From Qipengyuania vesicularis (GTDB lineage: Bacteria > Pseudomonadota > Alphaproteobacteria > Sphingomonadales > Sphingomonadaceae), in NCBI RefSeq assembly GCF_019711415.1, contig NZ_JAIGNJ010000001.1, positions 179,001 through 243,000 of the forward strand: a DNA stretch of 64,000 bases, read 5' to 3'. Under the pieces are notes generated by a model, which was not told the DNA's origin, ran no database searches, and saw only the letters and a program-made list of their open reading frames with translations. The position numbers and the translations under genes are program-made. Shown one piece after another: positions 1 to 64,000 of the stretch (position 1 is the first letter of the stretch; each line of letters begins with the position of its first letter).

Positions 1-1138
1 CCTCGGACGCCTTGCTGAATAGGGCATAGGCCTTCTGGACGTAGGCGTTCACCCGCGATGGATCACTTGCAAGTGCGCGATCCGCGGCTGCGATCGCCGC
101 ATCATCGAAGCCAGCATCGAACTCGGCTTCGGCCAACGCCGTTTGGACGCCGGGATCATCCGGATAACGCGCCGCGATCGCCCTTGCATCCACGACCAGC
201 TCGAGCGCCTCCTCGCGAGAAACGCCGCGCTGAGAACGTATCCGAACTTCCATCATCTCGGCTTCGCCTGCCGAGAGTTCGCGGATCGAAACTGGGCCGA
301 AAGGAATTTTCTCAGGTGGAAGTACGAAACTCAGCATGCTCCGCTGGCGGACGTATCGCTCCAGCTCGCGCTGCAGGACGCTGAGGTCGCCAAAGGCTTC
401 GCGCCCGGCTTCGAGCGAGGAGGAGCCCGTACTCAAAAGCATCCAGTATCTGGAAAATTGCCCGGCGCGGTTTTCGTCAAAGATCAGGAGATGATAGAGT
501 GCCCAGCTCCAGCCATAGAAGGCATCATAACGCTTGCCGCGTCTGGCTTCGTAAAGATCCGCATCCAACAACTCCTCCACTGCGACTGGAGTTGCATAGG
601 CAATTTCGAGCGCTCGGTGCTCGGCCGGGCGCCCGATCCGAACGGTACCATTCTTCTCGAAGCTCGCAGAGGCGTAGAATTCCGCTGCACCCTCGCTAAG
701 CCAGCGCGGCATCCCATAGCGGGAGCTCGAGATGAGAAAGTGGTGAGCATATTCGTGTAGCAGGATGACGGTAGAGAAACTCGGGTAGCCGCGCTTAAGC
801 CGAATGTCCTGCACAAAGGCCCGCGATGCACCCGCACGCGGAATGTAGAACCCGGCGACGTTCTTGTTCTCACCCGCGTATAAGTCACGAATGTCGTCCT
901 GATCGCCCACCACGAAAATTGTGACCCGGTTTGATGGGCTGGGAGAAGGCAGATCGCGGCCACTGACCGATTCCATGGCCGCGTGGAACTTCTCGAGGTC
1001 CTCCGCGAACCGCCGAACGTCTTTCTCACTGTCATCGGCATAGATGACGAAGTGCTCGCTCGACGCCTCATACCAGCGTGCCTGTACGGGCTGGGCGACT
1101 ACGACAACAGTAAAAAGCAGTGCGAGTATTCGAAACAT
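1..1138 (-). CDS. Putative secreted metallopeptidase-like protein (DUF1570-like) with C-terminal TPR region, partial
   Basis: The frame is open to the window edge, so the C-terminus is missing; about 379 residues are visible. The ATG at 1138 follows an AGGGGG ribosome-binding site, and the first 20 residues form a signal peptide ending near VQA. An HEYAH motif at residues 128-132 fits the HExxH zinc site of gluzincin-like peptidases and is followed by a conserved-looking WLSEGAAEFYA segment, typical of DUF1570-type proteins. The last visible part (LAEAEFDAGFDDAAIAAADRAL) has TPR spacing. An in-frame ATG at 1168 is possible but would disrupt the signal peptide. Export is inferred, and the substrate is unknown. 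Confidence 0.75.
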   Translation of the reverse strand, partial: MFRILALLFTVVVVAQPVQARWYEASSEHFVIYADDSEKDVRRFAEDLEKFHAAMESVSGRDLPSPSPSNRVTIFVVGDQDDIRDLYAGENKNVAGFYIPRAGASRAFVQDIRLKRGYPSFSTVILLHEYAHHFLISSSRYGMPRWLSEGAAEFYASASFEKNGTVRIGRPAEHRALEIAYATPVAVEELLDADLYEARRGKRYDAFYGWSWALYHLLIFDENRAGQFSRYWMLLSTGSSSLEAGREAFGDLSVLQRELERYVRQRSMLSFVLPPEKIPFGPVSIRELSAGEAEMMEVRIRSQRGVSREEALELVVDARAIAARYPDDPGVQTALAEAEFDAGFDDAAIAAADRALASDPSRVNAYVQKAYALFSKASE

Positions 1139-1175
1139 CCGGCGACCCCCTCGATGAATTCGAATCATTATTAGA

Positions 1176-3032
1176 TCAGCTATCCCTAACAAGTCCAATA
1201 TACCGCGCCACATTGGCTTCCATCACGTCCATCGGCACGTTGCCGCCCAGCACCACGGCGTCGTTGAAGGCCTTGAGGTCGTAGGCAGCGCCGAGTTCGC
1301 GCTGGGCCTTCTCGCGCTGGGCGACGATGCGGCTGTGGCCGAGCTTGTAGCCGGTCGCCTGGCCCGGCCAGCTGCAATAGCGGTCGACCTCGCCGAAGAC
1401 TTCGACCGGCTTCGAGCCATTGCGCTCGATGAAGAACTGGCGGCCCCGCTCGCGGCTCCAGCCCATGGCGTGGAGACCGGTGTCGACCACCATGCGGCAG
1501 GCGCGGAAGGCGAGGCTCTGGAGGTATCCGAGCTGGCCGACCTCGAAGCCGTCATAGGCGCCAAGCTCGTCGGCCAACTGCTCGCCATAAAGCGCCCAGC
1601 CTTCGCTGAACGGATTGAAGGCGAGGATCGAGCGGATGAGCGGCAGCCGGTTAGAGAATTCGCCTTCCCACACGTGGCCGGGAATGGTCTCGTGGAAGGT
1701 GAGATCTGCAAGGTCGTATTTGCGGTGCAGGTCGGTTGTCCTGAGGTTGATCCAGAACCGTCCCGGGATCGTCCCGTCCTTGCTGCCCGATCCGCCATAG
1801 GCACCCGGCGCGCCCACTTCCTCGGCCGGCGGAATGCGGACCACCTCGAGATTGGGATCGACCAGCGTGTTGAAGGCGCGCGGCATCTGCGCCCTGATCC
1901 AATCGATCCGGTCATTGATGAATGCCATGATCTCTTCACGGCCCGGATCGCCTTCGGCAAACTTGTAGCGAGGATCGTCGGCGAGCGCGGCCATGCGGGC
2001 CCCAACGGTGCCCTCGGTATAACCGATCGTGCGCAGGATCGGGTCCATGCGGGCATGGAGCGCCTCGAGCTCTTCGAGCCCCTGCTGGTGGACTTCCTGC
2101 GGCGTAAGGGTTGTCGTCGTGCTGGAGCGCAGCGCCCAGGAATAGAATTCCTCGCCCTGCGGCCGCGCATACATGCCCGGATCGCCCGCCGCGACAGCGC
2201 GCTCGGCCCGCAATTCGGCCAACTGGCGTTCGAGCGCCTCGGCGATCGGGCCGGTTTCAAGGGTCATCGCCATCCTGCCGTGGCTGTGCTGCATCCCCTT
2301 CTCGGAGAGCTTGGCCTGCAGGTCCTTGGCGAAAAGCTCGCCCTTGCCGGCGCTGGCAATGGTCTGCTCCATCTGGCCGATGGCCTTGTCGAGGAGGAAG
2401 TCGGGCGGCACCAGCCCCATCGCACGGGCCGAACGGATCCGTTCGAGCTCGCCGTCGAAGACCGCGGGCATCTGCTGCAAGCGTTCGATATAGGCATCGG
2501 CGTCGTCGCCATGCGCGATCAGATGGCTGGATTGCATGAAGCGCGGAAGGTCGAGATAGGCCCCGACGTTCTGGATCACGACATAGGGCGCGGTCCGCCA
2601 GCTGCCGACCGGCACGTCGCCATAGGGCAGCGCCAACCCGTCGAGCGCAAGCCGGTACGCGCTTTCGACCACTTCGAGATTGGTCAGGCTGGTGCTGTCC
2701 AGCCCCTGGCGGGGGAAGGCCTTTACCCGCTCGAGATCCTGCTTCAGCGTGGCGGCCTTGGCCTCCAGGCCTACGGGTGACGCGTCTTCCAGCCGGCCGC
2801 GCAGGTGTGCGTAGGGTCCGGTATCGACGCCAAGGCCGGTAGCACGCGTCGGTTCATGTTCGAGCAGCCGGTAGGCGACTTCTTCGAGCAGGCGTTCCGC
2901 TCCGGCAGCGCCGCTTGCCGGCGCGCCATCGGCGCGCGGGAGCGAGGTGCATCCTCCGAGCGTGAGAGCAGTGGTCGCGCCAAGTCCGGCAAGGACTTGG
3001 CGACGGGTCGTTTCGAAGCTGTGATTGGTCAT
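1176..3032 (-). CDS. DUF885 family lipoprotein (predicted metallopeptidase)
   Basis: This 618-residue protein belongs to the DUF885 family. The chosen ATG at 3032 gives a twin-arginine-like N-terminus (TTRRQVLAG) followed by a lipobox (LTLGGC), so the protein is probably exported folded and lipid-anchored. An ATG ten codons upstream would put extra residues before this signal. The family's HETIPGH motif (HExxxGH, a candidate zinc site) lies about three quarters along. DUF885 members have the size and architecture of peptidases, but few have known substrates. It stands alone, head to tail with the peptidase-like gene below 1138. Confidence 0.85.
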   Translation of the reverse strand: MTNHSFETTRRQVLAGLGATTALTLGGCTSLPRADGAPASGAAGAERLLEEVAYRLLEHEPTRATGLGVDTGPYAHLRGRLEDASPVGLEAKAATLKQDLERVKAFPRQGLDSTSLTNLEVVESAYRLALDGLALPYGDVPVGSWRTAPYVVIQNVGAYLDLPRFMQSSHLIAHGDDADAYIERLQQMPAVFDGELERIRSARAMGLVPPDFLLDKAIGQMEQTIASAGKGELFAKDLQAKLSEKGMQHSHGRMAMTLETGPIAEALERQLAELRAERAVAAGDPGMYARPQGEEFYSWALRSSTTTTLTPQEVHQQGLEELEALHARMDPILRTIGYTEGTVGARMAALADDPRYKFAEGDPGREEIMAFINDRIDWIRAQMPRAFNTLVDPNLEVVRIPPAEEVGAPGAYGGSGSKDGTIPGRFWINLRTTDLHRKYDLADLTFHETIPGHVWEGEFSNRLPLIRSILAFNPFSEGWALYGEQLADELGAYDGFEVGQLGYLQSLAFRACRMVVDTGLHAMGWSRERGRQFFIERNGSKPVEVFGEVDRYCSWPGQATGYKLGHSRIVAQREKAQRELGAAYDLKAFNDAVVLGGNVPMDVMEANVARYIGLVRDS

Positions 3033-3068
3033 GCGGCCGCTGTGCGCGAGCCGCAAAACCAAGTCAAA

Positions 3069-3443
3069 TCAATCGAGGAATTCGGCGGGGACCTTGCCGC
3101 CATTGGCCGACAATTCGCGCATGGTGCGCTTGTGCAGCCAGATATTGTCCTCGGCCGTACCCGAATAATCTTCGCGGCCCAGTTCCTGTGCCAGCGCCTT
3201 GCGGTTTTCGTAGGTTGAATCGACCCCGATCAGTTTCATCAGGTCGACGATCGAGGTGCGCCAATTGAGGCGGTCCGAACCTTCCATGGCATCGAGCTGC
3301 TGCTCGACATCGACTTCGCTTACGGCGCGCGCTTGGGTGGTCGGGGCATCGGCCCATGCGTTGCCCGTCTTGGCCTCGGGCGCTTCCTGTGCCTTGGCTT
3401 CCTTGCCGAAGATCGCTTCCTTGATGCTGCTGAAGATACCCAT
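3069..3443 (-). CDS. DUF3597 family protein
   Basis: The 124-residue protein begins MGIFSSIKEAIFG and carries the C-terminal DUF3597 domain, with a DLMKLIGVDS segment and a carboxyl end rich in charged and polar residues. No signal peptide or membrane segment is seen, so it is probably cytoplasmic. A purine-rich AGGAAGGG precedes the ATG at 3443. The family resembles LysM/periplasmic-associated small proteins, but its function is unknown. It is transcribed towards the DUF885 gene, 36 bp away, and could be co-transcribed with it. Confidence 0.8.
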   Translation of the reverse strand: MGIFSSIKEAIFGKEAKAQEAPEAKTGNAWADAPTTQARAVSEVDVEQQLDAMEGSDRLNWRTSIVDLMKLIGVDSTYENRKALAQELGREDYSGTAEDNIWLHKRTMRELSANGGKVPAEFLD

Positions 3444-3560
3444 CTTTCACCCTTCCTCTGCTTGCGCGGCGATTTTGCCGCCTGTTTGACCACTAAACGG
3501 CATTGGCAGTTCTACGTTCCACCGCTTTCCACCAAGATGCGAAAGCGCTAGCACGGCGCC

Positions 3561-3770
3561 ATGCTCGATACCGTCCTTTCGATCGTTGTCCTCGCTGCTG
3601 TCGCGCTGTTCTTCGGGGCATTCCTGCTGTGGCGCAGGACGGGCAATTTCAAGAATGCCTTCCTGATGGTGATCCTCGCGCTGGTCGCTTTGGCCAATGT
3701 CGCGATCTGGACAATACCCGCGGCAGACGGAGAAGCCCCGCTCGACAAGGTCGAACGGGGCTCCGACTAG
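3561..3770 (+). CDS. Small two-helix membrane protein of unknown function
   Basis: This 69-residue protein has two hydrophobic stretches, residues 5-24 and 33-51, separated by a basic RRTGNFKN turn. That suggests an inner-membrane hairpin. The C-terminal tail is short and acidic. No family can be named with confidence. It is divergent from the DUF3597 gene and convergent with the TonB gene. The last 30 codons include a strong inverted repeat (AGCCCCG...CGGGGCT) that lies inside coding sequence and has no T-run. Confidence 0.6.
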   Translation: MLDTVLSIVVLAAVALFFGAFLLWRRTGNFKNAFLMVILALVALANVAIWTIPAADGEAPLDKVERGSD

Positions 3771-3788
3771 GCAGCGACCCGCAGGAGG

Positions 3789-4457
3789 CTATTCGGGCAG
3801 CTGCCAGCGCACCGAGGAGGTGTAGCTACCGGCAACCGGCTCGCCATTGCCGCCGCGCGCAGGCTGGAATTTCGCGCGTCGCTGGACGAGCTTGCAGGTC
3901 GCTTCATCGAGATCGGTGTGACCTGTCGAGCCGAGAATACGGCAGCCTGTGACCTGTCCGGTGGCGGAGATGTCGAGCCGGAAGCGCGCAACTCCTGTAT
4001 ATTCGCGCCGCACCCAGGTCGGGCGGTAGTCGCTGTCCCTAAGCCACGCACCCGGATCGTTTCGCGGCTTGGCCGAGACAGGATCGAAAGTGGCCACGGG
4101 AGCGGGCGGTCCGGGGTCAGCCTTGGGCCAGATGTCGGGGCTCGGCGGAGCCGGGGGAGGAAGCTCGATATCGACCTCTATCGGCGTGCGGTCGACATAG
4201 ATGTCGATCGGAATGTCGGGCACGTGGACAGTCGTTTTCTCGGGTTTTGCGTCCTGCGCCTTCTCGACTGGTTCGGGGGGCTTGGGCGGTATCTCTTTCT
4301 CGAATTCGATTATCGGAGGATCGTCGGGCTTCGGCGGCGCGACGAGTTGCGTCACGCTCAGGCCTGCAATGATCGTAGCGCCAATGGCGGCCTGCACGAT
4401 GATCGAGCTTGCCAGCCCGGCTGCGGATGGTCCCCTATTCTGGTCTACGTAAGACAT
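3789..4457 (-). CDS. Energy transducer TonB-like protein
   Basis: The 222-residue protein has a single N-terminal membrane helix at about residues 14-36, then a proline/acid-rich periplasmic linker (EKEIPPKPPEPVEKAQ and further PP-rich stretches). The C-terminal TonB domain has the pattern YTGVARFRLDISATGQVTGC. It would couple the proton-motive force, through ExbB/ExbD, to outer-membrane receptors such as the TonB-dependent receptor at 52906. The start at 4457 follows AGGAAGAGGAA; an upstream in-frame ATG would precede that site. No exbB or exbD lies nearby. Confidence 0.85.
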   Translation of the reverse strand: MSYVDQNRGPSAAGLASSIIVQAAIGATIIAGLSVTQLVAPPKPDDPPIIEFEKEIPPKPPEPVEKAQDAKPEKTTVHVPDIPIDIYVDRTPIEVDIELPPPAPPSPDIWPKADPGPPAPVATFDPVSAKPRNDPGAWLRDSDYRPTWVRREYTGVARFRLDISATGQVTGCRILGSTGHTDLDEATCKLVQRRAKFQPARGGNGEPVAGSYTSSVRWQLPE

Positions 4458-4564
4458 TGTCGGTTCCTCTTCCTTGCGATTCCCATTGGTTGGCATGTTA
4501 CAACATTACCTGTGGAATGCAAGATGCTTGTCCGGTGCTTGTCAGGAGTCCGTCCTGCAGCACG

Positions 4565-4590
4565 AAAAAGGGCCCGGAATCCGGGCCCTT
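4565..4590 (-). terminator. Intrinsic terminator of the alpha/beta hydrolase gene
   Basis: A perfect 10-bp inverted repeat (AAGGGCCCGG / CCGGGCCCTT) with a 3-base loop is followed on the minus strand by a T-run. It sits just downstream of the stop at 4621 and upstream of the TonB gene start at 4457, so it insulates TonB from read-through. Confidence 0.8.
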
Positions 4591-4620
4591 GATCGATCTG
4601 CAAGCCTGAGGCCTCGCGTT

Positions 4621-5277
4621 CTACGTAATCGGGCAGGCCGGATCGAGGCGGAAGTCGAGATAGTTGTCGACCGACTTCATCAACTCTTCCTGCTCGTTCT
4701 CGAAGAAGTGGTTCGCGCGCGGGATCTCTTCGTGATGCACGGTGATGTGCTTCTGCGTGCGCAGCTTCTCGACCAGCTTGGTGACCGCGTTGGGCTGGAC
4801 CACCGTGTCCTGCGCGCCGTGGATGAAGATGCCGGAGGCCGGGCAGGGCGCGAGGAAGGAGAAGTCGTACATGCTCGCCGGTGCGCCGATGCTGATCCAG
4901 CCGCGGATCTCAGGGCGACGCATGAGAAGCTGCATGCCGATCAGTGCGCCGAAGCTTACGCCGGCAATCCAGGTCACCTGCGCTTCGGGATGGACCTGCT
5001 GCACCCAGTCGAGCGCGCTTGCAGCATCGGAAAGCTCGCCGATGCCATTGTCGAAACTGCCCTGGCTGCGGCCGACGCCGCGGAAGTTGAAGCGCAGCGT
5101 TGCAAAACCGCGATTGACGAAGGTCTTGTAGAGCCGCTGCGTGATCTGCTCGTTCATCGTGCCGCCGCCCTGCGGGTGCGGGTGGAGGATCATCGCCACG
5201 GGTGCGCGCGGGCGGGGTCCGGGAGAGAAACGGCCTTCGAGGCGGCCTTCGGGGCCGGGAAAGATCACGGTGGGCAT
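4621..5277 (-). CDS. Alpha/beta hydrolase family protein
   Basis: The 218-residue protein is a compact alpha/beta hydrolase. HPHPQGGG forms the oxyanion region, GVSFGALIG is the nucleophile elbow with the serine, GAQDTVV supplies the acid, and ANHFF supplies the histidine. This is the dienelactone-hydrolase-like group often annotated in sphingomonads as 'alpha/beta hydrolase', and the substrate is unknown. The MPTVIFPG start at 5277 was chosen because the longer frame to 5409 overlaps the divergent desulfurase and has no plausible signal sequence. No signal peptide is present, so it is cytoplasmic. Confidence 0.8.
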   Translation of the reverse strand: MPTVIFPGPEGRLEGRFSPGPRPRAPVAMILHPHPQGGGTMNEQITQRLYKTFVNRGFATLRFNFRGVGRSQGSFDNGIGELSDAASALDWVQQVHPEAQVTWIAGVSFGALIGMQLLMRRPEIRGWISIGAPASMYDFSFLAPCPASGIFIHGAQDTVVQPNAVTKLVEKLRTQKHITVHHEEIPRANHFFENEQEELMKSVDNYLDFRLDPACPIT

Positions 5278-5284
5278 GTAGGAG

Positions 5285-6493
5285 GTGTACCCCAGTAGAA
5301 TTTGTCGAGGCGCTTGCACCCGAAAGGGCTTTGCGCGAAGTGGCGCGCTATATAGGGTTTCGCTGCAAAATCGCAATAAATTAAGGCCCCGTCCCGTCAC
5401 GAACCGCATCTATCTCGACCATGCCGCCACCACGCCGCTGCGACCCGAAGCGCGCGCGGGGATGGAGGAAGGCTTTGCGCTCTGGGCCAATCCCAGCAGC
5501 CCGCACGCCGAAGGCCGCCGGGCAAGGGCCGCGCTGGAGGACGCACGCGAGCGGGTCAAGGAAACGCTCGGCTGGGAAGGCGAGGTGATCTTCACTTCCG
5601 GTGCGAGCGAGGCGGCGGCTTTGGCCATCGACAGCGCTGACGTGCTCGACGAAGTCGTCAGTTCGGTCGAACACGACTGCATCTACGGCTTCGTTCGAGA
5701 AAGAGGCTTGGATGTTGTGGGCGCGTTTGCCGATGGTTCGGTCGACTTCGGCAGCCTCGACGAACACTCGGCAGAACCATCTCACTATGCGCGGGACCAC
5801 ATCGAAAATCGACGACTTGTCGCAATCCAGCATCTCAATTCCGAGACCGGAAATCGTCAGGATAGTGGAATGGTGGCCGAGGTCGTCCACGGGCACGATG
5901 GTCTGCTGCTGGTCGATTGCGCGCAATCTGCCGGCAAGTTTGCCCTGCCTCAACTCGCGGACATGGCGATTATCTCAGCGCACAAGTTCGGCGGACCTAT
6001 CGGTGTCGGCGCCTTGCTGGTGAAGGATTTTGCCTTGCTCAAGCCATCAGGCGGACAGGAGCGCGGCTATCGGCGAGGAACTGAAAACCTGCCCGGAGTG
6101 CTTGGCATGGCGGCGGCGCTGGAGGCTTGCGGCGATCCCTATCTCGACCCGACGATCCTCGAACCGCTCGACCAGCTTGCGCAGGAATGTCGTGACCTAG
6201 GCGGCACGTGGCTGTCCGACCGCCTTTCGGACCCCACGCCCTATATCCGCGCCATCGCCATGCCGAAGATGAGCGGCAGCGCTCAGGTCATGCGTTTCGA
6301 CATGGCGGGGATATCGGTTTCGCAGGGCAGCGCCTGTTCGAGCGGGACGATGAAGACCAGCCACGTCCTCCAGGCCATGCAGGTCGAACCCGACGTCGCC
6401 GACCGCACCATCCGCGCCAGCTTCGGCTGGAACACCAGGCGCGATGAGGTGGAACGCTTCTGCGAGATATGGCTTGAGTTGGCGAAAGCATGA
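5285..6493 (+). CDS. Cysteine desulfurase family protein (NifS/IscS-like), first copy
   Basis: This is a PLP-dependent class V aminotransferase fold. The N-terminal signature is IYLDHAATTPLR, the PLP-lysine is in SAHKFGGP, and the catalytic cysteine loop is GSACSSG. The enzyme removes sulfur from cysteine for Fe-S cluster assembly. The only ATG upstream of the signature is 5285, but it adds 38 unlikely residues and lies upstream of a TATATA-like box near 5350. The true start may be a non-canonical codon such as ACG at 5399, which would give 364 residues, the same length as the next gene. It overlaps that gene by four bases. The loop 220-280 differs from its paralog, so the two probably act as a pair. 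Confidence 0.85.
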   Translation: MYPSRICRGACTRKGFARSGALYRVSLQNRNKLRPRPVTNRIYLDHAATTPLRPEARAGMEEGFALWANPSSPHAEGRRARAALEDARERVKETLGWEGEVIFTSGASEAAALAIDSADVLDEVVSSVEHDCIYGFVRERGLDVVGAFADGSVDFGSLDEHSAEPSHYARDHIENRRLVAIQHLNSETGNRQDSGMVAEVVHGHDGLLLVDCAQSAGKFALPQLADMAIISAHKFGGPIGVGALLVKDFALLKPSGGQERGYRRGTENLPGVLGMAAALEACGDPYLDPTILEPLDQLAQECRDLGGTWLSDRLSDPTPYIRAIAMPKMSGSAQVMRFDMAGISVSQGSACSSGTMKTSHVLQAMQVEPDVADRTIRASFGWNTRRDEVERFCEIWLELAKA

Positions 6494-7584
6494 TCTACCT
6501 CGACTACCAGGCCACCACCCCGCTTGCCCCTGAGGCGCGCGATGCGATGATGCGCTGGCTCGACGGCCCGGGCGGCACCGGTTTCGGCAATCCGCATAGC
6601 CCGCACAAGATGGGTCGCGAGGCGAAAGCCGCCATCGAATTCGCGCGCGATCAGGTCGCCGCGCTGTTTCCGCCGGGCGGCAAGGTTATCTTCACCTCTG
6701 GCGCGACCGAGGCGATCAATCTGGCCATTCGCGGATCAGGGAATGGTGGCTCCATTTCCGTCTCTGCGATCGAACATGCCGCCGTGCTCGATACGGCGCG
6801 CGATCTGGCCAATTGCCACGTGCTCAACGTCGCCAAGGACGGGCAGTGCAATACCAAGCAGGACCTGCCGCAGGACACGCGGCTGGTCTGCCTGATGCAG
6901 GTCAATAACGAGATCGGCGTGATCCAGCCCACGGTCGAGTGGCATCGCAAGGCCAAGGAGAACAACGCGCTCTACCTGTGCGATGCGGTGCAGGCCTATG
7001 GCAAGATCGAGGTCACCGGCGCCGACATGATCGCGGTGAGCGCGCACAAGTTTCACGGGCCAAAAGGCGTGGGCGCGCTGTGGGTGCGCGACGGGCTCGA
7101 CCTGCACGAGGTCCAGACAGGTGGCGGCCAGGAGTTCGGCCTGCGCTCGGGCACGCTCTCGCCTGCCCTGATCGCCGGCATGGGCGCGGCCGCCGCCGAG
7201 GCAAAGGACCGGATGGAGCAGGATGCCGAACACGTCCAGAAGCTCTGGAAACGCGCCACCGAGATCTTCGAGAACTGGGAGATCAACGGCAGTTCGGAAG
7301 CGCGCTATCATGGCAATCTCAACATCCGCCCGCGCGGCCCCAACGGCGGCGGGCTCGATGTGGGTCGATTGATGAGCGAATGCCGCAATGTGATGTTCTC
7401 CGCCGGATCGGCCTGTGCCAGCGGATCGGGCCGCACGAGCCATGTGCTCGAGGCGATCGGACTGCCCAAGAAACTCGCCAAATGCTCGATCCGCCTCGGC
7501 TTCGGGCGCTACACGACGATGGAAGAAATCGAGGAAGCGGGCCGGATCATCAACGAGGCGGCGAAGGCGCAGGGATCGCTGTGA
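6490..7584 (+). CDS. Cysteine desulfurase (IscS/NifS-like), second copy
   Basis: The 364-residue protein begins MIYLDYQATTPLAPEAR, and its ATG overlaps the previous stop (ATGA). The PLP-lysine sits in SAHKFHGPKG and the persulfide-forming cysteine in GSACASGSGRTSH, followed by a C-terminal helical segment. It transfers sulfur from L-cysteine to Fe-S scaffold proteins. The paralog in front and the [2Fe-2S] ferredoxin behind form one translationally coupled unit. The dissimilar active-site loops (GSACSSG versus GSACASG) suggest divergence rather than recent duplication. Confidence 0.93.
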   Translation: MIYLDYQATTPLAPEARDAMMRWLDGPGGTGFGNPHSPHKMGREAKAAIEFARDQVAALFPPGGKVIFTSGATEAINLAIRGSGNGGSISVSAIEHAAVLDTARDLANCHVLNVAKDGQCNTKQDLPQDTRLVCLMQVNNEIGVIQPTVEWHRKAKENNALYLCDAVQAYGKIEVTGADMIAVSAHKFHGPKGVGALWVRDGLDLHEVQTGGGQEFGLRSGTLSPALIAGMGAAAAEAKDRMEQDAEHVQKLWKRATEIFENWEINGSSEARYHGNLNIRPRGPNGGGLDVGRLMSECRNVMFSAGSACASGSGRTSHVLEAIGLPKKLAKCSIRLGFGRYTTMEEIEEAGRIINEAAKAQGSL

Positions 7585-7907
7585 AGGTCCATTTCATCAC
7601 TTCCGCAGGCGACCAGGTCGATGCGACTGGCGAGGCAGGGGAAAGCCTCCTTCGCGTCGCCCAGGCCGCCGGTATGCCGCTGGAGGGGACCTGCGAAGGC
7701 CAGATGGCCTGTTCGACCTGTCACGTGGTGGTCGAGAAAGAATGGTTCGACCGCCTGCCTGAAGCCAGCGAAGAAGAGGAAGACATGCTCGACCTCGCCG
7801 CAGGCGTGCGCCGCACCAGCCGCCTATCTTGCCAGATCGTGCTCGACGAGGAACTGGACGGGCTCACCATCACCATCCCCGCTGAGAGCCACGACATGAG
7901 CCGCTAG
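7581..7907 (+). CDS. Adrenodoxin-type [2Fe-2S] ferredoxin
   Basis: The 108-residue protein has the plant/adrenodoxin pattern: cysteines in GTCEGQMACSTC (Cx5Cx2C) and a fourth in LSCQIV. It begins with GTG at 7581, overlapping the desulfurase stop by four bases (GTGA). It probably donates electrons for Fe-S assembly by the neighbouring desulfurases, like Isc ferredoxin. Its last 156 bp (7752-7907) occur again at 8941-9096 with about eight differences, most of them silent. Confidence 0.93.
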   Translation: MKVHFITSAGDQVDATGEAGESLLRVAQAAGMPLEGTCEGQMACSTCHVVVEKEWFDRLPEASEEEEDMLDLAAGVRRTSRLSCQIVLDEELDGLTITIPAESHDMSR

Positions 7908-7997
7908 GGAGTTTTCCACCGCCTCAGGGCCGTGACTTTGCCTTTTGGAAGTTTCGGTAGCAATTTACCTCCCAGTCTCATGGGATGGAGGACTGCT

Positions 7998-8723
7998 ATG
8001 ATACGCAAACTTGCAGCGGAGCTTTTCGGGACGTTCTGGCTGGTATTCGGTGGCTGTGGTGCCGCAGTACTGGCGGCGGGATACCCTGAACTTGGAATTG
8101 GGTTCGTCGGGGTTTCCTTCGCTTTCGGCCTTACGGTGCTGACCATGGCCTATGCCGTCGGCGGGATTTCAGGCGGGCATTTCAACCCTGCGGTTTCGCT
8201 GGGCCTTGCCGTGGCGAAGCGCTGCTCATGGGGCGAGCTGGTGCCATACTGGATTGCCCAGCTCCTCGGTGCTTTTGCCGCAGCAGGGACGCTGTTCGTC
8301 ATCGCGTCGGGGCAGGCCGGATGGTCACCCGGCGGCTTTGCATCGAATGGCTTCGGCGATCTGTCACCCGGCGGTTTCTCGATGCAGGCGGCACTGCTCG
8401 CCGAAGTCGTCCTCACCGCCTTCTTCCTGATCGTGATCCTGGGATCGACATCGTCGAAGGTACCGGGCGGCTTCGCGCCGATTTCGATCGGCCTCTGCCT
8501 CACCCTGATCCACCTGATTTCGATCCCGGTGACGAACACTTCGGTCAATCCGGCACGCTCGACCGGGGTGGCCTTCTACGCCGAGACGGCGGCCGTGGGG
8601 CAGCTGTGGCTGTTCTGGCTGGCCCCGCTGGTCGGTGCTGCCATAGGTGCGGCCCTCTGGCGGTATCTCATCGCACCCGATGAATCGCTCGAAGGTATCG
8701 GTGGCGACGGCGACGCAGCCTGA
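7998..8723 (+). CDS. aqpZ: Aquaporin Z-like water channel
   Basis: The 241-residue integral membrane protein has the MIP fold with six helices and both NPA loops (HFNPAVSLG and SVNPARSTG). The second half retains the arginine after NPA that lines the selectivity filter, which fits a water-specific AqpZ. The ATG at 7998 follows GGATGGAGGACTGCT, so the longer frame from 7932 is not used. The gene is flanked by 156-bp direct repeats derived from the ferredoxin 3' end, which suggests that this segment was inserted or duplicated here. Confidence 0.93.
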
Positions 8724-8769
8724 ATGCGAATGCGGGCATTGGCTTGATATGCCACTGCCCGCACATCGA

Positions 8770-8940
8770 TCAGCCCTGGTCCTGCTCGGGTTCCTTGGCG
8801 CTGGGCGGTAGCCACCCGTCATTGCCGATCCCGCTCGACAGGCCGATCCGCTTGGACAGGTCCTCGCCCTCGGTCGAGGAGGAGACCAGTTCACCCTTCA
8901 TGCCTTCCGACCTCGCGGCGAGCGCCTTGCCGAGGGTACG
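8770..8940 (-). pseudogene. Fossil of a third DUF4349 lipoprotein gene (in-frame internal deletion, 5' end lost)
   Basis: Read on the minus strand, this encodes RTLGKALAARSEGMKGELVSSS, then EDLSKRI fused directly to GLSSGIGNDGW and a short tail ending at a TGA at 8770-8772. The two halves match residues from the middle and the extreme C-terminus of the DUF4349 protein at 10085-11125. The join lies at a repeat, cgatNcgcttg (8844-8854 here, 10171-10181 and 10543-10553 in the intact gene), so the implied deletion is 372 bp and keeps the frame. Upstream the gene is lost at a cgcctg microhomology with the ferredoxin remnant. It lacks a start and a lipoprotein signal. Confidence 0.8.
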
Positions 8941-9096
8941 CGCCTGCCTGAAGCCAGCGAAGAAGAGGAAGACATGCTCGACCTCGCAGCAGGCGTGCGA
9001 CGCAACAGCCGCCTGTCATGCCAGATCGTGCTCGACGAGGAACTGGACGGGCTCGCCGTCACCATCCCCGCCGAGAGCCACGACATGAGCCGCTAG
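8941..9096 (+). pseudogene. Duplicated 3' end of the ferredoxin gene (remnant)
   Basis: These 156 bp repeat 7752-7907 with about eight substitutions, of which around five are silent. They encode the C-terminal half of the ferredoxin, including LSCQIV, but none of the Cx5Cx2C cluster-binding motif. There is no start codon in that frame and it cannot encode a working protein. The final TAG coincides with the CTAG holding the stop of the convergent DUF4349 gene. It forms a direct repeat with the intact ferredoxin end and encloses the aquaporin. Confidence 0.85.
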
Positions 9097-10088
9097 CTGG
9101 CTTGCGCCTTGGGATTGCGCCACCAACGGATGCGTAAACCGAAGCGGTGAAGTATCCACCTTAGAGCCAGCAGTAATAGGATGATCGGGGTCAGGAAAGT
9201 AATCGCGTAGATCAGGAATCCGATCGAGGTTCCAAGCGTGGTGCCGATAGAACGGGCAGCGGTCATCACCGGTCGGCTGAAGCCAAGTTGTGTCTCGCCA
9301 AAGAAAGGCTCGTATTCGATCCTAACCGCGCTGTATCGAATGCGGTTGCGCAACTTCTCAAGCTTTGAGCGCGTGGCGTCGATTTCTTCGTTGACGTCGG
9401 CCACGGCCTTCTCGGCTTTCAGGAGCTCATCGACCGAGCCGCGATTGTTGCGAAGGATGGCGGTGAGCTTCTCGCGCAATAGTAAGCGTGATTCCAGACG
9501 AGCCTCGCTGTCGATGATCTGTTCGCTCAAATCCTCACCGTCACGGACCGACGAGACCAATTCGCCCCCTAGCCTTTCCGCCGGACCGGAGATGTTTCCA
9601 CCGAAAGTATTCGCGTCATCGGCGGCAATCTGGAGTTCGAGTTCCCCGAACCCGTCCCAGCTATCCGCGGTCGCTCGCGATATGCGCATTACCCGGCAGC
9701 GAGTGCCAAGCGACTGGCACATGGCAACGTGTGCCTGCTGGAGCTCGTCGATTTTGTTCTCACCGATCCTGAAGCCGTAGCCGTAGGTATAGGCGATCTG
9801 CGCATTCAAGGTGGCGGCATCGGCGGGCTTTGCATCGGCTGCTTCTGCTTCGGATTTGCGCGTAACCCTAGCCACGCTGTCGCGGGCGGTGGGAGCATCC
9901 TCTCCGAACAAGTCGGGCCCCGTCTCCATTGCTTCCATGAAGCCGAAAGATGTCTGAGGTGCTGAGTCGTCGGACCTCGGCTCGACCTGCGTAATCAGAT
10001 CGCGCGGACTGGTTTCCGGTTCTGCTTCACTGCAACCCGCAGCAAGAAGACCAGAGAAGCCTACAAAAATGAGCGTGCGAATGTTCAT
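9093..10088 (-). CDS. DUF4349 family lipoprotein, copy 1
   Basis: The 331-residue protein has a lipoprotein signal with lipobox LLAAGC near residue 19, a low-complexity acidic linker, the DUF4349 domain and a strong membrane helix near residues 285-310. A coiled-coil-like stretch (NEEIDATRSKLEKLRNRI) precedes that helix. DUF4349 members are predicted envelope proteins of unknown role. It overlaps copy 2 by four bases (ATGA at 10085-10088) and is transcribed after it. Its stop lies in the CTAG shared with the ferredoxin remnant. Confidence 0.85.
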   Translation of the reverse strand: MNIRTLIFVGFSGLLAAGCSEAEPETSPRDLITQVEPRSDDSAPQTSFGFMEAMETGPDLFGEDAPTARDSVARVTRKSEAEAADAKPADAATLNAQIAYTYGYGFRIGENKIDELQQAHVAMCQSLGTRCRVMRISRATADSWDGFGELELQIAADDANTFGGNISGPAERLGGELVSSVRDGEDLSEQIIDSEARLESRLLLREKLTAILRNNRGSVDELLKAEKAVADVNEEIDATRSKLEKLRNRIRYSAVRIEYEPFFGETQLGFSRPVMTAARSIGTTLGTSIGFLIYAITFLTPIILLLLALRWILHRFGLRIRWWRNPKAQAS

Positions 10089-11125
10089 TCAACCTCCTTC
10101 TCTGCCGTTGTCTCAGTCGGCCGCTCTTCAGGCCGCGTCCACCCCTCGTTGCCGATACCTGTCGATAAGCCGATCCGCTTGAAGAGCCGGATCGCGCCCC
10201 AGATCAGCAGGCCGATCGGCAGGATCACGAAGCCGAGGATCATCAGTACGGCGATGAGATTGCCGAAGATCGTCGCAAGCGAGCCCCAGGCACTCCGGAT
10301 CGGGTCGAGGAAACCGCCTTCGCTGGGTGTGCCTGCCTGGTATTCGAGCGTCATGGTCGAATAGGCAACGCGGCCGCGCATCTCGTTCAGCCAGCTGCGC
10401 GCCTGGTCGATCTCTTCGTTGACCTGCGCAACGCCGCGTTCTGCCGCCACGAGTTCCGCGACCGTGCCCTTGCGGTTGCGCAGCACATCCATCAGCCGGT
10501 CGCGTAGCACGGTGCGGGCGCGCAAACGTGCCTCGGTGTCGACGATGCGCTTGGACAGGTCCTCGCCCTCGATCGATGAGGAGACAAGTTCGCCTTTCAT
10601 GCCTTCGGAGGTCGCGGTCAGCGCCTTGCCGAAGGTCCGCGCCTGGCCACTGGCGATGGCGATCTGCAGGCTCCCATATGCATAGTCTCCCTCGCTCTCG
10701 CCCGAATTCATCGAGACGATCCGGCACACGCTCGGCCCTTTGGCCTCGCACATGTCGGCGTGCTTTTCCTGCATGGGGCGGATGAGGTTCGGCGCCACCC
10801 GGAAGCCGTAGGCATAGGTGTAGGCCACCTGCGGCATGCCCACGGGGACCGGCGTGGTCGCCGAGGGCGGGATTGTGTCGACCGTCTCCCGTACGGAGTT
10901 GGTTCGCGGCGGTGCAGGCGGAGGAGGTGGGGGTGACGCGATGCTGGGCAGGGATGGGCCGGACTCCATGGCCTCCATGAAGCCAAATTCGCTCTCCGGG
11001 GCCTCTGCCGCCGCTTCGATATCCATGGTGGTCGCATATTCGACCGTCTCCTTACGATCCGGCTCTCCGCACGATGCGAGAGCTAGGGCAGACAGGCCGG
11101 CCATCAAGACAGAACGTTGCATCAT
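10085..11125 (-). CDS. DUF4349 family lipoprotein, copy 2
   Basis: The 346-residue paralog of the next gene has lipobox ALASC, a proline-rich linker, the DUF4349 domain (YGSLQIAIASGQARTFGKAL and GELVSSSIEGEDLSKRI), a NEEIDQARSWL helix, and a C-terminal membrane segment followed by a charged tail. The start at ATG 11125 follows GGAGAG; the upstream ATG at 11143 would overlap that site. A second in-frame ATG is directly adjacent. The fossil at 8770-8940 is most similar to this copy. Confidence 0.85.
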   Translation of the reverse strand: MMQRSVLMAGLSALALASCGEPDRKETVEYATTMDIEAAAEAPESEFGFMEAMESGPSLPSIASPPPPPPAPPRTNSVRETVDTIPPSATTPVPVGMPQVAYTYAYGFRVAPNLIRPMQEKHADMCEAKGPSVCRIVSMNSGESEGDYAYGSLQIAIASGQARTFGKALTATSEGMKGELVSSSIEGEDLSKRIVDTEARLRARTVLRDRLMDVLRNRKGTVAELVAAERGVAQVNEEIDQARSWLNEMRGRVAYSTMTLEYQAGTPSEGGFLDPIRSAWGSLATIFGNLIAVLMILGFVILPIGLLIWGAIRLFKRIGLSTGIGNEGWTRPEERPTETTAEKEVE

Positions 11126-11237
11126 CGATTCTCTCCTCACCACAATTTCGCCCTATTGTGGCCACAATTCAGCCACATTTGCAAGTTGCAATGAATGATA
11201 CAACGTATCCTTTAGCGAAGATGTGTCAAGTTCGGGC

Positions 11238-11273
11238 AAAGAGAAGGCCCCGCCGCGTGATGCGGCGAGGCCT
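11238..11273 (-). terminator. Intrinsic terminator after the PfpI-type gene
   Basis: A 12-bp stem, aggccccgccgc / gcggcgaggcct, with one mismatch and a short loop, is followed on the minus strand by TCTCTTT. It lies 26 bp after the stop at 11299, the spacing expected for a terminator of that gene. Confidence 0.7.
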
Positions 11274-11298
11274 CTGCAAAGATCAATATTTCAGTCGG

Positions 11299-11856
11299 TT
11301 ATGCGGCTTCAAGCTCACGCTTGTCCACGCTCTCGCCGAGCATCTCGATCAGGGCCTTGCTGAATGCCGGAATGTCGTCCGGATTGCGGCTCGTGATGAG
11401 ATTGCCGTCCACTGCGGCTTCGTGGTCGACCACATTTGCGCCTGCATTCTTCAGGTCGGTGCGGATCGAGGGCCAAGCGGTGACGGTCTTGCCCTTCACG
11501 ATATCGGCCTCTGCCAGCAACCACGGCGCGTGGCAGATCGCTGCAATCGGCTTGCCGGCCATGTCGAATTCACGGACGATGGCGATGGCGCGCTCGTTCA
11601 TTCGCAGGATATCGGGGTTCATCTGGCCGCCCGGCAGCAGCAGCGCGTCATAATCCGAGCAATCGCTCACTTCGTTGACCGTCTTGTCGACCGTGACGCT
11701 GTCACCCCAGTCCTTGTCCTTCCATCCCTTGATTTCGCCCTTTTCGAGACTCACGACGGTGGTCTCGAAACCGGCGTCTTCGAGATTGGCCTTGGGCTTC
11801 ATCAGTTCCGACTGTTCAAAGCCATTGGTGGCGAGGATCATGATGCGTTTCGTCAT
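11299..11856 (-). CDS. DJ-1/PfpI family protein (type 1 glutamine amidotransferase-like)
   Basis: The 185-residue protein has the DJ-1/PfpI fold. The nucleophile elbow AICHAPW carries the catalytic cysteine, and LLPGGQMNPD is present upstream. Related proteins act as deglycases or general-stress proteases; which one applies here cannot be read from sequence. The start at ATG 11856 follows AAGGAG at eight bases, so the ten additional upstream codons are excluded. No signal peptide is present. The gene is isolated between the DUF4349 pair and the sodium channel, and has its own terminator. Confidence 0.9.
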   Translation of the reverse strand: MTKRIMILATNGFEQSELMKPKANLEDAGFETTVVSLEKGEIKGWKDKDWGDSVTVDKTVNEVSDCSDYDALLLPGGQMNPDILRMNERAIAIVREFDMAGKPIAAICHAPWLLAEADIVKGKTVTAWPSIRTDLKNAGANVVDHEAAVDGNLITSRNPDDIPAFSKALIEMLGESVDKRELEAA

Positions 11857-12000
11857 AGGGTAACTCCTTGATTTCGTGTTACCCATGCAACGTGTGGAGA
11901 CCGGCCGACGTTCCGTCGTGACAGGTGAGCCGTGGCAGTGCTAGGGCAGGCCGTGCGTGGCCCGTGTCAGGGCAGATTTCCCGGTTTGGAGTTGCTAGAC

Positions 12001-12777
12001 ATGAGCCTGCGCGAACGCGTTCGCCGACTGGTCGAGACGCGCGCTTTCGAGCGCTTCATCATCACCGTCATCGTCATCAATGCCCTTGGTCTGGGCCTCG
12101 AGACTTCTCCAGGCGTGATTGCAGGATTCGGCGAAACCATCCGTCTGCTGGACCGGATTGCGCTCGGCATATTCGTCGTCGAACTGGCGTTGAAGCTGTT
12201 TGCCTATGGCTGGCGCTTCTTCCGCAATGGCTGGAACGTCTTCGACCTTGCCATCGTCAGCGTCGCGCTGATGCCTGCATCGGGTGCATTCAGTGTCCTG
12301 CGCGCGCTGCGCATCCTTCGTGCCTTGCGCCTGATCTCGGTCGTGCCGAGCATGCGCAAGGTTATCGTCGGTCTGTTCAGCGCGATCCCCAGCATCGGCA
12401 CCGTGATCGTCATGCTGCTGCTGCTGTTTTACATCAGCGCGGTCATGGCCACGAAGCTGTTCGGCGAGGCATTCCCCGAATGGTTCGGCAATCTCGGCGC
12501 GTCGCTCTATTCGCTGTTCCAGATCATGACGCTGGAGAGCTGGTCGATGGGGATCGTACGGCCGGTAATGGAGGTCTACCCTTATGCCTGGGCGTTCTTC
12601 GTGCCTTTCATCCTGCTCACCAGCTTCATCGTGCTCAACCTCTTCATCGGTGTCATCGTCAACGCCATGGCTGAGGCTACGGAAGACGAGGCGCATGACG
12701 AGCGCGAGGAAATCATCCATCAATTGAAGCTGTTGCGAGAAGAGGTTGCGCAGCTGCGCCGAGACGGCGATCATTGA
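12001..12777 (+). CDS. Voltage-gated sodium channel, NaChBac/NavAb type
   Basis: The 258-residue protein has one six-helix domain. Residues 99-115 form the S4 sensor with arginines at 101, 104, 107 and 110 (every third residue). The pore carries TLESWSMG at 177-184, the selectivity filter of bacterial sodium channels; the family requires tetramers. After S6 comes an acidic segment and a heptad-like coiled coil near 230-255, which in this family aids tetramer assembly. The ATG at 12001 follows GGAG; a longer frame lacks support. The dehalogenase-like gene follows 28 bp later. Confidence 0.92.
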   Translation: MSLRERVRRLVETRAFERFIITVIVINALGLGLETSPGVIAGFGETIRLLDRIALGIFVVELALKLFAYGWRFFRNGWNVFDLAIVSVALMPASGAFSVLRALRILRALRLISVVPSMRKVIVGLFSAIPSIGTVIVMLLLLFYISAVMATKLFGEAFPEWFGNLGASLYSLFQIMTLESWSMGIVRPVMEVYPYAWAFFVPFILLTSFIVLNLFIGVIVNAMAEATEDEAHDEREEIIHQLKLLREEVAQLRRDGDH

Positions 12778-12805
12778 CCGGCTTTCACTGCTTGGAGGAT
12801 CGACG

Positions 12806-13864
12806 ATGAAACGGTTTGTACTCGGACTTCTTGCGGTCATCGCCATAATTGCCATCGGGCTGGCGGGCTACGGCTTGTGGCTCGGCCGCGATGGCGATCT
12901 CGTTACCCCGCAAGGCGAAGGGACGGTAGCGATTGCCAGCGGCGAATACGAAGCTTTCCCGCTTCCGGCCTATGCCTCCGAAGTCTTGCCCGAGGGTACC
13001 AAGAGCTACTTCGTCGAGCCCGAACCCGGCATCAAGATCCACGTGCTCGAAGTCGGAACGGGCTATCCGGTCTATCTCCAGCACGGCAACCCGACCAATG
13101 CGCTTCTCTACCGCAAGGTTGCCGGCCAGCTGCCGCTCGACACTTACCGCCTGATCATGCCGACGATGCCCGGCCTGGGATTCTCGTCGAAGATCCCGGC
13201 AAGCGAGCACACTCTCGATAATCACATGCGCTGGATGGCGGGGGTCCTTCAGGAGCTCGCGATCGAAGAGGTCATCTATGTCGGCCAGGACTGGGGTGGT
13301 CCCGTGGGAATGGGCGCACTGGCCCGCACTCCGGGTATCCTCAAGGGCGCGGTCGTGATGAACACCGGCTTCGCAGCGCCGACCGAAGAGAGAAGCCTGT
13401 CCGACGCGCATGCCATGGCAAACCGCCCGATCATCGGCGAGCTGGCGATCGGGGGGCTTTCACCGCTTTGGCCGCGATTGTCCGCGATCCAGGGCGACCC
13501 CGATTCCATGCCGGAGGATGTGATCGCGCTCTACAGCCAGCCGGTAGTCCAATCAGGAAACGAAAAAGCCCCGCTTGCGCTCATGCGGATGGTCCCGACC
13601 GGGCCGGACCATCCAAGTGCCGAGCAGATGCGCGAAATCGAGGCCTATGTCGAAACGCTGGATATTCCCGCCGCACTGGTCTGGGGAATGCGCGATCCCA
13701 TCCTGGCCTCGGGGCTGGAGCGCATGAAGGCATTCTTCCCCAACGCCCCCGTGACCGAGACCGAGGCCGGTCACTTCCTGCAGGAAGAAGTGCCCGAGGA
13801 AATTGCCGCTGCGATCGTCGGCGTGCATGGCGAGCTGACCGCCGACAGTACGGACGATGAATAG
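12806..13864 (+). CDS. Membrane-anchored alpha/beta hydrolase resembling haloalkane dehalogenases
   Basis: The 352-residue protein starts at ATG 12806 after GGAGG and has an N-terminal membrane helix (residues 4-24). HGNPTN at 93-98 and GQDWGG at 160-165 match the oxyanion/halide-binding asparagine and the nucleophile aspartate plus tryptophan of haloalkane dehalogenases. GMRDPIL and EAGHFLQEE near the C-terminus supply the acid and histidine. Substrate specificity cannot be read from these motifs, and epoxide hydrolase or another activity is possible. The anchor would place the enzyme at the membrane. Confidence 0.8.
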   Translation: MKRFVLGLLAVIAIIAIGLAGYGLWLGRDGDLVTPQGEGTVAIASGEYEAFPLPAYASEVLPEGTKSYFVEPEPGIKIHVLEVGTGYPVYLQHGNPTNALLYRKVAGQLPLDTYRLIMPTMPGLGFSSKIPASEHTLDNHMRWMAGVLQELAIEEVIYVGQDWGGPVGMGALARTPGILKGAVVMNTGFAAPTEERSLSDAHAMANRPIIGELAIGGLSPLWPRLSAIQGDPDSMPEDVIALYSQPVVQSGNEKAPLALMRMVPTGPDHPSAEQMREIEAYVETLDIPAALVWGMRDPILASGLERMKAFFPNAPVTETEAGHFLQEEVPEEIAAAIVGVHGELTADSTDDE

Positions 13865-13924
13865 CGCAGATTCCCTGTGGAAACGCCCCTCCCTATGGGC
13901 CGCGCGCATTGCTAAGCCGGTGGG

Positions 13925-16219
13925 ATGTCCGACGCCAAGACTTTAGATGATTCTGATCCTTTCGACGCGATCGTCGATGCACCTTTCGATAGCGCCCTTT
14001 CCGAGCGGTATCTTGTTTACGCGCTGAGCACGATCACCGCGCGTTCGCTGCCCGACCTGCGCGACGGGTTGAAGCCGGTTCACCGGCGCCTGCTGTGGAC
14101 CATGCGCCAGTTGAAGCTCGATCCCGCAAGTGGGTTCAAGAAGTCGGCGCGCGTAGTGGGCGAGGTCATCGGTAAATACCACCCGCATGGCGATACCGCA
14201 GCCTATGATGCCATGGTCCGCCTCGCGCAGGATTTCGCGCTGCGCTATCCGCTGGTGGAAGGGCAGGGGAACTTCGGCAATATCGATGGCGATAACGCTG
14301 CGGCCTATCGCTACACCGAGGCGCGGCTGACCAAGACGGCGATGCGCCTGATGGAAGGCCTCGACGCGGGCACGGTCGACTTCATTCCGACTTATAATAA
14401 CGAGGAAGAAGAGCCGGAAATCATGCCGGGCCTCTTCCCCAACCTGTTAGCCAATGGGGCAAGCGGGATTGCGGTGGGCATGGCGACCAATATCCCGAGC
14501 CATAACGTCGCCGAGATCGTCGATGCGACGCTGGAAGTGATCGACAACCCGCATGTCGAACACGCGCGGCTGATGGAAATCTTCAAGGGGCCGGACTTCG
14601 CCACCGGCGGGGTCGTGCCCGAAAGCGCCGAGGTGATCAGCCACGCCTATGAAACGGGTCGCGGGTCCTTCCGAGTGCGCGGCCGCTTCCATGCAGCCGA
14701 AGCGGAAAAGGACGAGGACAAGGCTGCCGGCATCGAGCGGCTGGGCGGTGGCCAATGGCAGCTGGTCATTTCCGAGATTCCCTACCAGGTCGCCAAGGGC
14801 AAGCTGATCGAGCAGATCGCGCAGGCGATTGCCGACAAGAAACTCCCGATCCTCGAAGATGTGCGAGACGAAAGCGACGAGCAGATCCGCATCGTGCTCG
14901 TCCCGCGCAGCCGCAATGTGGACCCGGAGCTGCTGAAGGAGAGCATCTACAAGCTCACCGACATGGAAACGCGCTTTGGCCTCAACCTCAACGTGCTCGA
15001 CCATACGCGCACGCCGATGGTGATGGGGCTGAAGGAACTGCTCGACAACTGGATCGCCAGCCAGATCGACATCCTTCAGCGCCGCAGCCAGCACCGGCTC
15101 GACCAGATCGCGCGGCGGCTGGAGCTGGTCGAAGGCTATATCATCGCCTTCCTCAACCTCGACCGCGTGATCGAAATCATCCGCACGGAGGACGAGCCCA
15201 AGCCGGTGATGATGGAGGAGTTCAAGCTCACCGACAGGCAGGCCGAGGCGATCCTCAACATGCGCCTTCGCAGCTTGCGCAAGCTGGAAGAAATGCAGCT
15301 CCGCAATGAGAAGGATGAGCTGCTCAAAGAACAGGATGAGCTGGAAAAGCTGCTCGGCAGCCCGGCCCGACAGCGCACCCGCCTGAAGCGCGACCTCAAT
15401 GCGCTGCGTAAGGAATATTCGGAAGACACCGACCTCGGCCGCCGCCGCACCACCATCGAAGAGGCTGCGCCGGCGGTCGAATTCAGCATGGATGCGATGA
15501 TCGAGAAGGAGCCGGTGACGGTGATCCTCTCGCAGAAGGGCTGGGTGCGCGGAGCCAAGGGCCACCTGCCGCTCGACCAAGATTTCAAATACAAGGAAGG
15601 CGATGGGCACGCTTTCGTCCTCCACGCCCAGACGACCGACAAGCTGTTGCTGATTGGTGATGACGGGCGGGTCTTCACGCTGGGGGCCGACAAGCTGCCC
15701 GGCGCACGCGGTTTCGGCGAGCCGGTTCGAAACACGCTCGACATCGATGGGCAGGCGCAGATCGTCGCGGTGATCGTGCATGCAGAGGGGCAGGAAGTCC
15801 TGCTTGCCGCCAGCACCGGCAAGGGTTTTGCCGTGACCACCGACCAGATGCTCGCCGAAACGCGCAAGGGTCGTCAGGTGATGAATGTGAAGGACAAGGT
15901 AAAGCTTGTCGTCGCGCGTCCGATCAGCAAGGCGCACGACCACGTCGCTGTGGTGGGCGAGAACCGCAAGCTGGTTGTCTTCAACCTCGAAGAGTTGCCG
16001 CGCCTCGCCAAGGGGCAGGGCAACAAACTCCAGAACTACCGCGACGGCGGCTTGTCCGACGCCACGACCTTCACGATGGAGGAAGGCCTCAGCTGGGCGA
16101 TGGGCGGCAAGGGAGATCGCACTCGTACCGAGACCGAGATGTGGCAGTGGAAGGTCGCTCGCGGCGGGGCGGGGCGTCTGCCGCCACAAGGCTTCCCGCG
16201 CGACAACAAGTTCGGGTGA
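13925..16219 (+). CDS. parC: DNA topoisomerase IV subunit A
   Basis: The 764-residue protein has the GyrA/ParC winged-helix and tower core with catalytic tyrosine in AAYRYTEARL, GKYHPHGDTAAYD at the quinolone-determining region, and a C-terminal beta-pinwheel with repeated blades (for example GWVRGAKGHLPL). Together with ParE it decatenates daughter chromosomes. The C-terminal domain lacks the GyrA box, which favours ParC over GyrA. parE is not in this window. The threonine at the position equivalent to E. coli Ser80 is noted as natural variation. Confidence 0.95.
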   Translation: MSDAKTLDDSDPFDAIVDAPFDSALSERYLVYALSTITARSLPDLRDGLKPVHRRLLWTMRQLKLDPASGFKKSARVVGEVIGKYHPHGDTAAYDAMVRLAQDFALRYPLVEGQGNFGNIDGDNAAAYRYTEARLTKTAMRLMEGLDAGTVDFIPTYNNEEEEPEIMPGLFPNLLANGASGIAVGMATNIPSHNVAEIVDATLEVIDNPHVEHARLMEIFKGPDFATGGVVPESAEVISHAYETGRGSFRVRGRFHAAEAEKDEDKAAGIERLGGGQWQLVISEIPYQVAKGKLIEQIAQAIADKKLPILEDVRDESDEQIRIVLVPRSRNVDPELLKESIYKLTDMETRFGLNLNVLDHTRTPMVMGLKELLDNWIASQIDILQRRSQHRLDQIARRLELVEGYIIAFLNLDRVIEIIRTEDEPKPVMMEEFKLTDRQAEAILNMRLRSLRKLEEMQLRNEKDELLKEQDELEKLLGSPARQRTRLKRDLNALRKEYSEDTDLGRRRTTIEEAAPAVEFSMDAMIEKEPVTVILSQKGWVRGAKGHLPLDQDFKYKEGDGHAFVLHAQTTDKLLLIGDDGRVFTLGADKLPGARGFGEPVRNTLDIDGQAQIVAVIVHAEGQEVLLAASTGKGFAVTTDQMLAETRKGRQVMNVKDKVKLVVARPISKAHDHVAVVGENRKLVVFNLEELPRLAKGQGNKLQNYRDGGLSDATTFTMEEGLSWAMGGKGDRTRTETEMWQWKVARGGAGRLPPQGFPRDNKFG

Positions 16220-16222
16220 TAC

Positions 16223-16255
16223 AAAAAGACCGGAGGCGCTTGCGCACCCCCGGTC
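16223..16255 (-). terminator. Intrinsic terminator downstream of the 16296-16874 gene
   Basis: GACCGG / CCGGTC arms enclose a GC-rich loop that can extend the stem, and the minus-strand transcript then runs into TTTTT. It lies about 40 bp past the stop at 16296. ParC ends on the other strand just outside it. Confidence 0.7.
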
Positions 16256-16295
16256 CCTTGCGACCCTGGTTTCCCAGGGAACTGCTTGATCTGGA

Positions 16296-16874
16296 TTATT
16301 CGCCTGCTTCGTCGGCAGCAGCTTCAGCCTGCTTCGCGCGGGCCTGCGCCGGGGTGAGGATTTCCGCACCTTCGGCAACCGGCGTCATGTTGGCAGTCAG
16401 GTCGGCTGCGGCGTAGAGCACCATCAGCGCGCCTTCACCGTTCAGGGCGAAGCTGTCGCGGTTGAGGGTGACGATGCCGGCATCGCCCTTGAGGATGACC
16501 ATGTCTTCACTGTCGACAGTGTAGACGGTGCCGACCGGCTGGCCGTCGGCGCTGAGCACGGCTGCATCGACGACGAGTACGGCGTCACGCTTTGCATTTG
16601 CTTCGGCGATCTGCGCATCCATCATGCCATCGAGCTGTTCCTTGGTCACGGTGATGGTCGGACCGGCTTCGCTCTGGCCATACATGTCGACGCCCAGCGG
16701 CACCTGATGCTTGCCGGTGTCGAGCACGGCCTGACCGTTGTCGACCGAGACGATGGTGCCGACTTCATTGCCTTCCGGACCGGTGACGGTGGCGCCTGCC
16801 ACGACCTGCTCGTTGGCGAGCGCGGGGGTGGCGGCGAGTGCGACGGCTGCGAGGGCCAGCTTTGCGAGTTTCAT
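16296..16874 (-). CDS. Secreted protein with repeated PRC-barrel-like segments, function unknown
   Basis: The 192-residue protein begins MKLAKLALAAVALAATPALA, a clean signal peptide with AxA cleavage. The mature part has two similar beta-rich segments (residues near 25-60 and 85-130, with VVAGATVTGPEGNEVG and VLSADGQPVGTVYTV), suggestive of PRC-barrel-like repeats. It ends in an alanine/glutamate-rich helix. ATG at 16874 is preceded by GGAGA. Periplasmic location is inferred. No neighbour suggests a pathway; a palindrome upstream at 17060-17080 may be its operator. Confidence 0.7.
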   Translation of the reverse strand: MKLAKLALAAVALAATPALANEQVVAGATVTGPEGNEVGTIVSVDNGQAVLDTGKHQVPLGVDMYGQSEAGPTITVTKEQLDGMMDAQIAEANAKRDAVLVVDAAVLSADGQPVGTVYTVDSEDMVILKGDAGIVTLNRDSFALNGEGALMVLYAAADLTANMTPVAEGAEILTPAQARAKQAEAAADEAGE

Positions 16875-17059
16875 GTGTTTCTCCAAGACGTAGTAAACTT
16901 ATGCGCCCACAGCACGCGAAACGCGCTGCAAACGGGTCTGAACGGTAAGAGCGGCAACGAGAGTGGAAGCCCCGATGATGGCCGCATGCCCCCCTTCCCG
17001 AGGAAGCGGCCTGCTCTATGGCAAACCGGTTGGTCATACGCAACCGGCCTCGAGAAACC

Positions 17060-17080
17060 TTATGCTGCACTGCAGCTTAA
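17060..17080. promoter_or_regulatory. Palindromic site upstream of the secreted-protein gene
   Basis: TTATGCTGCA-c-TGCAGCTTAA is a near-perfect palindrome containing CTGC-N3-GCAG, the pattern known for PhaR operators in alphaproteobacteria. It lies about 190 bp before the 16874 start and beyond the 3' end of the CCA gene. Regulator and function are inferred only. Confidence 0.3.
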
Positions 17081-17155
17081 GCGAATATGAAGATGGCTGA
17101 AGCTGCGGTTCAGGAAGGCGAAACCGCCCAATTCCTTCACTTCTTCAACGAATCG

Positions 17156-18328
17156 CTATGCCGAGAGTTCCGCATCGAGGATGGCATCGACGCGTTCGCG
17201 GGCGGGGAATCCTTCCTCAACCCAGCGTGCTTCGACCCGGCGCAATATCCGTGCGACATCGGGACCCGCACTCACGCCGCGCTGCACTATCTCGCCGCCC
17301 TTGAGCGGCAGTTGCGGGACGGTCCATTTCGCGAGCTCTTCGGTGTCTGCCCCTTGCAACAGCAAGCGGTCGAATGCCGCCTCGCTGCCCTCGTAGTAGG
17401 CCAGCGCGCGAGGATTGGCTGTGTCCTCCTCGCGCCGCGCCGCGGCGGTGACGAGGCGCGTCCGCTGCTGGCGCGACAGGCGCAGGCGGGCCGCGACGCC
17501 TTCGGCAACCCGCTCGATCGGCGGCAGAAGCGCGGCAAGACGGCGTACCGGATCGCCCGGGACGCCTTCGCGGTCTTCGGTCGCGACCAACTGGCCCAGG
17601 CATTCGATCTCGCGCGCCCGCGCTTCGGGCAGGATTACCTCGAGGACGCCGAGTTCCTGCATCAACCCGATCGTCGGTGAAGGCGCGGGAAGGGCAAGGA
17701 TCGCGAGCAGTTCCATGGCCACGCGCTCCCGGCTGAGGCCCTTGAGCGTGTGGGCAAGTTCCCGGCAGGCGGTCACCGCCTCTTCATCGAGTGCATCGCC
17801 GAAACGCGCCTGGAAGCGAAAATAGCGCAGGATGCGAAGGTGATCTTCGCGAATGCGCTCGGCGGCCTCGCCGATGAAGCGCACGTGGCCGCGTTCCAGA
17901 TCCTCTACCCCACCGAAGTAATCGCTGATCTCGAGGCTCTCGGGATGGGCATAGAGCGCGTTGATCGTGAAATCGCGGCGCGATGCATCTTCCTTCCACT
18001 CGGTGGCGAAGGCGACGGTCGCGCGGCGGCCATCGGTCGAGACGTCGCGGCGCAGAGTGGTGATCTCAACCGGGCCATCGGGCAGGATTGCGGTCACTGT
18101 GCCGTGGTCGATACCGGTCGGAACTGTCCTGATCCCGGCTTCCTTGCAGCGGTCGATCACCTCGGCCGGAAGCAGCGGAGTGGCGAGATCCACATCGTGG
18201 ATATCCTTGCCCAGCAAGGTATCGCGCACCGCCCCGCCGACATAGCGCGCATCATCGGCACCCAGCGCTGCAATCAGCTGCGCCAGGTCTTCGCGCTTGG
18301 TCCATTCTGCTTGGGGTAGAATTGCCAC
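17156..18328 (-). CDS. cca: CCA tRNA nucleotidyltransferase / poly(A) polymerase family
   Basis: The 390-residue protein has the class II nucleotidyltransferase signature: VGGAVRDTLLG followed by the DVDLAT carboxylate pair, then RRDFTINALY and RIREDHLRILRYFRFQARFG. This is the head and neck of the enzyme that completes or repairs the 3' CCA of tRNA. It has no C-terminal HD domain visible, which is common in alphaproteobacteria. It follows the NUDIX gene with a repeat element between them and is the last gene of a minus-strand run. Confidence 0.93.
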   Translation of the reverse strand: MAILPQAEWTKREDLAQLIAALGADDARYVGGAVRDTLLGKDIHDVDLATPLLPAEVIDRCKEAGIRTVPTGIDHGTVTAILPDGPVEITTLRRDVSTDGRRATVAFATEWKEDASRRDFTINALYAHPESLEISDYFGGVEDLERGHVRFIGEAAERIREDHLRILRYFRFQARFGDALDEEAVTACRELAHTLKGLSRERVAMELLAILALPAPSPTIGLMQELGVLEVILPEARAREIECLGQLVATEDREGVPGDPVRRLAALLPPIERVAEGVAARLRLSRQQRTRLVTAAARREEDTANPRALAYYEGSEAAFDRLLLQGADTEELAKWTVPQLPLKGGEIVQRGVSAGPDVARILRRVEARWVEEGFPARERVDAILDAELSA

Positions 18329-18335
18329 CAGAACT

Positions 18336-18427
18336 CCGTTCGCCCTGAGCTTGTCGAAGGGCCGTACTTACTTCCAGGAGCAGCGCTAGAAGAAAAAGCG
18401 GCACTTCGACAAGCTCAGTGCGAACGG
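18336..18427. repeat. Dispersed inverted-repeat element between NUDIX and cca genes
   Basis: The left arm at 18336-18363 and the right arm at 18400-18427 are reverse complements over 28 bp with two mismatches (ccgttcgccctgagcttgtc type). The spacer is AT-richer. This sequence family, built around gagcttgtcgaa, is a widely scattered repeat in many proteobacterial genomes. It lies wholly between the stop at 18444 and the start at 18328, and its stem could form a hairpin in the transcript. Only one copy is seen in the window. Confidence 0.75.
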
Positions 18428-18443
18428 GGACGGGAGGTTGCTC

Positions 18444-19037
18444 TCAGTCGAACCACGCCAGACGGCGCGACAGATTGATGCAGATCGCCGCGGTCACGCC
18501 CCAGATGCGATAGCCCTCGTGGTCCATCTCGTAATAACGCCGCATGGCACCTTTCCAGAACACCTCGTTCTCGTTCCAGCGACCGGAGTCCATCAGGAGG
18601 TCGAGCGGGGCTTCGAACCAGCTTTCCACTTCGCGAGCGTTCGGGCGGATGGGAAGATCGGGCGGAACCGTGGCGAGCACCGGGGTAATGTCGAAGCCGG
18701 TCCCGGTCTGGTAGCGATCGGTTGTGCCGATTACCCGGACATGGCGTTCTTCGATGCCCAATTCCTCCCAAGCTTCGCGCAACGCTGCCTCGACCGGGTC
18801 CTCGCCGTGATCGATCTTGCCTCCGGGAAAGGCGACCTGGCCCGGATGGTCGCGCATGGTGCGCGGGCGCTGGGTCAACAATACGGTCGGGGTCTCACGC
18901 TCGGTGACTGCTATCAGCACGGCAGCATCGGCCGTCCGGTCGAGATCGGCAAATCTTGCATCCGACAGCAGGCCATCGACATCGCGCGAATGGCCCTGTT
19001 CGAACAGGTGCGCCAGGCGATCGAAGAGCGCGCTCAT
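18444..19037 (-). CDS. CoA pyrophosphatase-like NUDIX hydrolase
   Basis: The 197-residue protein contains the full NUDIX box GGKIDHGEDPVEAALREAWEE, whose acidic residues bind Mg2+. LLTQRPRTMRDHPGQVAFPG upstream matches the CoA-type (NudL-like) family, which cleaves CoA to phosphopantetheine and adenosine 3',5'-bisphosphate. The start at ATG 19037 overlaps the stop of the upstream DUF1285 gene (ATGA), so the two are translationally coupled. A longer 45-nt extension is rejected. Assignment to CoA as substrate is by family. Confidence 0.88.
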   Translation of the reverse strand: MSALFDRLAHLFEQGHSRDVDGLLSDARFADLDRTADAAVLIAVTERETPTVLLTQRPRTMRDHPGQVAFPGGKIDHGEDPVEAALREAWEELGIEERHVRVIGTTDRYQTGTGFDITPVLATVPPDLPIRPNAREVESWFEAPLDLLMDSGRWNENEVFWKGAMRRYYEMDHEGYRIWGVTAAICINLSRRLAWFD

Positions 19038-19582
19038 GCGGGCAGGAGCGAGAAGGTTTCCCCGCCACTCTCGACCGTCCAATCCTCGCCATGCGCCAGC
19101 GCGATCTGCGCAAGCTGTTCATAGGTCGAGCGATTGAGCCGCGCTTCGCAGCCGCGGCGCACGTGGAGATAGAGGGCAGGGTGGTCGGGATCGCCCGCGG
19201 CGCGGATCGGATTGTCCGGCCCGGCCACGACCAGCTCGTCGGTGTTGAGGCGGAAGGCGAGGTCGCCGTCCTTCTTGCTCACATCGGTGGCGATGAAGCA
19301 GGCATCCTCCACCTCGATGGAAAGCTTCTGGTAGGGGACGACGAGCCAGTAGCTCCCGTCGTCCTCGCGGTTCAACAGGCCTGAAAAGGCGCGGACCATC
19401 GCCGGACGGGTGATCGGGCTTTCCTCGTGCAACCAGGTGCCGTCAGCCTTTATGACCATGTGGCTGTCGTCGATATTGTCCGGCGACCATTGCTCGACCG
19501 GCGGCAGGCGGCGTTCGGCCACCGCCTCCGCAATTTCAGCAAGCGACATTCCGGCAAGTTCGGGGGGCGGGGTATAGACCAT
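19034..19582 (-). CDS. DUF1285 domain-containing protein
   Basis: The 182-residue protein carries the DUF1285 pattern IKADGTWLHEESPITRPAMVRAF and the C-terminal sequence CEARLNRSTYEQLAQIALAHG. Structures in this family show a two-domain beta-rich fold, and the function is unknown. It is coupled to the NUDIX gene by a 4-base overlap, and the CCA gene lies further downstream in the same direction. That order, DUF1285-NUDIX-cca, recurs in alphaproteobacteria. Confidence 0.85.
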   Translation of the reverse strand: MVYTPPPELAGMSLAEIAEAVAERRLPPVEQWSPDNIDDSHMVIKADGTWLHEESPITRPAMVRAFSGLLNREDDGSYWLVVPYQKLSIEVEDACFIATDVSKKDGDLAFRLNTDELVVAGPDNPIRAAGDPDHPALYLHVRRGCEARLNRSTYEQLAQIALAHGEDWTVESGGETFSLLPA

Positions 19583-19618
19583 CGATGGGTGAACCGATGG
19601 CAGAGGCGAAGGTTCTCT

Positions 19619-20164
19619 TCAATCCTTCGCGGCGGCGCTCGTCTCGGCAGTCCACGGGCCAAGCATGCCCTCCGGTGGCAGGATCGCGGGATTGCCCGTG
19701 CGCAGCAGCAGGCGCTCGCGTTCGAACGGACCGGGGCAATGCCAGTCACCGGTATGCTCGGCAGTGAAGCTCCATTGCCCGTAATATTCGGGATCGCCGA
19801 TCATGACCTGCGGGAAGGGCGGTGCGCCCTGGTCGAAGGCGGCATCGACCGCGCCGAGGCTGGCGGCCATCAGCGCCCTTCCAAAGCCTTCGCCCTGCCG
19901 CCCGGGGACGACTGCCACCGGCCCTACCATGATGAGCGGATGCGGGCGCCCCTTCGGATCGGTTAGCGCGACCGGCCAGAGCTGGATCGACCCGGCGAGA
20001 TAGTCCTCCTCGTCGAGCACGGCAAAGCTCATGGCGGGCAGATAGTCGACGCCATCGCGAATGCGGTAAGCGGTACGCGCGTGGCGTTGCTCGCCGAAAG
20101 CGGCATCGAGCAGTTGCTCTACCAGCGCTGGATCGACCGCGGAGAGGGGAACGAGTGTCGCCAT
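19619..20164 (-). CDS. GNAT family N-acetyltransferase
   Basis: The 181-residue protein shows the GNAT acetyl-CoA loop VVPGRQGEGFGRALM, with preceding beta-strand PLIMVGPVAVVP. The substrate is not apparent. It is transcribed in the same direction as DUF1285 with 36 bp between, so it may head that operon. Start ATG at 20164 has no strong upstream competitor. Family members often acetylate small amines or protein N-termini, which cannot be decided here. Confidence 0.85.
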   Translation of the reverse strand: MATLVPLSAVDPALVEQLLDAAFGEQRHARTAYRIRDGVDYLPAMSFAVLDEEDYLAGSIQLWPVALTDPKGRPHPLIMVGPVAVVPGRQGEGFGRALMAASLGAVDAAFDQGAPPFPQVMIGDPEYYGQWSFTAEHTGDWHCPGPFERERLLLRTGNPAILPPEGMLGPWTAETSAAAKD

Positions 20165-20213
20165 GGGCTGCGCCGATTAAGCGCGCGGTGCCGGGGTGTC
20201 GATCAAATTTCGC

Positions 20214-21386
20214 TTACTGCGGGCGAAGTTCGAGCAACCTGCCTCCGCTGCCATCCTCAAGCACCCACAGCGCACCGTCAGGCCCTTCGATGACCGAACG
20301 GATGCGCTTGCCCATGTCGTAGCGCGCAACCTCGATCGCGCTTTCGCCATCGATCGCCACGCGGACGATAGCGTTGGAGGAAAGCCCAGAGATCAGAGCG
20401 TCGCCTTTCATGCCGTCGAACAAGCTGCCGCGATAGAAGACCATGTTCCCCGGCGCGATTACAGGCGTCCAGCTGATCGCTGGCTTGGCAAAACCGTCAT
20501 CCGCCGAGTGATCGGGGATGTTGTCGCCATTGTAGTGCACCCCGTTCGAACGCACCGGCCAGCCGTAATTCGCGCCGCGCTTGACCAGGTTGAGCTCATC
20601 GCCGCCCTTGGGGCCGTGCTCCATGTCCCAGAGCCTGCCCTGCGCATCGAAATCCATGCCGAGGATGTTGCGATGACCGTAGGACCAGATTTCGTCGCCG
20701 AACGGGTTGTCGGCAGCCGCGCTGCCATCGAGGTTCAGTCGTACGATCGAGCCGAGCGTGTTCGAGCGATCCTGTGCCGGGTCGAGCTTCTGCCGATCGC
20801 CGCTGGCCACATACATGTAGCGTTCGTCCGGGCTGAACAGGATCCGGTGCGAATAGTGCCCGCGGCCAGTGGTCTTCGGCGCCTGTCGCCAGATCACTTC
20901 CATGTTGCGGATTTCGCAGCTCTGGTGATCCTCGCACACCATCTGCCCGCGGCCGACGACTGCGCCGCGCGTGTCGCCGCTGCCGGCCTCGGCCCAGCTG
21001 AGGTAAATCGTGCGGCGATCGATGGTCGACGAGGCCTCGCTCGGCAGGAAGGCGATGTCGCCAAGCCCGCCCTGGCCGCCGTAGTCGACCTGCGGGACGC
21101 CGGTGAAGAAGATTGCGCGCTGGTTCGCCGTGTTCATGCCGCGGATCGATCCACCCTTCTCGGTGACGACGATGACGTCGGTCCCCGGCACGAAGGCCGC
21201 AGCCCATGGCTCGTCGAAACTGCCATGCTCGCTGACGGCGAAATTGCCGTCGAAGCCAGCGGTGGTCGAGGTCGGGGAAGGCGTCGAGACGGTTTCCCCG
21301 CCGCCAGTGGTGGACGAACCCGAGCCGCAGCTTGAAGCCATCAGCAGCGGCGATAGGGTGGCGAGGAGGATTGTCACGCATTTCAT
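20214..21386 (-). CDS. PQQ-dependent sugar dehydrogenase-like protein (soluble aldose dehydrogenase family)
   Basis: The 390-residue protein has a lipoprotein-like signal (LLMASSC near residue 20) and a six-bladed beta-propeller. Conserved segments include GGQGGLGDIAFLP, GRGHYSHRILFSPDERYMYVASGD and YGHRNILGMDFD, as in soluble glucose or aldose dehydrogenases (Gdh-B/YliI). The PQQ-binding histidine and arginine residues lie within these. It oxidises sugars in the periplasm. The ATG at 21386 shares bases with the divergent rnhB start; the longer frame to 21905 runs into that gene and is rejected. Confidence 0.88.
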   Translation of the reverse strand: MKCVTILLATLSPLLMASSCGSGSSTTGGGETVSTPSPTSTTAGFDGNFAVSEHGSFDEPWAAAFVPGTDVIVVTEKGGSIRGMNTANQRAIFFTGVPQVDYGGQGGLGDIAFLPSEASSTIDRRTIYLSWAEAGSGDTRGAVVGRGQMVCEDHQSCEIRNMEVIWRQAPKTTGRGHYSHRILFSPDERYMYVASGDRQKLDPAQDRSNTLGSIVRLNLDGSAAADNPFGDEIWSYGHRNILGMDFDAQGRLWDMEHGPKGGDELNLVKRGANYGWPVRSNGVHYNGDNIPDHSADDGFAKPAISWTPVIAPGNMVFYRGSLFDGMKGDALISGLSSNAIVRVAIDGESAIEVARYDMGKRIRSVIEGPDGALWVLEDGSGGRLLELRPQ

Positions 21387-22008
21387 GTTTTCATCTGCTC
21401 CCGAACTTGATCTTGGCGATGCCCCGCTTGTCGTGGGGGTGGACGAGGCCGGACGTGGCCCCCTGGCCGGTCCCGTCGTGGCCGCTGCGGTGGTCCTGTG
21501 CAAACCATGCCCCGACGGGCTGGATGACTCCAAAAAGCTTTCCGCGCGCGCACGTTCCAGACTCGAACCGCAAATTCTGACACGTTGCGCCTGGGGGCTG
21601 GCGGTGGTCGAGCCGGAAGAGATCGACCGGCTCAACATTTTCGGCGCAACCATGCTGGCGATGACGCTGGCGACGCAGCGCTGTGTCGAGGCGCTCGGAA
21701 CGCAGCCGGTGGAAGTGCTGATCGACGGCAACATGACCCCGCAAGGCCGCCGCGAGGAATGGCGCTGGCCCGCCCGCGCGATCGTGGGCGGCGACGGGCT
21801 GGAGCCATGCATTTCCGCCGCCTCGATCCTGGCCAAGGAACATCGCGACAGGATCATGATCGCGGCCGCCGAACGCCACCCCGAATATGGCTGGGTCAGC
21901 AACAAGGGCTATGGTTCGAAAGCGCATATGGAGGCGCTTCGCATCCACGGCCCGACCCCGCTCCACCGCCGCAGCTTCGCACCGGTCAGCCAGATGGAAT
22001 TGCTCTAG
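21385..22008 (+). CDS. rnhB: Ribonuclease HII
   Basis: The 207-residue protein has the RNase HII core: VVGVDEAGRGPLAGPVVAAA with the first two acidic residues, LIDGN, and SAASILAKEHRD. It removes ribonucleotides from DNA/RNA hybrids. The ATG at 21385 overlaps the divergent sugar dehydrogenase start in a CATG palindrome, and a GGAGGA lies 14 bases upstream, which is long for a ribosome-binding site. The C-terminal stop shares CTAG with the following convergent gene. The length is typical. Confidence 0.93.
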   Translation: MFSSAPELDLGDAPLVVGVDEAGRGPLAGPVVAAAVVLCKPCPDGLDDSKKLSARARSRLEPQILTRCAWGLAVVEPEEIDRLNIFGATMLAMTLATQRCVEALGTQPVEVLIDGNMTPQGRREEWRWPARAIVGGDGLEPCISAASILAKEHRDRIMIAAAERHPEYGWVSNKGYGSKAHMEALRIHGPTPLHRRSFAPVSQMELL

Positions 22009-23183
22009 CGGGTGACTTCGACCTCGATATCGCCGAGCCAGTTCGAGGCATAGCGCACGCTATCGCCCGGCTGGAGGTAGTGGCGGGTCTCCAGCTCGTT
22101 GGCGATGAAGGTCTCGCGGGCGCTGTCCATGAAATCGCGCCCCGATAGCGGGCCTCCCTGCAGGACATAGGCCGCGACCGCCTCGATCATGTCGCCGCGA
22201 GTGGGGCCGGTGAAGATCGTGCCTTCGGAGGTGCCCGACATCAGCGTGGTCGAGGTGTCGATGCGCTCTCCTTTGGCCAGTTTCACGAATCCGCCGTCGT
22301 AGAAGAAGCGCGCTTCGCCCATGTCGCCCAGCGCTTTCTCGGCAAGTTCCCCGAAGTCCAACGTCATCTCCCGCCCGCGCGCGTCCTGCCGGGGTTCGCC
22401 GTTGACTCTGGTGGTCATGCGCAGATCGGCCGTGAAGGCCTCCCAGTCGCGCGGGATCACGAGGAAGGGGCCAGTGGGGAAGAAATCGGGTCCGCTCTTC
22501 GCGTCGGAGAAGCCATAGCCGCTGTCGAGATTGTCCGGGTCCGCCATTTCGACCAGCGCATTGCGGTTGGTGAAGTCGGCGCAAAGGAACAGGCCCTTCA
22601 CCGCGGCATCGAAATCCGCCCGGCTGGCGATGTCGCGGTCGAAGCGCATGCAGAACTCGACTTCGTAATCGAGCAGCACGCCGTCCTCTGCGCGCACCTG
22701 CGTGCGGGCAGGCGTCGCAGGGCCGAACTTGGGGAAGATGAAGACGCTGCCGCTGTTGGCTTCCTCGGCATGTTCGGGGAAGTTGGTCCCGATACCGATA
22801 TGGCGCGTGCCATCGGTCCCGGTAGGCAGGAGGTCGGCGATGGAGATGGTGCGTTCGCGCCCGGGCAGGTCGCGCGGATCGAATTCGGCGGATGCCAGGG
22901 CGACGAAGGGATCGGCACTGGCCTCGGCACCCAGTTCGCGCAGGTCGATACCGCTCACACTGTCGCCGTCGAAGCCCAGCACCAGCAGCGTTGCGATCGT
23001 CTCGCCCTCCTTGAACCGGGCCAGCGTTACCGCCTCTTCCATGGGGGCGATCCGGGCCGCTAGCGGCTCATCCTCGAAACTCGCCGGATTGTAGCGCGGG
23101 TCGGGGGAAGTAGCCCACGCGATGACCACACCTGCTGCCGCGAGGCCAACCGCACCAAGCACGCCCTTGCCAAACCATCCCAT
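22005..23183 (-). CDS. Membrane-anchored fumarylacetoacetate hydrolase (FAH) family protein
   Basis: The 392-residue protein starts with an N-terminal membrane helix (residues 6-24). The FAH domain includes LLDYEVEFCMRF with the metal-binding acidic pair and ADFTNRNALVE as a second conserved segment. Family members hydrolyse or isomerise oxo-acids in aromatic catabolism. The anchor suggests a location on the inner membrane facing the periplasm, which is unusual. The ATG at 23183 is clear. It is convergent with rnhB, sharing CTAG. Confidence 0.8.
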   Translation of the reverse strand: MGWFGKGVLGAVGLAAAGVVIAWATSPDPRYNPASFEDEPLAARIAPMEEAVTLARFKEGETIATLLVLGFDGDSVSGIDLRELGAEASADPFVALASAEFDPRDLPGRERTISIADLLPTGTDGTRHIGIGTNFPEHAEEANSGSVFIFPKFGPATPARTQVRAEDGVLLDYEVEFCMRFDRDIASRADFDAAVKGLFLCADFTNRNALVEMADPDNLDSGYGFSDAKSGPDFFPTGPFLVIPRDWEAFTADLRMTTRVNGEPRQDARGREMTLDFGELAEKALGDMGEARFFYDGGFVKLAKGERIDTSTTLMSGTSEGTIFTGPTRGDMIEAVAAYVLQGGPLSGRDFMDSARETFIANELETRHYLQPGDSVRYASNWLGDIEVEVTR

Positions 23184-23271
23184 ACACCCCGTCTCCTGCC
23201 GCCAAGCAACCGCTCCCCGACCCTAGAGCGAAAGACGGCAGAACCCAAAATCGGCATATCGCAAGGCGATT

Positions 23272-24599
<1,328 letters not shown>

Positions 24600-24658
24600 G
24601 CAACGTCTAGTTCGGAGAGAAAGCAATAAAGAGTTGGCGCATTCTTTCCATAACCGAG

Positions 24659-25054
24659 CTAGTCCCTATAGCTATCTGTCACGATGCCATTGCAAACAAT
24701 GCAGGCAGCCTCGCCCTCTTGAGTTCGCCAACGGCAGAACTCCGTGATCGGGCAGTCTGGGGAAAAACCGAGAGATGCTGACCCTTCTGCGACAAGTGCG
24801 GTTGCGAGAGTGCATTTGTTATCGCAAAAATGACTGCATGCTCCTTGCGCACAAGGCGATGTGAATCGCAGGAATTCCGTCAACGCGACTTGCGCGCTGT
24901 TCTCTTCAAGATTCCTGATCTCTCTCGTCACAGGGATGGTTTGATCGAAAAGCTTCACCCGTGGACTATCGTCTTCTTCGATGACAATTCCTAGGATTTC
25001 GCTTCTTGGTCGATCGGAGCGAGAACTGGGGCACAAGATCTTGTTGTTGATCAT
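24659..25054 (-). CDS. Cysteine-rich protein of unknown function (AT-rich island)
   Basis: The 131-residue protein has nine cysteines (8, 68, 73, 77, 81, 101, 107, 118, 121). Eight of them lie between residues 68 and 121 as Cx4C, Cx3C, Cx3C, Cx5C and Cx2C pairs, ending CRWRTQEGEAACIVCNGIV. The spacing suggests a metal-binding fold or Fe-S ligand set. No signal peptide is seen. No family with a known role can be named. It is translated four bases after the stop of the upstream gene, and both are AT-richer than their neighbours, which suggests transfer. Confidence 0.7.
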   Translation of the reverse strand: MINNKILCPSSRSDRPRSEILGIVIEEDDSPRVKLFDQTIPVTREIRNLEENSAQVALTEFLRFTSPCAQGACSHFCDNKCTLATALVAEGSASLGFSPDCPITEFCRWRTQEGEAACIVCNGIVTDSYRD

Positions 25055-25058
25055 TGCC

Positions 25059-25676
25059 CTAGAATTCCCATACGATTTTTATTCCGACCGACGTCTTCCC
25101 ATCAGTATCTGTCTTACCCTCGATCTCAATTTTGTCTGGCATCCAAGCTGGTCGATCCTTCTTGGCAGTCTTTCCCTTCTTCGTTCTTGCGCTCTGCGGT
25201 GTGACTACATCAAAGGTTACTGAGCTTGCCTGGTGCTCGAAAAATGCTAATCCTTTCCAAAGCTCTTGTTCATCGCTGCTGGGGGAGCCGCCTTCCCGAA
25301 TTCGATCAAGAGTTGTTTCGTCAAGATCAAATAGCTGACCCCAAGTCTCTGGGGATTCAATCAGATTGAGATAGAGGCGGATCCCTAGTGAAGGATCTCT
25401 TGCAAACTGATCGTTAAGCATCCCCAAGCTTTGACGATTGAGTTCATTGCCCGTCGCCAAGCGAGATATTTCGCGGCGAGAAAGGCTCGATGGATGTTTC
25501 CTGCCAAGTCTTTCGCCAACTCGCTCGAACCGATCACTAGCGGGTTCAATCCAAATACCGGCGGTGACGCGGTCATCCAACTTTCCCCTCTGGTTGGATA
25601 TCGCACGTATCAGGGCATTTGCTACGTCCTCCGTGAGTTCGCCCAAAGAATCGTTATTAATCTTGCTGGAGCTAGC
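25059..25676 (-). CDS. Unrecognised protein, partner of the cysteine-rich gene (AT-rich island)
   Basis: A GTG start at 25676 follows GGGAGA and gives 205 residues; an upstream ATG at 25730 would add 18 residues with no support. The N-terminal half is helical (GELTEDVANALIRAISNQ) and the C-terminal half is lysine-rich with a KKGKTAKKDR stretch and a beta-rich end. No known domain is recognised. A transmembrane helix or catalytic motif is not evident. It lies four bases upstream of the cysteine-rich gene, so they are probably one operon. The base composition is AT-richer than the surrounding genes. Confidence 0.65.
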   Translation of the reverse strand, partial: ASSSKINNDSLGELTEDVANALIRAISNQRGKLDDRVTAGIWIEPASDRFERVGERLGRKHPSSLSRREISRLATGNELNRQSLGMLNDQFARDPSLGIRLYLNLIESPETWGQLFDLDETTLDRIREGGSPSSDEQELWKGLAFFEHQASSVTFDVVTPQSARTKKGKTAKKDRPAWMPDKIEIEGKTDTDGKTSVGIKIVWEF

Positions 25677-26130
25677 CACAAAATTTCTCCCAAAAGAACT
25701 AAGGTGAAAAATAGCCAGCGAAAATCTCAACTGTCACATGGACAGGTAAATGAGAAGTGCGCAACTACGTGGGGCGATAATTCGCTCTCACAATTTGCGA
25801 CTCGTTAGTTTGATAATGAATTCACCTTACATCAAAAAACCTGCTTCGAAAAGATTTTACCTAAGGACTGATATCTTCGGTAGTTCCCGACTTTAGTCCG
25901 ATTCGACCTATTGTTCGCTAGTCCTTAGTCTGAACGTCAACCATCCAATCGAATGGTTCTGGATGGCCATAGTCGTTTAGCGAAGAACATCGCATGGCAG
26001 TTGATCATAGAAAGGGTTCGAGGTTGGCTTGCGACGTGCGAGATTTATGTCCAATTCCATCATTGAATTTTCAAATTGACCCTTCTGAAAGAGTTCCATC
26101 CTGTCGGCTCCCTGCTAGGGCTGTCCCAAC
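25677..26130. other. Gene-free AT-rich spacer with an inverted repeat
   Basis: About 450 bp between the island and folP lack a supported gene. Composition is visibly low in GC, for example 22 of 60 bases at 25681-25740. A 9-bp inverted repeat, CTAAGGACT at 25861-25869 and AGTCCTTAG at 25920-25928, with a related actttagtcc between, may be a hairpin or operator. A 46-codon frame at 25994-26134 has no ribosome-binding site and is not called. folP promoter elements presumably lie here but are not distinct. Confidence 0.4.
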
Positions 26131-27240
26131 ATGACTGACAGCATCTACATCCGCCCCATCGGCCTCGTGCCCGGTCCGCAATCCGAGCATGGCAATGCCA
26201 TCCCTCTTGCCGGGACCATGGTTTATGCCAGCCGCTTTGCCGTGATCCTGCGCCGGGATGGCGAGATTGCCGAGCGCTGGCTCGCTGCGCCTGAAACGAT
26301 GGCGGAGGTGCTTGGCCAGCTGCCGGACGAGGTCGCTGGCGATGCGGAGCAGCAGTGGGCGAACCTCACGCTCGCGCATCCGGCGCTGGAGCTGGGCAGC
26401 CGGACCGTCCGGCTCGACCAGCCGCAGGTGATGGGCATTCTCAACGTCACGCCCGACAGCTTCAGCGATGGCGGTGCGCATGCCGATCCCGATGCTGCGC
26501 GCGAACATGCCGCGGCGATGGTGGAGGCGGGGGCAAGCATCATCGATGTGGGCGGCGAGAGCACGCGGCCCGGCGCGAAAGCCGTCTGGGAAGGCGACGA
26601 AATCGAGCGGGTCGTCCCCGCGATCGAGGCGGCCGCGGCGATGGGCGCGGCGGTCAGTATCGACACGCGCAAGGCGGCGGTGATGGAAGCCGCGCTCGAC
26701 GCGGGCGCGGTGCTGGTCAACGACGTCAGCGGGCTAACCCACGATCCGCGCAGCGCCGAGGTAATCGCCTCGCGCGGATGCCCGGTGGTGCTGATGCATG
26801 CGCCGGGAAGCGGGCAGGACCTGCACGAGGGCGGGGACTACGCCAATCCGGTGTTCGACGTCTTCGACGAGCTCCGCCGCCGCCGCGACGAGGCGCTGGA
26901 GGCGGGCATCGACGCGAGCCGCATCCTGCTCGATCCGGGTATCGGTTTCGGCAAGAGCCTCGCGGACAATCTCGCGCTCCTCAACGCGCTGCCGCTGTTC
27001 CACGCGCTCGGTCACCCGCTGATGCTGGGAGTGAGCCGCAAGCGGATGATCGGGGCGCTGTCGAACGAGGCCGACGCCGATGCACGGCTCGGCGGCAGCA
27101 TCGCCCTGGCGGTGAAGGGCATGGATGCGGGCATCCAGCTCCTGCGCGTCCATGACGTCCCCGAAACCGTCCAGGCGCGCAATGTCTGGCGCGGATTGCG
27201 CGATGCGGCGCTGACCGATTTCGGGGATCTGCCAGCATAG
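26131..27240 (+). CDS. folP: Dihydropteroate synthase
   Basis: The 369-residue protein has the DHPS core: MGILNVTPDSFSDGG (pterin/pyrophosphate site), DVGGESTRPGA, SIDTRKAAVM, VNDVSGL, LLDPGIGFGKS and the C-terminal LGVSRKRMIGAL. It joins p-aminobenzoate with hydroxymethyl-dihydropterin in folate synthesis and is the sulfonamide target. About 100 N-terminal residues precede the core, longer than the E. coli enzyme. The gene stands alone after the AT-rich spacer; other folate genes are not seen here. Confidence 0.95.
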   Translation: MTDSIYIRPIGLVPGPQSEHGNAIPLAGTMVYASRFAVILRRDGEIAERWLAAPETMAEVLGQLPDEVAGDAEQQWANLTLAHPALELGSRTVRLDQPQVMGILNVTPDSFSDGGAHADPDAAREHAAAMVEAGASIIDVGGESTRPGAKAVWEGDEIERVVPAIEAAAAMGAAVSIDTRKAAVMEAALDAGAVLVNDVSGLTHDPRSAEVIASRGCPVVLMHAPGSGQDLHEGGDYANPVFDVFDELRRRRDEALEAGIDASRILLDPGIGFGKSLADNLALLNALPLFHALGHPLMLGVSRKRMIGALSNEADADARLGGSIALAVKGMDAGIQLLRVHDVPETVQARNVWRGLRDAALTDFGDLPA

Positions 27241-27262
27241 CTGGTTGGGGGGGCTTGCCGGG

Positions 27263-28045
27263 CTAGTCCCCCGGCGAAGCAGCGCTCCCTGCCAGCAGGC
27301 CGCCGTCGAGGGTGAGCTCGGCGCCGGTCATGTAGCCGCTCTCGGTGCTGGCGAGGTAGACGCAGAGCGCGGCCACTTCCTCGACCGTGCCGAAGCGTTT
27401 CAAGGGTGTGTCCTTGACCATCGCGGCCTTGCGTTCTTCGAGATCGGGACCGTCGCCCAGCAGCGTCTCCCACATCGGGGTGAGCACGGCAGCCGGGTGG
27501 ATCGAATTGCAGCGGATCGCCCAGCCATGCTGCGCGGCGTAAAGCGCCACCGACTTGGAGTGATTGCGGATCGCCGCCTTGCTCGCCGCATAGGCCGCAG
27601 CGCCCGGAATGCCGACAATGCCCGAGCGCGAAGACATGTTGATGATCGAGCCCGCGCCCTTCGCCTTCATGGCGCGCAGGGCATAGCGGCAGCCGAGGAA
27701 GCAGCCGTCGGTGTTGACCGCGTGGACGCGGTGCCATTCCTCGAGGCTGGCGTTTTCAGGGTCGTGCGGCGCGGGGCCGTCCTCGAAGCCGGTGATCCCG
27801 GCATTGTTGACGAGGACGTCGATGGCCGGGAAGCGCTCGGCGAAGGCGTCCCAGTCGGCCTCGCTCGCGACATCGAGCTTCACGAAGTCGCAGCCCAGTT
27901 CATCGGCCGCTTTCCTACCTTCGGCCACGTCGATATCGGTCAGCACGACGCGCGCGCCTTCGTTTATGAAGGCCTTGCACACGGCCTTGCCGATGCCGCG
28001 CGCACCGCCGGTTACCACGCAGAGCGTGTCGTTCAGTTTTTGCAT
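27263..28045 (-). CDS. Short-chain dehydrogenase/reductase
   Basis: The 260-residue protein has the SDR cofactor motif TGGARGIG near residues 12-19, NNAG, the catalytic serine in NMSSRSG and YAASK. An acidic residue after the second strand (LTDID) fits NAD(H) preference. The C-terminal [10 protein letters not shown] is typical. The ATG at 28045 is used because a longer frame adds a non-homologous leader, but the ribosome-binding site is weak. The substrate is not apparent. It is convergent with folP. Confidence 0.88.
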
Positions 28046-28179
28046 GAGAAGTCTTTCGAGAAAATCAGGTGAGGCAGATCGGGACTCATGGTCCCGCCAG
28101 TGTATCATATCCGCCGTGGCGGTGGCCTTAGTTCACCTGACATGCTCCTCGAGATTGGCTGGCCGCGCCTATGACAGCA

Positions 28180-29592
28180 CTAGGCGGCGTTGTCGATGCC
28201 CAGTTCCTGCAGCTTGCGGTAGAGCGTCGAGCGCCCGATCCCGAGACGGCGGGCGACTTCGGTCATCTTGCCGCGATAATGGCCGATGGCGAGGCGGATG
28301 ATGTCGGCCTCGATCTCGCTCAGCGAACGGATGTGGCCGTCCTCTGCATAGAGCAGCGTGCCAAGGCCGCGCGACTTGCTCTCGCCGCGATCGGCCTCGC
28401 CGAGCAGTTCGGCAAGCTGCGGGAAACTGTGCGCGGTCAGCGCTTCGCGGCGTTCGTGGACGCAGGCGCGGAAAAGCACGGTCTGAAGCTGGCGGACGTT
28501 GCCCGGCCACTCATAAGCCTCGAGCAGCGAGAGACCGCTATCGGCGATCGAATGGTGCTTGTTGCCTTCCTGCTTGCCGAATTCGGAGAGGAAGTAGCGG
28601 ACCAGTGCCGGGATATCGCCCATGCGCTCGCGCAGGGGCGGAAGAGTGATGCGCGTAGGGGAAAGCTTCTCGAACAGCTCGGGCGAGAACTTGCCTTCGT
28701 CTACCAGCACTTCGAGGCGGCGTTCGCTGCCTGCAAGGATGCGGACATCGATGCGGAAGCCGTGGCTCGCACCGGTGGGGCGAACGATGCCGGTTTCGAG
28801 GACCGCGGCGAGGCGTTCCTGGATCTCGCGGTCGACGGTGTCGATCTCGTCGAGGATCAGCGTCCCGCCGTCGCAGATCGACAGCAGGCCTTCCTGCCGC
28901 TCGAACGCGCCCGCAAAAGCGCCTTTCTCGTGACCGAAGAGGAGAGATTCGAGCGTGTTGGCGGGCAGGCCTTCGCAATTGACCAGCTTCTTGGGGCCCT
29001 TGGACCGGGTAGAGGCGTGGTGGATGGCACGCAGCAGCATTTCCTTGCCCGTGCCGCTTTCCCCCTCGACCAGCACGTGCCCGTGACCACGCGCGGCAGT
29101 GGCTGCCTTGGCGAGGGCGGTGCGGAAGGCCGTATCGCTGCCGACCATGGCGTCGAAATCGAGGATCGGCGGCAGTTTTTCGGCCAGCGGCTGCAGCTCG
29201 TCACGCGAACTGTCGCCTCGCACCGCGCCGCGCAGCGCCAGCGCAAGGCGTTCGGGCACAACCGGCTTGATAAGATAATCGCTCGCGCCAGCGCGCATGG
29301 CCTCGACCGCCTGCAGCGGCGAGTTGGAGCCGGCGATCATGACCACCGATACTTCGCTCGCACTGCGGACCTGGCGGATGTAGTCGCAAGGATCGTCGCC
29401 CGCCACACGCTGGTCGAACAGCAGGCAATCAGCTTCGCTGCCTTCCTTGGAACCCAGCAGCTCTAGCGCTTCTTCGCAGCTTTCGGCGGTCTTCACGCGC
29501 CAGTTTTCGCGCTTTGCGAGCGACGTGATGATCCGGGCCTGCGCAGGCTCGTTATCGACCAGTATCAGCAAACGGCTCTTCTCTGTCGCCAT
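28180..29592 (-). CDS. NtrC-family sigma-54-interaction response regulator with variant GAFAGA loop
   Basis: The 470-residue protein has an N-terminal receiver with phospho-acceptor Asp60 (LLFDQRV) and Lys109 (YLIKP). One of the paired acidic residues is asparagine (VDNE, residues 12-15). An AAA+ domain carries Walker A GESGTGKE at 177-184 and Walker B LILDEID at 245-251, and a Fis-like helix-turn-helix lies near 440-463. The sigma-54 contact loop is GAFAGA (224-229) in place of GAFTGA. No histidine kinase gene is adjacent. It is divergent from the oxidase subunit IV gene. Confidence 0.9.
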   Translation of the reverse strand: MATEKSRLLILVDNEPAQARIITSLAKRENWRVKTAESCEEALELLGSKEGSEADCLLFDQRVAGDDPCDYIRQVRSASEVSVVMIAGSNSPLQAVEAMRAGASDYLIKPVVPERLALALRGAVRGDSSRDELQPLAEKLPPILDFDAMVGSDTAFRTALAKAATAARGHGHVLVEGESGTGKEMLLRAIHHASTRSKGPKKLVNCEGLPANTLESLLFGHEKGAFAGAFERQEGLLSICDGGTLILDEIDTVDREIQERLAAVLETGIVRPTGASHGFRIDVRILAGSERRLEVLVDEGKFSPELFEKLSPTRITLPPLRERMGDIPALVRYFLSEFGKQEGNKHHSIADSGLSLLEAYEWPGNVRQLQTVLFRACVHERREALTAHSFPQLAELLGEADRGESKSRGLGTLLYAEDGHIRSLSEIEADIIRLAIGHYRGKMTEVARRLGIGRSTLYRKLQELGIDNAA

Positions 29593-29788
29593 GGACGCTC
29601 ACATTCCCTTGCCCCGCGATACACGTGTCGCGCGCTTTGATTTTGCATAGCGCATGCGGGTAAATGGCGGATTAACCCCACAATTCGCGCAGGTCCAATG
29701 CTTCGAGGCAGCAGCTATGCCCTTGTCGATCCGGTCGCCGCATTCTAGACCCCCATCCGCATAACGGACAAAAGAGGGAACTGCACTT

Positions 29789-29914
29789 ATGGATTCCGCC
29801 AACGACAGGAAGGCGCACGAGAAAACCTACGGCTCCTTTATCGCCATGCTCAAGTGGGTGGTCCCGCTGCTGGCTGTCATCACCGCGGTTGTCGTCGTCC
29901 TGATTTCCGGCTGA
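29789..29914 (+). CDS. aa3-type cytochrome c oxidase subunit IV
   Basis: The 41-residue protein has an N-terminal charged segment (MDSANDRKAHEKTYGSF) and one membrane helix near residues 22-40, matching the tiny subunit IV of bacterial aa3-type oxidases (CtaH/CoxIV type). It stabilises the oxidase complex. In sphingomonads this gene commonly stands in front of the transhydrogenase genes, as here, 10 bp before pntAA. ATG at 29789 follows AGAGGGA. Confidence 0.75.
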   Translation: MDSANDRKAHEKTYGSFIAMLKWVVPLLAVITAVVVVLISG

Positions 29915-29924
29915 GCGCGGCCCT

Positions 29925-31046
29925 ATGCGGATCGCGGTGCTCAAGGAGCGTGCACCCGGTGAAAGCCGGGTCGCCATCACGCCCGAAACGGTGAAGACAT
30001 TTGCCGCTTTGGGAGCCACAATCGCGATCGAGGAGGGGGCGGGGGTTACCGCCTCCATATCCGACGAAGCCTATCGGGAGGCCGGGGCCGAAGTGGTTTC
30101 CGGCCCCAAGGCTGTCGAAGGCGCGGATATCGTGCTGGGCGTACAGGCGCCGGACGTCATGGCCCTGGCCGGGGCGAAACCGGGCGCCTGGGTGGCGGCG
30201 ACCTTCGATCCTTTCCGCAATGGCGAGCTGGTCGAGGCCTATGCCAAGGGCGGCTTCGAGGCGCTCTCGATGGAATTCATGCCGCGGATCACGCGTGCGC
30301 AGAGCATGGATGTGCTCTCCAGCCAGTCGAACCTCGCCGGTTACAAGGCGGTGCTGACCGCGGCCAACGAGTATGGCCGCGCCTTCCCGATGATGATGAC
30401 CGCCGCCGGCACGGTGCAGGCGGCGAAAGTCTTCGTTATGGGCGTGGGCGTGGCGGGCTTGCAGGCCATTGCGACCGCTAAGCGGCTGGGCGCGCAGGTG
30501 AGTGCGACTGACGTGCGCTCGGCAACCAAGGAACAGATCCAGTCGCTCGGTGCAAAACCGGTGTTTGTCGAGGAAGTGGCGGGCATCGAGGGCGAAGGTT
30601 CGGGCGGCTATGCCACCGAGATGAGCGAGGAATACCAGAAGGCGCAGGCAGAGCTGGTGAGCTCGCATATCGCCAAACAGGACATCGTCATCACCACCGC
30701 GCTGATCCCCGGCCGGCCCGCGCCGAAGCTGATTTCGGACGCGCAGATTGCAACGATGAAGCCCGGCAGCGTGATTTTCGACCTTGCCGTGGCGCAGGGC
30801 GGAAATGTGGAAGGTTCGCAACCCGACCAAACCGTCGAAAAGCACGGCGTGAAGATCGTAGGCTATTCGAACACCGCAGGGCATCTCGCCGCAGACGCTT
30901 CGGCCCTGTTCGCGCGCAATCTGTTCAACTTTCTCTCCGCCTTCTGGGACAAGGAAGCAGGCAAGCCAGTCCTCGACGAGGAAATCGGCGATGCCGTCCG
31001 CCTCACGCAGGGCGGGAAGGTCGTGAACGAGAGGCTGGCGGGTTGA
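29925..31046 (+). CDS. pntAA: NAD(P) transhydrogenase subunit alpha part 1
   Basis: The 373-residue protein is the soluble NAD(H)-binding domain I of a split proton-translocating transhydrogenase, as in Rhodospirillum. It has the N-terminal RIAVLKERAPGESRVAITP, RAQSMDVLSSQSNLAGYKAV, and the nucleotide loop MGVGVAGLQAIATA. It works with PntAB and PntB to make NADPH using the proton gradient. The gene is followed immediately by an overlapping small lipoprotein gene that is not part of the usual operon. Confidence 0.93.
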   Translation: MRIAVLKERAPGESRVAITPETVKTFAALGATIAIEEGAGVTASISDEAYREAGAEVVSGPKAVEGADIVLGVQAPDVMALAGAKPGAWVAATFDPFRNGELVEAYAKGGFEALSMEFMPRITRAQSMDVLSSQSNLAGYKAVLTAANEYGRAFPMMMTAAGTVQAAKVFVMGVGVAGLQAIATAKRLGAQVSATDVRSATKEQIQSLGAKPVFVEEVAGIEGEGSGGYATEMSEEYQKAQAELVSSHIAKQDIVITTALIPGRPAPKLISDAQIATMKPGSVIFDLAVAQGGNVEGSQPDQTVEKHGVKIVGYSNTAGHLAADASALFARNLFNFLSAFWDKEAGKPVLDEEIGDAVRLTQGGKVVNERLAG

Positions 31047-31423
31047 AAGCAGGATTGGCTTTCGTACTGCTTGTGGCATCCTGCGGTGCACCTTCGGCGG
31101 GCGGCCAATCCACGGAAGACGGTCTAAGCGACGCGTATTGGGCAATGAGAGACGCAGGCGTTTGTGCCTCGTTGGACCCGCGAACTGAAATTCGTGCCTA
31201 CTGGGAAGAGGTGGAGCGGACCGAGAACCTGTTGTTCGAGGGGTGGCGGTCCGGGTTGGGCGAAAAGCTCACGGCGGCAAAGACGTCTTGGGAGGAGGAC
31301 GATGCAGTGTCAGACAAAATCTGCCCCTTTCAGATGCAGGGCGCAGCTGAAGAACCCAGTCTCAAGCAATATGCTGAGGCAAATGACGCCATTGAGGCGG
31401 CAATAGCAGCGGAGGCTGGTTAG
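31043..31423 (+). CDS. Small lipoprotein inserted between pntAA and pntAB
   Basis: The 126-residue protein has TTG as its start at 31043, overlapping the pntAA stop (TTGA). A lipobox, LLVASC, lies at about residue 14, so it is probably a short lipoprotein with an acidic mature part (three cysteines, ICPF). Its TAG overlaps the GTG of pntAB by one base. This tight overlap with both neighbours shows co-translation. It is not normally found in this position. The function is unknown, and no known domain is recognised. Confidence 0.65.
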   Translation: MKAGLAFVLLVASCGAPSAGGQSTEDGLSDAYWAMRDAGVCASLDPRTEIRAYWEEVERTENLLFEGWRSGLGEKLTAAKTSWEEDDAVSDKICPFQMQGAAEEPSLKQYAEANDAIEAAIAAEAG

Positions 31424-31707
31424 TGGACTTCATTTCAATCCTGTCGATTTTCGTGCTGGCGTGCTTCGTCGGCTATTACGTGGTCTGGTCGGTCACGCCC
31501 GCGCTGCACACGCCGCTGATGGCGGTGACCAATGCGATTTCCTCGGTAATCATCGTCGGAGCGCTGATAGCGGCGGCGGCGGCGGATGTACCGGGGGCGA
31601 AGTGGTTGGGGCTGCTCGGTATCGTGCTCGCCAGCGTGAATATCTTCGGCGGGTTTGCGGTTACGGCGCGAATGCTCGCCATGTACAAGAAGAAGGAGAA
31701 GAAGTGA
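31423..31707 (+). CDS. pntAB: NAD(P) transhydrogenase subunit alpha part 2
   Basis: The 94-residue membrane protein has three hydrophobic helices, with VTPALHTPLMAVTNAISSVI and GLLGIVLASVNIFGGFAVT, the pattern of PntAB. It forms part of the proton channel together with the PntB membrane region. Start is GTG at 31423. The stop overlaps the pntB start (TGATG). Confidence 0.93.
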   Translation: MDFISILSIFVLACFVGYYVVWSVTPALHTPLMAVTNAISSVIIVGALIAAAAADVPGAKWLGLLGIVLASVNIFGGFAVTARMLAMYKKKEKK

Positions 31708-33281
31708 TGAAGCGCTTCCTCTCCATTCCGTCATTGCGAGGCGACGCAGTCGCCGCGGCAATCCATCGCCCTCGCGCGTGGCTAAGTGGTCGGTCGATGG
31801 ATCGCGTCGTCGCTTCGCTCCTCGCGATGACGATGCTTGTTTTTGCCACACCTGCCCATGCCGCGACCGGCGAGACGGTGAATCCGTGGGTGGCACTCGC
31901 CTATCTCGTGTCGGGCGTATTCTTCATCCTCGCGCTGCGCGGCCTGTCCTCGCCCGCGACGAGCCGGACGGGCAACCGTTTCGGCATGATCGGCATGCTG
32001 ATTGCGGTGGTGACGACGCTGGTGACGCACGACATTGCCAATATCGTCGAGATCCTGATCGCAATTGCGGTCGGTGGGGTCATAGGCCTCGTTATCGCGC
32101 GGCGCATTGCGATGACCTCAATGCCCGAGCTGGTCGCGGCGTTCCACTCGCTCGTCGGCCTTGCCGCGGTGCTGGTGGGCTGGGCAGCCTATCTCAATCC
32201 GGGAGCCTTCGGCCTGCTGACCGACACCGGCATCGGCGCGGTTTCCAAGGTCGAGATGGGTCTTGGCATTGCCATAGGGGCGATCACCTTCTCGGGCTCG
32301 GTCATCGCCTTTGCCAAGCTGTCGGGACGAATGAGCGGCTCGCCGATCCTCTTGCCTGCGCGGCACGTCATCAACCTCGGCACGCTGGCGGCGATCATCG
32401 TGTTGACGGCGCTCTTCGCCATGGCCGGACCTGCCGAGACCATGCCGCTGATCATCGCGCTGACGGTGCTCGCCTTCCTCATCGGCTTCCTGCTGATCAT
32501 TCCCATCGGCGGGGCGGATATGCCGGTCGTGGTCTCGATGCTGAACAGCTATTCGGGCTGGGCGGCGGCGGCGATGGGCTTCACGCTCGGCAATACGGCG
32601 ATGATCATCACTGGCGCGCTGGTCGGGTCCTCGGGCGCTATCCTCAGCTACATCATGTGCCGCGCGATGAACCGCAGCTTTATCTCGGTGATCGCAGGCG
32701 GGTTCGGCGCAGACGATAGCGGCGCTGGCGGCGGAGAGGCGAAGGAGCAGCGGCCCTACAAGCAGGGCAGCGCGGCCGATGCGGCCTTCATGCTCGAGCA
32801 GGCGGAAAAGGTCATCATCATCCCCGGCTACGGCATGGCAGTGGCGCAGGCGCAGCACGCGCTTCGTGAGATGGCCGACATGCTGGAGGAGAAGGGCGTG
32901 GAGGTGAAATACGCCATCCACCCCGTCGCCGGGCGGATGCCGGGGCATATGAACGTGCTGCTCGCCGAAGCGCAGGTGCCTTACGAAAACGTGTTCGAGC
33001 TGGAGGACATCAACAGCGAATTCGCGCAGGCCGATGTCGCCTTCATCATCGGCGCGAACGATGTGGTGAACCCGGCGGCCAAGACCGACAAATCATCGCC
33101 CATTTACGGCATGCCCGTGTTCGATGTGGACAAGGCCAAGCAGGTCTTCTTCATCAAGCGCTCGATGGGTGGCGTGGGCTATGCCGGGGTCGACAACGAC
33201 GTATTCTACATGGACCAGACCATGATGCTGCTGTCCGATGCCAAGAAAATGGTCGAGGAAATCGTGAAGGCGCTCGACTAA
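31707..33281 (+). CDS. pntB: NAD(P) transhydrogenase subunit beta, with repeat-derived N-terminal segment
   Basis: The 524-residue protein has the membrane part with VEILIAIAVGGVIGLVIARRIAMTSMPELVAAFHSLVGL and a C-terminal NADP(H)-binding domain III (IIPGYGMAVAQAQHALREM, IIGANDVVNPAAKTDK). Residues about 8-42 come from a palindromic repeat element inserted in frame (31730-31831). The residues before (MKRFLSI) and after (MLVFATPAHA) would together make a normal signal-like leader, so the insertion enlarges the N-terminus. ATG at 31707 is coupled to pntAB; GTG at 31704 is an alternative. Confidence 0.9.
   Translation: MKRFLSIPSLRGDAVAAAIHRPRAWLSGRSMDRVVASLLAMTMLVFATPAHAATGETVNPWVALAYLVSGVFFILALRGLSSPATSRTGNRFGMIGMLIAVVTTLVTHDIANIVEILIAIAVGGVIGLVIARRIAMTSMPELVAAFHSLVGLAAVLVGWAAYLNPGAFGLLTDTGIGAVSKVEMGLGIAIGAITFSGSVIAFAKLSGRMSGSPILLPARHVINLGTLAAIIVLTALFAMAGPAETMPLIIALTVLAFLIGFLLIIPIGGADMPVVVSMLNSYSGWAAAAMGFTLGNTAMIITGALVGSSGAILSYIMCRAMNRSFISVIAGGFGADDSGAGGGEAKEQRPYKQGSAADAAFMLEQAEKVIIIPGYGMAVAQAQHALREMADMLEEKGVEVKYAIHPVAGRMPGHMNVLLAEAQVPYENVFELEDINSEFAQADVAFIIGANDVVNPAAKTDKSSPIYGMPVFDVDKAKQVFFIKRSMGGVGYAGVDNDVFYMDQTMMLLSDAKKMVEEIVKALD
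31730..31831. repeat. 102-bp palindromic dispersed repeat within the pntB 5' coding end
   Basis: The element begins GTCATTGCGAGG and ends CTCGCGATGAC. The arms, at about 31730-31768 and 31794-31831, are imperfect reverse complements over 38 bp, with GCAATCCATCG on the left and CGATGGATCGC on the right. This is the known family of palindromic repeats in alphaproteobacteria, and the length is divisible by three, so the reading frame remains open. No second copy was found in the window. Confidence 0.8.
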
Positions 33282-33285
33282 GGCC

Positions 33286-33627
33286 ATGCGCAAGGTGCTG
33301 ATCATCATCGTCCTGCTGGCTATCGTCGGCATCGGCGCCTGGGGCTATTTCGGCGGCATCGAGCGGGTCACGGCCGGACGTATCGAGACCGCGCTGGTCG
33401 TACGCGGCGTGCCGCAACCCGTCGCAGCCTGCATGGGTACGCGGCTTTCGGAACGGCTCACGATCACCCAATTGCGCGAGCTCCAGCAGATCGGCGAGCG
33501 CGAACGCGAAGTCGGCATGCCCGCCAGCACCGTCGAGTTCCTCGAGCGCCTGCGCTCGGTCGAAGATGTCGAGCTGATCGAGGTCGTCGGCACTTCGGCA
33601 GCAATCTGTTCGTTCACCGCGGGTTAG
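33286..33627 (+). CDS. Small membrane-anchored protein of unknown function
   Basis: The 113-residue protein has one N-terminal membrane helix (residues 3-24) and a predicted periplasmic part with GVPQPVAACMGTRLSERLTI and a later cysteine near the end (AAICSF), possibly disulfide-linked. ATG at 33286 is four bases after the pntB stop, so it could be co-transcribed with the transhydrogenase. Function is not known. Confidence 0.7.
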   Translation: MRKVLIIIVLLAIVGIGAWGYFGGIERVTAGRIETALVVRGVPQPVAACMGTRLSERLTITQLRELQQIGEREREVGMPASTVEFLERLRSVEDVELIEVVGTSAAICSFTAG

Positions 33628-33683
33628 ACGCGCTTGCAATAGTTTTCCCGCTTGGCACTATGGCGGCCAAGAGGGAGAGACTC

Positions 33684-34871
33684 ATGATCCGCATTGCCAT
33701 TTCCGCCGCACTCCTCGCCAGCGCCGCCCCGGTGCTTGCCGAAACGCACAGCATCGAACCGGGCGATGGCGCGCAGGAGCGCCTGCAGGAAGCGCTGATC
33801 CTGGCCGAACCGGGCGACGAGATCGTGCTGGCCGCTGGCCGCTATCACATCACCGACGGGCTGAGCCTCGATGTCGATGGCGTGACCGTGCGCGGCGCGG
33901 GAATGGACGGAACCGTGCTCGATTTCACCGGCCAGCAAGGCGCGGGCGAGGGGCTGCTGGTCACCAGTGACAATGTCACCCTGCGTGATTTCGCGGTCGA
34001 GAACCCCAAGGGCGACGGGATCAAGTCCAAGGGCGCGGACAATATCGTCTATCACCGCATTCGCGTCACCTGGACTCGCGGTCCGCATGAGGAAAACGGC
34101 GCCTATGCGATCTATCCGGTGGAAAGCACCGGCGTGCTCGTCGACGGTGTGAAGGTGACCGGCGCCTCCGATGCGGGGATTTACGTGGGCCAGTCCAGCA
34201 AGATCACCGTGCGCAATTCGATCGCCGAAGCCAATGTAGCGGGTATCGAGATCGAGAACAGCCGCGATGCGCTGGTCGAACACAATATCGCCACGCGTAA
34301 TACCGGTGGTATATTGATTTTCGACCTGCCCAACCTTCCGGTGATGGGCGGCGGCAACGTGATCGTGCGCAACAATCTCGTGGTCGCCAATGATACGCCG
34401 AATTTCGCGCCTCCGGGCAATATCGTGGCGGGCGTGCGGCGCGGCACGGGGATCATGGTGATGGCCAATGACAATGTGCTGGTCGAAGGCAACCTGCTGT
34501 CGGGCAATCCCACCGCGCCGATCATGGTGATCGCCTATGTCCAGCCCTATGACGACGAGCGCTACAATCCGCTCCCGCGCGAAGTGGTGGTGGGCGAGAA
34601 TACGATCGAAGATGGCGGCTACGATCCGCAGCTCGACGGTGCCGATATGCTCAAGGCGGCCTTCGGCGGCGAATTGCCCCCGATCATGTGGGACGGCCTC
34701 GGCAGCCTCTATGTCAGCGGCGATACGCCCGGCTGGACGCTTGGCCTGACCGAGCAGGGCAAGGGACTGGGCGATGCGCAGCCCGCGCCGCTCGCAGCCC
34801 CCGCGCCGGCGGCTGATTTCGACGAGACCGGCATCGGTGCGCCTGCCGAGCTGGACGAGCGGCTGGGATGA
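33684..34871 (+). CDS. Exported parallel beta-helix repeat protein (TIGR03805-type)
   Basis: The 395-residue protein has a signal peptide (MIRIAISAALLASAAPVLA) and then parallel beta-helix turns with GVTVRGAGMDGTVLDF, NVTLRDFAVENPKGDGI and GIEIENSRDALVEHN. Fourteen or more turns are visible. The ATG at 33684 follows GGGAGAGACTC. The gene overlaps the diheme cytochrome gene by four bases. These two families are known to occur together, though their function is unclear. Confidence 0.85.
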   Translation: MIRIAISAALLASAAPVLAETHSIEPGDGAQERLQEALILAEPGDEIVLAAGRYHITDGLSLDVDGVTVRGAGMDGTVLDFTGQQGAGEGLLVTSDNVTLRDFAVENPKGDGIKSKGADNIVYHRIRVTWTRGPHEENGAYAIYPVESTGVLVDGVKVTGASDAGIYVGQSSKITVRNSIAEANVAGIEIENSRDALVEHNIATRNTGGILIFDLPNLPVMGGGNVIVRNNLVVANDTPNFAPPGNIVAGVRRGTGIMVMANDNVLVEGNLLSGNPTAPIMVIAYVQPYDDERYNPLPREVVVGENTIEDGGYDPQLDGADMLKAAFGGELPPIMWDGLGSLYVSGDTPGWTLGLTEQGKGLGDAQPAPLAAPAPAADFDETGIGAPAELDERLG

Positions 34872-35869
34872 AGCTTGGGGGTCTCCTCCTCGCAGCGGCG
34901 GCACTGTCGCTGGCTACTGCTTCAGGCGAGGCGCGGCGGGCGATGCCCGACGTCGCCGATGACGTGATTACCGGTGACCGCCTCCCACGCACGCTCGAGG
35001 AATATGGCTTCTTCATCCATGCCGATGCGCAGGTGCCGACCCTGGGCGTGGTCCCCTATCGCCTCAATACCCCGCTCTATTCGGACGGCGCGGAGAAGTT
35101 GCGCTTCGTCTATGTGCCCGAGGGCCAGGAGGTCGGCTTGGGCGAGGACGGTTTGCTGCAATTCCCGGTCGGCAGCGCGATCATCAAGACCTTCGCATTC
35201 GGGGAGGGCGAAGAACGGCGGCTGATCGAAACGCGTGTGCTGTTGCATCGTGCCGATGGCTGGCTCGCGCTGCCCTATCTCTGGAACGAGGAGCAGACCG
35301 AGGCCCGGCTGGCGGTTGCAGGGGCGCGGATCGACCTCTCCACGCCAAAGGGCGAGGCCATCAGCTACCGCGTGCCGAACAAGAACCAGTGCAAGGAGTG
35401 CCACGGCCTCGATGGCGCGGTGACGCCGATTGGGCCGAAGGCGCGCAATCTCTCGGCTGTATGGCTGAAGGAGCATTTCGGGATGGCGCCAAAGGATGCA
35501 GGTGTCATGCCGGTCTGGGAAGAACGCGCCTCCGCCAGCGCCGAAGACGCGGCCCGCGCCTATCTCGACGTCAATTGCGCGCATTGCCACCGGCCTGGTG
35601 CGACGGCCTCGAACAGCGGCCTCGACCTGCGCTGGGAGCAGCACGATCCGATTGCCATCGGCATCATGAAGCGACCCGTGGCCGCAGGGCGCGGGGCGGG
35701 CGACCTGCTCTTCGACGTGGTCCCGGGCAAGCCGGAGGAATCCATCCTGCTCCACCGAATGTTGAGCAATGATCCGGGTGTCGCCATGCCCGAACTCGGC
35801 AAGTCGACGATCGACGAAGAAGGAACCGAGGCTGTCCGCAAGTGGATTGCGGGCATGCCCGACAGCTGA
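34868..35869 (+). CDS. Exported diheme c-type cytochrome (SO2930/TIGR03806-like)
   Basis: The 333-residue protein has a signal peptide and two CxxCH heme sites, CKECH and CAHCH, about 65 residues apart in the C-terminal half. That fits the SO2930-type family found next to beta-helix proteins. A distal methionine or histidine is not assigned. It is probably periplasmic and transfers electrons. The start overlaps the previous stop by four bases (ATGA). Its substrate or redox partner is not known. Confidence 0.87.
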   Translation: MKLGGLLLAAAALSLATASGEARRAMPDVADDVITGDRLPRTLEEYGFFIHADAQVPTLGVVPYRLNTPLYSDGAEKLRFVYVPEGQEVGLGEDGLLQFPVGSAIIKTFAFGEGEERRLIETRVLLHRADGWLALPYLWNEEQTEARLAVAGARIDLSTPKGEAISYRVPNKNQCKECHGLDGAVTPIGPKARNLSAVWLKEHFGMAPKDAGVMPVWEERASASAEDAARAYLDVNCAHCHRPGATASNSGLDLRWEQHDPIAIGIMKRPVAAGRGAGDLLFDVVPGKPEESILLHRMLSNDPGVAMPELGKSTIDEEGTEAVRKWIAGMPDS

Positions 35870-36040
35870 CTTTCCTACTTTGCGGTGCCACTGATAAGAC
35901 CCGGCCATGATGACATCGGGCAAACATGAAACCGCGCATTTCCGGCATTCAGCACCGGAACGGCGGCCCGGGGATTTATTAGCTCAGGACTGTGTTCCAT
36001 GTGTTCCATCCTGTAGGACCGGTATTGGGGGAGTAGGTGT

Positions 36041-37042
36041 ATGAAATGGGTGTGGCGCGGATTGGGGGTATTGCTGGCGGTGCTGGTCATCGCCTTTTTC
36101 GTCATGCGCGTGCCCGATACCGATCCGGCGGAAATGCGCGCCAAGTATGGCAGCGCGCCTTCGCAGTTCCTCGACATCGGCGAGGGGCGGGAGATCCATG
36201 TCCGCGATGAAGGACCGCGCGATGCGCCCGTGATCGTCCTTCTCCACGGATCGAATGCCGATCTCCATACCTGGCAGCAGTGGACCGAAATCCTGCGCGA
36301 GGACTATCGCGTCATCCGGTTCGACCAGCGCGGTCATGGCCTGACCGGACCTGCGCCGGACGATGATTACAGTGCGGTCGGCTTCGGCGCGGACATCGAT
36401 GCGGTGACCGAGGCGCTGGGCGTCGATACCTTCACCCTTGCGGGCAATTCGATGGGCGGCGGGATCGCCATGGCCTATGCGATGGACAACCCCTGGCGGC
36501 TCGATGCGCTGGTCCTGGTCGATGCAGGTGGTGCGCCGATCGAACGCGAGGGCGGGGGCAATATCGCCTTCACGCTCGCTGGCATGCCCGTCATCGGCGA
36601 CATCATGAGCCAACTGCTGCCGCGCAGCCTGATCGAACGCAGCCTGTCGCAAAGCGTCTCCAACCAGGATGTGGTGACCGACGAAGCCGTGACGCGCTAT
36701 TGGGAGATGGCGCGCTATCCGGGCAATCGCGGCGCAACCCGCATTCGCTTTTCTGCGCCGCGCACTGCCTTCGACCCGGCGGACATCGCCCGCGTGCAGG
36801 TGCCGACGCTGATCATCTGGGGCAAGGAGGACGCGCTGATCCCCTATGCCGCCGCCGAATGGTATGACGAGCAGCTGCCCAACAGCACGCTCGTCGCCTA
36901 TGACGGGATCGGGCATATTCCCATGGAAGAGGCACCCGAACGCAGCGCCACCGATCTCGCGATCTGGCTCAATGAGGCGCTGATCCCTCCCGAAGTGCCG
37001 ACCGAGGAACCGGCGGATGCCGAACCCGTTCTAACCCCTTGA
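36041..37042 (+). CDS. Membrane-anchored alpha/beta hydrolase
   Basis: The 333-residue protein starts with an N-terminal membrane helix (residues 4-23). The hydrolase core has LLHGSNADLHTW, FDQRGHGLTG, the nucleophile elbow GNSMGGGIA, WGKEDALIP for the acid, and a histidine in GIGHIPMEEAP. The serine nucleophile and the extra anchor differ from the dehalogenase-like paralog at 12806. ATG at 36041 follows GGGGGAG. The substrate is unknown. A direct repeat of gtgttccat lies just upstream. Confidence 0.85.
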   Translation: MKWVWRGLGVLLAVLVIAFFVMRVPDTDPAEMRAKYGSAPSQFLDIGEGREIHVRDEGPRDAPVIVLLHGSNADLHTWQQWTEILREDYRVIRFDQRGHGLTGPAPDDDYSAVGFGADIDAVTEALGVDTFTLAGNSMGGGIAMAYAMDNPWRLDALVLVDAGGAPIEREGGGNIAFTLAGMPVIGDIMSQLLPRSLIERSLSQSVSNQDVVTDEAVTRYWEMARYPGNRGATRIRFSAPRTAFDPADIARVQVPTLIIWGKEDALIPYAAAEWYDEQLPNSTLVAYDGIGHIPMEEAPERSATDLAIWLNEALIPPEVPTEEPADAEPVLTP

Positions 37043-37095
37043 ACATGAGGGGCCGCACAGGGGCGGCAGGGCCATAATCGAAGGGAGCGCGGATC

Positions 37096-37785
37096 TTGCG
37101 CACATTGGGTCTCATCGGCGGGATGAGCTGGATTTCCACCCGCGCCTATTATGAACGGATCAACAAGCTGGTCCAGAAGCGCGCCCAGCCCATGGCGAGT
37201 GCGCCCATGCTGATCGACAGCCTCGACTATTCGCGCATCGCAAGTGCCAAGCAGGCCGACGATTGGGACGCCATCGCCTCGATCCTGGTCGAGAGCGCGC
37301 GAAAGCTGGAATCTGCCGGTTCCGAGGCGATCGTCATCGCCGCCAACACCATGCACAAGAGCTACGAGCGCGTTTCGGAAGCGATTTCCATCCCGGTGCT
37401 GCACATTGCGGACTCGGTGGGTGAAGCGATGGCCGAGGCCAAGTGCGAAAGCGCCGCTTTATTGGGAACGCGTTTCGTGATGACCGAGAGCTTTTATCGC
37501 CAGCGACTTGTCTCGCACGGGGTCGACCTGCTCCCGCCCGATCCCAATGATGTCGAACTGGTCGACGGGATCATCTACAAGGAGCTGATGCTGGGACGGG
37601 TCACGCGCGACGCGGAACGCCAGCTCAAGACGATCATCACCATGAAGGAGAAGGAGGGGGCGGATGCCATCGTCCTCGCCTGCACCGAGCTGGAACTGGT
37701 GGTGGACACCGCCGCGAACGTGCTTCCGGTCTTCAACTCGACCGATATCCACTGCCGCGCCGCGACCGACTGGATCCTGGGCTAA
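37096..37785 (+). CDS. Aspartate/glutamate racemase family protein
   Basis: The 229-residue protein has the racemase core with GLIGGMSWIST at the N-terminus, IAANTMHK and ACTELEL. The second catalytic cysteine is present in ACTEL, and the first is replaced by threonine in the ANTMH motif, as in YgeA-like enzymes with altered specificity. TTG at 37096 is the start, after AAGGGAGCG. It probably interconverts amino-acid enantiomers. Confidence 0.85.
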   Translation: MRTLGLIGGMSWISTRAYYERINKLVQKRAQPMASAPMLIDSLDYSRIASAKQADDWDAIASILVESARKLESAGSEAIVIAANTMHKSYERVSEAISIPVLHIADSVGEAMAEAKCESAALLGTRFVMTESFYRQRLVSHGVDLLPPDPNDVELVDGIIYKELMLGRVTRDAERQLKTIITMKEKEGADAIVLACTELELVVDTAANVLPVFNSTDIHCRAATDWILG

Positions 37786-37922
37786 AGCCCGGAGGCCCGT
37801 AGATTTGCAGCGCAACTGGCACGCTTTGTCGTGTTTTGGTGAAAACTGTCCTTAATGACATTGCCTACATGATCGCAGGCAGCATTGTGTCCTCCTCGAT
37901 CTCTAGGGAAGGGACTGCTTTA

Positions 37923-39053
37923 ATGACAATGAAATTGGGTCGCGTTGCGACCGCAAGCGTGGTTGCGCTTGCGGGAGCAGCCGTTGCTACGCCAGCCATG
38001 GCGCAAAAAATCGAAAATCAGTATGTTTGCGTGTTCAATCCGGGCCTCGTGGCCAAGGGCCAGGTCAAGGCCGAGGCGCGCCGCTCTGCCAATGCAGCAG
38101 CCGGAAACGTGCGCTTCACTTACGAGAACACGATCCGCGGTTTCGCGGTGAACGCCTCGGCGCAGGGCGTCGCCAATATGCAGGCGAAGAACCCGCGTAT
38201 CGCCTATTGCGAACAGGACCAGGTCTACAAGACCAGCGCTCCGCCCCCGGGCAAGGGACCGGGCGGTGGTGGCGGTGACGGTGGCACCGGTCCGGCTGAG
38301 GAAACACCCTGGGGTGTGGAGCGCGTTGGTGGTGGCCAGACCGGCGCTACGGGCCGCGCTCTCGTGATCGACAGCGGTGTCGATCTCGACCATCCCGACC
38401 TGATCGTCGATGCAGGTCTTTCGCGCAACTTCACGCGCGACAAGACGGCCGATGACCAGAACGGCCACGGCACGCACGTCGCGGGTACGATTGCCGCGAT
38501 CAAGGGCAATGGCATTGGCGTTGTGGGTGTTGCACCCGGCGTCACCGTGGTCGGCATCAAGGTGCTCGACCGCCGTGGTTCGGGTTCGACGAGCGGCGTG
38601 ATTGCCGGGATTGAGTATGCGGCTTCGATCGCCAATTCCAATGACGTGGCGAACATGTCGCTTGGCGGAGGCTTCAGCCAGGCGCTGAACGATGCGGTTA
38701 TCGCTGCGGCAGAGGGCGGCCTTCGCTTCGCTCTTGCGGCCGGCAATGAAAGCACCGACGCTGCGACCAAGTCGCCCGCTTCGGCCAATCACCCGAACAT
38801 CTACACGATCAGCTCGTTCGCGCAGGGCGACAACTGGTCGAGCTTCTCCAACTACGGCAATCCGCCGGTCGATTATTCCGAGCCCGGTTCGGCGATCTAT
38901 TCGACCTACAAGGGTGGCGGCTACGCAACGCTGTCGGGCACCTCGATGGCCAGCCCGCACATGGCCGGCCTCTTGCTGCTCGGTCCGATCCGTAGCGGCG
39001 GAACTGTGAATGGCGATCCGGATAGAAATCCGGACACCATCGGCATCAACTGA
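37923..39053 (+). CDS. Secreted S8 family serine peptidase (subtilase)
   Basis: The 376-residue protein has a signal peptide ending ATPAMA, a short I9-type propeptide (about residues 20-95), a glycine-rich linker and the subtilase domain. The Asp site is in LVIDSGVDLDHPDL, the His site in NGHGTHVAGTIAA, and the Ser site in GTSMASPHMAG. The ATG at 37923 follows GAAGGGAC. The secreted enzyme probably degrades proteins outside the cell. A terminator follows. Confidence 0.92.
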   Translation: MTMKLGRVATASVVALAGAAVATPAMAQKIENQYVCVFNPGLVAKGQVKAEARRSANAAAGNVRFTYENTIRGFAVNASAQGVANMQAKNPRIAYCEQDQVYKTSAPPPGKGPGGGGGDGGTGPAEETPWGVERVGGGQTGATGRALVIDSGVDLDHPDLIVDAGLSRNFTRDKTADDQNGHGTHVAGTIAAIKGNGIGVVGVAPGVTVVGIKVLDRRGSGSTSGVIAGIEYAASIANSNDVANMSLGGGFSQALNDAVIAAAEGGLRFALAAGNESTDAATKSPASANHPNIYTISSFAQGDNWSSFSNYGNPPVDYSEPGSAIYSTYKGGGYATLSGTSMASPHMAGLLLLGPIRSGGTVNGDPDRNPDTIGIN

Positions 39054-39077
39054 TCGGTTGAAGTCGATCCTCCGAAG

Positions 39078-39112
39078 GGCCGCGTGTCTAATGATGCGCG
39101 GCCTCTTCTTTT
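39078..39112 (+). terminator. Intrinsic terminator after the subtilase gene
   Basis: GGCCGCG / CGCGGCC arms with a 12-base loop are followed by TCTTCTTTT. This lies 25 bp after the subtilase stop and before dgt. Confidence 0.7.
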
Positions 39113-39207
39113 GCTCCCGTTCCGAGCGCTTTCTGCCGAAAAGCCGGAGGGTTCGCTTTTCGTTCACGTTGTCGCGAGGAATCGGCTGACCTAAGCGTCT
39201 GGCACCG

Positions 39208-40368
39208 ATGGAGAGAGCCCCTTACGCCGCCGACCCCGCCGCATCGCGCGGGCGCGAATTCGCCGAAGATCGCGAAGGCGCGCGCGGGCCTCGCAGCGAG
39301 TTCCAGCGCGACCGCGACCGGATCATCCATTCGATTGCCTTCCGCCGCCTGCGGTCGAAGACGCAGGTGTTCGTTTCGCCCGACGGTGACCATTATCGTA
39401 CACGGCTTACGCATAGCATCGAGGTCGCGCAGATTGGCCGCGTTATCGCACGTGAATTGGGGCTGGACGAGGATCTCACCGAAGCGCTCTGCCTCGGGCA
39501 CGATATCGGCCACCCGCCTTTTGGCCACGCCGGCGAGAAGGCGCTGGAGCAGGCCATGGGCCACGCCGGTGGCTATGACCACAATGCGCAGGGTATTCGC
39601 ACGCTTGCTCGCCTAGAGAGCCCCTATCCCGACCATGTCGGCCTCAACCTCACATGGGAGACACTGGAGGGCCTCGCGAAGCACAACGGACCGATTGTCG
39701 GCGCAAACTGGGCGCTGGCAGAGGTCAATGATGCCTTTCCGCTGGAGCTGGGCGAGTGGCCTTCGCTCGAAGCGCAGGTGGCTGCGGTGGCGGATGATAT
39801 CGCCTATGACAATCACGATATCGACGATGGTCTTCGAGCCGGGTTCCTCTCGCTCGACGACCTGATGGAGATCGACTTCCTTGCCGACCAGTTCCGCAAG
39901 GTCGAGCAGCGGTACCCCAATGCGCCGCGCGATATCCAGTTGCGCGAGCTGGTCCGCAGCCAGATCGGCCTGATGGTCAACGACGTGATCGAGAATACGC
40001 GTGCCAATGTGAAGGGCATGGACAGCATCGACGAGGTTCGCGGGGCCGGGAAACAGCTCGCGGGCTTCTCGCTCGGCATCGCCACCGAGGAGCGGCGGCT
40101 CAAGAAATTCATGTACCAGCGGCTCTATTACCATCCCGAACAGATCGGCACGGCCGAGAAGGCGCGCGATGTGGTGGCGCGGCTTTTTGCCGCTTACCAG
40201 CAGGATCCGACAACCATGCCCGACGATTGGCTCTCGCGCCTGCCCCAGGATGAGCCCGGCAAGAGCCGTCATATTGCGGATTTCATCGCGGGCATGACCG
40301 ACCGTTTCGCCATCCAGCAATGCCGGAAGATTTACGGGCGCGCACCCGAAGGCCTGTCGAATGTCTGA
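39208..40368 (+). CDS. dgt: Deoxyguanosinetriphosphate triphosphohydrolase-like protein
   Basis: The 386-residue protein has the HD domain with [15 protein letters not shown] and [17 protein letters not shown], and the dGTPase N-terminal [12 protein letters not shown]. It hydrolyses dNTPs to nucleosides and triphosphate and so may influence dNTP pools. No convincing ribosome-binding site is visible before the ATG. It overlaps the next gene by eight bases and leads a five-gene plus-strand chain to 43713. Confidence 0.9.
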
Positions 40369-41056
40369 TCCCCTGCGTCTCTGCCTGATCGGCGCGACCG
40401 GCCTCATCGGCGGCGCGGTCATGCGGGAATGCATTGGCCGCGAGGACATCCGCCTGCAGGCGATCGGCAGGCGCGAGGCGAAGCTGCCGCAGGGTATCCG
40501 CATCGAGTATTTTGTCGCCGACCCGAACAAGTGGGGCGAAGTATTCGAAGCCTTGCGCCCCAAGGCGGTGATCTGCGCACTTGGCACGACGTGGAAGAAG
40601 AGCGGCGAGGACGAAGAGGCATTCCGCGCGGTCGACCAGCACCTGGTGCTCAACACGGCCAGGGCGGCCCTGGACAACGGTGTCGACCGGTTTGTGGCCA
40701 TCAGCTCGGTCGGAGCGGACATGGCCTCGCGCAATTTCTACCTCAAGGTGAAGGGCGAGGTCGAACGCGAATTGACGCGCATGCGCTTCAACCGCCTCGA
40801 CATCCTGCGCCCCGGATTGCTCATCGGCCATCGCGAGAACGACCGGCGCACGGGCGAGCGGCTGGGTATTGCAGCTGCGCCCATCGCCAATCTCTTCATG
40901 CACGGCAAGTACCGCCAGTACCGCGGGATCAAGGCTGAACTGGTGGCACGTGGCGCGATCGCGCTGGCCAAGCGTGCGGCTCGTGGGCGTTTCGTGCACG
41001 ACAACGACGCCATCCTGCGCGCGGCGAACACCTTGCCGCGCCTCGTCGACGAATAG
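40361..41056 (+). CDS. NAD(P)-binding Rossmann-fold protein (NmrA/Htatip2-like)
   Basis: The 231-residue protein has the nucleotide motif [21 protein letters not shown] and the SDR-extended-like segment [14 protein letters not shown]. It lacks the full YxxxK catalytic motif of classical SDRs. Related proteins include CC3/TIP30-like oxidoreductases with regulatory roles. It overlaps dgt by eight bases and is followed by the ABA4-like gene. Confidence 0.82.
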
Positions 41057-41066
41057 GAGACCGGCC

Positions 41067-41519
41067 ATGTGGGACATCGTGTTTTCGATAGGCAACCTTC
41101 TGGCGCTGATCCTTTGGGCAGCACTGATCCTGATGCCGCGCTGGCCTGCGCTACTTTCGGCTATCCTTTATCTCGGCGTAGGCATGCTCTGTCTTGCCTA
41201 CTCGGTCGGCCTGATCGGAATACTGACCGGTGCGCTCGATCCCGTGGGCAGTTACGAAGGTGGGCTGGATTTCGGCTCCATCGAAGGTGTGCGGGCAATC
41301 TTCGCCAATGACGGCGGCGTGACCGTGGGCTGGATCCACTATCTCGCATTCGATCTCTTCGTCGGCCTGTGGATTGCGCGCGATGCCGATGCCAAGGGTT
41401 TCTCCCGATTGCTGCAGGCCCCGATACTGTTGGCCACGTTCATGGCTGGCCCGCTGGGATTGTTCGTATGGCTGGTCGTGCGAGAGCGGCGAGCAAGGCA
41501 GAGCGGTCGCTGGCAATAG
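41067..41519 (+). CDS. ABA4-like (DUF4281) membrane protein
   Basis: The 150-residue protein has four hydrophobic helices and the family pattern (AIFANDGGVTVGWIHYLAFDLFVGLWIARDA), as in plant ABA4 and its bacterial relatives. In plants ABA4 is needed for neoxanthin synthesis; the bacterial function is unclear. ATG at 41067 follows AGGAG. It sits in the middle of a gene chain, 10 bp after the previous stop. Confidence 0.87.
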   Translation: MWDIVFSIGNLLALILWAALILMPRWPALLSAILYLGVGMLCLAYSVGLIGILTGALDPVGSYEGGLDFGSIEGVRAIFANDGGVTVGWIHYLAFDLFVGLWIARDADAKGFSRLLQAPILLATFMAGPLGLFVWLVVRERRARQSGRWQ

Positions 41520-41575
41520 GGTCCTTGCGCAGGGCACGCCGCGTGGCATGATGGTGCCTGAGAGGAGTGCCCCCA

Positions 41576-43126
41576 ATGACCGCAGAGCCGAAGCTCAGTT
41601 TCGACCAGTTCATTCGTCACTGGGCCAAAGAGCGTCCCGACGGGGTGGCGCTGGAGCAGGATGGCGAAGTCCTGACCTTCGGCGAATTCGAAGCGCGGAG
41701 CGGGCAGATCGTCGCCATGCTGCAAGCCCACGGAGTTGGGAAGGGCGACCGAATCGCATGGCTTGGCAAGAATGCGCGCCTCTATTTCGAGATTTTCTAT
41801 TCGGCCGCCCGGCTTGGTGTCGCCACCGTACCGATTGGCTGGCGACTCGCTGCACCCGAAATCGCCTATATCCTCGGCGACACCGGCGCGAAGCTGCTGT
41901 TCGTCGGCGAGGGGCTGGAGGAACTTGCGGCCAGGTCCTGCGACCAGATGGATCAGGCCCCCGAGGTGATTTCAACTGCCGCTGCGCAGGCTGCCATCGC
42001 TGCGGCTAGCGCCAGTGATTTCGAACCTGCAGGGCCGGATGATGCCGTTCTCCAGCTCTACACTTCGGGCACCACCGGAAATCCCAAGGGCGCGGTGCTG
42101 ACCAACCGCAACTTGTTCTCGCTCCGCCTCCCCAGCGAGGAGGCAGGGCAGCCATGGTCGCACTTCACCGAGGACGAGGCGATCCTCGTCTGCATGCCAT
42201 GCGCACATATCGGCGGGACGGGTCTCGGCATCATGGCCATGGGCAGCGGCATTCGCGCCATCGTGCAGGCTGAATTCACGCCCGATGGCGTTCTCGATGC
42301 TTTCGAGCAGGGCATCACGCGTCTATTCATCGTGCCAGCGGCCTTGCAGATGGTGGTCCAGCATCCCCGCGCGAAATTTACTGACATGTCGGCCATCAAA
42401 TATGTGATGTACGGCGCCGCGCCGATCCCACTCGACCTGTTGCGCGAGGCGGTGAAGACCATTCCCGATGCCGGCTTCATCCAGTGCTACGGCATGACGG
42501 AAACGACGGGCACGATCGCGATCCTGCCGCCTGACGACCACGATCTCGAAGGGAACCAGCGGATGAAATCGGCGGGCAGGGCAGTGCCCGGCGCCGAGCT
42601 CAAGGTGATTGGAGAAGATGGCGAAGAACTGCCTCGCGGCGAAGTGGGCGAGCTGCTCTGCAAGAGCCCGTCCAACATGGCCTGCTACTGGAATCTTCCC
42701 GAAGCGACCGAAAGCTCGCTGGTCGATGGCTGGATGCACACGGGCGATGCCGCCTACATGGACGAGGATGGCTATGTTTTCATCCAGGACCGAATGAAGG
42801 ACATGATCATCTCGGGCGGGGAGAACGTCTATCCTGCGCAGGTCGAAAGTGCGATCTACGGACATCCCGCTATCGCCGAAGTGGCGGTAATCGGAGTTCC
42901 CGACGATACGTGGGGCGAGGCCGTTAAGGCCTGCGTCGTCGCCAAGCCCGGACAAGAGATTGACGAGGGATCGATCATCGCCTGGACCAAGGAACGGCTA
43001 GCAGGTTTCAAGGTCCCCAAGAGCATAGACGTGATCGATGCCATGCCGCGCAACGCCAGTGGCAAGATCCTGCGCAAGGACCTTCGCGCACCTTATTGGG
43101 AGGGGCGTGAGAGGCAGGTGAATTGA
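41576..43126 (+). CDS. AMP-binding acyl-CoA ligase
   Basis: The 516-residue protein has the ANL signature LYTSGTTGNPKGAV, the second conserved YGMTETTG, TGDAAYMDEDGY and a C-terminal SGKILRK lysine. This is typical of fatty-acyl-CoA synthetases that activate a carboxylic acid with ATP and attach CoA. The substrate chain length is unknown. The ATG at 41576 follows AGAGGAG; an upstream GTG three codons earlier lacks this spacing. Confidence 0.92.
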   Translation: MTAEPKLSFDQFIRHWAKERPDGVALEQDGEVLTFGEFEARSGQIVAMLQAHGVGKGDRIAWLGKNARLYFEIFYSAARLGVATVPIGWRLAAPEIAYILGDTGAKLLFVGEGLEELAARSCDQMDQAPEVISTAAAQAAIAAASASDFEPAGPDDAVLQLYTSGTTGNPKGAVLTNRNLFSLRLPSEEAGQPWSHFTEDEAILVCMPCAHIGGTGLGIMAMGSGIRAIVQAEFTPDGVLDAFEQGITRLFIVPAALQMVVQHPRAKFTDMSAIKYVMYGAAPIPLDLLREAVKTIPDAGFIQCYGMTETTGTIAILPPDDHDLEGNQRMKSAGRAVPGAELKVIGEDGEELPRGEVGELLCKSPSNMACYWNLPEATESSLVDGWMHTGDAAYMDEDGYVFIQDRMKDMIISGGENVYPAQVESAIYGHPAIAEVAVIGVPDDTWGEAVKACVVAKPGQEIDEGSIIAWTKERLAGFKVPKSIDVIDAMPRNASGKILRKDLRAPYWEGRERQVN

Positions 43127-43713
43127 AGCGCTACGCGCCCGCAACGGCGCGCAATTCCGATGCAATAGCGGAGGTGCTGGCGCGGGAATTGCCCGAAACC
43201 GGGCTGGTTCTCGAAATTGCCAGCGGGACGGGCGAGCACGCAGTTTTCATGGCGCGCCGCTTTCCCGGAATCGAGTGGCAGCCGAGTGATCCTGACATCG
43301 ACGCGCTTCAATCGATCGCGTCCTGGACCGAAGAGGCAGGGTTCGAGAACCTGCGCCAACCGCTCGAACTCGATGTGCGCGAGCCGAATTGGCCAGTCCA
43401 CCGCGCCGATGCAGTGGTGTGCATCAACATGATCCACATCAGCCCTTGGGCTGCCACAGAGGGGCTGTTTGCAGGTGCAAGCCGCTTGCTCGAAGCCGGC
43501 TCGCCCCTGATCACCTATGGCCCGTATTTTGAGGACGAGGTCGAAACGGCTCCTTCAAATCTCGCCTTCGACGAAAGCCTCAGGAGCCGCAATCCGGAGT
43601 GGGGCATCCGCAATGTCGCCGCGCTTGATGAGCTGGCGGACCGTACCGGCTTTGCCCGCAGTGCCCGCCATGAGATGCCCGCCAACAATCTGATGCTGGT
43701 ATACCGCCGATAG
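43123..43713 (+). CDS. DUF938 family SAM-dependent methyltransferase
   Basis: The 196-residue protein has a nucleotide-binding loop LEIASGTGEHAVFMA and a later INMIHISPW, the DUF938 pattern. The TTG start overlaps the ligase stop (TTGA). A SAM-binding fold is clear, but the substrate is unknown. It ends a plus-strand chain and is followed by a terminator. Confidence 0.85.
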   Translation: MKRYAPATARNSDAIAEVLARELPETGLVLEIASGTGEHAVFMARRFPGIEWQPSDPDIDALQSIASWTEEAGFENLRQPLELDVREPNWPVHRADAVVCINMIHISPWAATEGLFAGASRLLEAGSPLITYGPYFEDEVETAPSNLAFDESLRSRNPEWGIRNVAALDELADRTGFARSARHEMPANNLMLVYRR

Positions 43714-43715
43714 CA

Positions 43716-43743
43716 AAACGCCCGCCGGTAAGGGCGGGCGCTT
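43716..43743. terminator. Bidirectional intrinsic terminator between methyltransferase and entericidin genes
   Basis: An 8-bp perfect stem, CGCCCGCC / GGCGGGCG, with a short loop has T-rich flanks on both strands (CTTTCC on plus, GTTTTG on minus). It separates the plus-strand chain from the minus-strand entericidin genes. Confidence 0.75.
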
Positions 43744-43764
43744 TCCTGTCGACTGACCGTGAGG

Positions 43765-43896
43765 TTAGTCGATCGCTTCTTCTCCGGCACGGCCGACGGA
43801 CTGGACGTCCTCGCCGAATCCCTTGACGGTGTTACAGCCGGCCACCACCACCGACATCGTCAGAACCGAAAGAAGAACAGTGATTTTCTTGGTCAT
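43765..43896 (-). CDS. Entericidin A/B family lipoprotein, copy 1
   Basis: The 43-residue lipoprotein has a signal peptide with lipobox VVAGC, then NTVKGFGEDVQSVGRAGEEA. This is the entericidin family (EcnA/EcnB type), small lipoproteins linked to stationary phase and envelope stress. AAGGAT precedes the ATG. It is one of two tandem copies separated by 12 bp. Confidence 0.85.
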   Translation of the reverse strand: MTKKITVLLSVLTMSVVVAGCNTVKGFGEDVQSVGRAGEEAID

Positions 43897-43908
43897 TTGA
43901 ACCGATCC

Positions 43909-44040
43909 TTAGTTGATCGCTTCCTCACCGGCTTCACCGACCGATTCCACGTCTTCACCGAAGCCCTGCACGGTGTTGCAGGCGGTGGCAGCGAGGCTCA
44001 TCGATGTAATTCCGAAAGCGATAAGTAGCTTCTTGATCAT
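43909..44040 (-). CDS. Entericidin A/B family lipoprotein, copy 2
   Basis: The 43-residue lipoprotein has lipobox ATAC followed by NTVQGFGEDVESVGEAGEEA. AAGGA precedes the ATG. It shares most of the mature part with copy 1 but has a different signal peptide. The two genes are in one transcript, and this copy is first. In E. coli entericidins form an antidote/toxin pair; whether that holds here is unknown. Confidence 0.85.
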   Translation of the reverse strand: MIKKLLIAFGITSMSLAATACNTVQGFGEDVESVGEAGEEAIN

Positions 44041-44097
44041 GGGTGTTCCTTCCCGAAGCGCCCGTTGGTGGCCTTCTGGAGGTTAACAACGCCTTGC

Positions 44098-44103
44098 TAT
44101 AAT
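44098..44103 (+). promoter_or_regulatory. Candidate -10 element of the small membrane protein gene
   Basis: TATAAT is a perfect -10 hexamer about 60 bp before the ATG at 44164. The -35 region at the expected spacing (TTCTGG or TCTGGA) is weak. Confidence 0.35.
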
Positions 44104-44163
44104 CGCGGTTCCTTGGCGGGCAAGCCTCCATGTGGGCTTGGCGTTGGTGCCCGGTAGCACCAT

Positions 44164-44400
44164 ATGGCGCGCGCAATGCATGAATTCCTGACCTTCGCCA
44201 GCGATGCGGCCATCCTCGCCTTGTGGGGCGGAGGCTTCTTGCTGCTTGCCGGATTCGCGCTGTTGATGGAGCGAAGGCGGCTTAAGCGTGCCAGCCTGCA
44301 CGGGGTCGGGTGGGTGCCGTGGACTGGGCTTTTCCTGACCTGCGTGGTGGTCGGCGGCGGCCTGCTGGCCGTCGCCGTACCGGGCATGTTGCAGGGCTAG
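44164..44400 (+). CDS. Small two-helix membrane protein of unknown function
   Basis: The 78-residue protein has two hydrophobic helices (residues 14-34 and 52-74) separated by a basic segment (MERRRLKRASLHG). It matches no named family. A clean start at 44164 (or MHEF at 44176) and a -10 box upstream support it. It is convergent with cpaF, whose stop is four bases beyond its own stop. Confidence 0.55.
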   Translation: MARAMHEFLTFASDAAILALWGGGFLLLAGFALLMERRRLKRASLHGVGWVPWTGLFLTCVVVGGGLLAVAVPGMLQG

Positions 44401-44404
44401 TCTC

Positions 44405-45934
44405 TTAGAGACACGCTTCCAGATACGCTTGGTCGAAGCCGAACTGGCGGGCTTTTTCCAGCGTATAGGGACGCAGGCCGCTCGAGCGGAACTCGCCGAG
44501 GATCTTGCCGTCCTCGCTCTCGTCCAGATACTCGAACTTGAACAGGTTCTGCGTCACGATCACGTCGCCTTCCATGCCGATCACCTCGGTGATGTCGGTA
44601 GTACGGCGCGAACCGTCGCGAAGGCGCTTCACCTGCACGATGAGGTCGACCGATTCCGCGATCTGGCGCGAGATGGCTTCCTTCGGGATCTTGATGTCGC
44701 CCATCAGGATCATGTTTTCCATACGGCCGAGGCACTCACGCGGGCTGTTGGCGTGAAGCGTACACATCGAACCGTCGTGGCCCGTGTTCATGGCGGCGAG
44801 AAGGTCGAAACATTCCGCGCCACGGATTTCGCCCAAGATGATGCGGTCAGGACGCATACGCAGGGCGTTCTTCACGAGGTCGCCGATGGTGATGGCACCC
44901 TGGCCTTCAAGGTTCGGCGGACGCGTTTCCAGCGGCAGCCAGTGCGGCTGCTGCAGGCGAAGTTCGGCGGCATCCTCGATGGTGAGCACGCGCTCGCCCG
45001 GATCGATCATCTTCGACAGGGCGTTGAGCATGGTCGTCTTACCCGAACCCGTACCGCCCGAGATGACGATGTTCATGCGGCACGCGCCGGCAATCTTAAG
45101 CGCGGTACACATCTTCTCGCTCATCGAGCCGAAGCCCTGGAGCATGTCGAGCGTGATCGGCTTCTCGGAAAACTTACGAATCGAGATCGCGGTACCGCGC
45201 AGCGAAAGCGGCGGCACGATCACGTTCACACGCGAACCGTCCTTAAGACGGGCGTCGGCCAGCGGCGTGGTCTGGTCGACGCGGCGGCCGACCTGGTTCA
45301 CGATGCGCTGGGCAATCTGGAATAGATGCGTCTCGTCGCGGAAACGGATCGGCGCGATCTGCAGCTTGCCCTTCTTTTCCACGTAGGTCTGGTCGGGGCC
45401 GTTGACCATGATGTCGGACACGTCGGGATCGTTCAGAAGCTCTTCGAGCGGGCCGAAGCCGAGCAACTCGTCGACCAGCACTTTCTCGAGCGCAAACTGT
45501 TCGCGGCGGTTCAGTGTGACCTTTAGTTCGGCCAGCACTTCCATGATGATCGGGCGGAATTCTTCCGACAGCTCATCCTTTGTCAGCGTAGCCGCTGCTT
45601 CGGGGTCGACGCGTTCGAGCAGGCGCGGGAGCACCTGTTCCTTGATTTTGTGGACGCTGGCCTCGAAGCCACCGACTTCAGACTCGCCCGAATGGGTTGC
45701 ATTCATGCGATCCGAGAGGCGCTGCATCGCCTCGGCATTGGCCTCCGATCCGGTGCTTGGCGCAGAAGGTGCGTCCTGCGGGAGGGGCGGGAATTGCTCG
45801 CCACCCTTGCCTTCGGCTTTCTCGTCCTTCTCCGAGGAATCACCGCCACCCTGCATCGGGCGAGCTACACCAAATTGCGGACGAGCCCCGGCGCCCATAC
45901 CCGCCGGTCCGTTTTTCCGCCCGAATGCACTCAT
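44405..45934 (-). CDS. cpaF: CpaF family ATPase of type IV/Tad pilus secretion
   Basis: The 509-residue protein has an N-terminal low-complexity segment and the CpaF/TadA ATPase core. Walker A is ISGGTGSGKTTMLNAL, the Asp box appears as LTIEDAAEL, and the Walker B-like region is GEIRGAECFDLLAAMNTGHDG. It energises assembly of adhesive pili. The usual partners cpaA-E and tadBC are not in this window, so the gene is solitary here. The ATG is downstream of a CCCCCGAGGTG region on the opposite strand. Confidence 0.92.
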   Translation of the reverse strand: MSAFGRKNGPAGMGAGARPQFGVARPMQGGGDSSEKDEKAEGKGGEQFPPLPQDAPSAPSTGSEANAEAMQRLSDRMNATHSGESEVGGFEASVHKIKEQVLPRLLERVDPEAAATLTKDELSEEFRPIIMEVLAELKVTLNRREQFALEKVLVDELLGFGPLEELLNDPDVSDIMVNGPDQTYVEKKGKLQIAPIRFRDETHLFQIAQRIVNQVGRRVDQTTPLADARLKDGSRVNVIVPPLSLRGTAISIRKFSEKPITLDMLQGFGSMSEKMCTALKIAGACRMNIVISGGTGSGKTTMLNALSKMIDPGERVLTIEDAAELRLQQPHWLPLETRPPNLEGQGAITIGDLVKNALRMRPDRIILGEIRGAECFDLLAAMNTGHDGSMCTLHANSPRECLGRMENMILMGDIKIPKEAISRQIAESVDLIVQVKRLRDGSRRTTDITEVIGMEGDVIVTQNLFKFEYLDESEDGKILGEFRSSGLRPYTLEKARQFGFDQAYLEACL

Positions 45935-46124
45935 TGCATAACCCCCGAGGTGATAAATTCGTGGCGCGCTCCACCTGCCCGAAAGACGGCGAAGTTCGCG
46001 TTTGCGTGTTTGGTGAATAAGAAGGAAACCTTGATTTTTTCCTAACCCGGCGCTTGATCCGGCTTCGCTTTGGCCCGAAGCGCAAGCTCTCCCGATTATC
46101 CCCGAAAAGAGACGACCTCAAACC

Positions 46125-47027
46125 ATGCAGCCATCCGAACGAAGCGGCATCCTGATCGCTCTGTGTGGCTTTGCGCTACTCAGCGTCGGCGATGCAGTCA
46201 TCAAGTCGATGGCTGGCGAATTCTCTCCCTTGGGCGTTGCGGCCATTCGCTTTGCTTTGGGGGCAGCGGGCTTGTCATTACTCTTGGGGCTGAACGAGGG
46301 AAGGGCGGCATTCCGTCCGCTCAATCCACGCCTGCAGGCAGTGCGGGGCATCTGCCTTGCGGCGGCGTCCCTGTGTTTCTTCTCAGCCATTTTCGTGATG
46401 CCGCTGGCCACGGCCATGGCGCTGGCCTTCGTGTCACCCGTGATCGTTGCCCTGCTGAGCGGACCGCTGCTTGGCGAGAAGGTTCGACCGGCGGTCTGGG
46501 TGGCGTCGATGATCGCGCTGTCGGGTGTCGTGCTGGTGCTGAGGCCGAATCTCGCGGAACTCGGCTGGGTTGCTTTGCTCCCGCTCCTCTCGGCCTTCTT
46601 CTTTGCATCGATGATCATCGCCAACCGCGCGAGCGCGGGGCAGGGCAGCGCCATGTCCATGCAGGTCTTCATGCAGATCGGGGCCATGCCCGTGCTCATC
46701 CTCGCCGCGACCGCAGGTCATTTCTCCGGCGTGGAGAGCTTGCGCCTGACCGTGCCCGACTGGACCATTGCGGCGCGCTGTGCGGTCGTTGCCGTCACGG
46801 CCAGCGCCGCCCACTGGCTCGCCTATATCGGGACGCAGCGCGCCGGTGCCGCAACCATCGCGCCCACCACCTATGTGCAGATGCTGGTAGCGACATTCAT
46901 GGGCTGGTGGTGGTTCGGCGATGTTCCGGACCTGCTAACCCTGGTGGGGGCAGCGATCATTATTGGGGCAGGCCTGCTTTTGTGGTGGACGACGCCGAGG
47001 GAACCTGCATCCGCTGCTACCGATTGA
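46125..47027 (+). CDS. DMT family (EamA) transporter
   Basis: The 300-residue protein has ten predicted hydrophobic helices in two EamA halves (ALATAMALAFVSPVIVALL and AATIAPTTYVQMLVATFMG). It resembles drug/metabolite transporters such as RhtA-like exporters. The substrate is unknown. The ATG at 46125 has a weak GAGACG leader. It is divergent from cpaF and 54 bp ahead of glmS. Confidence 0.88.
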   Translation: MQPSERSGILIALCGFALLSVGDAVIKSMAGEFSPLGVAAIRFALGAAGLSLLLGLNEGRAAFRPLNPRLQAVRGICLAAASLCFFSAIFVMPLATAMALAFVSPVIVALLSGPLLGEKVRPAVWVASMIALSGVVLVLRPNLAELGWVALLPLLSAFFFASMIIANRASAGQGSAMSMQVFMQIGAMPVLILAATAGHFSGVESLRLTVPDWTIAARCAVVAVTASAAHWLAYIGTQRAGAATIAPTTYVQMLVATFMGWWWFGDVPDLLTLVGAAIIIGAGLLLWWTTPREPASAATD

Positions 47028-47081
47028 TCGCCTACGCCTTTGCGCTAAGGCTTCAGAGCGACTTACAAGGGATCGACAAGC

Positions 47082-48905
47082 ATGTGCGGAATTATCGGTA
47101 TCGTCGGCAAGGAATCGGTAGCAGACCGGCTGGTCGACGGTCTCAAACGCATGGAATATCGTGGTTATGACAGTGCAGGCATCTGCACCATCCACGATGG
47201 CGAGCTGGTTCGCCGCAGAGCGGAAGGTAAACTCGGCAACCTGGTCGCGGAGCTTGCCGAAAGCCCCGCGCCAGGCAAGATCGGTATCGCGCATACGCGC
47301 TGGGCGACACACGGTGCGCCCACGGCCAGCAATGCACACCCACACGCCACCGACCATGTCGCCCTGGTCCACAACGGCATCATCGAGAATTACAAGGAAT
47401 TGCGCGCCGAGCTGACGGAGGATGGCCGCAAGCTTGAGAGCGACACGGACAGCGAGGTCGTCGCTCATCTCGTCTCGCGCAGGGTCGAGAGCGGCGAAAG
47501 CCCCGAAGAGGCGGTGGCCAATGTCCTGCCCCGCCTGCGAGGTGCCTTTGCGCTCGCCATGGTGTTTCGCGACCACCCTGAAATCGTAATCGGTGCACGG
47601 CGTGGGTCGCCCCTGGTGGTCGGATATGGCGAGGGTGAAACCTATCTCGGTTCGGATGCGTTGGCGCTCGCCCCGCTGACCCAGCAGATCTCCTATCTCG
47701 AAGAGGGCGACTGGGTCGTTGTCCGCCAGGATGGTGCCACTATCCGGGACGAGAACGGCGACGAAGTGACCCGCGAAGTCCGCACGTCAGGCGCATCCGC
47801 GGCCGCGGTCGAGAAGGGCAATTACCGCCACTTCATGCAGAAGGAGATCTTCGAGCAGCCGACCGTCGTCGCGCAGACGCTGGGCTCTTACCTGCGCCAG
47901 TCGGACAATTCGGTGGCGCTGCCGCAGTTCGATTTCGACATTTCAAGCATCAAACGCGTTACGATCGTCGCCTGCGGGACTTCGTTTTATGCAGGCATGG
48001 TGGCCAAATACTGGTTCGAACAGTTCGCCCGCGTTCCTGTCGATATCGATGTGGCTTCCGAATTCCGCTATCGCGAGCCGGTGCTTGAAGAGGGCGGACT
48101 TGCGCTGTTCATCTCGCAGAGCGGCGAGACAGCGGACACGCTGGCGGCGCTGCGTCACTGCAAGGAACACGGCCAGACCATCGGCGTCATCGTCAATGTG
48201 CCGACCAGCACGATGGCCCGCGAGGCAGACCTGCTGCTGCCGACACACGCTGGTCCGGAGATCGGTGTCGCCTCGACCAAGGCATTTACATGCCAACTCG
48301 CTGTCCTCGCAGCGCTGGCCGTGCACATGGCGGTCAAGAAGGGATTGATGAGCCGCGAGGAGGAGCAGGAAGTGGTTGCGCACCTGCTCGAGGCACCCGC
48401 TTGCCTCAATGCGGCGCTCGACCATGACGACGATATCGCAAGCATGGCGCACCTGATCGCCCCCGCACGCGACGTGCTCTACCTTGGTCGTGGTCCCGAC
48501 TATCCTCTCGCCATGGAAGGTGCGCTGAAACTCAAGGAAATCAGCTATATACACGCGGAGGGCTATGCCAGCGGAGAGATGAAGCACGGCCCGATCGCGC
48601 TGATCGACGATGATGTGCCTGTGATTGTCCTCGCACCCTCGGGTCCGCTGTTCGAGAAGAGTATTTCGAACATGGAAGAAGTGCGCGCGCGCGGCGGACA
48701 GATCGTGCTCATCTCGGATGCGAAAGGCCTCGAAGAGGCTGGCGAGGGTTGCCTCGCCACGATCGAAATGCCGCGCGTCCACCCGCTGATCGCACCACTC
48801 GTATACGCCATTCCGGTGCAACTCCTCGCCTACCATGTCGCCTGCGTGAAGGGGACCGATGTGGATCAGCCTCGCAACCTTGCGAAGTCGGTTACGGTGG
48901 AGTGA
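47082..48905 (+). CDS. glmS: Glutamine-fructose-6-phosphate aminotransferase (isomerizing)
   Basis: The 607-residue protein starts MCGIIGIVGKES, with Cys2 the glutaminase nucleophile after removal of Met. Two SIS domains follow (CGTSFYAGMVAKYW and SQSGETADTLAALR). The C-terminus ends DQPRNLAKSVTVE, as expected. It makes glucosamine-6-phosphate for peptidoglycan and lipopolysaccharide. AAGGGA precedes the ATG. It overlaps the GFA gene by one base. Confidence 0.95.
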   Translation: MCGIIGIVGKESVADRLVDGLKRMEYRGYDSAGICTIHDGELVRRRAEGKLGNLVAELAESPAPGKIGIAHTRWATHGAPTASNAHPHATDHVALVHNGIIENYKELRAELTEDGRKLESDTDSEVVAHLVSRRVESGESPEEAVANVLPRLRGAFALAMVFRDHPEIVIGARRGSPLVVGYGEGETYLGSDALALAPLTQQISYLEEGDWVVVRQDGATIRDENGDEVTREVRTSGASAAAVEKGNYRHFMQKEIFEQPTVVAQTLGSYLRQSDNSVALPQFDFDISSIKRVTIVACGTSFYAGMVAKYWFEQFARVPVDIDVASEFRYREPVLEEGGLALFISQSGETADTLAALRHCKEHGQTIGVIVNVPTSTMAREADLLLPTHAGPEIGVASTKAFTCQLAVLAALAVHMAVKKGLMSREEEQEVVAHLLEAPACLNAALDHDDDIASMAHLIAPARDVLYLGRGPDYPLAMEGALKLKEISYIHAEGYASGEMKHGPIALIDDDVPVIVLAPSGPLFEKSISNMEEVRARGGQIVLISDAKGLEEAGEGCLATIEMPRVHPLIAPLVYAIPVQLLAYHVACVKGTDVDQPRNLAKSVTVE

Positions 48906-49276
48906 TGCGGATCGAGGGCGGCTGTCACTGCGGAGCCGTCCGTTTTGCGGCGAAGATCGAGCCGCCGGCGGAGCTTCTTGCCTGCAACTGTTCGATCTGC
49001 AGCATGACAGGCTTCCTGCACCTCTTCGTGCCGCATGCGGACTTCGAGTTGCTGCGCGGGGCGGATATGCTCTTGTCTTACCGTTTCGGCACGCGCAGCG
49101 CCGAGCATCTGTTTTGCTCGAGCTGCGGGATCAAGAGCTTCTACCAGCCCCGATCGCACCCGGATTGCTGGAGTGTCCATTGGCACTGTGTCGATGGACA
49201 AGAAGATATCGCACATGAAATCAGTCATTTCGATGGACGTAACTGGGAAGATGCACATTCCGGTTTGCAGGACTAG
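48905..49276 (+). CDS. GFA family zinc-binding protein
   Basis: The 123-residue protein has cysteine pairs GGCHCGAVRF, NCSICSMTGF and FCSSCG, which define the GFA (glutathione-dependent formaldehyde-activating) family's zinc-binding sites. The function of individual members varies and is mostly unknown. The ATG at 48905 overlaps the glmS stop (TGATG), so it is coupled to glmS. Confidence 0.9.
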   Translation: MRIEGGCHCGAVRFAAKIEPPAELLACNCSICSMTGFLHLFVPHADFELLRGADMLLSYRFGTRSAEHLFCSSCGIKSFYQPRSHPDCWSVHWHCVDGQEDIAHEISHFDGRNWEDAHSGLQD

Positions 49277-49340
49277 AAGTTCGTCCGGATCGGCTGCTCC
49301 CTTTACCCGTAAATAACCTTTCCCGCGTAATCCGCGAAGG

Positions 49341-51698
49341 GTGAGCGAGACGAAGATCGTGCCGTCCTTTGGAGACGCGCCGCTGACGATGCGGCAAATC
49401 GTCGGGTTGCAACAACCCGAGGGTCTCGATTTCGCTCGCGTATTCGGCAGGCAGTATGCACTCGTCACCCGACGCTCCGGGGTGAGGGTAATCATCAATA
49501 TCTTCGCCGCACTCACGCTCGTCTGGTTCTGCTACCAGTCGGTCTCTGCCACGCTCCTGTCGGTCTGGGGAGTAGCCCTCGCTTTCACCGTAGGGTGCTC
49601 CTACTTTCTCGACCGCGTCATGCGGGATGCGGACGAACGTGATTTCACGTCAGACGAGATTCGCAATCACGCGATCGCGAGTGGACTCAAGGGCCTCGTC
49701 TGGTCGGCCGGTCTGTGCATCCTGGCCTTCTCCGGGGCTGGCACGCATCTCGCCGAGATGTGGGCAGTGCTCGCGTTCCTGATCCTGGCAAGCTCGGTCA
49801 GCCGTTACAGCGCGCCCCTCAGCACGATTGCCTTCTCGCTTACAATGACCGCCGGGGCTCTTGCTGCCGCCATCGGGACCTTCAACCACGGCCTCGCGGC
49901 CATCATGCTGGCTAGCGGCATCTTTGCCTGCTTTGGCGTGATCGAAACCGCTCGCATGTCCATCGGCGCACGGCTCGCCGAAATCGAGATGAACGAGAAG
50001 AGCGAAACCGTCTCGATGCTGCTGCGCGAATTCGAGGACGGTCAGGCAGACTGGTTGTGGCAGATCGATACCAAGCGCCGTCTCCACAACGTCAGCCCGC
50101 GGTTGGCATTCGCCCTGGGTCGGGAGTCCTCTCAGGTCGAGGGCAAGCCGCTCTTGCAGCTCATCTCCGGCGACAGCTGGAAGTCGGGCAACTTCCCCGC
50201 CAGCCTTCACGAGCTTGCCGATCGCCTGAAGGGCAAGGAGAGCTTCTCTAACCTTACCGTCAAGGCACTGGTCAACGGCCAGACACGCTGGTGGGAGCTG
50301 TCGGGCACGCCGACCTATGATGAAGACGGCAAATGGCTTGGTTTCCGCGGCGTGGGGTCCGACGTCACGACGCAGCGCGAGAGCAGCAAGAAGATCGAAT
50401 ACCTCGCGCGTTACGATACGCTAACGCAGCTGCCCAACCGCCTACAAATCAATGAATCGCTGTCTGCTGCGCTTACCTATGCCGATCAATGGCGCACGCG
50501 CTGCGCCCTGCTGATGATAGATCTGGATCGGTTCAAGGCGGTCAACGATTCCCTTGGCCACCTGGTCGGTGACAGGCTGCTGGCGCATGTCGCTTCGCGC
50601 CTTACGCCGCTCATGAACGAAGGCGAGATGTGTGGTCGCCTGGGCGGTGACGAATTTGCCGTGGTCATTCGCGATGCGAGCGATCGGCGCCGGGTCGACA
50701 CGCTTGCCAAGGCGATCATCTCCTCGCTTTCCGCGCCCTATCACGTCGACAACCAGGTGCTCTATGTCGGAGCCAGCGTCGGTTCCTGCATCGGTCCACG
50801 TGACGGATCGAAAGTCGAGGAACTGCTGCGGAATGCAGACCTAGCGCTGTATCGCGCCAAGGACGAGGGCGGCGGAAGCCATTTCGAATACGAGCCCGCG
50901 CTTCATTCCAATGCGGAGGAACGGCGCGTGCTGGAATTTGCCTTGCGCCATGCGCTCGAGAAAAAAGAGTTCGTGCTGCACTATCAGCCGGTGGTGGATG
51001 CGCATACCGAAGAACTTGTCAGCTTTGAGGCGCTCGTCCGTTGGAACAGCGAAGAGCACGGCTTCGTCAGTCCTGGCAAGTTCATCCCGCTGGCAGAAGA
51101 CACGCGCCTGATCGTGCCGATCGGCACCTGGGTGATGCAGGAAGCTTGCCGCGAAGCCGCGCGCAACTGGCCCGAACATGTGAAGGTCAACATCAACGTT
51201 TCGCCCGAACAGCTGGTCGAGCCGGACTTTGCCGGAACGGTGGTCCGGGCGCTGTCGCATAGCGGGCTCGACCCGCGCCGCCTCGAGATCGAAGTGACCG
51301 AGAGCATCTTCATGCGCGATGCCAATGTCGCGCGCAATGCGCTGGAGCAGTGCATGGCGCTGGGCTGCTCGGTCGCGCTGGACGACTTCGGCACGGGCTA
51401 TTCTTCGCTGGGATACCTGCGCAAATTGAAGTTCACGACCATCAAGGTCGACCGGACCTTCGTCCAAGGTGCTGCACAAGACAGCCCGGAAAGCCTCGCG
51501 ATCATTCGCGCAGTGGTGGCAATGGCGGATAGTCTCGGCATGACTACGACGGCAGAAGGCGTCGAGAATGATGACGAAGCAGAAATGATCCGCCGTCTCG
51601 GCTGCAACAAGATCCAGGGTTTCCACTTCGGCCGTCCGATGCCGGCCGAAGATGCTTGCAAGATCGTCGCCCGCGCCGGCTCGCGCAAACGCGCCTGA
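49341..51698 (+). CDS. Membrane GGDEF-EAL protein with PAS domain
   Basis: The 785-residue protein has four to five membrane helices in residues 50-200, then a PAS-like domain (about 235-345), a GGDEF domain with intact GGDEF at 435-439, and an EAL domain with SFEALVRW at 561-568. Both active sites look intact, so it could make and break cyclic-di-GMP. An I-site RxxD is not seen before the GGDEF. The GTG start at 49341 has a weak ribosome-binding site; ATG at residue 17 is an alternative. Confidence 0.9.
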   Translation: MSETKIVPSFGDAPLTMRQIVGLQQPEGLDFARVFGRQYALVTRRSGVRVIINIFAALTLVWFCYQSVSATLLSVWGVALAFTVGCSYFLDRVMRDADERDFTSDEIRNHAIASGLKGLVWSAGLCILAFSGAGTHLAEMWAVLAFLILASSVSRYSAPLSTIAFSLTMTAGALAAAIGTFNHGLAAIMLASGIFACFGVIETARMSIGARLAEIEMNEKSETVSMLLREFEDGQADWLWQIDTKRRLHNVSPRLAFALGRESSQVEGKPLLQLISGDSWKSGNFPASLHELADRLKGKESFSNLTVKALVNGQTRWWELSGTPTYDEDGKWLGFRGVGSDVTTQRESSKKIEYLARYDTLTQLPNRLQINESLSAALTYADQWRTRCALLMIDLDRFKAVNDSLGHLVGDRLLAHVASRLTPLMNEGEMCGRLGGDEFAVVIRDASDRRRVDTLAKAIISSLSAPYHVDNQVLYVGASVGSCIGPRDGSKVEELLRNADLALYRAKDEGGGSHFEYEPALHSNAEERRVLEFALRHALEKKEFVLHYQPVVDAHTEELVSFEALVRWNSEEHGFVSPGKFIPLAEDTRLIVPIGTWVMQEACREAARNWPEHVKVNINVSPEQLVEPDFAGTVVRALSHSGLDPRRLEIEVTESIFMRDANVARNALEQCMALGCSVALDDFGTGYSSLGYLRKLKFTTIKVDRTFVQGAAQDSPESLAIIRAVVAMADSLGMTTTAEGVENDDEAEMIRRLGCNKIQGFHFGRPMPAEDACKIVARAGSRKRA

Positions 51699-51704
51699 GC
51701 CGGA

Positions 51705-52382
51705 TCAGGCGCTCGCGAGCGCCTTCATCGCACCTTCGAACAGGGCAATGCCATCCGTCCCGCCATGGGCGGCGTCGACCGCTCGCTCAGGGTGAGGCAT
51801 CATGCCGAGCACATTACCCGACTTGTTCAGCACACCCGCGATATCGCGGCGCGAACCGTTGCAATTCTCGGTGTAACGGAAGGCAACGCGGCCATCGCCT
51901 TCGAGCCGGTCGAGCGTTTCCTCGTCGGCAAAATAGTTGCCGTCGTGATGCGCGACGGGGATCTGGATTTTCTGCCCCGCATCGTAGCCTTGGGTAAACA
52001 GGGACTGCGCATTCTCGACCTTGAGGCCGACAGTGCGGCAGATGAAATGCTGGCTGGCGTTGCGCATCAGTGCACCCGGAAGCAGCCGCGCTTCCGTCAA
52101 GACCTGGAACCCGTTGCAGACACCCAGGACCGGAACGCCGCGATCAGCGGCACGGATCACTTCGCGCATGATCGGGCTGTTCGCCGCCATCGCGCCCGAA
52201 CGCAGGTAATCGCCATAGGAAAACCCGCCAGGCAGCGCGATGAAGTCGAGCCCCTCAGGCAGTTCGGCATCGCCGTGCCATACGCGCAGGGGTGCTGTCC
52301 CGGAAACCTGTTCGAGCGCCACCGCCATGTCGCGGTCGCAGTTCGAACCGGGGAAGGTGATGACAGCCGAACGGAACGCCAT
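51705..52382 (-). CDS. purQ: Phosphoribosylformylglycinamidine synthase glutaminase subunit
   Basis: The 225-residue protein has the class I glutamine amidotransferase elbow GVCNGFQVL with the nucleophile cysteine, [10 protein letters not shown] and a His-Pro-Glu triad (PHPERAVD). It feeds ammonia from glutamine to PurL in purine synthesis. The ATG at 52382 overlaps the purS stop by one base. purL is not in this window. A longer frame to 52442 is rejected. Confidence 0.94.
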
Positions 52383-52615
52383 CAGCCCAGCTTCTCGATC
52401 TTGTAGTTCTCGATCACCGTGTTCGCGAGCAGCTTCTCGCACATTTCGGTCAGCGCTTCGTCACTCGTTTCGTCGGCCACGTCGAGCTCGACCGTGCGAC
52501 CTATCCGCACATCGTCGACGCCCTTGAAGCCAAGCCCTTCCAGCGCATGGTGGACGGCGCGGCCTTGCGGGTCGAGCACGCCGGGCTTGAGGCTTACGAG
52601 AACGCGAATCTTCAT
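52382..52615 (-). CDS. purS: Phosphoribosylformylglycinamidine synthase subunit PurS
   Basis: The 77-residue protein has the PurS fold, with [19 protein letters not shown] at the N-terminus and [16 protein letters not shown] at the C-terminus. It is a small structural subunit bridging PurL and PurQ. One base overlap with purQ confirms an operon. purC, which commonly sits with purSQ in sphingomonads, lies 6.5 kb away here. Confidence 0.94.
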
Positions 52616-52905
52616 GGGCGACCTTTCGGTTTGCTCAGGCTTGGTCTTGCGCCGCGCCTATGCCGTGTGAGGCGCGAGAGGGCAAGCGGCAGCGGAAAGT
52701 CGCGCGGGGACAGCGTGATAGCTTCCCTTGTCACATTTGGTCGATGTAACCACGATGCCACAATCCCGGAAATCCGCGCAGTTCTGCGGTCTTGCGACTC
52801 GAATTATGCGGCATTTCGGCTACAGGGGCCGCGTCAATTCACTCCCTCCATCCCACCAACCCGTGCCCAAGCAAAAGGCGTCGGGCCAAAAGGATTACAA
52901 ATCCC

Positions 52906-55128
52906 ATGATTGACCGCTCCCTTTCTCTCCGCCTCATCTCTGCCAGCACGCTGGCGCTCGCCTTTGCAAGCCCTGCATTGGCGCAGGACACCGTCGACAG
53001 TTCCGACAGCGAAGCCCCTGGCGCCGAACAGGCCGACGAAGGTGCTCTCGATGTCATCGTCGTGACCGCGAACCGCCGCGAGGAAAACCTCCAGACAGTT
53101 CCGATTTCGGCGGCCACGATTTCTGCAGACGCTGCGCAGACAATCTTCGATGCCGGTGCCGATGTCACTGCGCTTGCCGCGCGCGTGCCGGGTCTCTTCG
53201 TTGAGAGCTCGAATGGCCGTGCCGCCCCGCGCTTCTATATCCGCGGCCTCGGCAACACCGATTTCGACCTTGCTGCATCGCAGCCGGTTTCGGTCGTCAT
53301 GGACGAGGTTGTCCTTGAAAACGTGACGCTCAAGAGCTTCCCGATCTTCGACGTTGAACGCATCGAAGTCCTGCGCGGACCGCAGGGCACGCTCTTTGGA
53401 CGCAACACGCCGGCCGGTATCGTCAAGATCGACACCACCAAGCCGGGCGACGAATTCGCTGTGCGCGGTTCGGCAAGCTACGGCAGCTTCGGTTCGGTCG
53501 CGATCGATGGCGGCGTGACCGTCCCCGTGCTTCCCGGCATGCTCTCGGTTCGCCTCTCGGGCCTTTGGCAGCAACGCGATGACTGGGTGGACAATGGCTT
53601 CACCGGCGAGGAAGACGCGCTCGGCGCCTACAGCGACATCGCCGGCCGCGCGCAGGTGCTGTTCACCCCGACTGATCGCTTGTCGATCCTCGGCAGCTAC
53701 TCGGTCCGCGATCTCGACGGTACTTCGACCCTGTTCCGCGCCAACATCCTCGGCCCCGGCAGCAACGATCTCAACGAGAACTACGATCGCGACACCGTGT
53801 TCTTCGACGCGGGCGCGGGTAACCAGGCCAAGTACACGGCGGAAATTTCGACCGTGAAGCTGGACTACGATTTCGACTTCGCAACGCTGACCAGCATATC
53901 GAGCTGGGCGGATAGCGAAGGCTCGAGCCGCGGCGATATCGACGGGGGCAACCTCGTCGACGGACCGGGTTTCATCCCATTTCCGTCAGATTCGCAGGAC
54001 TCGATTGTTCTCGACCAGTTCACGCAGGAAATTCGCCTTGCTTCAGCCAGCGGCGGCCCGATCGAATGGCAGGTCGGCGGCTTCTACTTCAGCAGCGACT
54101 TCGACGTGACCACGGTCGGGTTCAACTTCCCGCCGCCCGTCACGGTCAACCACACCAATGACAGCTGGGCCCTGTTCGGCCAGGTCACGGGTGAAGTGAC
54201 CGAAGCTCTCAAGCTGACCGGCGGCCTGCGTTACACCGAGGACGAGAAGGACTTCTTCGTTCGCGATGCTGCCGATCCGCAGGCTCGCTCGGTGTCGGAC
54301 GAGCGTATCAGCTGGGACCTGGCTGCATTCTACGAGCTGAGCGCCGATGCGAGCCTCTACGCCCGCGTCGCCAGCGGTTTCCGCGCTCCGACCATCCAGG
54401 GCCGTGACGTGGCCTTCTTCGCAGCGCCTTCGGTGGCCGACAGCGAGAAGATCATGAGCTACGAGGCGGGTCTGAAAACCGAACTGGCCGATCGCCGTGT
54501 TCGGTTCAACCTCGCCGGCTACTATTACACGATCGAGGATCCGCAGTTCTCCGCGATCGGCGGTGGCGGCAACTTTGTCCAGCTCGTCAATGCGAACAAG
54601 GGTCGCGGCTACGGCTTCGAACTGGATAGCGCATTCCAGATCACGCCCGACTTCCTTGTCACTGCGGGTGCGAGCTACAACAACACCAAGATCCAGGACG
54701 GCGACCTCGCGGTCGGTATCTGCGCGCAGTGCACCGTGCTCGATCCGGTGGTCGATATCGGCGGGACCGATCGCGCTCTCGTGGATGGCAACCCCTTCCC
54801 GAATGCGCCCGAGTGGATCGCCGACGTATCGGCCCGCTACGGCATCCCGTTCGGGGACGATGGCGAAGTGTTCTTCTACACCGACTGGACCTACCAGGGT
54901 GCGACGAACTTCTTCCTCTACGAGAGCCTGGAGTTCAACGCCGACAACCAGATCGAGGGCGGTCTCCGGATCGGCTATGCTGCCTATGACGACAGCGTCG
55001 AAGTGGCTGTTTTCGCTCGTAACATTACCGATGAGGATAATGTGAAGGGCGGCATCGACTTCAACAACAATACCGGCTTCGTGAACGATCCGCGCGTTAT
55101 CGGTATCTCGGTCCGTTTCAACTACTGA
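52906..55128 (+). CDS. TonB-dependent outer-membrane receptor
   Basis: The 740-residue protein has a signal peptide ending ASPALAQ, a plug domain with LDVIVVTANRREENLQTVP (TonB-box-like) and VLRGPQGTLFGRNTPAGIV, and a long beta-barrel ending with the aromatic RVIGISVRFNY. It imports iron chelates or other nutrients using TonB energy. The ATG at 52906 lies after AAGGA. About 290 bp separate it from divergent purS; a weak TTGTCA-N17-CACGAT pair lies at about 52729. The ligand cannot be told from sequence. Confidence 0.93.
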   Translation: MIDRSLSLRLISASTLALAFASPALAQDTVDSSDSEAPGAEQADEGALDVIVVTANRREENLQTVPISAATISADAAQTIFDAGADVTALAARVPGLFVESSNGRAAPRFYIRGLGNTDFDLAASQPVSVVMDEVVLENVTLKSFPIFDVERIEVLRGPQGTLFGRNTPAGIVKIDTTKPGDEFAVRGSASYGSFGSVAIDGGVTVPVLPGMLSVRLSGLWQQRDDWVDNGFTGEEDALGAYSDIAGRAQVLFTPTDRLSILGSYSVRDLDGTSTLFRANILGPGSNDLNENYDRDTVFFDAGAGNQAKYTAEISTVKLDYDFDFATLTSISSWADSEGSSRGDIDGGNLVDGPGFIPFPSDSQDSIVLDQFTQEIRLASASGGPIEWQVGGFYFSSDFDVTTVGFNFPPPVTVNHTNDSWALFGQVTGEVTEALKLTGGLRYTEDEKDFFVRDAADPQARSVSDERISWDLAAFYELSADASLYARVASGFRAPTIQGRDVAFFAAPSVADSEKIMSYEAGLKTELADRRVRFNLAGYYYTIEDPQFSAIGGGGNFVQLVNANKGRGYGFELDSAFQITPDFLVTAGASYNNTKIQDGDLAVGICAQCTVLDPVVDIGGTDRALVDGNPFPNAPEWIADVSARYGIPFGDDGEVFFYTDWTYQGATNFFLYESLEFNADNQIEGGLRIGYAAYDDSVEVAVFARNITDEDNVKGGIDFNNNTGFVNDPRVIGISVRFNY

Positions 55129-55146
55129 TCGGACGCAGTCCAGCTT

Positions 55147-55183
55147 AAGGGGCCGCGGGGGCAATCACCCCGCGGCCCCTTTT
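55147..55183 (+). terminator. Intrinsic terminator after the TonB-dependent receptor gene
   Basis: A 14-bp perfect stem, AAGGGGCCGCGGGG / CCCCGCGGCCCCTT, with a 7-base loop is followed by TTTT. It lies 18 bp after the receptor stop. Confidence 0.85.
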
Positions 55184-55198
55184 CTAAGCACGATGAAC

Positions 55199-58078
55199 CT
55201 ATTCCTTCTCCGCCAAGGAAGAGTGAACGACACGGATGCGCAGCGCCTGCGCTGGATCGAGATAGCGCTGGGCAGCCGCCTGCAACATCTCGACCGTCAC
55301 ACCCTTGTAGCGCGCCTCGATGCTACGCACCCGCTCCAGGCGATCTGCCTCGAGTTGCGCGGCATCGGCAACGCCCAGCCAGTAACCGTTGTTTTTGCGC
55401 TGCTGGATGATCTGTTCGAGCAGCGGCTTGCGCGCACGGTCCAGCAAATCGTCATCGATCTGACCTGAACGCAGGCTCTCTGCGATCTCGTCAATCACGC
55501 CGAAGACCTGTTCCGCCTGGCTGGGCTCGACGATGACCGATGTGGAGAAGGTTCCATAATCCTCGTAGATGTCCGACATCGAAGACCTGGCACCGGGGGA
55601 GTAGGACGCACCGAGCTCCTCGCGAATGATTTCCAGCATCTCCAGGCGCATGATCCGTGCAAGGAGTTGCAGGGTGGCTTCTTCCTGCGGATCGTCGTCA
55701 TCGGTGGTCGGCCAATAGGCGAGTACCAGCGCCTGGTCGGGCGCACCCTCGTGATAGAGAACACGCTCGCTGCGGTCGTCGGAGAAGGCCGCTTCTCGGC
55801 GGTCCGTGAATTCCGACAAGGCTTCGGCGCGATCGGGCAGGGCTCCGAAGGTCGCCGCCACGGCATCGATGACGCCCTGCTCGTCGAATTCCCCAACCAC
55901 CGCGATCTCTATCGGAGCGCTTGCGAACTGCTCGGCGATCAAGCGCCGCGCGCGCTCGGCGTCGACGGATTCGAGTTCCTCTTGCGTCGGAATGCCGAAG
56001 CGCAGGTTGCCACCCGTCACGATGCGCGACACCGCAAACTGCGCGACGGCCTGTGGCGTCGCGTCAAGCTGCGCCATGAAAGGAGGGACTACGGCGCGCC
56101 ATTGGCTGATCATTTCGGGTCGCAGGCCGGGGTCGGTCACGAAGGCCGCGCTGAGCTGCATCTGTGCAGGAAGGTCCGCCATGGTGATCGCACCCGACAT
56201 GGTGAACTGATCGTCATCGACCGAGAAGCCGTAGCGCAGGCTTCGACCCGCGAAGATCTGGCGCAGCTCATCGAAGCTATGCTGTCCAAGCCCGCCTTGT
56301 GCGCTGAGATTGGATAGCAGCAGTGCCTCCGAGATGTTCCCTGTAGGGAAAGCAAGCTGACCCGAACCCATTCGGATCGAAAATCGCAGGCGGTCGTCCT
56401 CGAAATCGGTCGGCTTCAGGTTGAGCCGGACGTTATTCGCAAAGCGGATGGTGCGGATGCCGAGGTCCTCGATCGTCTCGTCCATGACAATTGCAGAGGG
56501 TTCTCCCTGATCCGTATAGGCGAACTCGATCGCACCGGTGTCCTCCGGCGCGGCCACGGCGATCTTGCTCGACGTGTCGTAGGCAGCAAGGATCGTCGAT
56601 TCTGCGTCGGCAATCTCTTCCTTGGTGGAAACGTGGATCAGCGGATCGCTGAGGCGGTAATGCCGGGCAAAGGCCGCGTTGATTGCTTCAAGCGTAAGCT
56701 CGGGCTTGATCAGTTTGAACACCTCCAGCAGCGTGCTGGGTTTCACGAAGAGGCGTTCGGCACGTGCGGTCGACAGGATACCTTCGGCCAACGCGCGGTT
56801 GGAACGTGTGCCCTGCTGGCTGGCCGCATCGCTCAGGCGTTTCTCGAGATTGGCCATCTGCTCGGCAAGTTCGCTGACAGTGAAGCCATGCTCAACTGCT
56901 CGCCGCCACTCCTGCTCGCCTGTGGTCAACGCCTGTTCCCATTCTCCTTCCTTCGCCTGCATGCGGATGGAAGCCTGGCGATAGATATCGAAATAGTCGG
57001 AAGAACTGACTGCACCGCTGATGATCGGAGCGTCTTCGCTGTTGGCAATCTTCTGGAGCCTGCGGTTGAGCATCCGGTTGCCGAGATCGACCAAGTAGTC
57101 CTGGCGCAATTGCGCAATGGTCGCCTCGCGCTCGCGATAGGGAGCGAAGCGGTCGATCGTGACGTAATACTGCACGTCCGGATCCACGAAATTGCCTGCT
57201 GCCGGCCCGCGTTCGAGGTCGATCAGGCCCTTCTTCACCCGCTCGATAGGTTGTTCTGGCGCCTGCCAGCTGGCGAATCTCTCGACGATCTTGGCCTCGA
57301 TCTCGTCGGGATCAATGTCGCCGACGAAGACGAGCGTGGCATTGTCGGGGCGATAGTAGCGGCGATAGAGATCGCGAACCACCGACCCAGGCGCGGCGTC
57401 GATATTCTCAACCGTCCCGTCGGCTCGGAAACGCTGCGCATAAAGCGTGTCGGGCGATACGAACTTGAAGTAGTCCTTGAAGCGCCGAATGGTGAAATTG
57501 TTGCGCGTGCGGGTCTCCGACTGGATGATTCCGCGCTCACGGTCGACAGCCTCGTCCGTAATGGTGAGTTCCGACGCCGTCTCGCGCATCAGCATCAGCG
57601 CTGTGTCGACCAGTTCTTCATCTACCCGTGGGAGGTCGAGCTTGTAGATCGTGTCTTCGAACCCAGTTGAAGCGTTGGTGTCTGCGCCGAATGCAAGCCC
57701 CAGCCGTTCGAGAAGCTTGACCATCTCGCCTTCGGGGATGTTGGTCGAGCCGTTGAACGCCATGTGTTCGACAAGATGGGCGAGGCCCAGCTCATTGTCG
57801 CGTTCGTCGATCCAGCCCACGTCGAAACCGAAGCGGACGACCGCAGTATCTTCCGGCGTCTCATTCCTGAGGATGGCGTATTTCATCCCGTTCTCGAGCA
57901 CGCCGAAGCGCACATCAGCGTCGGCCGGTACATCGTAGATGGGGATGCCCCATGGCGTTTCGCCATTCTGTGTCGTCGATGTGACTGCCGCTTCATCCTG
58001 GGCCGAGGCCAGGTAGGGCATGCCGAGCGCCAGCAGGGGCAGGACGGCAAGGAGGTGGGTGATGTGTTTGCGTTTCAT
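55199..58078 (-). CDS. M16 family metallopeptidase (pitrilysin-like)
   Basis: The 959-residue protein has a signal peptide (ending LASAQ) and the inverted zinc motif HLVEH (in GLAHLVEHMAFNGS) near residue 105, with a downstream glutamate region. A second, inactive-looking M16 half follows in the C-terminal part. It is probably periplasmic and degrades peptides. It is convergent with the TonB-dependent receptor. Confidence 0.92.
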   Translation of the reverse strand: MKRKHITHLLAVLPLLALGMPYLASAQDEAAVTSTTQNGETPWGIPIYDVPADADVRFGVLENGMKYAILRNETPEDTAVVRFGFDVGWIDERDNELGLAHLVEHMAFNGSTNIPEGEMVKLLERLGLAFGADTNASTGFEDTIYKLDLPRVDEELVDTALMLMRETASELTITDEAVDRERGIIQSETRTRNNFTIRRFKDYFKFVSPDTLYAQRFRADGTVENIDAAPGSVVRDLYRRYYRPDNATLVFVGDIDPDEIEAKIVERFASWQAPEQPIERVKKGLIDLERGPAAGNFVDPDVQYYVTIDRFAPYREREATIAQLRQDYLVDLGNRMLNRRLQKIANSEDAPIISGAVSSSDYFDIYRQASIRMQAKEGEWEQALTTGEQEWRRAVEHGFTVSELAEQMANLEKRLSDAASQQGTRSNRALAEGILSTARAERLFVKPSTLLEVFKLIKPELTLEAINAAFARHYRLSDPLIHVSTKEEIADAESTILAAYDTSSKIAVAAPEDTGAIEFAYTDQGEPSAIVMDETIEDLGIRTIRFANNVRLNLKPTDFEDDRLRFSIRMGSGQLAFPTGNISEALLLSNLSAQGGLGQHSFDELRQIFAGRSLRYGFSVDDDQFTMSGAITMADLPAQMQLSAAFVTDPGLRPEMISQWRAVVPPFMAQLDATPQAVAQFAVSRIVTGGNLRFGIPTQEELESVDAERARRLIAEQFASAPIEIAVVGEFDEQGVIDAVAATFGALPDRAEALSEFTDRREAAFSDDRSERVLYHEGAPDQALVLAYWPTTDDDDPQEEATLQLLARIMRLEMLEIIREELGASYSPGARSSMSDIYEDYGTFSTSVIVEPSQAEQVFGVIDEIAESLRSGQIDDDLLDRARKPLLEQIIQQRKNNGYWLGVADAAQLEADRLERVRSIEARYKGVTVEMLQAAAQRYLDPAQALRIRVVHSSLAEKE

Positions 58079-58246
58079 TCGTGCGTCCCCAACCGGTATC
58101 GCGAGGTTGCGACCCGTGCTTTCCTGTTGTGGCTAGGTCAGCTTGGGACGGGTGCAAAGGAAGAATCCGTCAAATTCTGCGAATGAACCATAGAAACGGA
58201 CGCAGGACATGCTTGTCTTCGAAAAACACGGCCTTAGGACAGGGGC

Positions 58247-59128
58247 GTGACCACGCTCGATCTCGTCTACAATCCCGTATCGGGCAGTTTTTCGCAGCAG
58301 CATCTGGACCGGCTTGTGTCTGCCCTCGAGGCGGAGAGGTTCACGGTCAACCCACAGCCCACACGAGCCGACGGCGTTACGCTGACCGACAGGGCGGAGC
58401 TTGTCTGTATCCATGGTGGAGACGGCACGCTGCGTGACGTTGTACGCGCTTTGGGCGACAGGGCGGGATACGTGCCGCTTTGCGTCGCGCCCTCGGGTAC
58501 GATCAACCTGGTCGCTCGCGAACTCGATTATCCGCGCAAACCCAGGGAATTTGCCCGTAAGCTGGCACAGGCTTGGGCGAGGGGACCGGAGACTTGGGTG
58601 GTCGCCCCGCTATATCGGCTTGGCGAATTGCCGATCGTATCCTGCCTCTCCATTGGTCCCGACAGTCACGCAGTGGCGCGTGTCTCTGGCAAGCTGAAGA
58701 AACGCATCGGACGCTATGCCTATGTCGCGGCGATGATGCAGCAAATGCGCGAATGGCCTCGCCAGCCGATGACGGTTCGTGGCACCACGACCGACGGGAT
58801 GAGGTTCGAAGAGGAGGCCGAAGCGGTCATTGTCTCGAACGCCGCCCTCTATGCAGGCCCATTCCGGCTGAGCCCGGAGGCAGCCCTGAACGCCGATTCA
58901 GTCGAGCTTATCACTGTGCAGCACGGTACGCGGCTGCGTATCATGGCGCTCAGCCTCGCTGCTATGCTCGGCCTCCCCGTCGAGCGCTTCGCCAAGGCCA
59001 GCGTCCGAAGCTGCAGACGCGTAGAATTCGACCGCTGCGTTACGCCGGTGCAGGTCGATGGCGACCACATGCCCGATTGCGCCTATGCCATAGCGCCCGC
59101 AGGAATCGCACTGCGTTACGTGGTCTGA
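58247..59128 (+). CDS. Diacylglycerol kinase family lipid kinase
   Basis: The 293-residue protein has the kinase catalytic motif HGGDGTLRDVV, LVYNPVSG at the start and an AALYAGPFRLSP segment in the C-terminal half, as in YegS/DgkB-like lipid kinases. It phosphorylates a lipid, possibly diacylglycerol. The start is GTG at 58247. It is divergent from the M16 gene and ends directly against the convergent purC stop. Confidence 0.88.
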   Translation: MTTLDLVYNPVSGSFSQQHLDRLVSALEAERFTVNPQPTRADGVTLTDRAELVCIHGGDGTLRDVVRALGDRAGYVPLCVAPSGTINLVARELDYPRKPREFARKLAQAWARGPETWVVAPLYRLGELPIVSCLSIGPDSHAVARVSGKLKKRIGRYAYVAAMMQQMREWPRQPMTVRGTTTDGMRFEEEAEAVIVSNAALYAGPFRLSPEAALNADSVELITVQHGTRLRIMALSLAAMLGLPVERFAKASVRSCRRVEFDRCVTPVQVDGDHMPDCAYAIAPAGIALRYVV

Positions 59129-59935
59129 CTACTTCTTCGGCGGAGTGATCTTGTTGCGCAGGCGGCTGCGGTGGGCACTCATGTCGAGCACTTCGCCGGG
59201 GCCGTTGTCGTCACCCTGAAGCAGGCCGAGGCGTCGCGCGACCTCCTGATAAGCTTCGCTCTCACCGCCCATGTCGCGGCGGAAACGGTCCTTGTCGAGC
59301 TTCTCGCCCGTGTTGATGTCCCACAATCGGCAGCCGTCGGGGCTGATCTCGTCGGCCAGGATCGTGCGGCTGTAGTCGCCATCCCAGATGCGGCCGAATT
59401 CCAGCTTGAAGTCGACGAGGCGAATGTCGATCGCTGCAAACATGCCGCACAGGAAATCGTTGATGCGGATGGCCATGCTGGACATGTCCTGCATCTCTTC
59501 ATGGCTGCACCAGTTGAAGCAGGCGATCTCTTCCTCGGAGACCTTCGGGTCGCCCAGCGCATCGTCCTTGAGGCAGTATTCGATCAGCGTGTGCGGCAGC
59601 AGCTCGCCTTCCTCGATGCCGAGCCGCTTCGAAAGCGAACCGGCAGCGACATTGCGCACCACTACTTCCAGCGGAATGATCTCGACCTGGCGCACCAGCT
59701 GCTCGCGCATGTTGAGGCGGCGGATGAAATGCGTCGGGATGCCGATGTGCGATAGGCGCGTGAAGACATATTCGCTGATGCGATTGTTGATCACGCCCTT
59801 GCCGTTGATCGTACCCTTCTTCTCGGCGTTGAAGGCAGTCGCGTCATCCTTGAAATACTGGATGATCGTGCCCGGTTCGGGGCCTTCGTAGAGGATCTTG
59901 GCCTTGCCTTCGTAGATCTGGCGGCGACGTGCCAT
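59129..59935 (-). CDS. purC: Phosphoribosylaminoimidazole-succinocarboxamide synthase
   Basis: The 268-residue protein starts [20 protein letters not shown] and has the SAICAR synthase core ([15 protein letters not shown] and [19 protein letters not shown]). It joins CAIR with aspartate in purine synthesis. The ATG at 59935 follows AAGGA. A longer frame to 60169 is rejected. It stops with no gap against the lipid kinase stop. Confidence 0.95.
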
Positions 59936-60153
59936 CGGTGCATTCCTTCGCGCGAAAATACTGCGCCCCGGTAAGCGGAATCGAAGAGGATCCGCGCGGC
60001 CCGGGGCGTTTGGCTGGCGCTTACCGGAAGCGCCTCGCGAAAGCAATTGCGGCCATCGAACTGGCACGCGGCTTTGTAGGACCTTATTCGCTTTCCTACC
60101 GGGTAATTCGGTCAATATCTGCGGCGCTCCCACGAAAGACAGGAGCAAGCAAC

Positions 60154-61833
60154 ATGACCATTGTCGCATCGCGCGCCGCCGCCATCGGACAGGACTTCAC
60201 CGGATCGGATATCATCGAAACCGCAGGCTACGCCTTCAAGGGAGATGGCGGGGAAGGGCGGTATTACCTGATCGAACCGAACAGCTACTCCGGCGCACCG
60301 AGCGATGCAGGGCCCGGTACGATCGAGTGCGCAAACGGCTGGTACCGTTTGATGGGCGCAACGCTCTACATCGAGCAATTCGGTGCCAGCTCGCGCGGCG
60401 CCAGCCAGGCGAGCAATGACGGGAGCACGGGCCTCGACAATGCGCCTGCCATCAACGCGGCCATTGCATTCGCCAAGGCGAACGGGGCTCATCGCGTTTC
60501 GGCGAGAGGGAAGGGGCGTTTCGGGATCGGACAGAAGATCGTCCTCGATGACCAGCGGTTGACCTTCGGCAACGGCATCTCTCCGCTCAGCCTCTCGCTC
60601 GTCGCGCTCGCAACCAACACCTTCGCGGCCGATGAGGGGATAGTCGAGCTAACCGAAAATCGCGCCTCGATCGATGGTGTCTGGCTGCGTGTCCCGGGAG
60701 GCGTCTACGATCCGGCGACTGACACGGGTCCGCACGTTTCGGGAATCAAGATCATCGGCAATGGCAAGACCATCTTCCACAACCGGATCTGGAACGTAGA
60801 GGTCGAGGGTGGGTACAAGGCCTTCGATGTCCAGGGCCTCGAAGGCGATTTCCGGAAGGCCCGCGCCTTCGGTCCTTACGCTTTCGGATATCACGTCACC
60901 GGGGACGACACCGAGTTCTCGCCAAGCTGCACCGCGGCAGACGGCGATGTCGGCTTTTACGGATCGGCAGGCGTCGAGGGGGCGCTGCATTGCGTACGCA
61001 ACCGCATCAACTTCCATATCGCCGGCGGCCTTCCCAATCGGCTGTTCTGCTTCGACGACACCCCGCTCGAAATCGGGATCTGGTGCGAGAACATGCGCGG
61101 CGGGCATTTGCTGACTTATCATGGCAAGGTCGGGCAACACGCCGATGCAGCCCCGATCGCGCACTACATCAAGCTGGAGCGCTGTCGCCACAACACGATC
61201 GAGAACGTCGGTGTCTATCGCGCAGAGGATGCGACGACACTAGCCGTTTCGGCTCCGGCCTATTTCCTCGACATTCCGGGTGAATGGGTCGGGGATCCCT
61301 GGACCAGCGTACGAAATCGCTTTCTCGGCTATCATCTGGAGGGTGTCGAGCTGGCGCAGGATGACGCCACGCTGCGTCGCGTGGCCCGCAATACCTTCCT
61401 CGGGTGCGAGGGCGCGCATGTCGCGCGTCTGGCAGGTGACAACCACCAGCTGACCGGTGCCGGTGAGGTGCTTGCAGCGGGCGGGACGACCAGTTTCGAG
61501 CGGCACCTGACGCGGCGACCTGGCGGAGCCTATCCGCAAGTGCTGCGCGTGCTCGGCCGGGCGCTGGTGTCGCGCAGTGCGACCGAAGACGCGCTTCTTG
61601 ATATCTCGCTGCGCGTGCCGATCCTCGATAACACCTCGCCATTCTTCACTGGCAGCGCGAAGGTGACCGAACGAGAGCAGGTCGGAAGCGGGAATTTTGG
61701 CGTGACGGTGACCAATGTGACCTACCACGTCGCCGACAACCGGATCAGTTTCGACCTGACCGGCCCAGCAAATTTCGCGAGCAAGTGTGAGGTCGTTCTG
61801 ACCGATGTCCTGTGCGACAACGGGGGCTTCTAA
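60154..61833 (+). CDS. Phage-tailspike-like beta-helix protein
   Basis: The 559-residue protein lacks a signal peptide. The N-terminal part ([20 protein letters not shown], then TLYIEQFGA) and the [17 protein letters not shown] segment resemble the head-binding and beta-helix entry of phage tailspikes and depolymerases. Beta-helix turns are visible in the middle. AGGAG lies nine bases before the ATG at 60154. No phage genes surround it. It could be a domesticated tailspike or a cytoplasmic/secreted glycan-binding protein. The role is not determined. Confidence 0.65.
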
Positions 61834-61846
61834 GCATGGCAAAGCG

Positions 61847-61866
61847 GGAGGGGTTGGCACCCCTCC
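61847..61866. terminator. Hairpin between the tailspike-like and antiporter genes
   Basis: GGAGGGGT-tggc-ACCCCTCC is an 8-bp perfect stem in the 36-bp gap between the two convergent stops. It has little T-run on either side, so terminator function is uncertain. Confidence 0.4.
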
Positions 61867-61869
61867 TAC

Positions 61870-63174
61870 CTAACGCACCGCTTGCGCTGATTCCTCCACT
61901 GCCGGAGCATGATCGTCCTTCAGCTTCTCGATCAGGCGTCCCAGCGTCGCGCGCTGTACGAGAACGCTGAACAAAACAGCGGCAAAGGTCGCGGCGAGGA
62001 TGAAGTCGCGCGTTTCGCCTGGGGGGAGCGAGAGCGCCAAGGCGATGGAAATGCCACCGCGAAGGCCGCCCCACCACAAGACCCGGCCCGCACCCTTGTC
62101 CTGTAGCCGCGCCGCCGGGATGGTCTTGGTCGAGACGAAGATGCCAATGGCACGTGCCACAAGTGTGAGCGGGATGGCGAGCAAACCGAAGATCAGCACG
62201 TTTCCGCCAACCGTCAGCACAATCATCTCGAGGCCGATCAGCAGGAAGAGAACAGAATTGAGCAACTCGTCGAGCAATTCCCAGAACTTGAGCAGGTAAT
62301 CGCGGGTAACGTCGCTCATCGCGTAGGTGACCCCGTGATTGCCGATGAGCAGCCCGGCCACGGCCATGGCAAGAGGGCCGGAAATGTGGAGTTGGCTGCA
62401 CAATGCGTAGCCACCCATCACCACGGCGAGCGTAATCAGGACCTCGAGCGTATATTCGTCCATCCCTGCCAGCGCGCGATAGCCGAGATAACCCGTCACG
62501 AGCCCGACGAGAATGCCGCCGCCCGCCTCGAGCGCAAAGAGCTCTGCGCCTTCGATGAATGAGAATTCGTTGCCGCTCACTGCCGCACCGAGCAGGATGA
62601 TGAACACGACGATCCCCACCCCGTCGTTGAACAGGCTTTCGCCCGCCACCGCGCTTTGCAGCGACTGCGGGACATTCTCCTCCTTGAGGACCCCGAGGAC
62701 GGAGACTGGATCGGTCGGTGCAATGAGCGCACCGAAAACGAAGTACCAGATCGGCGCGAAAGCGAGCCCGATCATCGATCCTATGCCCCACATGGCGAGA
62801 CCCACCAGCACGGTCGAAATAATCACCCCGACAGTCGAGAGCAGCAGCACCGGTAGCCAGGCGACCTTCAACCGGTCGAGATCGACATGCAGCGCGCCGG
62901 CGAAGAGCAGGAAGCTGAGCATCCCCTGGAGCAGGGTCTCGGTGAAATTCATCTGCTCGAGCGTATCGGCCACCCAATTGTCGAGCGTGATGCCGGGGAC
63001 CAGCGCATCGACGATCATCAGCCCGATGGCGGCAATCGCGCCCATGACCGTCAGCCCGATGACATGCGGTAGCCGGACGAAATGATGGTTGAACCATCCT
63101 AGCAGGGCCGAGGCGACAACCAGCAAGGCGGCAATGTCGAAAGCGGAGAGCGCGCTAGCGGTTTCTTCGTGCAT
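61870..63174 (-). CDS. CPA1 family Na+/H+ antiporter
   Basis: The 434-residue protein has about 12 membrane helices with LIAPTDPVSVLGVL and ESLFNDGVGIVVF, the CPA1 (NhaP/NHE-type) ion-binding motifs, and a GLRGGISIALALSLP segment near the C-terminus. It exchanges Na+ or K+ for protons. The ATG at 63174 is the first in the frame. The C-terminal tail is short and acidic. Confidence 0.92.
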   Translation of the reverse strand: MHEETASALSAFDIAALLVVASALLGWFNHHFVRLPHVIGLTVMGAIAAIGLMIVDALVPGITLDNWVADTLEQMNFTETLLQGMLSFLLFAGALHVDLDRLKVAWLPVLLLSTVGVIISTVLVGLAMWGIGSMIGLAFAPIWYFVFGALIAPTDPVSVLGVLKEENVPQSLQSAVAGESLFNDGVGIVVFIILLGAAVSGNEFSFIEGAELFALEAGGGILVGLVTGYLGYRALAGMDEYTLEVLITLAVVMGGYALCSQLHISGPLAMAVAGLLIGNHGVTYAMSDVTRDYLLKFWELLDELLNSVLFLLIGLEMIVLTVGGNVLIFGLLAIPLTLVARAIGIFVSTKTIPAARLQDKGAGRVLWWGGLRGGISIALALSLPPGETRDFILAATFAAVLFSVLVQRATLGRLIEKLKDDHAPAVEESAQAVR

Positions 63175-63251
63175 GGCCGCGAGCGATAGCGTGGGACAGG
63201 TGAATGGCCAAGCTTGCGTGTTCGCATCTGCTTGGGCAGCAACGATAATCG

Positions 63252-64000
63252 ATGACAGGGCTCTATCATTATCGCCACTCGGGTCTGCTGGTCGCCTCGG
63301 AGCTAGAACTTCCCGAGTGGGCCGCCTTCGCCTGCAGCGAAGGCGAGCCGGATGTGCGCATCGTGATCTCGGACGATCCGTGCCCCGATTGCCCGGTCGA
63401 TGGTAGCGTGGCGGTCGGTGAGACCCTTCGGTTCGCGATCGAGGGCATCGGCGGCTGGCAGGTCGAGTCCGGTCGCATCATCCGCCTTCATCCCGGGGTG
63501 ACAAGCGATTTGCCCGAGCTCCGCCTGTTCACCCTCGGGAGTGCTTGGGGGGCGCTTGGCTATCAGCGCGGTTTCGCGATGTGGCACGGCAGCGCGGTCG
63601 AACGCGATGGACGCGCGATCTTGTTCTGCGGGGACAGCGGGGCCGGAAAAAGCACGATGGCCGCGGCCTTGTGTCAGGCAGGGGCGAAGCTGGTAGCGGA
63701 CGATCTCAGCCGCATCGAGCCAGCGGCCGGTGGCGTGCTGATCCATCCCTCCTCTGCGCGAATCAAGCTGTGGCGCGAGGCGATCGACCACCTGGGATGG
63801 CAGGACCGAATCCTCCAGCGCGATTACTACCGTGACGACAAGTTCCACTGCTCTGCAAATGGGGCGCCTCCGACCGATACTCCCATTGCTGTGGCCGCCC
63901 TCGTGAGCCTGGAGGAGGGTGAAGCCACCTGGCTAGAGCGGTTACACGGCCGGGAAGCGCTTGGCGTTACCTTCAGGCAGACCATGTACCGACCGGAGAT
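63252..64000 (+). CDS. HPr-kinase/phosphatase-like P-loop protein, partial
   Basis: The frame runs off the window; about 249 residues are visible. Walker A GDSGAGKS is at 127-134, followed by LVADDLS with acidic residues at 150-151, as in the HprK catalytic domain. The N-terminal half does not look like classical HprK and resembles the kinase-like proteins found beside peptide-modification or nucleotidyltransferase genes. The ATG at 63252 lacks a strong ribosome-binding site. Downstream genes would reveal its role. Confidence 0.7.
   Translation, partial: MTGLYHYRHSGLLVASELELPEWAAFACSEGEPDVRIVISDDPCPDCPVDGSVAVGETLRFAIEGIGGWQVESGRIIRLHPGVTSDLPELRLFTLGSAWGALGYQRGFAMWHGSAVERDGRAILFCGDSGAGKSTMAAALCQAGAKLVADDLSRIEPAAGGVLIHPSSARIKLWREAIDHLGWQDRILQRDYYRDDKFHCSANGAPPTDTPIAVAALVSLEEGEATWLERLHGREALGVTFRQTMYRPE

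Follow-up and report, generated by a model that had tools for sequence, protein, structure and literature searches.

In the sections of Di Nocera et al. (2013, PMC3733652) drawn on here, CGTC-tagged REPs are described as mainly alphaproteobacterial repeats that form head-to-head dimers and come without a dedicated transposase, and RPE-4 and RPE-6 of R. conorii are placed in the same superfamily. These sections also report CGTC REPs inside genes, dnaE2 and truB among them, voice the suspicion that many N-terminal REPs are untranslated, and give differing REPs at about one site solely for recB of two Xanthomonas species. In the corresponding parts of Delihas (PMC2229807), conserved genes contain Rickettsia palindromic elements (RPEs) in frame, one of the resulting proteins being made and active, and in Yersinia YPO1552 a MITE supplies part of a predicted signal peptide, for which a new exported protein was proposed. 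The part of PMC12306157 covered here contains nothing on coding REPs. A literature search, mostly of sources outside subscription, listed no match whose title or abstract opening mentions a palindrome in a pntB leader, and a search by the repeat letters returned nothing relevant among the matches listed.

The window, that is, the whole stretch of 64,000 nucleotides of Qipengyuania vesicularis DNA that was analysed, carries two CGTC-tagged hairpins in inverted orientation, in frame within pntB (Table 1). The relatives of its genome are Qipengyuania (Sphingomonadales). A sequence-only reading had described a palindromic repeat translated in the early part of pntB; its sequence and coordinates for the repeat proved correct and the observation as a whole was confirmed, and its interpretation was supported in part. 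The pntB ATG overlaps the stop codon of the preceding small-subunit gene (TGATG), Pfam matches in the operon are to pntA, the 4TM subunit and PNTB, and PF02233 (PNTB) covers PntB residues 63-521 (E 4e-194). The closest solved PntB chain, 9l76_C (462 residues), which we take to be E. coli PntB, lacks the leader: its residue 6 aligns with residue 62 of the window PntB. The repeat had been placed inside a respiratory membrane protein; its site is instead a signal-peptide-like leader that is probably not part of the mature protein and is missing from the solved E. coli-type PntB. The window also has a 126-codon ORF with a lipoprotein-like start between pntA and pntA2 (31043-31423; no Pfam match at E 0.1), and near 32010-32050 (PntB residue 108 or so) many same-genus PntB proteins have a variable extra stretch at which matches split and which by eye holds no obvious palindrome.

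Table 1. Positions of the repeat and of the pntB features around it in the window
Feature	Position	Strand	Remark
CGTC-tagged inverted dimer, family A	31729..31832	.	104 bp with tags; translates as residues 8-42
Left unit: CGTC tag, hairpin, CCA tail	31729..31765	+	
Right unit, layout as left unit (CGTC tag, hairpin, CCA tail) on the opposite strand	31796..31832	-	
Upstream subunit gene (PNTB_4TM, pntA2/pntAB)	31423..31707	+	stop overlaps pntB start
AAGGAG, likely pntB ribosome-binding site	31693..31698	+	8 nt upstream of ATG
pntB	31707..33281	+	524 codons
Leader, residues 1-52; motif-predicted end is the signal-peptidase site (PAHA)	31707..31862	+	putative cleavage
In-frame internal ATG (MDRVVASLLAMTMLVFATPAHA)	31797..31799	+	chief rival start
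Remaining hydrophobic core and cleavage motif (MLVFATPAHA)	31833..31862	+	

Each of the two hairpins has its CGTC tag outermost and its CCA tail innermost, and the outer inverted repeat of the element is CGTCATTGCGAGG/CCTCGCGATGACG. ATCCA directly follows the stem in both units, so that the unpaired tail fits CCA. The stems of family A consist of 5+6 bp with internal loops in the left unit and of 6 bp with a large inner part in the right unit; predicted to fold as separate hairpins, the left half reaches -15.1 kcal/mol and the right half -10.3 kcal/mol. Self-complementarity is limited to the outer 13 bp or so and the two hairpins. In an ungapped end-to-end comparison 17 of 52 positions agreed, a value reached by 5257 of 20000 shuffles and therefore at the level of chance. 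Of the earlier description as a 102-bp imperfect palindrome, the outer inverted repeat and the two hairpins are real, strict end-to-end palindromy is not, and the length with tags is 104 bp. The predicted fold of the 121 nt around the element is strong (-55.9 kcal/mol, z -2.57; 3 of 200 shuffles equally good), and Rfam gave no match at E 1 across 31400-32200.

BLAST of the element against its own genome (2.71 Mb) found four further places, and pattern scan and inspection gave five inverted dimers of family A, including the pntB copy, and one half copy. Judged by the ORFs around them, the four other dimers are intergenic. The genome also has two dimers that belong to another family: the first separates genes read as serC and serA, and the second is in frame in a polymerase gene read as resembling dnaE2, whose Pfam domains are those of DNA polymerase III alpha. 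Over 60 genus genomes, a paired strict pattern detected 37 window-family dimers in 13 genomes, and strict patterns of the other families detected 226 dimers in 39 genomes, pntB copies included in both counts; the reversed controls gave 0 throughout. Since a short unpaired pattern with one mismatch was mostly noise (59 matches vs 28 in the control), only paired copies and one exact half copy were counted. The claim that the repeat family is dispersed is thereby borne out. A meaningless chance hairpin in GC-rich DNA is ruled out by the dispersed copies and the empty paired-pattern controls, despite the chance level of end-to-end self-complementarity that would favor it, and has practically no probability left. 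A RAYT-driven REPIN is ruled out as well: PF01797 had no match in the own genome, and none of the 5 of 60 genus genomes with a match carries a pntB element.

Other genes of the genus also hold CGTC palindromes in frame. The dimer in the dnaE2-like gene belongs to a CCCCGG family and occurs in four genus genomes including that of the window (L195:1501-1588, equal to G000:C2:13238-13325; L222, L231 and L251). In two genomes a 2-oxoacid dehydrogenase E2 gene contains a VIPAKAG-type dimer ahead of the E3-binding domain (L232 and L264; the element starts at base 1001 and stops 1000 bases short of the end), and truB contains another palindrome (L254).

PntB was present in 114 of the 118 genomes searched. 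Within the genus, 56 of 60 genomes were usable, three having no pntB match and one a C-terminal piece only; rows L076 (genome of L036), L079 (genome of L020) and L001 (place of L006) were removed, and families A-G and the letter rules were defined post hoc, after the leaders had been viewed. A CGTC palindrome was present in the leader at 17 of the 56 same-genus loci, the window included, and the others comprised 22 exact 56-base leaders, 14 other leaders, two CTCCCC palindromes ahead of a later start and one locus cut by a contig end, so that 36 loci (the 22 with the 56-base leader among them) have no repeat family in the leader. The location had been called unusual, which does not hold within the genus, where four palindrome families occupy it. 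No relative was found that shares the window's N-terminus without the palindromy; the 56-base leader encodes a plain and typical signal peptide, e.g. MRRLLLAAPFALLATPAHA. What would remain after excision of the element, proposed earlier to be a short leader, is not exactly the leader of a relative, and the net difference from the 56-base leader is 99 bases.

The 17 carriers comprise three loci of family A (window-like), four of B, nine of C and one of D, and the peptides encoded by these families are unrelated (PSLRGD.., VIPAKAG.., RRPGPRAG.. and VTPAQAG.., respectively). Outside the genus, three further open leaders with a palindrome were found, in Erythrobacter sp. EC-HK427, a Sphingomonadaceae MAG and a Sphingopyxis MAG. 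Over all 20 pntB elements the tag is CGTC in 18, TGTC in one (L132) and CGAC in one (L039), and the window copy is tagged at both ends; the element of L042 ends at 114. Porphyrobacter sp. GA68 (L099) has about 1010 bases of extra DNA between pntA2 and pntB. The contig of L011 (G054, C113) stops at the leader, roughly where a CCCCGG-type palindrome would be expected, as though the repeat had interrupted the assembly.

All 17 genus elements are in frame with the upstream ATG, and each of these leaders has a length of 2 mod 3. These lengths represent six distinct family-length states (A155, B122, C152, C155, C161 and D140), for which the chance expectation is (1/3)^6 = 0.0014 if they are independent. 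The test was restricted to the genus because the label 'translated' itself requires the frame, and L080, L086 and L132 are illustrative only. The tags start at nucleotide 18 of the ORF in family B, 23 in A, 24 in D and 25 in C, and thus in all three codon phases. Stop codons were counted in the element itself, since some whole leaders begin with TGA: the pntB frame contained none in 17 carriers, and the other two frames contained stops in 16 and in 6, the 16 of the +1 frame being owed largely to the invariant TGAC with which the element ends. Every carrier retains AAGGAG and the overlapping ATG, with identical 18 bases before the ATG. Three features favor translation of the element: a ribosome-binding site, a start codon that overlaps the preceding stop, and a frame kept in all 17 carriers. 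With the frame kept and no stop, PntB would still be made from the upstream ATG. The sequence-only reading had asked whether the start lies downstream of 31831, and nothing found in the sequence puts it there.

Variable columns at codon positions one, two and three of the element numbered 8/3/5 in family A, 8/4/6 in B and 9/15/15 in C, compared with 1/0/13 (A carriers) and 5/1/12 (B carriers) over the opening 105 bases of the pntB core. Element substitutions thus show no third-position excess and give translation no support, which means that the element's amino acids themselves are unconstrained; the result is as expected for a free leader and equally for untranslated DNA. It agrees with an alternative in which the element belongs to an untranslated 5' region: PntB would begin within the element or downstream of it, perhaps at the ATG at 31797, which would itself open a fair signal peptide, and the annotation from 31707 would be too long. 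Each of the three A copies in the genus has a suitably placed in-frame ATG, palindromes occur at the same pntA2-pntB junction but ahead of a downstream start in several Sphingomonas and others, and Di Nocera et al., in the sections drawn on, suspect the same of many N-terminal REPs (PMC3733652). However, an untranslated stretch would not need to keep one frame through six length states without a stop, nor does a late start account for AAGGAG and the overlapping ATG kept in all carriers, and family B has no later ATG that leaves a hydrophobic core (MTMWATPAHA only). We regard a late start as unlikely.

All 20 leaders, 17 from the genus and three from outside, end in PAxA after a hydrophobic stretch. 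Their best 9-residue hydropathy (KD9) ranges from 1.30 to 2.71, with weak cores in the B and D leaders (1.30-1.60) and values of 1.78 and 1.90 in L039 and L132, compared with 1.93-2.91 in 23 plain leaders. Judged from the hydrophobic core and the A-x-A motif, the leader is probably cleavable by signal peptidase. The repeat itself encodes part of the hydrophobic stretch, IPAFAGMTMWATPAHA in family B and VVASLLAMT in the window. Two phases give an open reading of the CGTC dimer end, one neutral (VT/MT) and one acidic (GD), and all seven pntB alleles, including the three outside the genus, use the neutral phase. The control consists of three genes only, of which dnaE2 and truB have the acidic end and the E2 linker the neutral one; the neutral-phase bias (7/7 vs 1/3, small numbers) is what a requirement for a hydrophobic core would yield.

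For the control of insertion sites, 75 other dimers from 17 genomes were fetched along with six own-genome dimers, together representing 79 of 263 strict dimers among the matches listed and two looser own-genome copies; pntB copies, the fragmented genomes G042 and G029, and G059 (judged to repeat G016) were omitted. Among the dimers listed, 14 groups have both flanks in common between genomes, and 7 of the 14 carry different families, as between the genes read as serC and serA. Different-family pairs at shared sites numbered 11 among the dimers listed, the expectation being 0.8, 2.2 or 4.4 for 2700, 1000 or 500 equally likely places, with the pairs non-independent. Element boundaries at these sites are close but mostly non-identical, several bases apart, and in two same-family groups (L224/L259 and L225/L249) the flanks beside the element align poorly. 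Since different families occur at shared places, reuse of a place looks general, and pntB looks like a strong, apparently translated case of it.

Such reuse could also be read as one ancestral palindromic leader altered in place, or swapped by exchange with other palindromes, in place of several insertions; the almost identical place of different families in pntB would fit this, as would the differing families at 7 of the 14 further sites shared between genomes (among the dimers listed). Start positions and phases differ by family, however, the families have little in common beyond their tags, and boundaries at the other shared sites are several bases apart, which makes a single ancestral leader very improbable. 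A bolder proposal, doubtful as it stands, is that CGTC palindromes hold fixed genomic addresses, at which place and palindromic form would persist while the sequence family is swapped over time by a mechanism directed to places that are permissive or palindromic already; such a swap in pntB would rewrite a translated, working signal peptide.

Alternatively, the palindrome might be maintained because it serves a function: an RNA hairpin close behind the site of the initiating ribosome could tune pntB translation or its coupling to the preceding gene, or could stabilize the message. The strong predicted fold agrees with this, as do the narrow range of tag starts in the genus (nucleotides 18-25), the palindromes of different families at other shared sites, and genomes G036 and G047, in each of which the pntB copy is the sole strict copy of its family left. 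But 36 of 56 same-genus loci do without an element, its presence is patchy, and the site is also no more than the interval that separates the start from the hydrophobic core. A functional hairpin thus seems quite unlikely to us.

Identity among the three A copies of the genus is 86-92%, compared with 51-68% between them and the other four dimers of the own genome, which argues that these three copies descend from one insertion, whereas the differing start positions and phases among families argue that the families are separate insertions. Within families, identity of the leader vs the rest of pntB is 0.867 vs 0.890 for A and 0.859 vs 0.871 for B; since these leaders diverged about as much as the remaining gene, the A and B alleles are old and their recent spread is ruled out. 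C leaders are more diverged (0.702 vs 0.856), similar to plain leaders (0.731 vs 0.851). The alleles are scattered on the pntB tree, requiring 18 changes for 7 labels. With 8 labels, where the A group included L080, which lies outside the genus and represents an insertion of its own, 19 changes were needed compared with a shuffled mean of 21.1 (as low in 7 of 200), so that labels are slightly more clustered than shuffled ones. Strongly supported branches force at least three changes for A and for C and two for B. A carriers are not grouped on this poorly resolved tree (26 of 60 inner branches open), and the nearest relative shifts along the length of pntB. Because of the scatter, losses, replacement or recombination must be added to the account, and old insertions followed by any of these are possible.

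Taken together, our results lead us to a reading, to which we give a probability of about three in four, in which CGTC dimers of several families inserted separately, in frame, into the PntB signal peptide and are translated as part of a leader that is cleaved. A non-autonomous CGTC-tagged palindromic dimer of the REP/RPE superfamily would have entered by transposition between the start and the hydrophobic core in an ancestor of the species, and PntB would still be made from the upstream ATG because the insertion was in frame and free of stops. At its end the lengthened leader retains a hydrophobic stretch and PAxA and would probably be removed by signal peptidase, leaving the mature enzyme unchanged and the insertion presumably neutral. 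Different families would have arrived separately in the genus, only in-frame insertions with a neutral end surviving. All three phases combined with a frame that is always kept point to separate insertions that are translated and that the cell tolerates, the leader being probably cleaved off. Since exact sequence matters little in a signal peptide, the leader would be among the few dispensable coding places in a tight operon; it is as if signal-peptide leaders were safe landing sites for palindromic repeats.

For one gene, these data bear on the published doubt whether N-terminal repeats are really translated, and several families in different phases that all keep one frame provide a test beyond any single genome. 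A sequence-tolerant, discarded signal peptide offers a plain reason why such insertions survive. The leaders form a natural allele set in marine bacteria for testing insertion tolerance, and sites shared by different families open the mobility of CGTC repeats to testing.

Compared with known systems, the element resembles the CGTC-tagged REPs, as presented in the sections of PMC3733652 drawn on here, in its CGTC tag, AT at the stem base, CCA tail, head-to-head dimers, alphaproteobacterial host, lack of a dedicated transposase as judged by PF01797, and copies in dnaE2 and truB. Unlike CGTC-1 to CGTC-4 of that paper (stem 8-9 bp, loop 4-5 nt), family A has a larger stem and loop and is therefore assigned to the CGTC superfamily only; the family B arms, by eye, have an 8 bp stem and a GAAA loop. 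Like REPs and REPINs, these are short palindromic dimers scattered through the genome, but REPs and REPINs with a RAYT transposase differ from them in that the own genome has no PF01797 match. The element had been called reminiscent of Rickettsia palindromic elements, a good likeness: it is a palindromic element of about 100 bp in frame in conserved protein genes (here pntB; dnaE2, the E2 gene and truB in relatives), and its tag, inverted dimer and in-frame residence fit the superfamily that, in the same sections of PMC3733652, includes RPE-4 and RPE-6. The host here is free-living, unlike Rickettsia, the insert lies in a predicted removable leader, and the likeness is one of description. As in Yersinia YPO1552, in the account of Delihas used here (PMC2229807), a small mobile repeat contributes to a signal peptide, but there a new exported protein was proposed, whereas here the signal peptide of a conserved enzyme is lengthened, and by several repeat families. 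The kind of repeat is thus already known from CGTC REPs and Rickettsia RPEs, and the convergence of several families on one signal peptide looks new.
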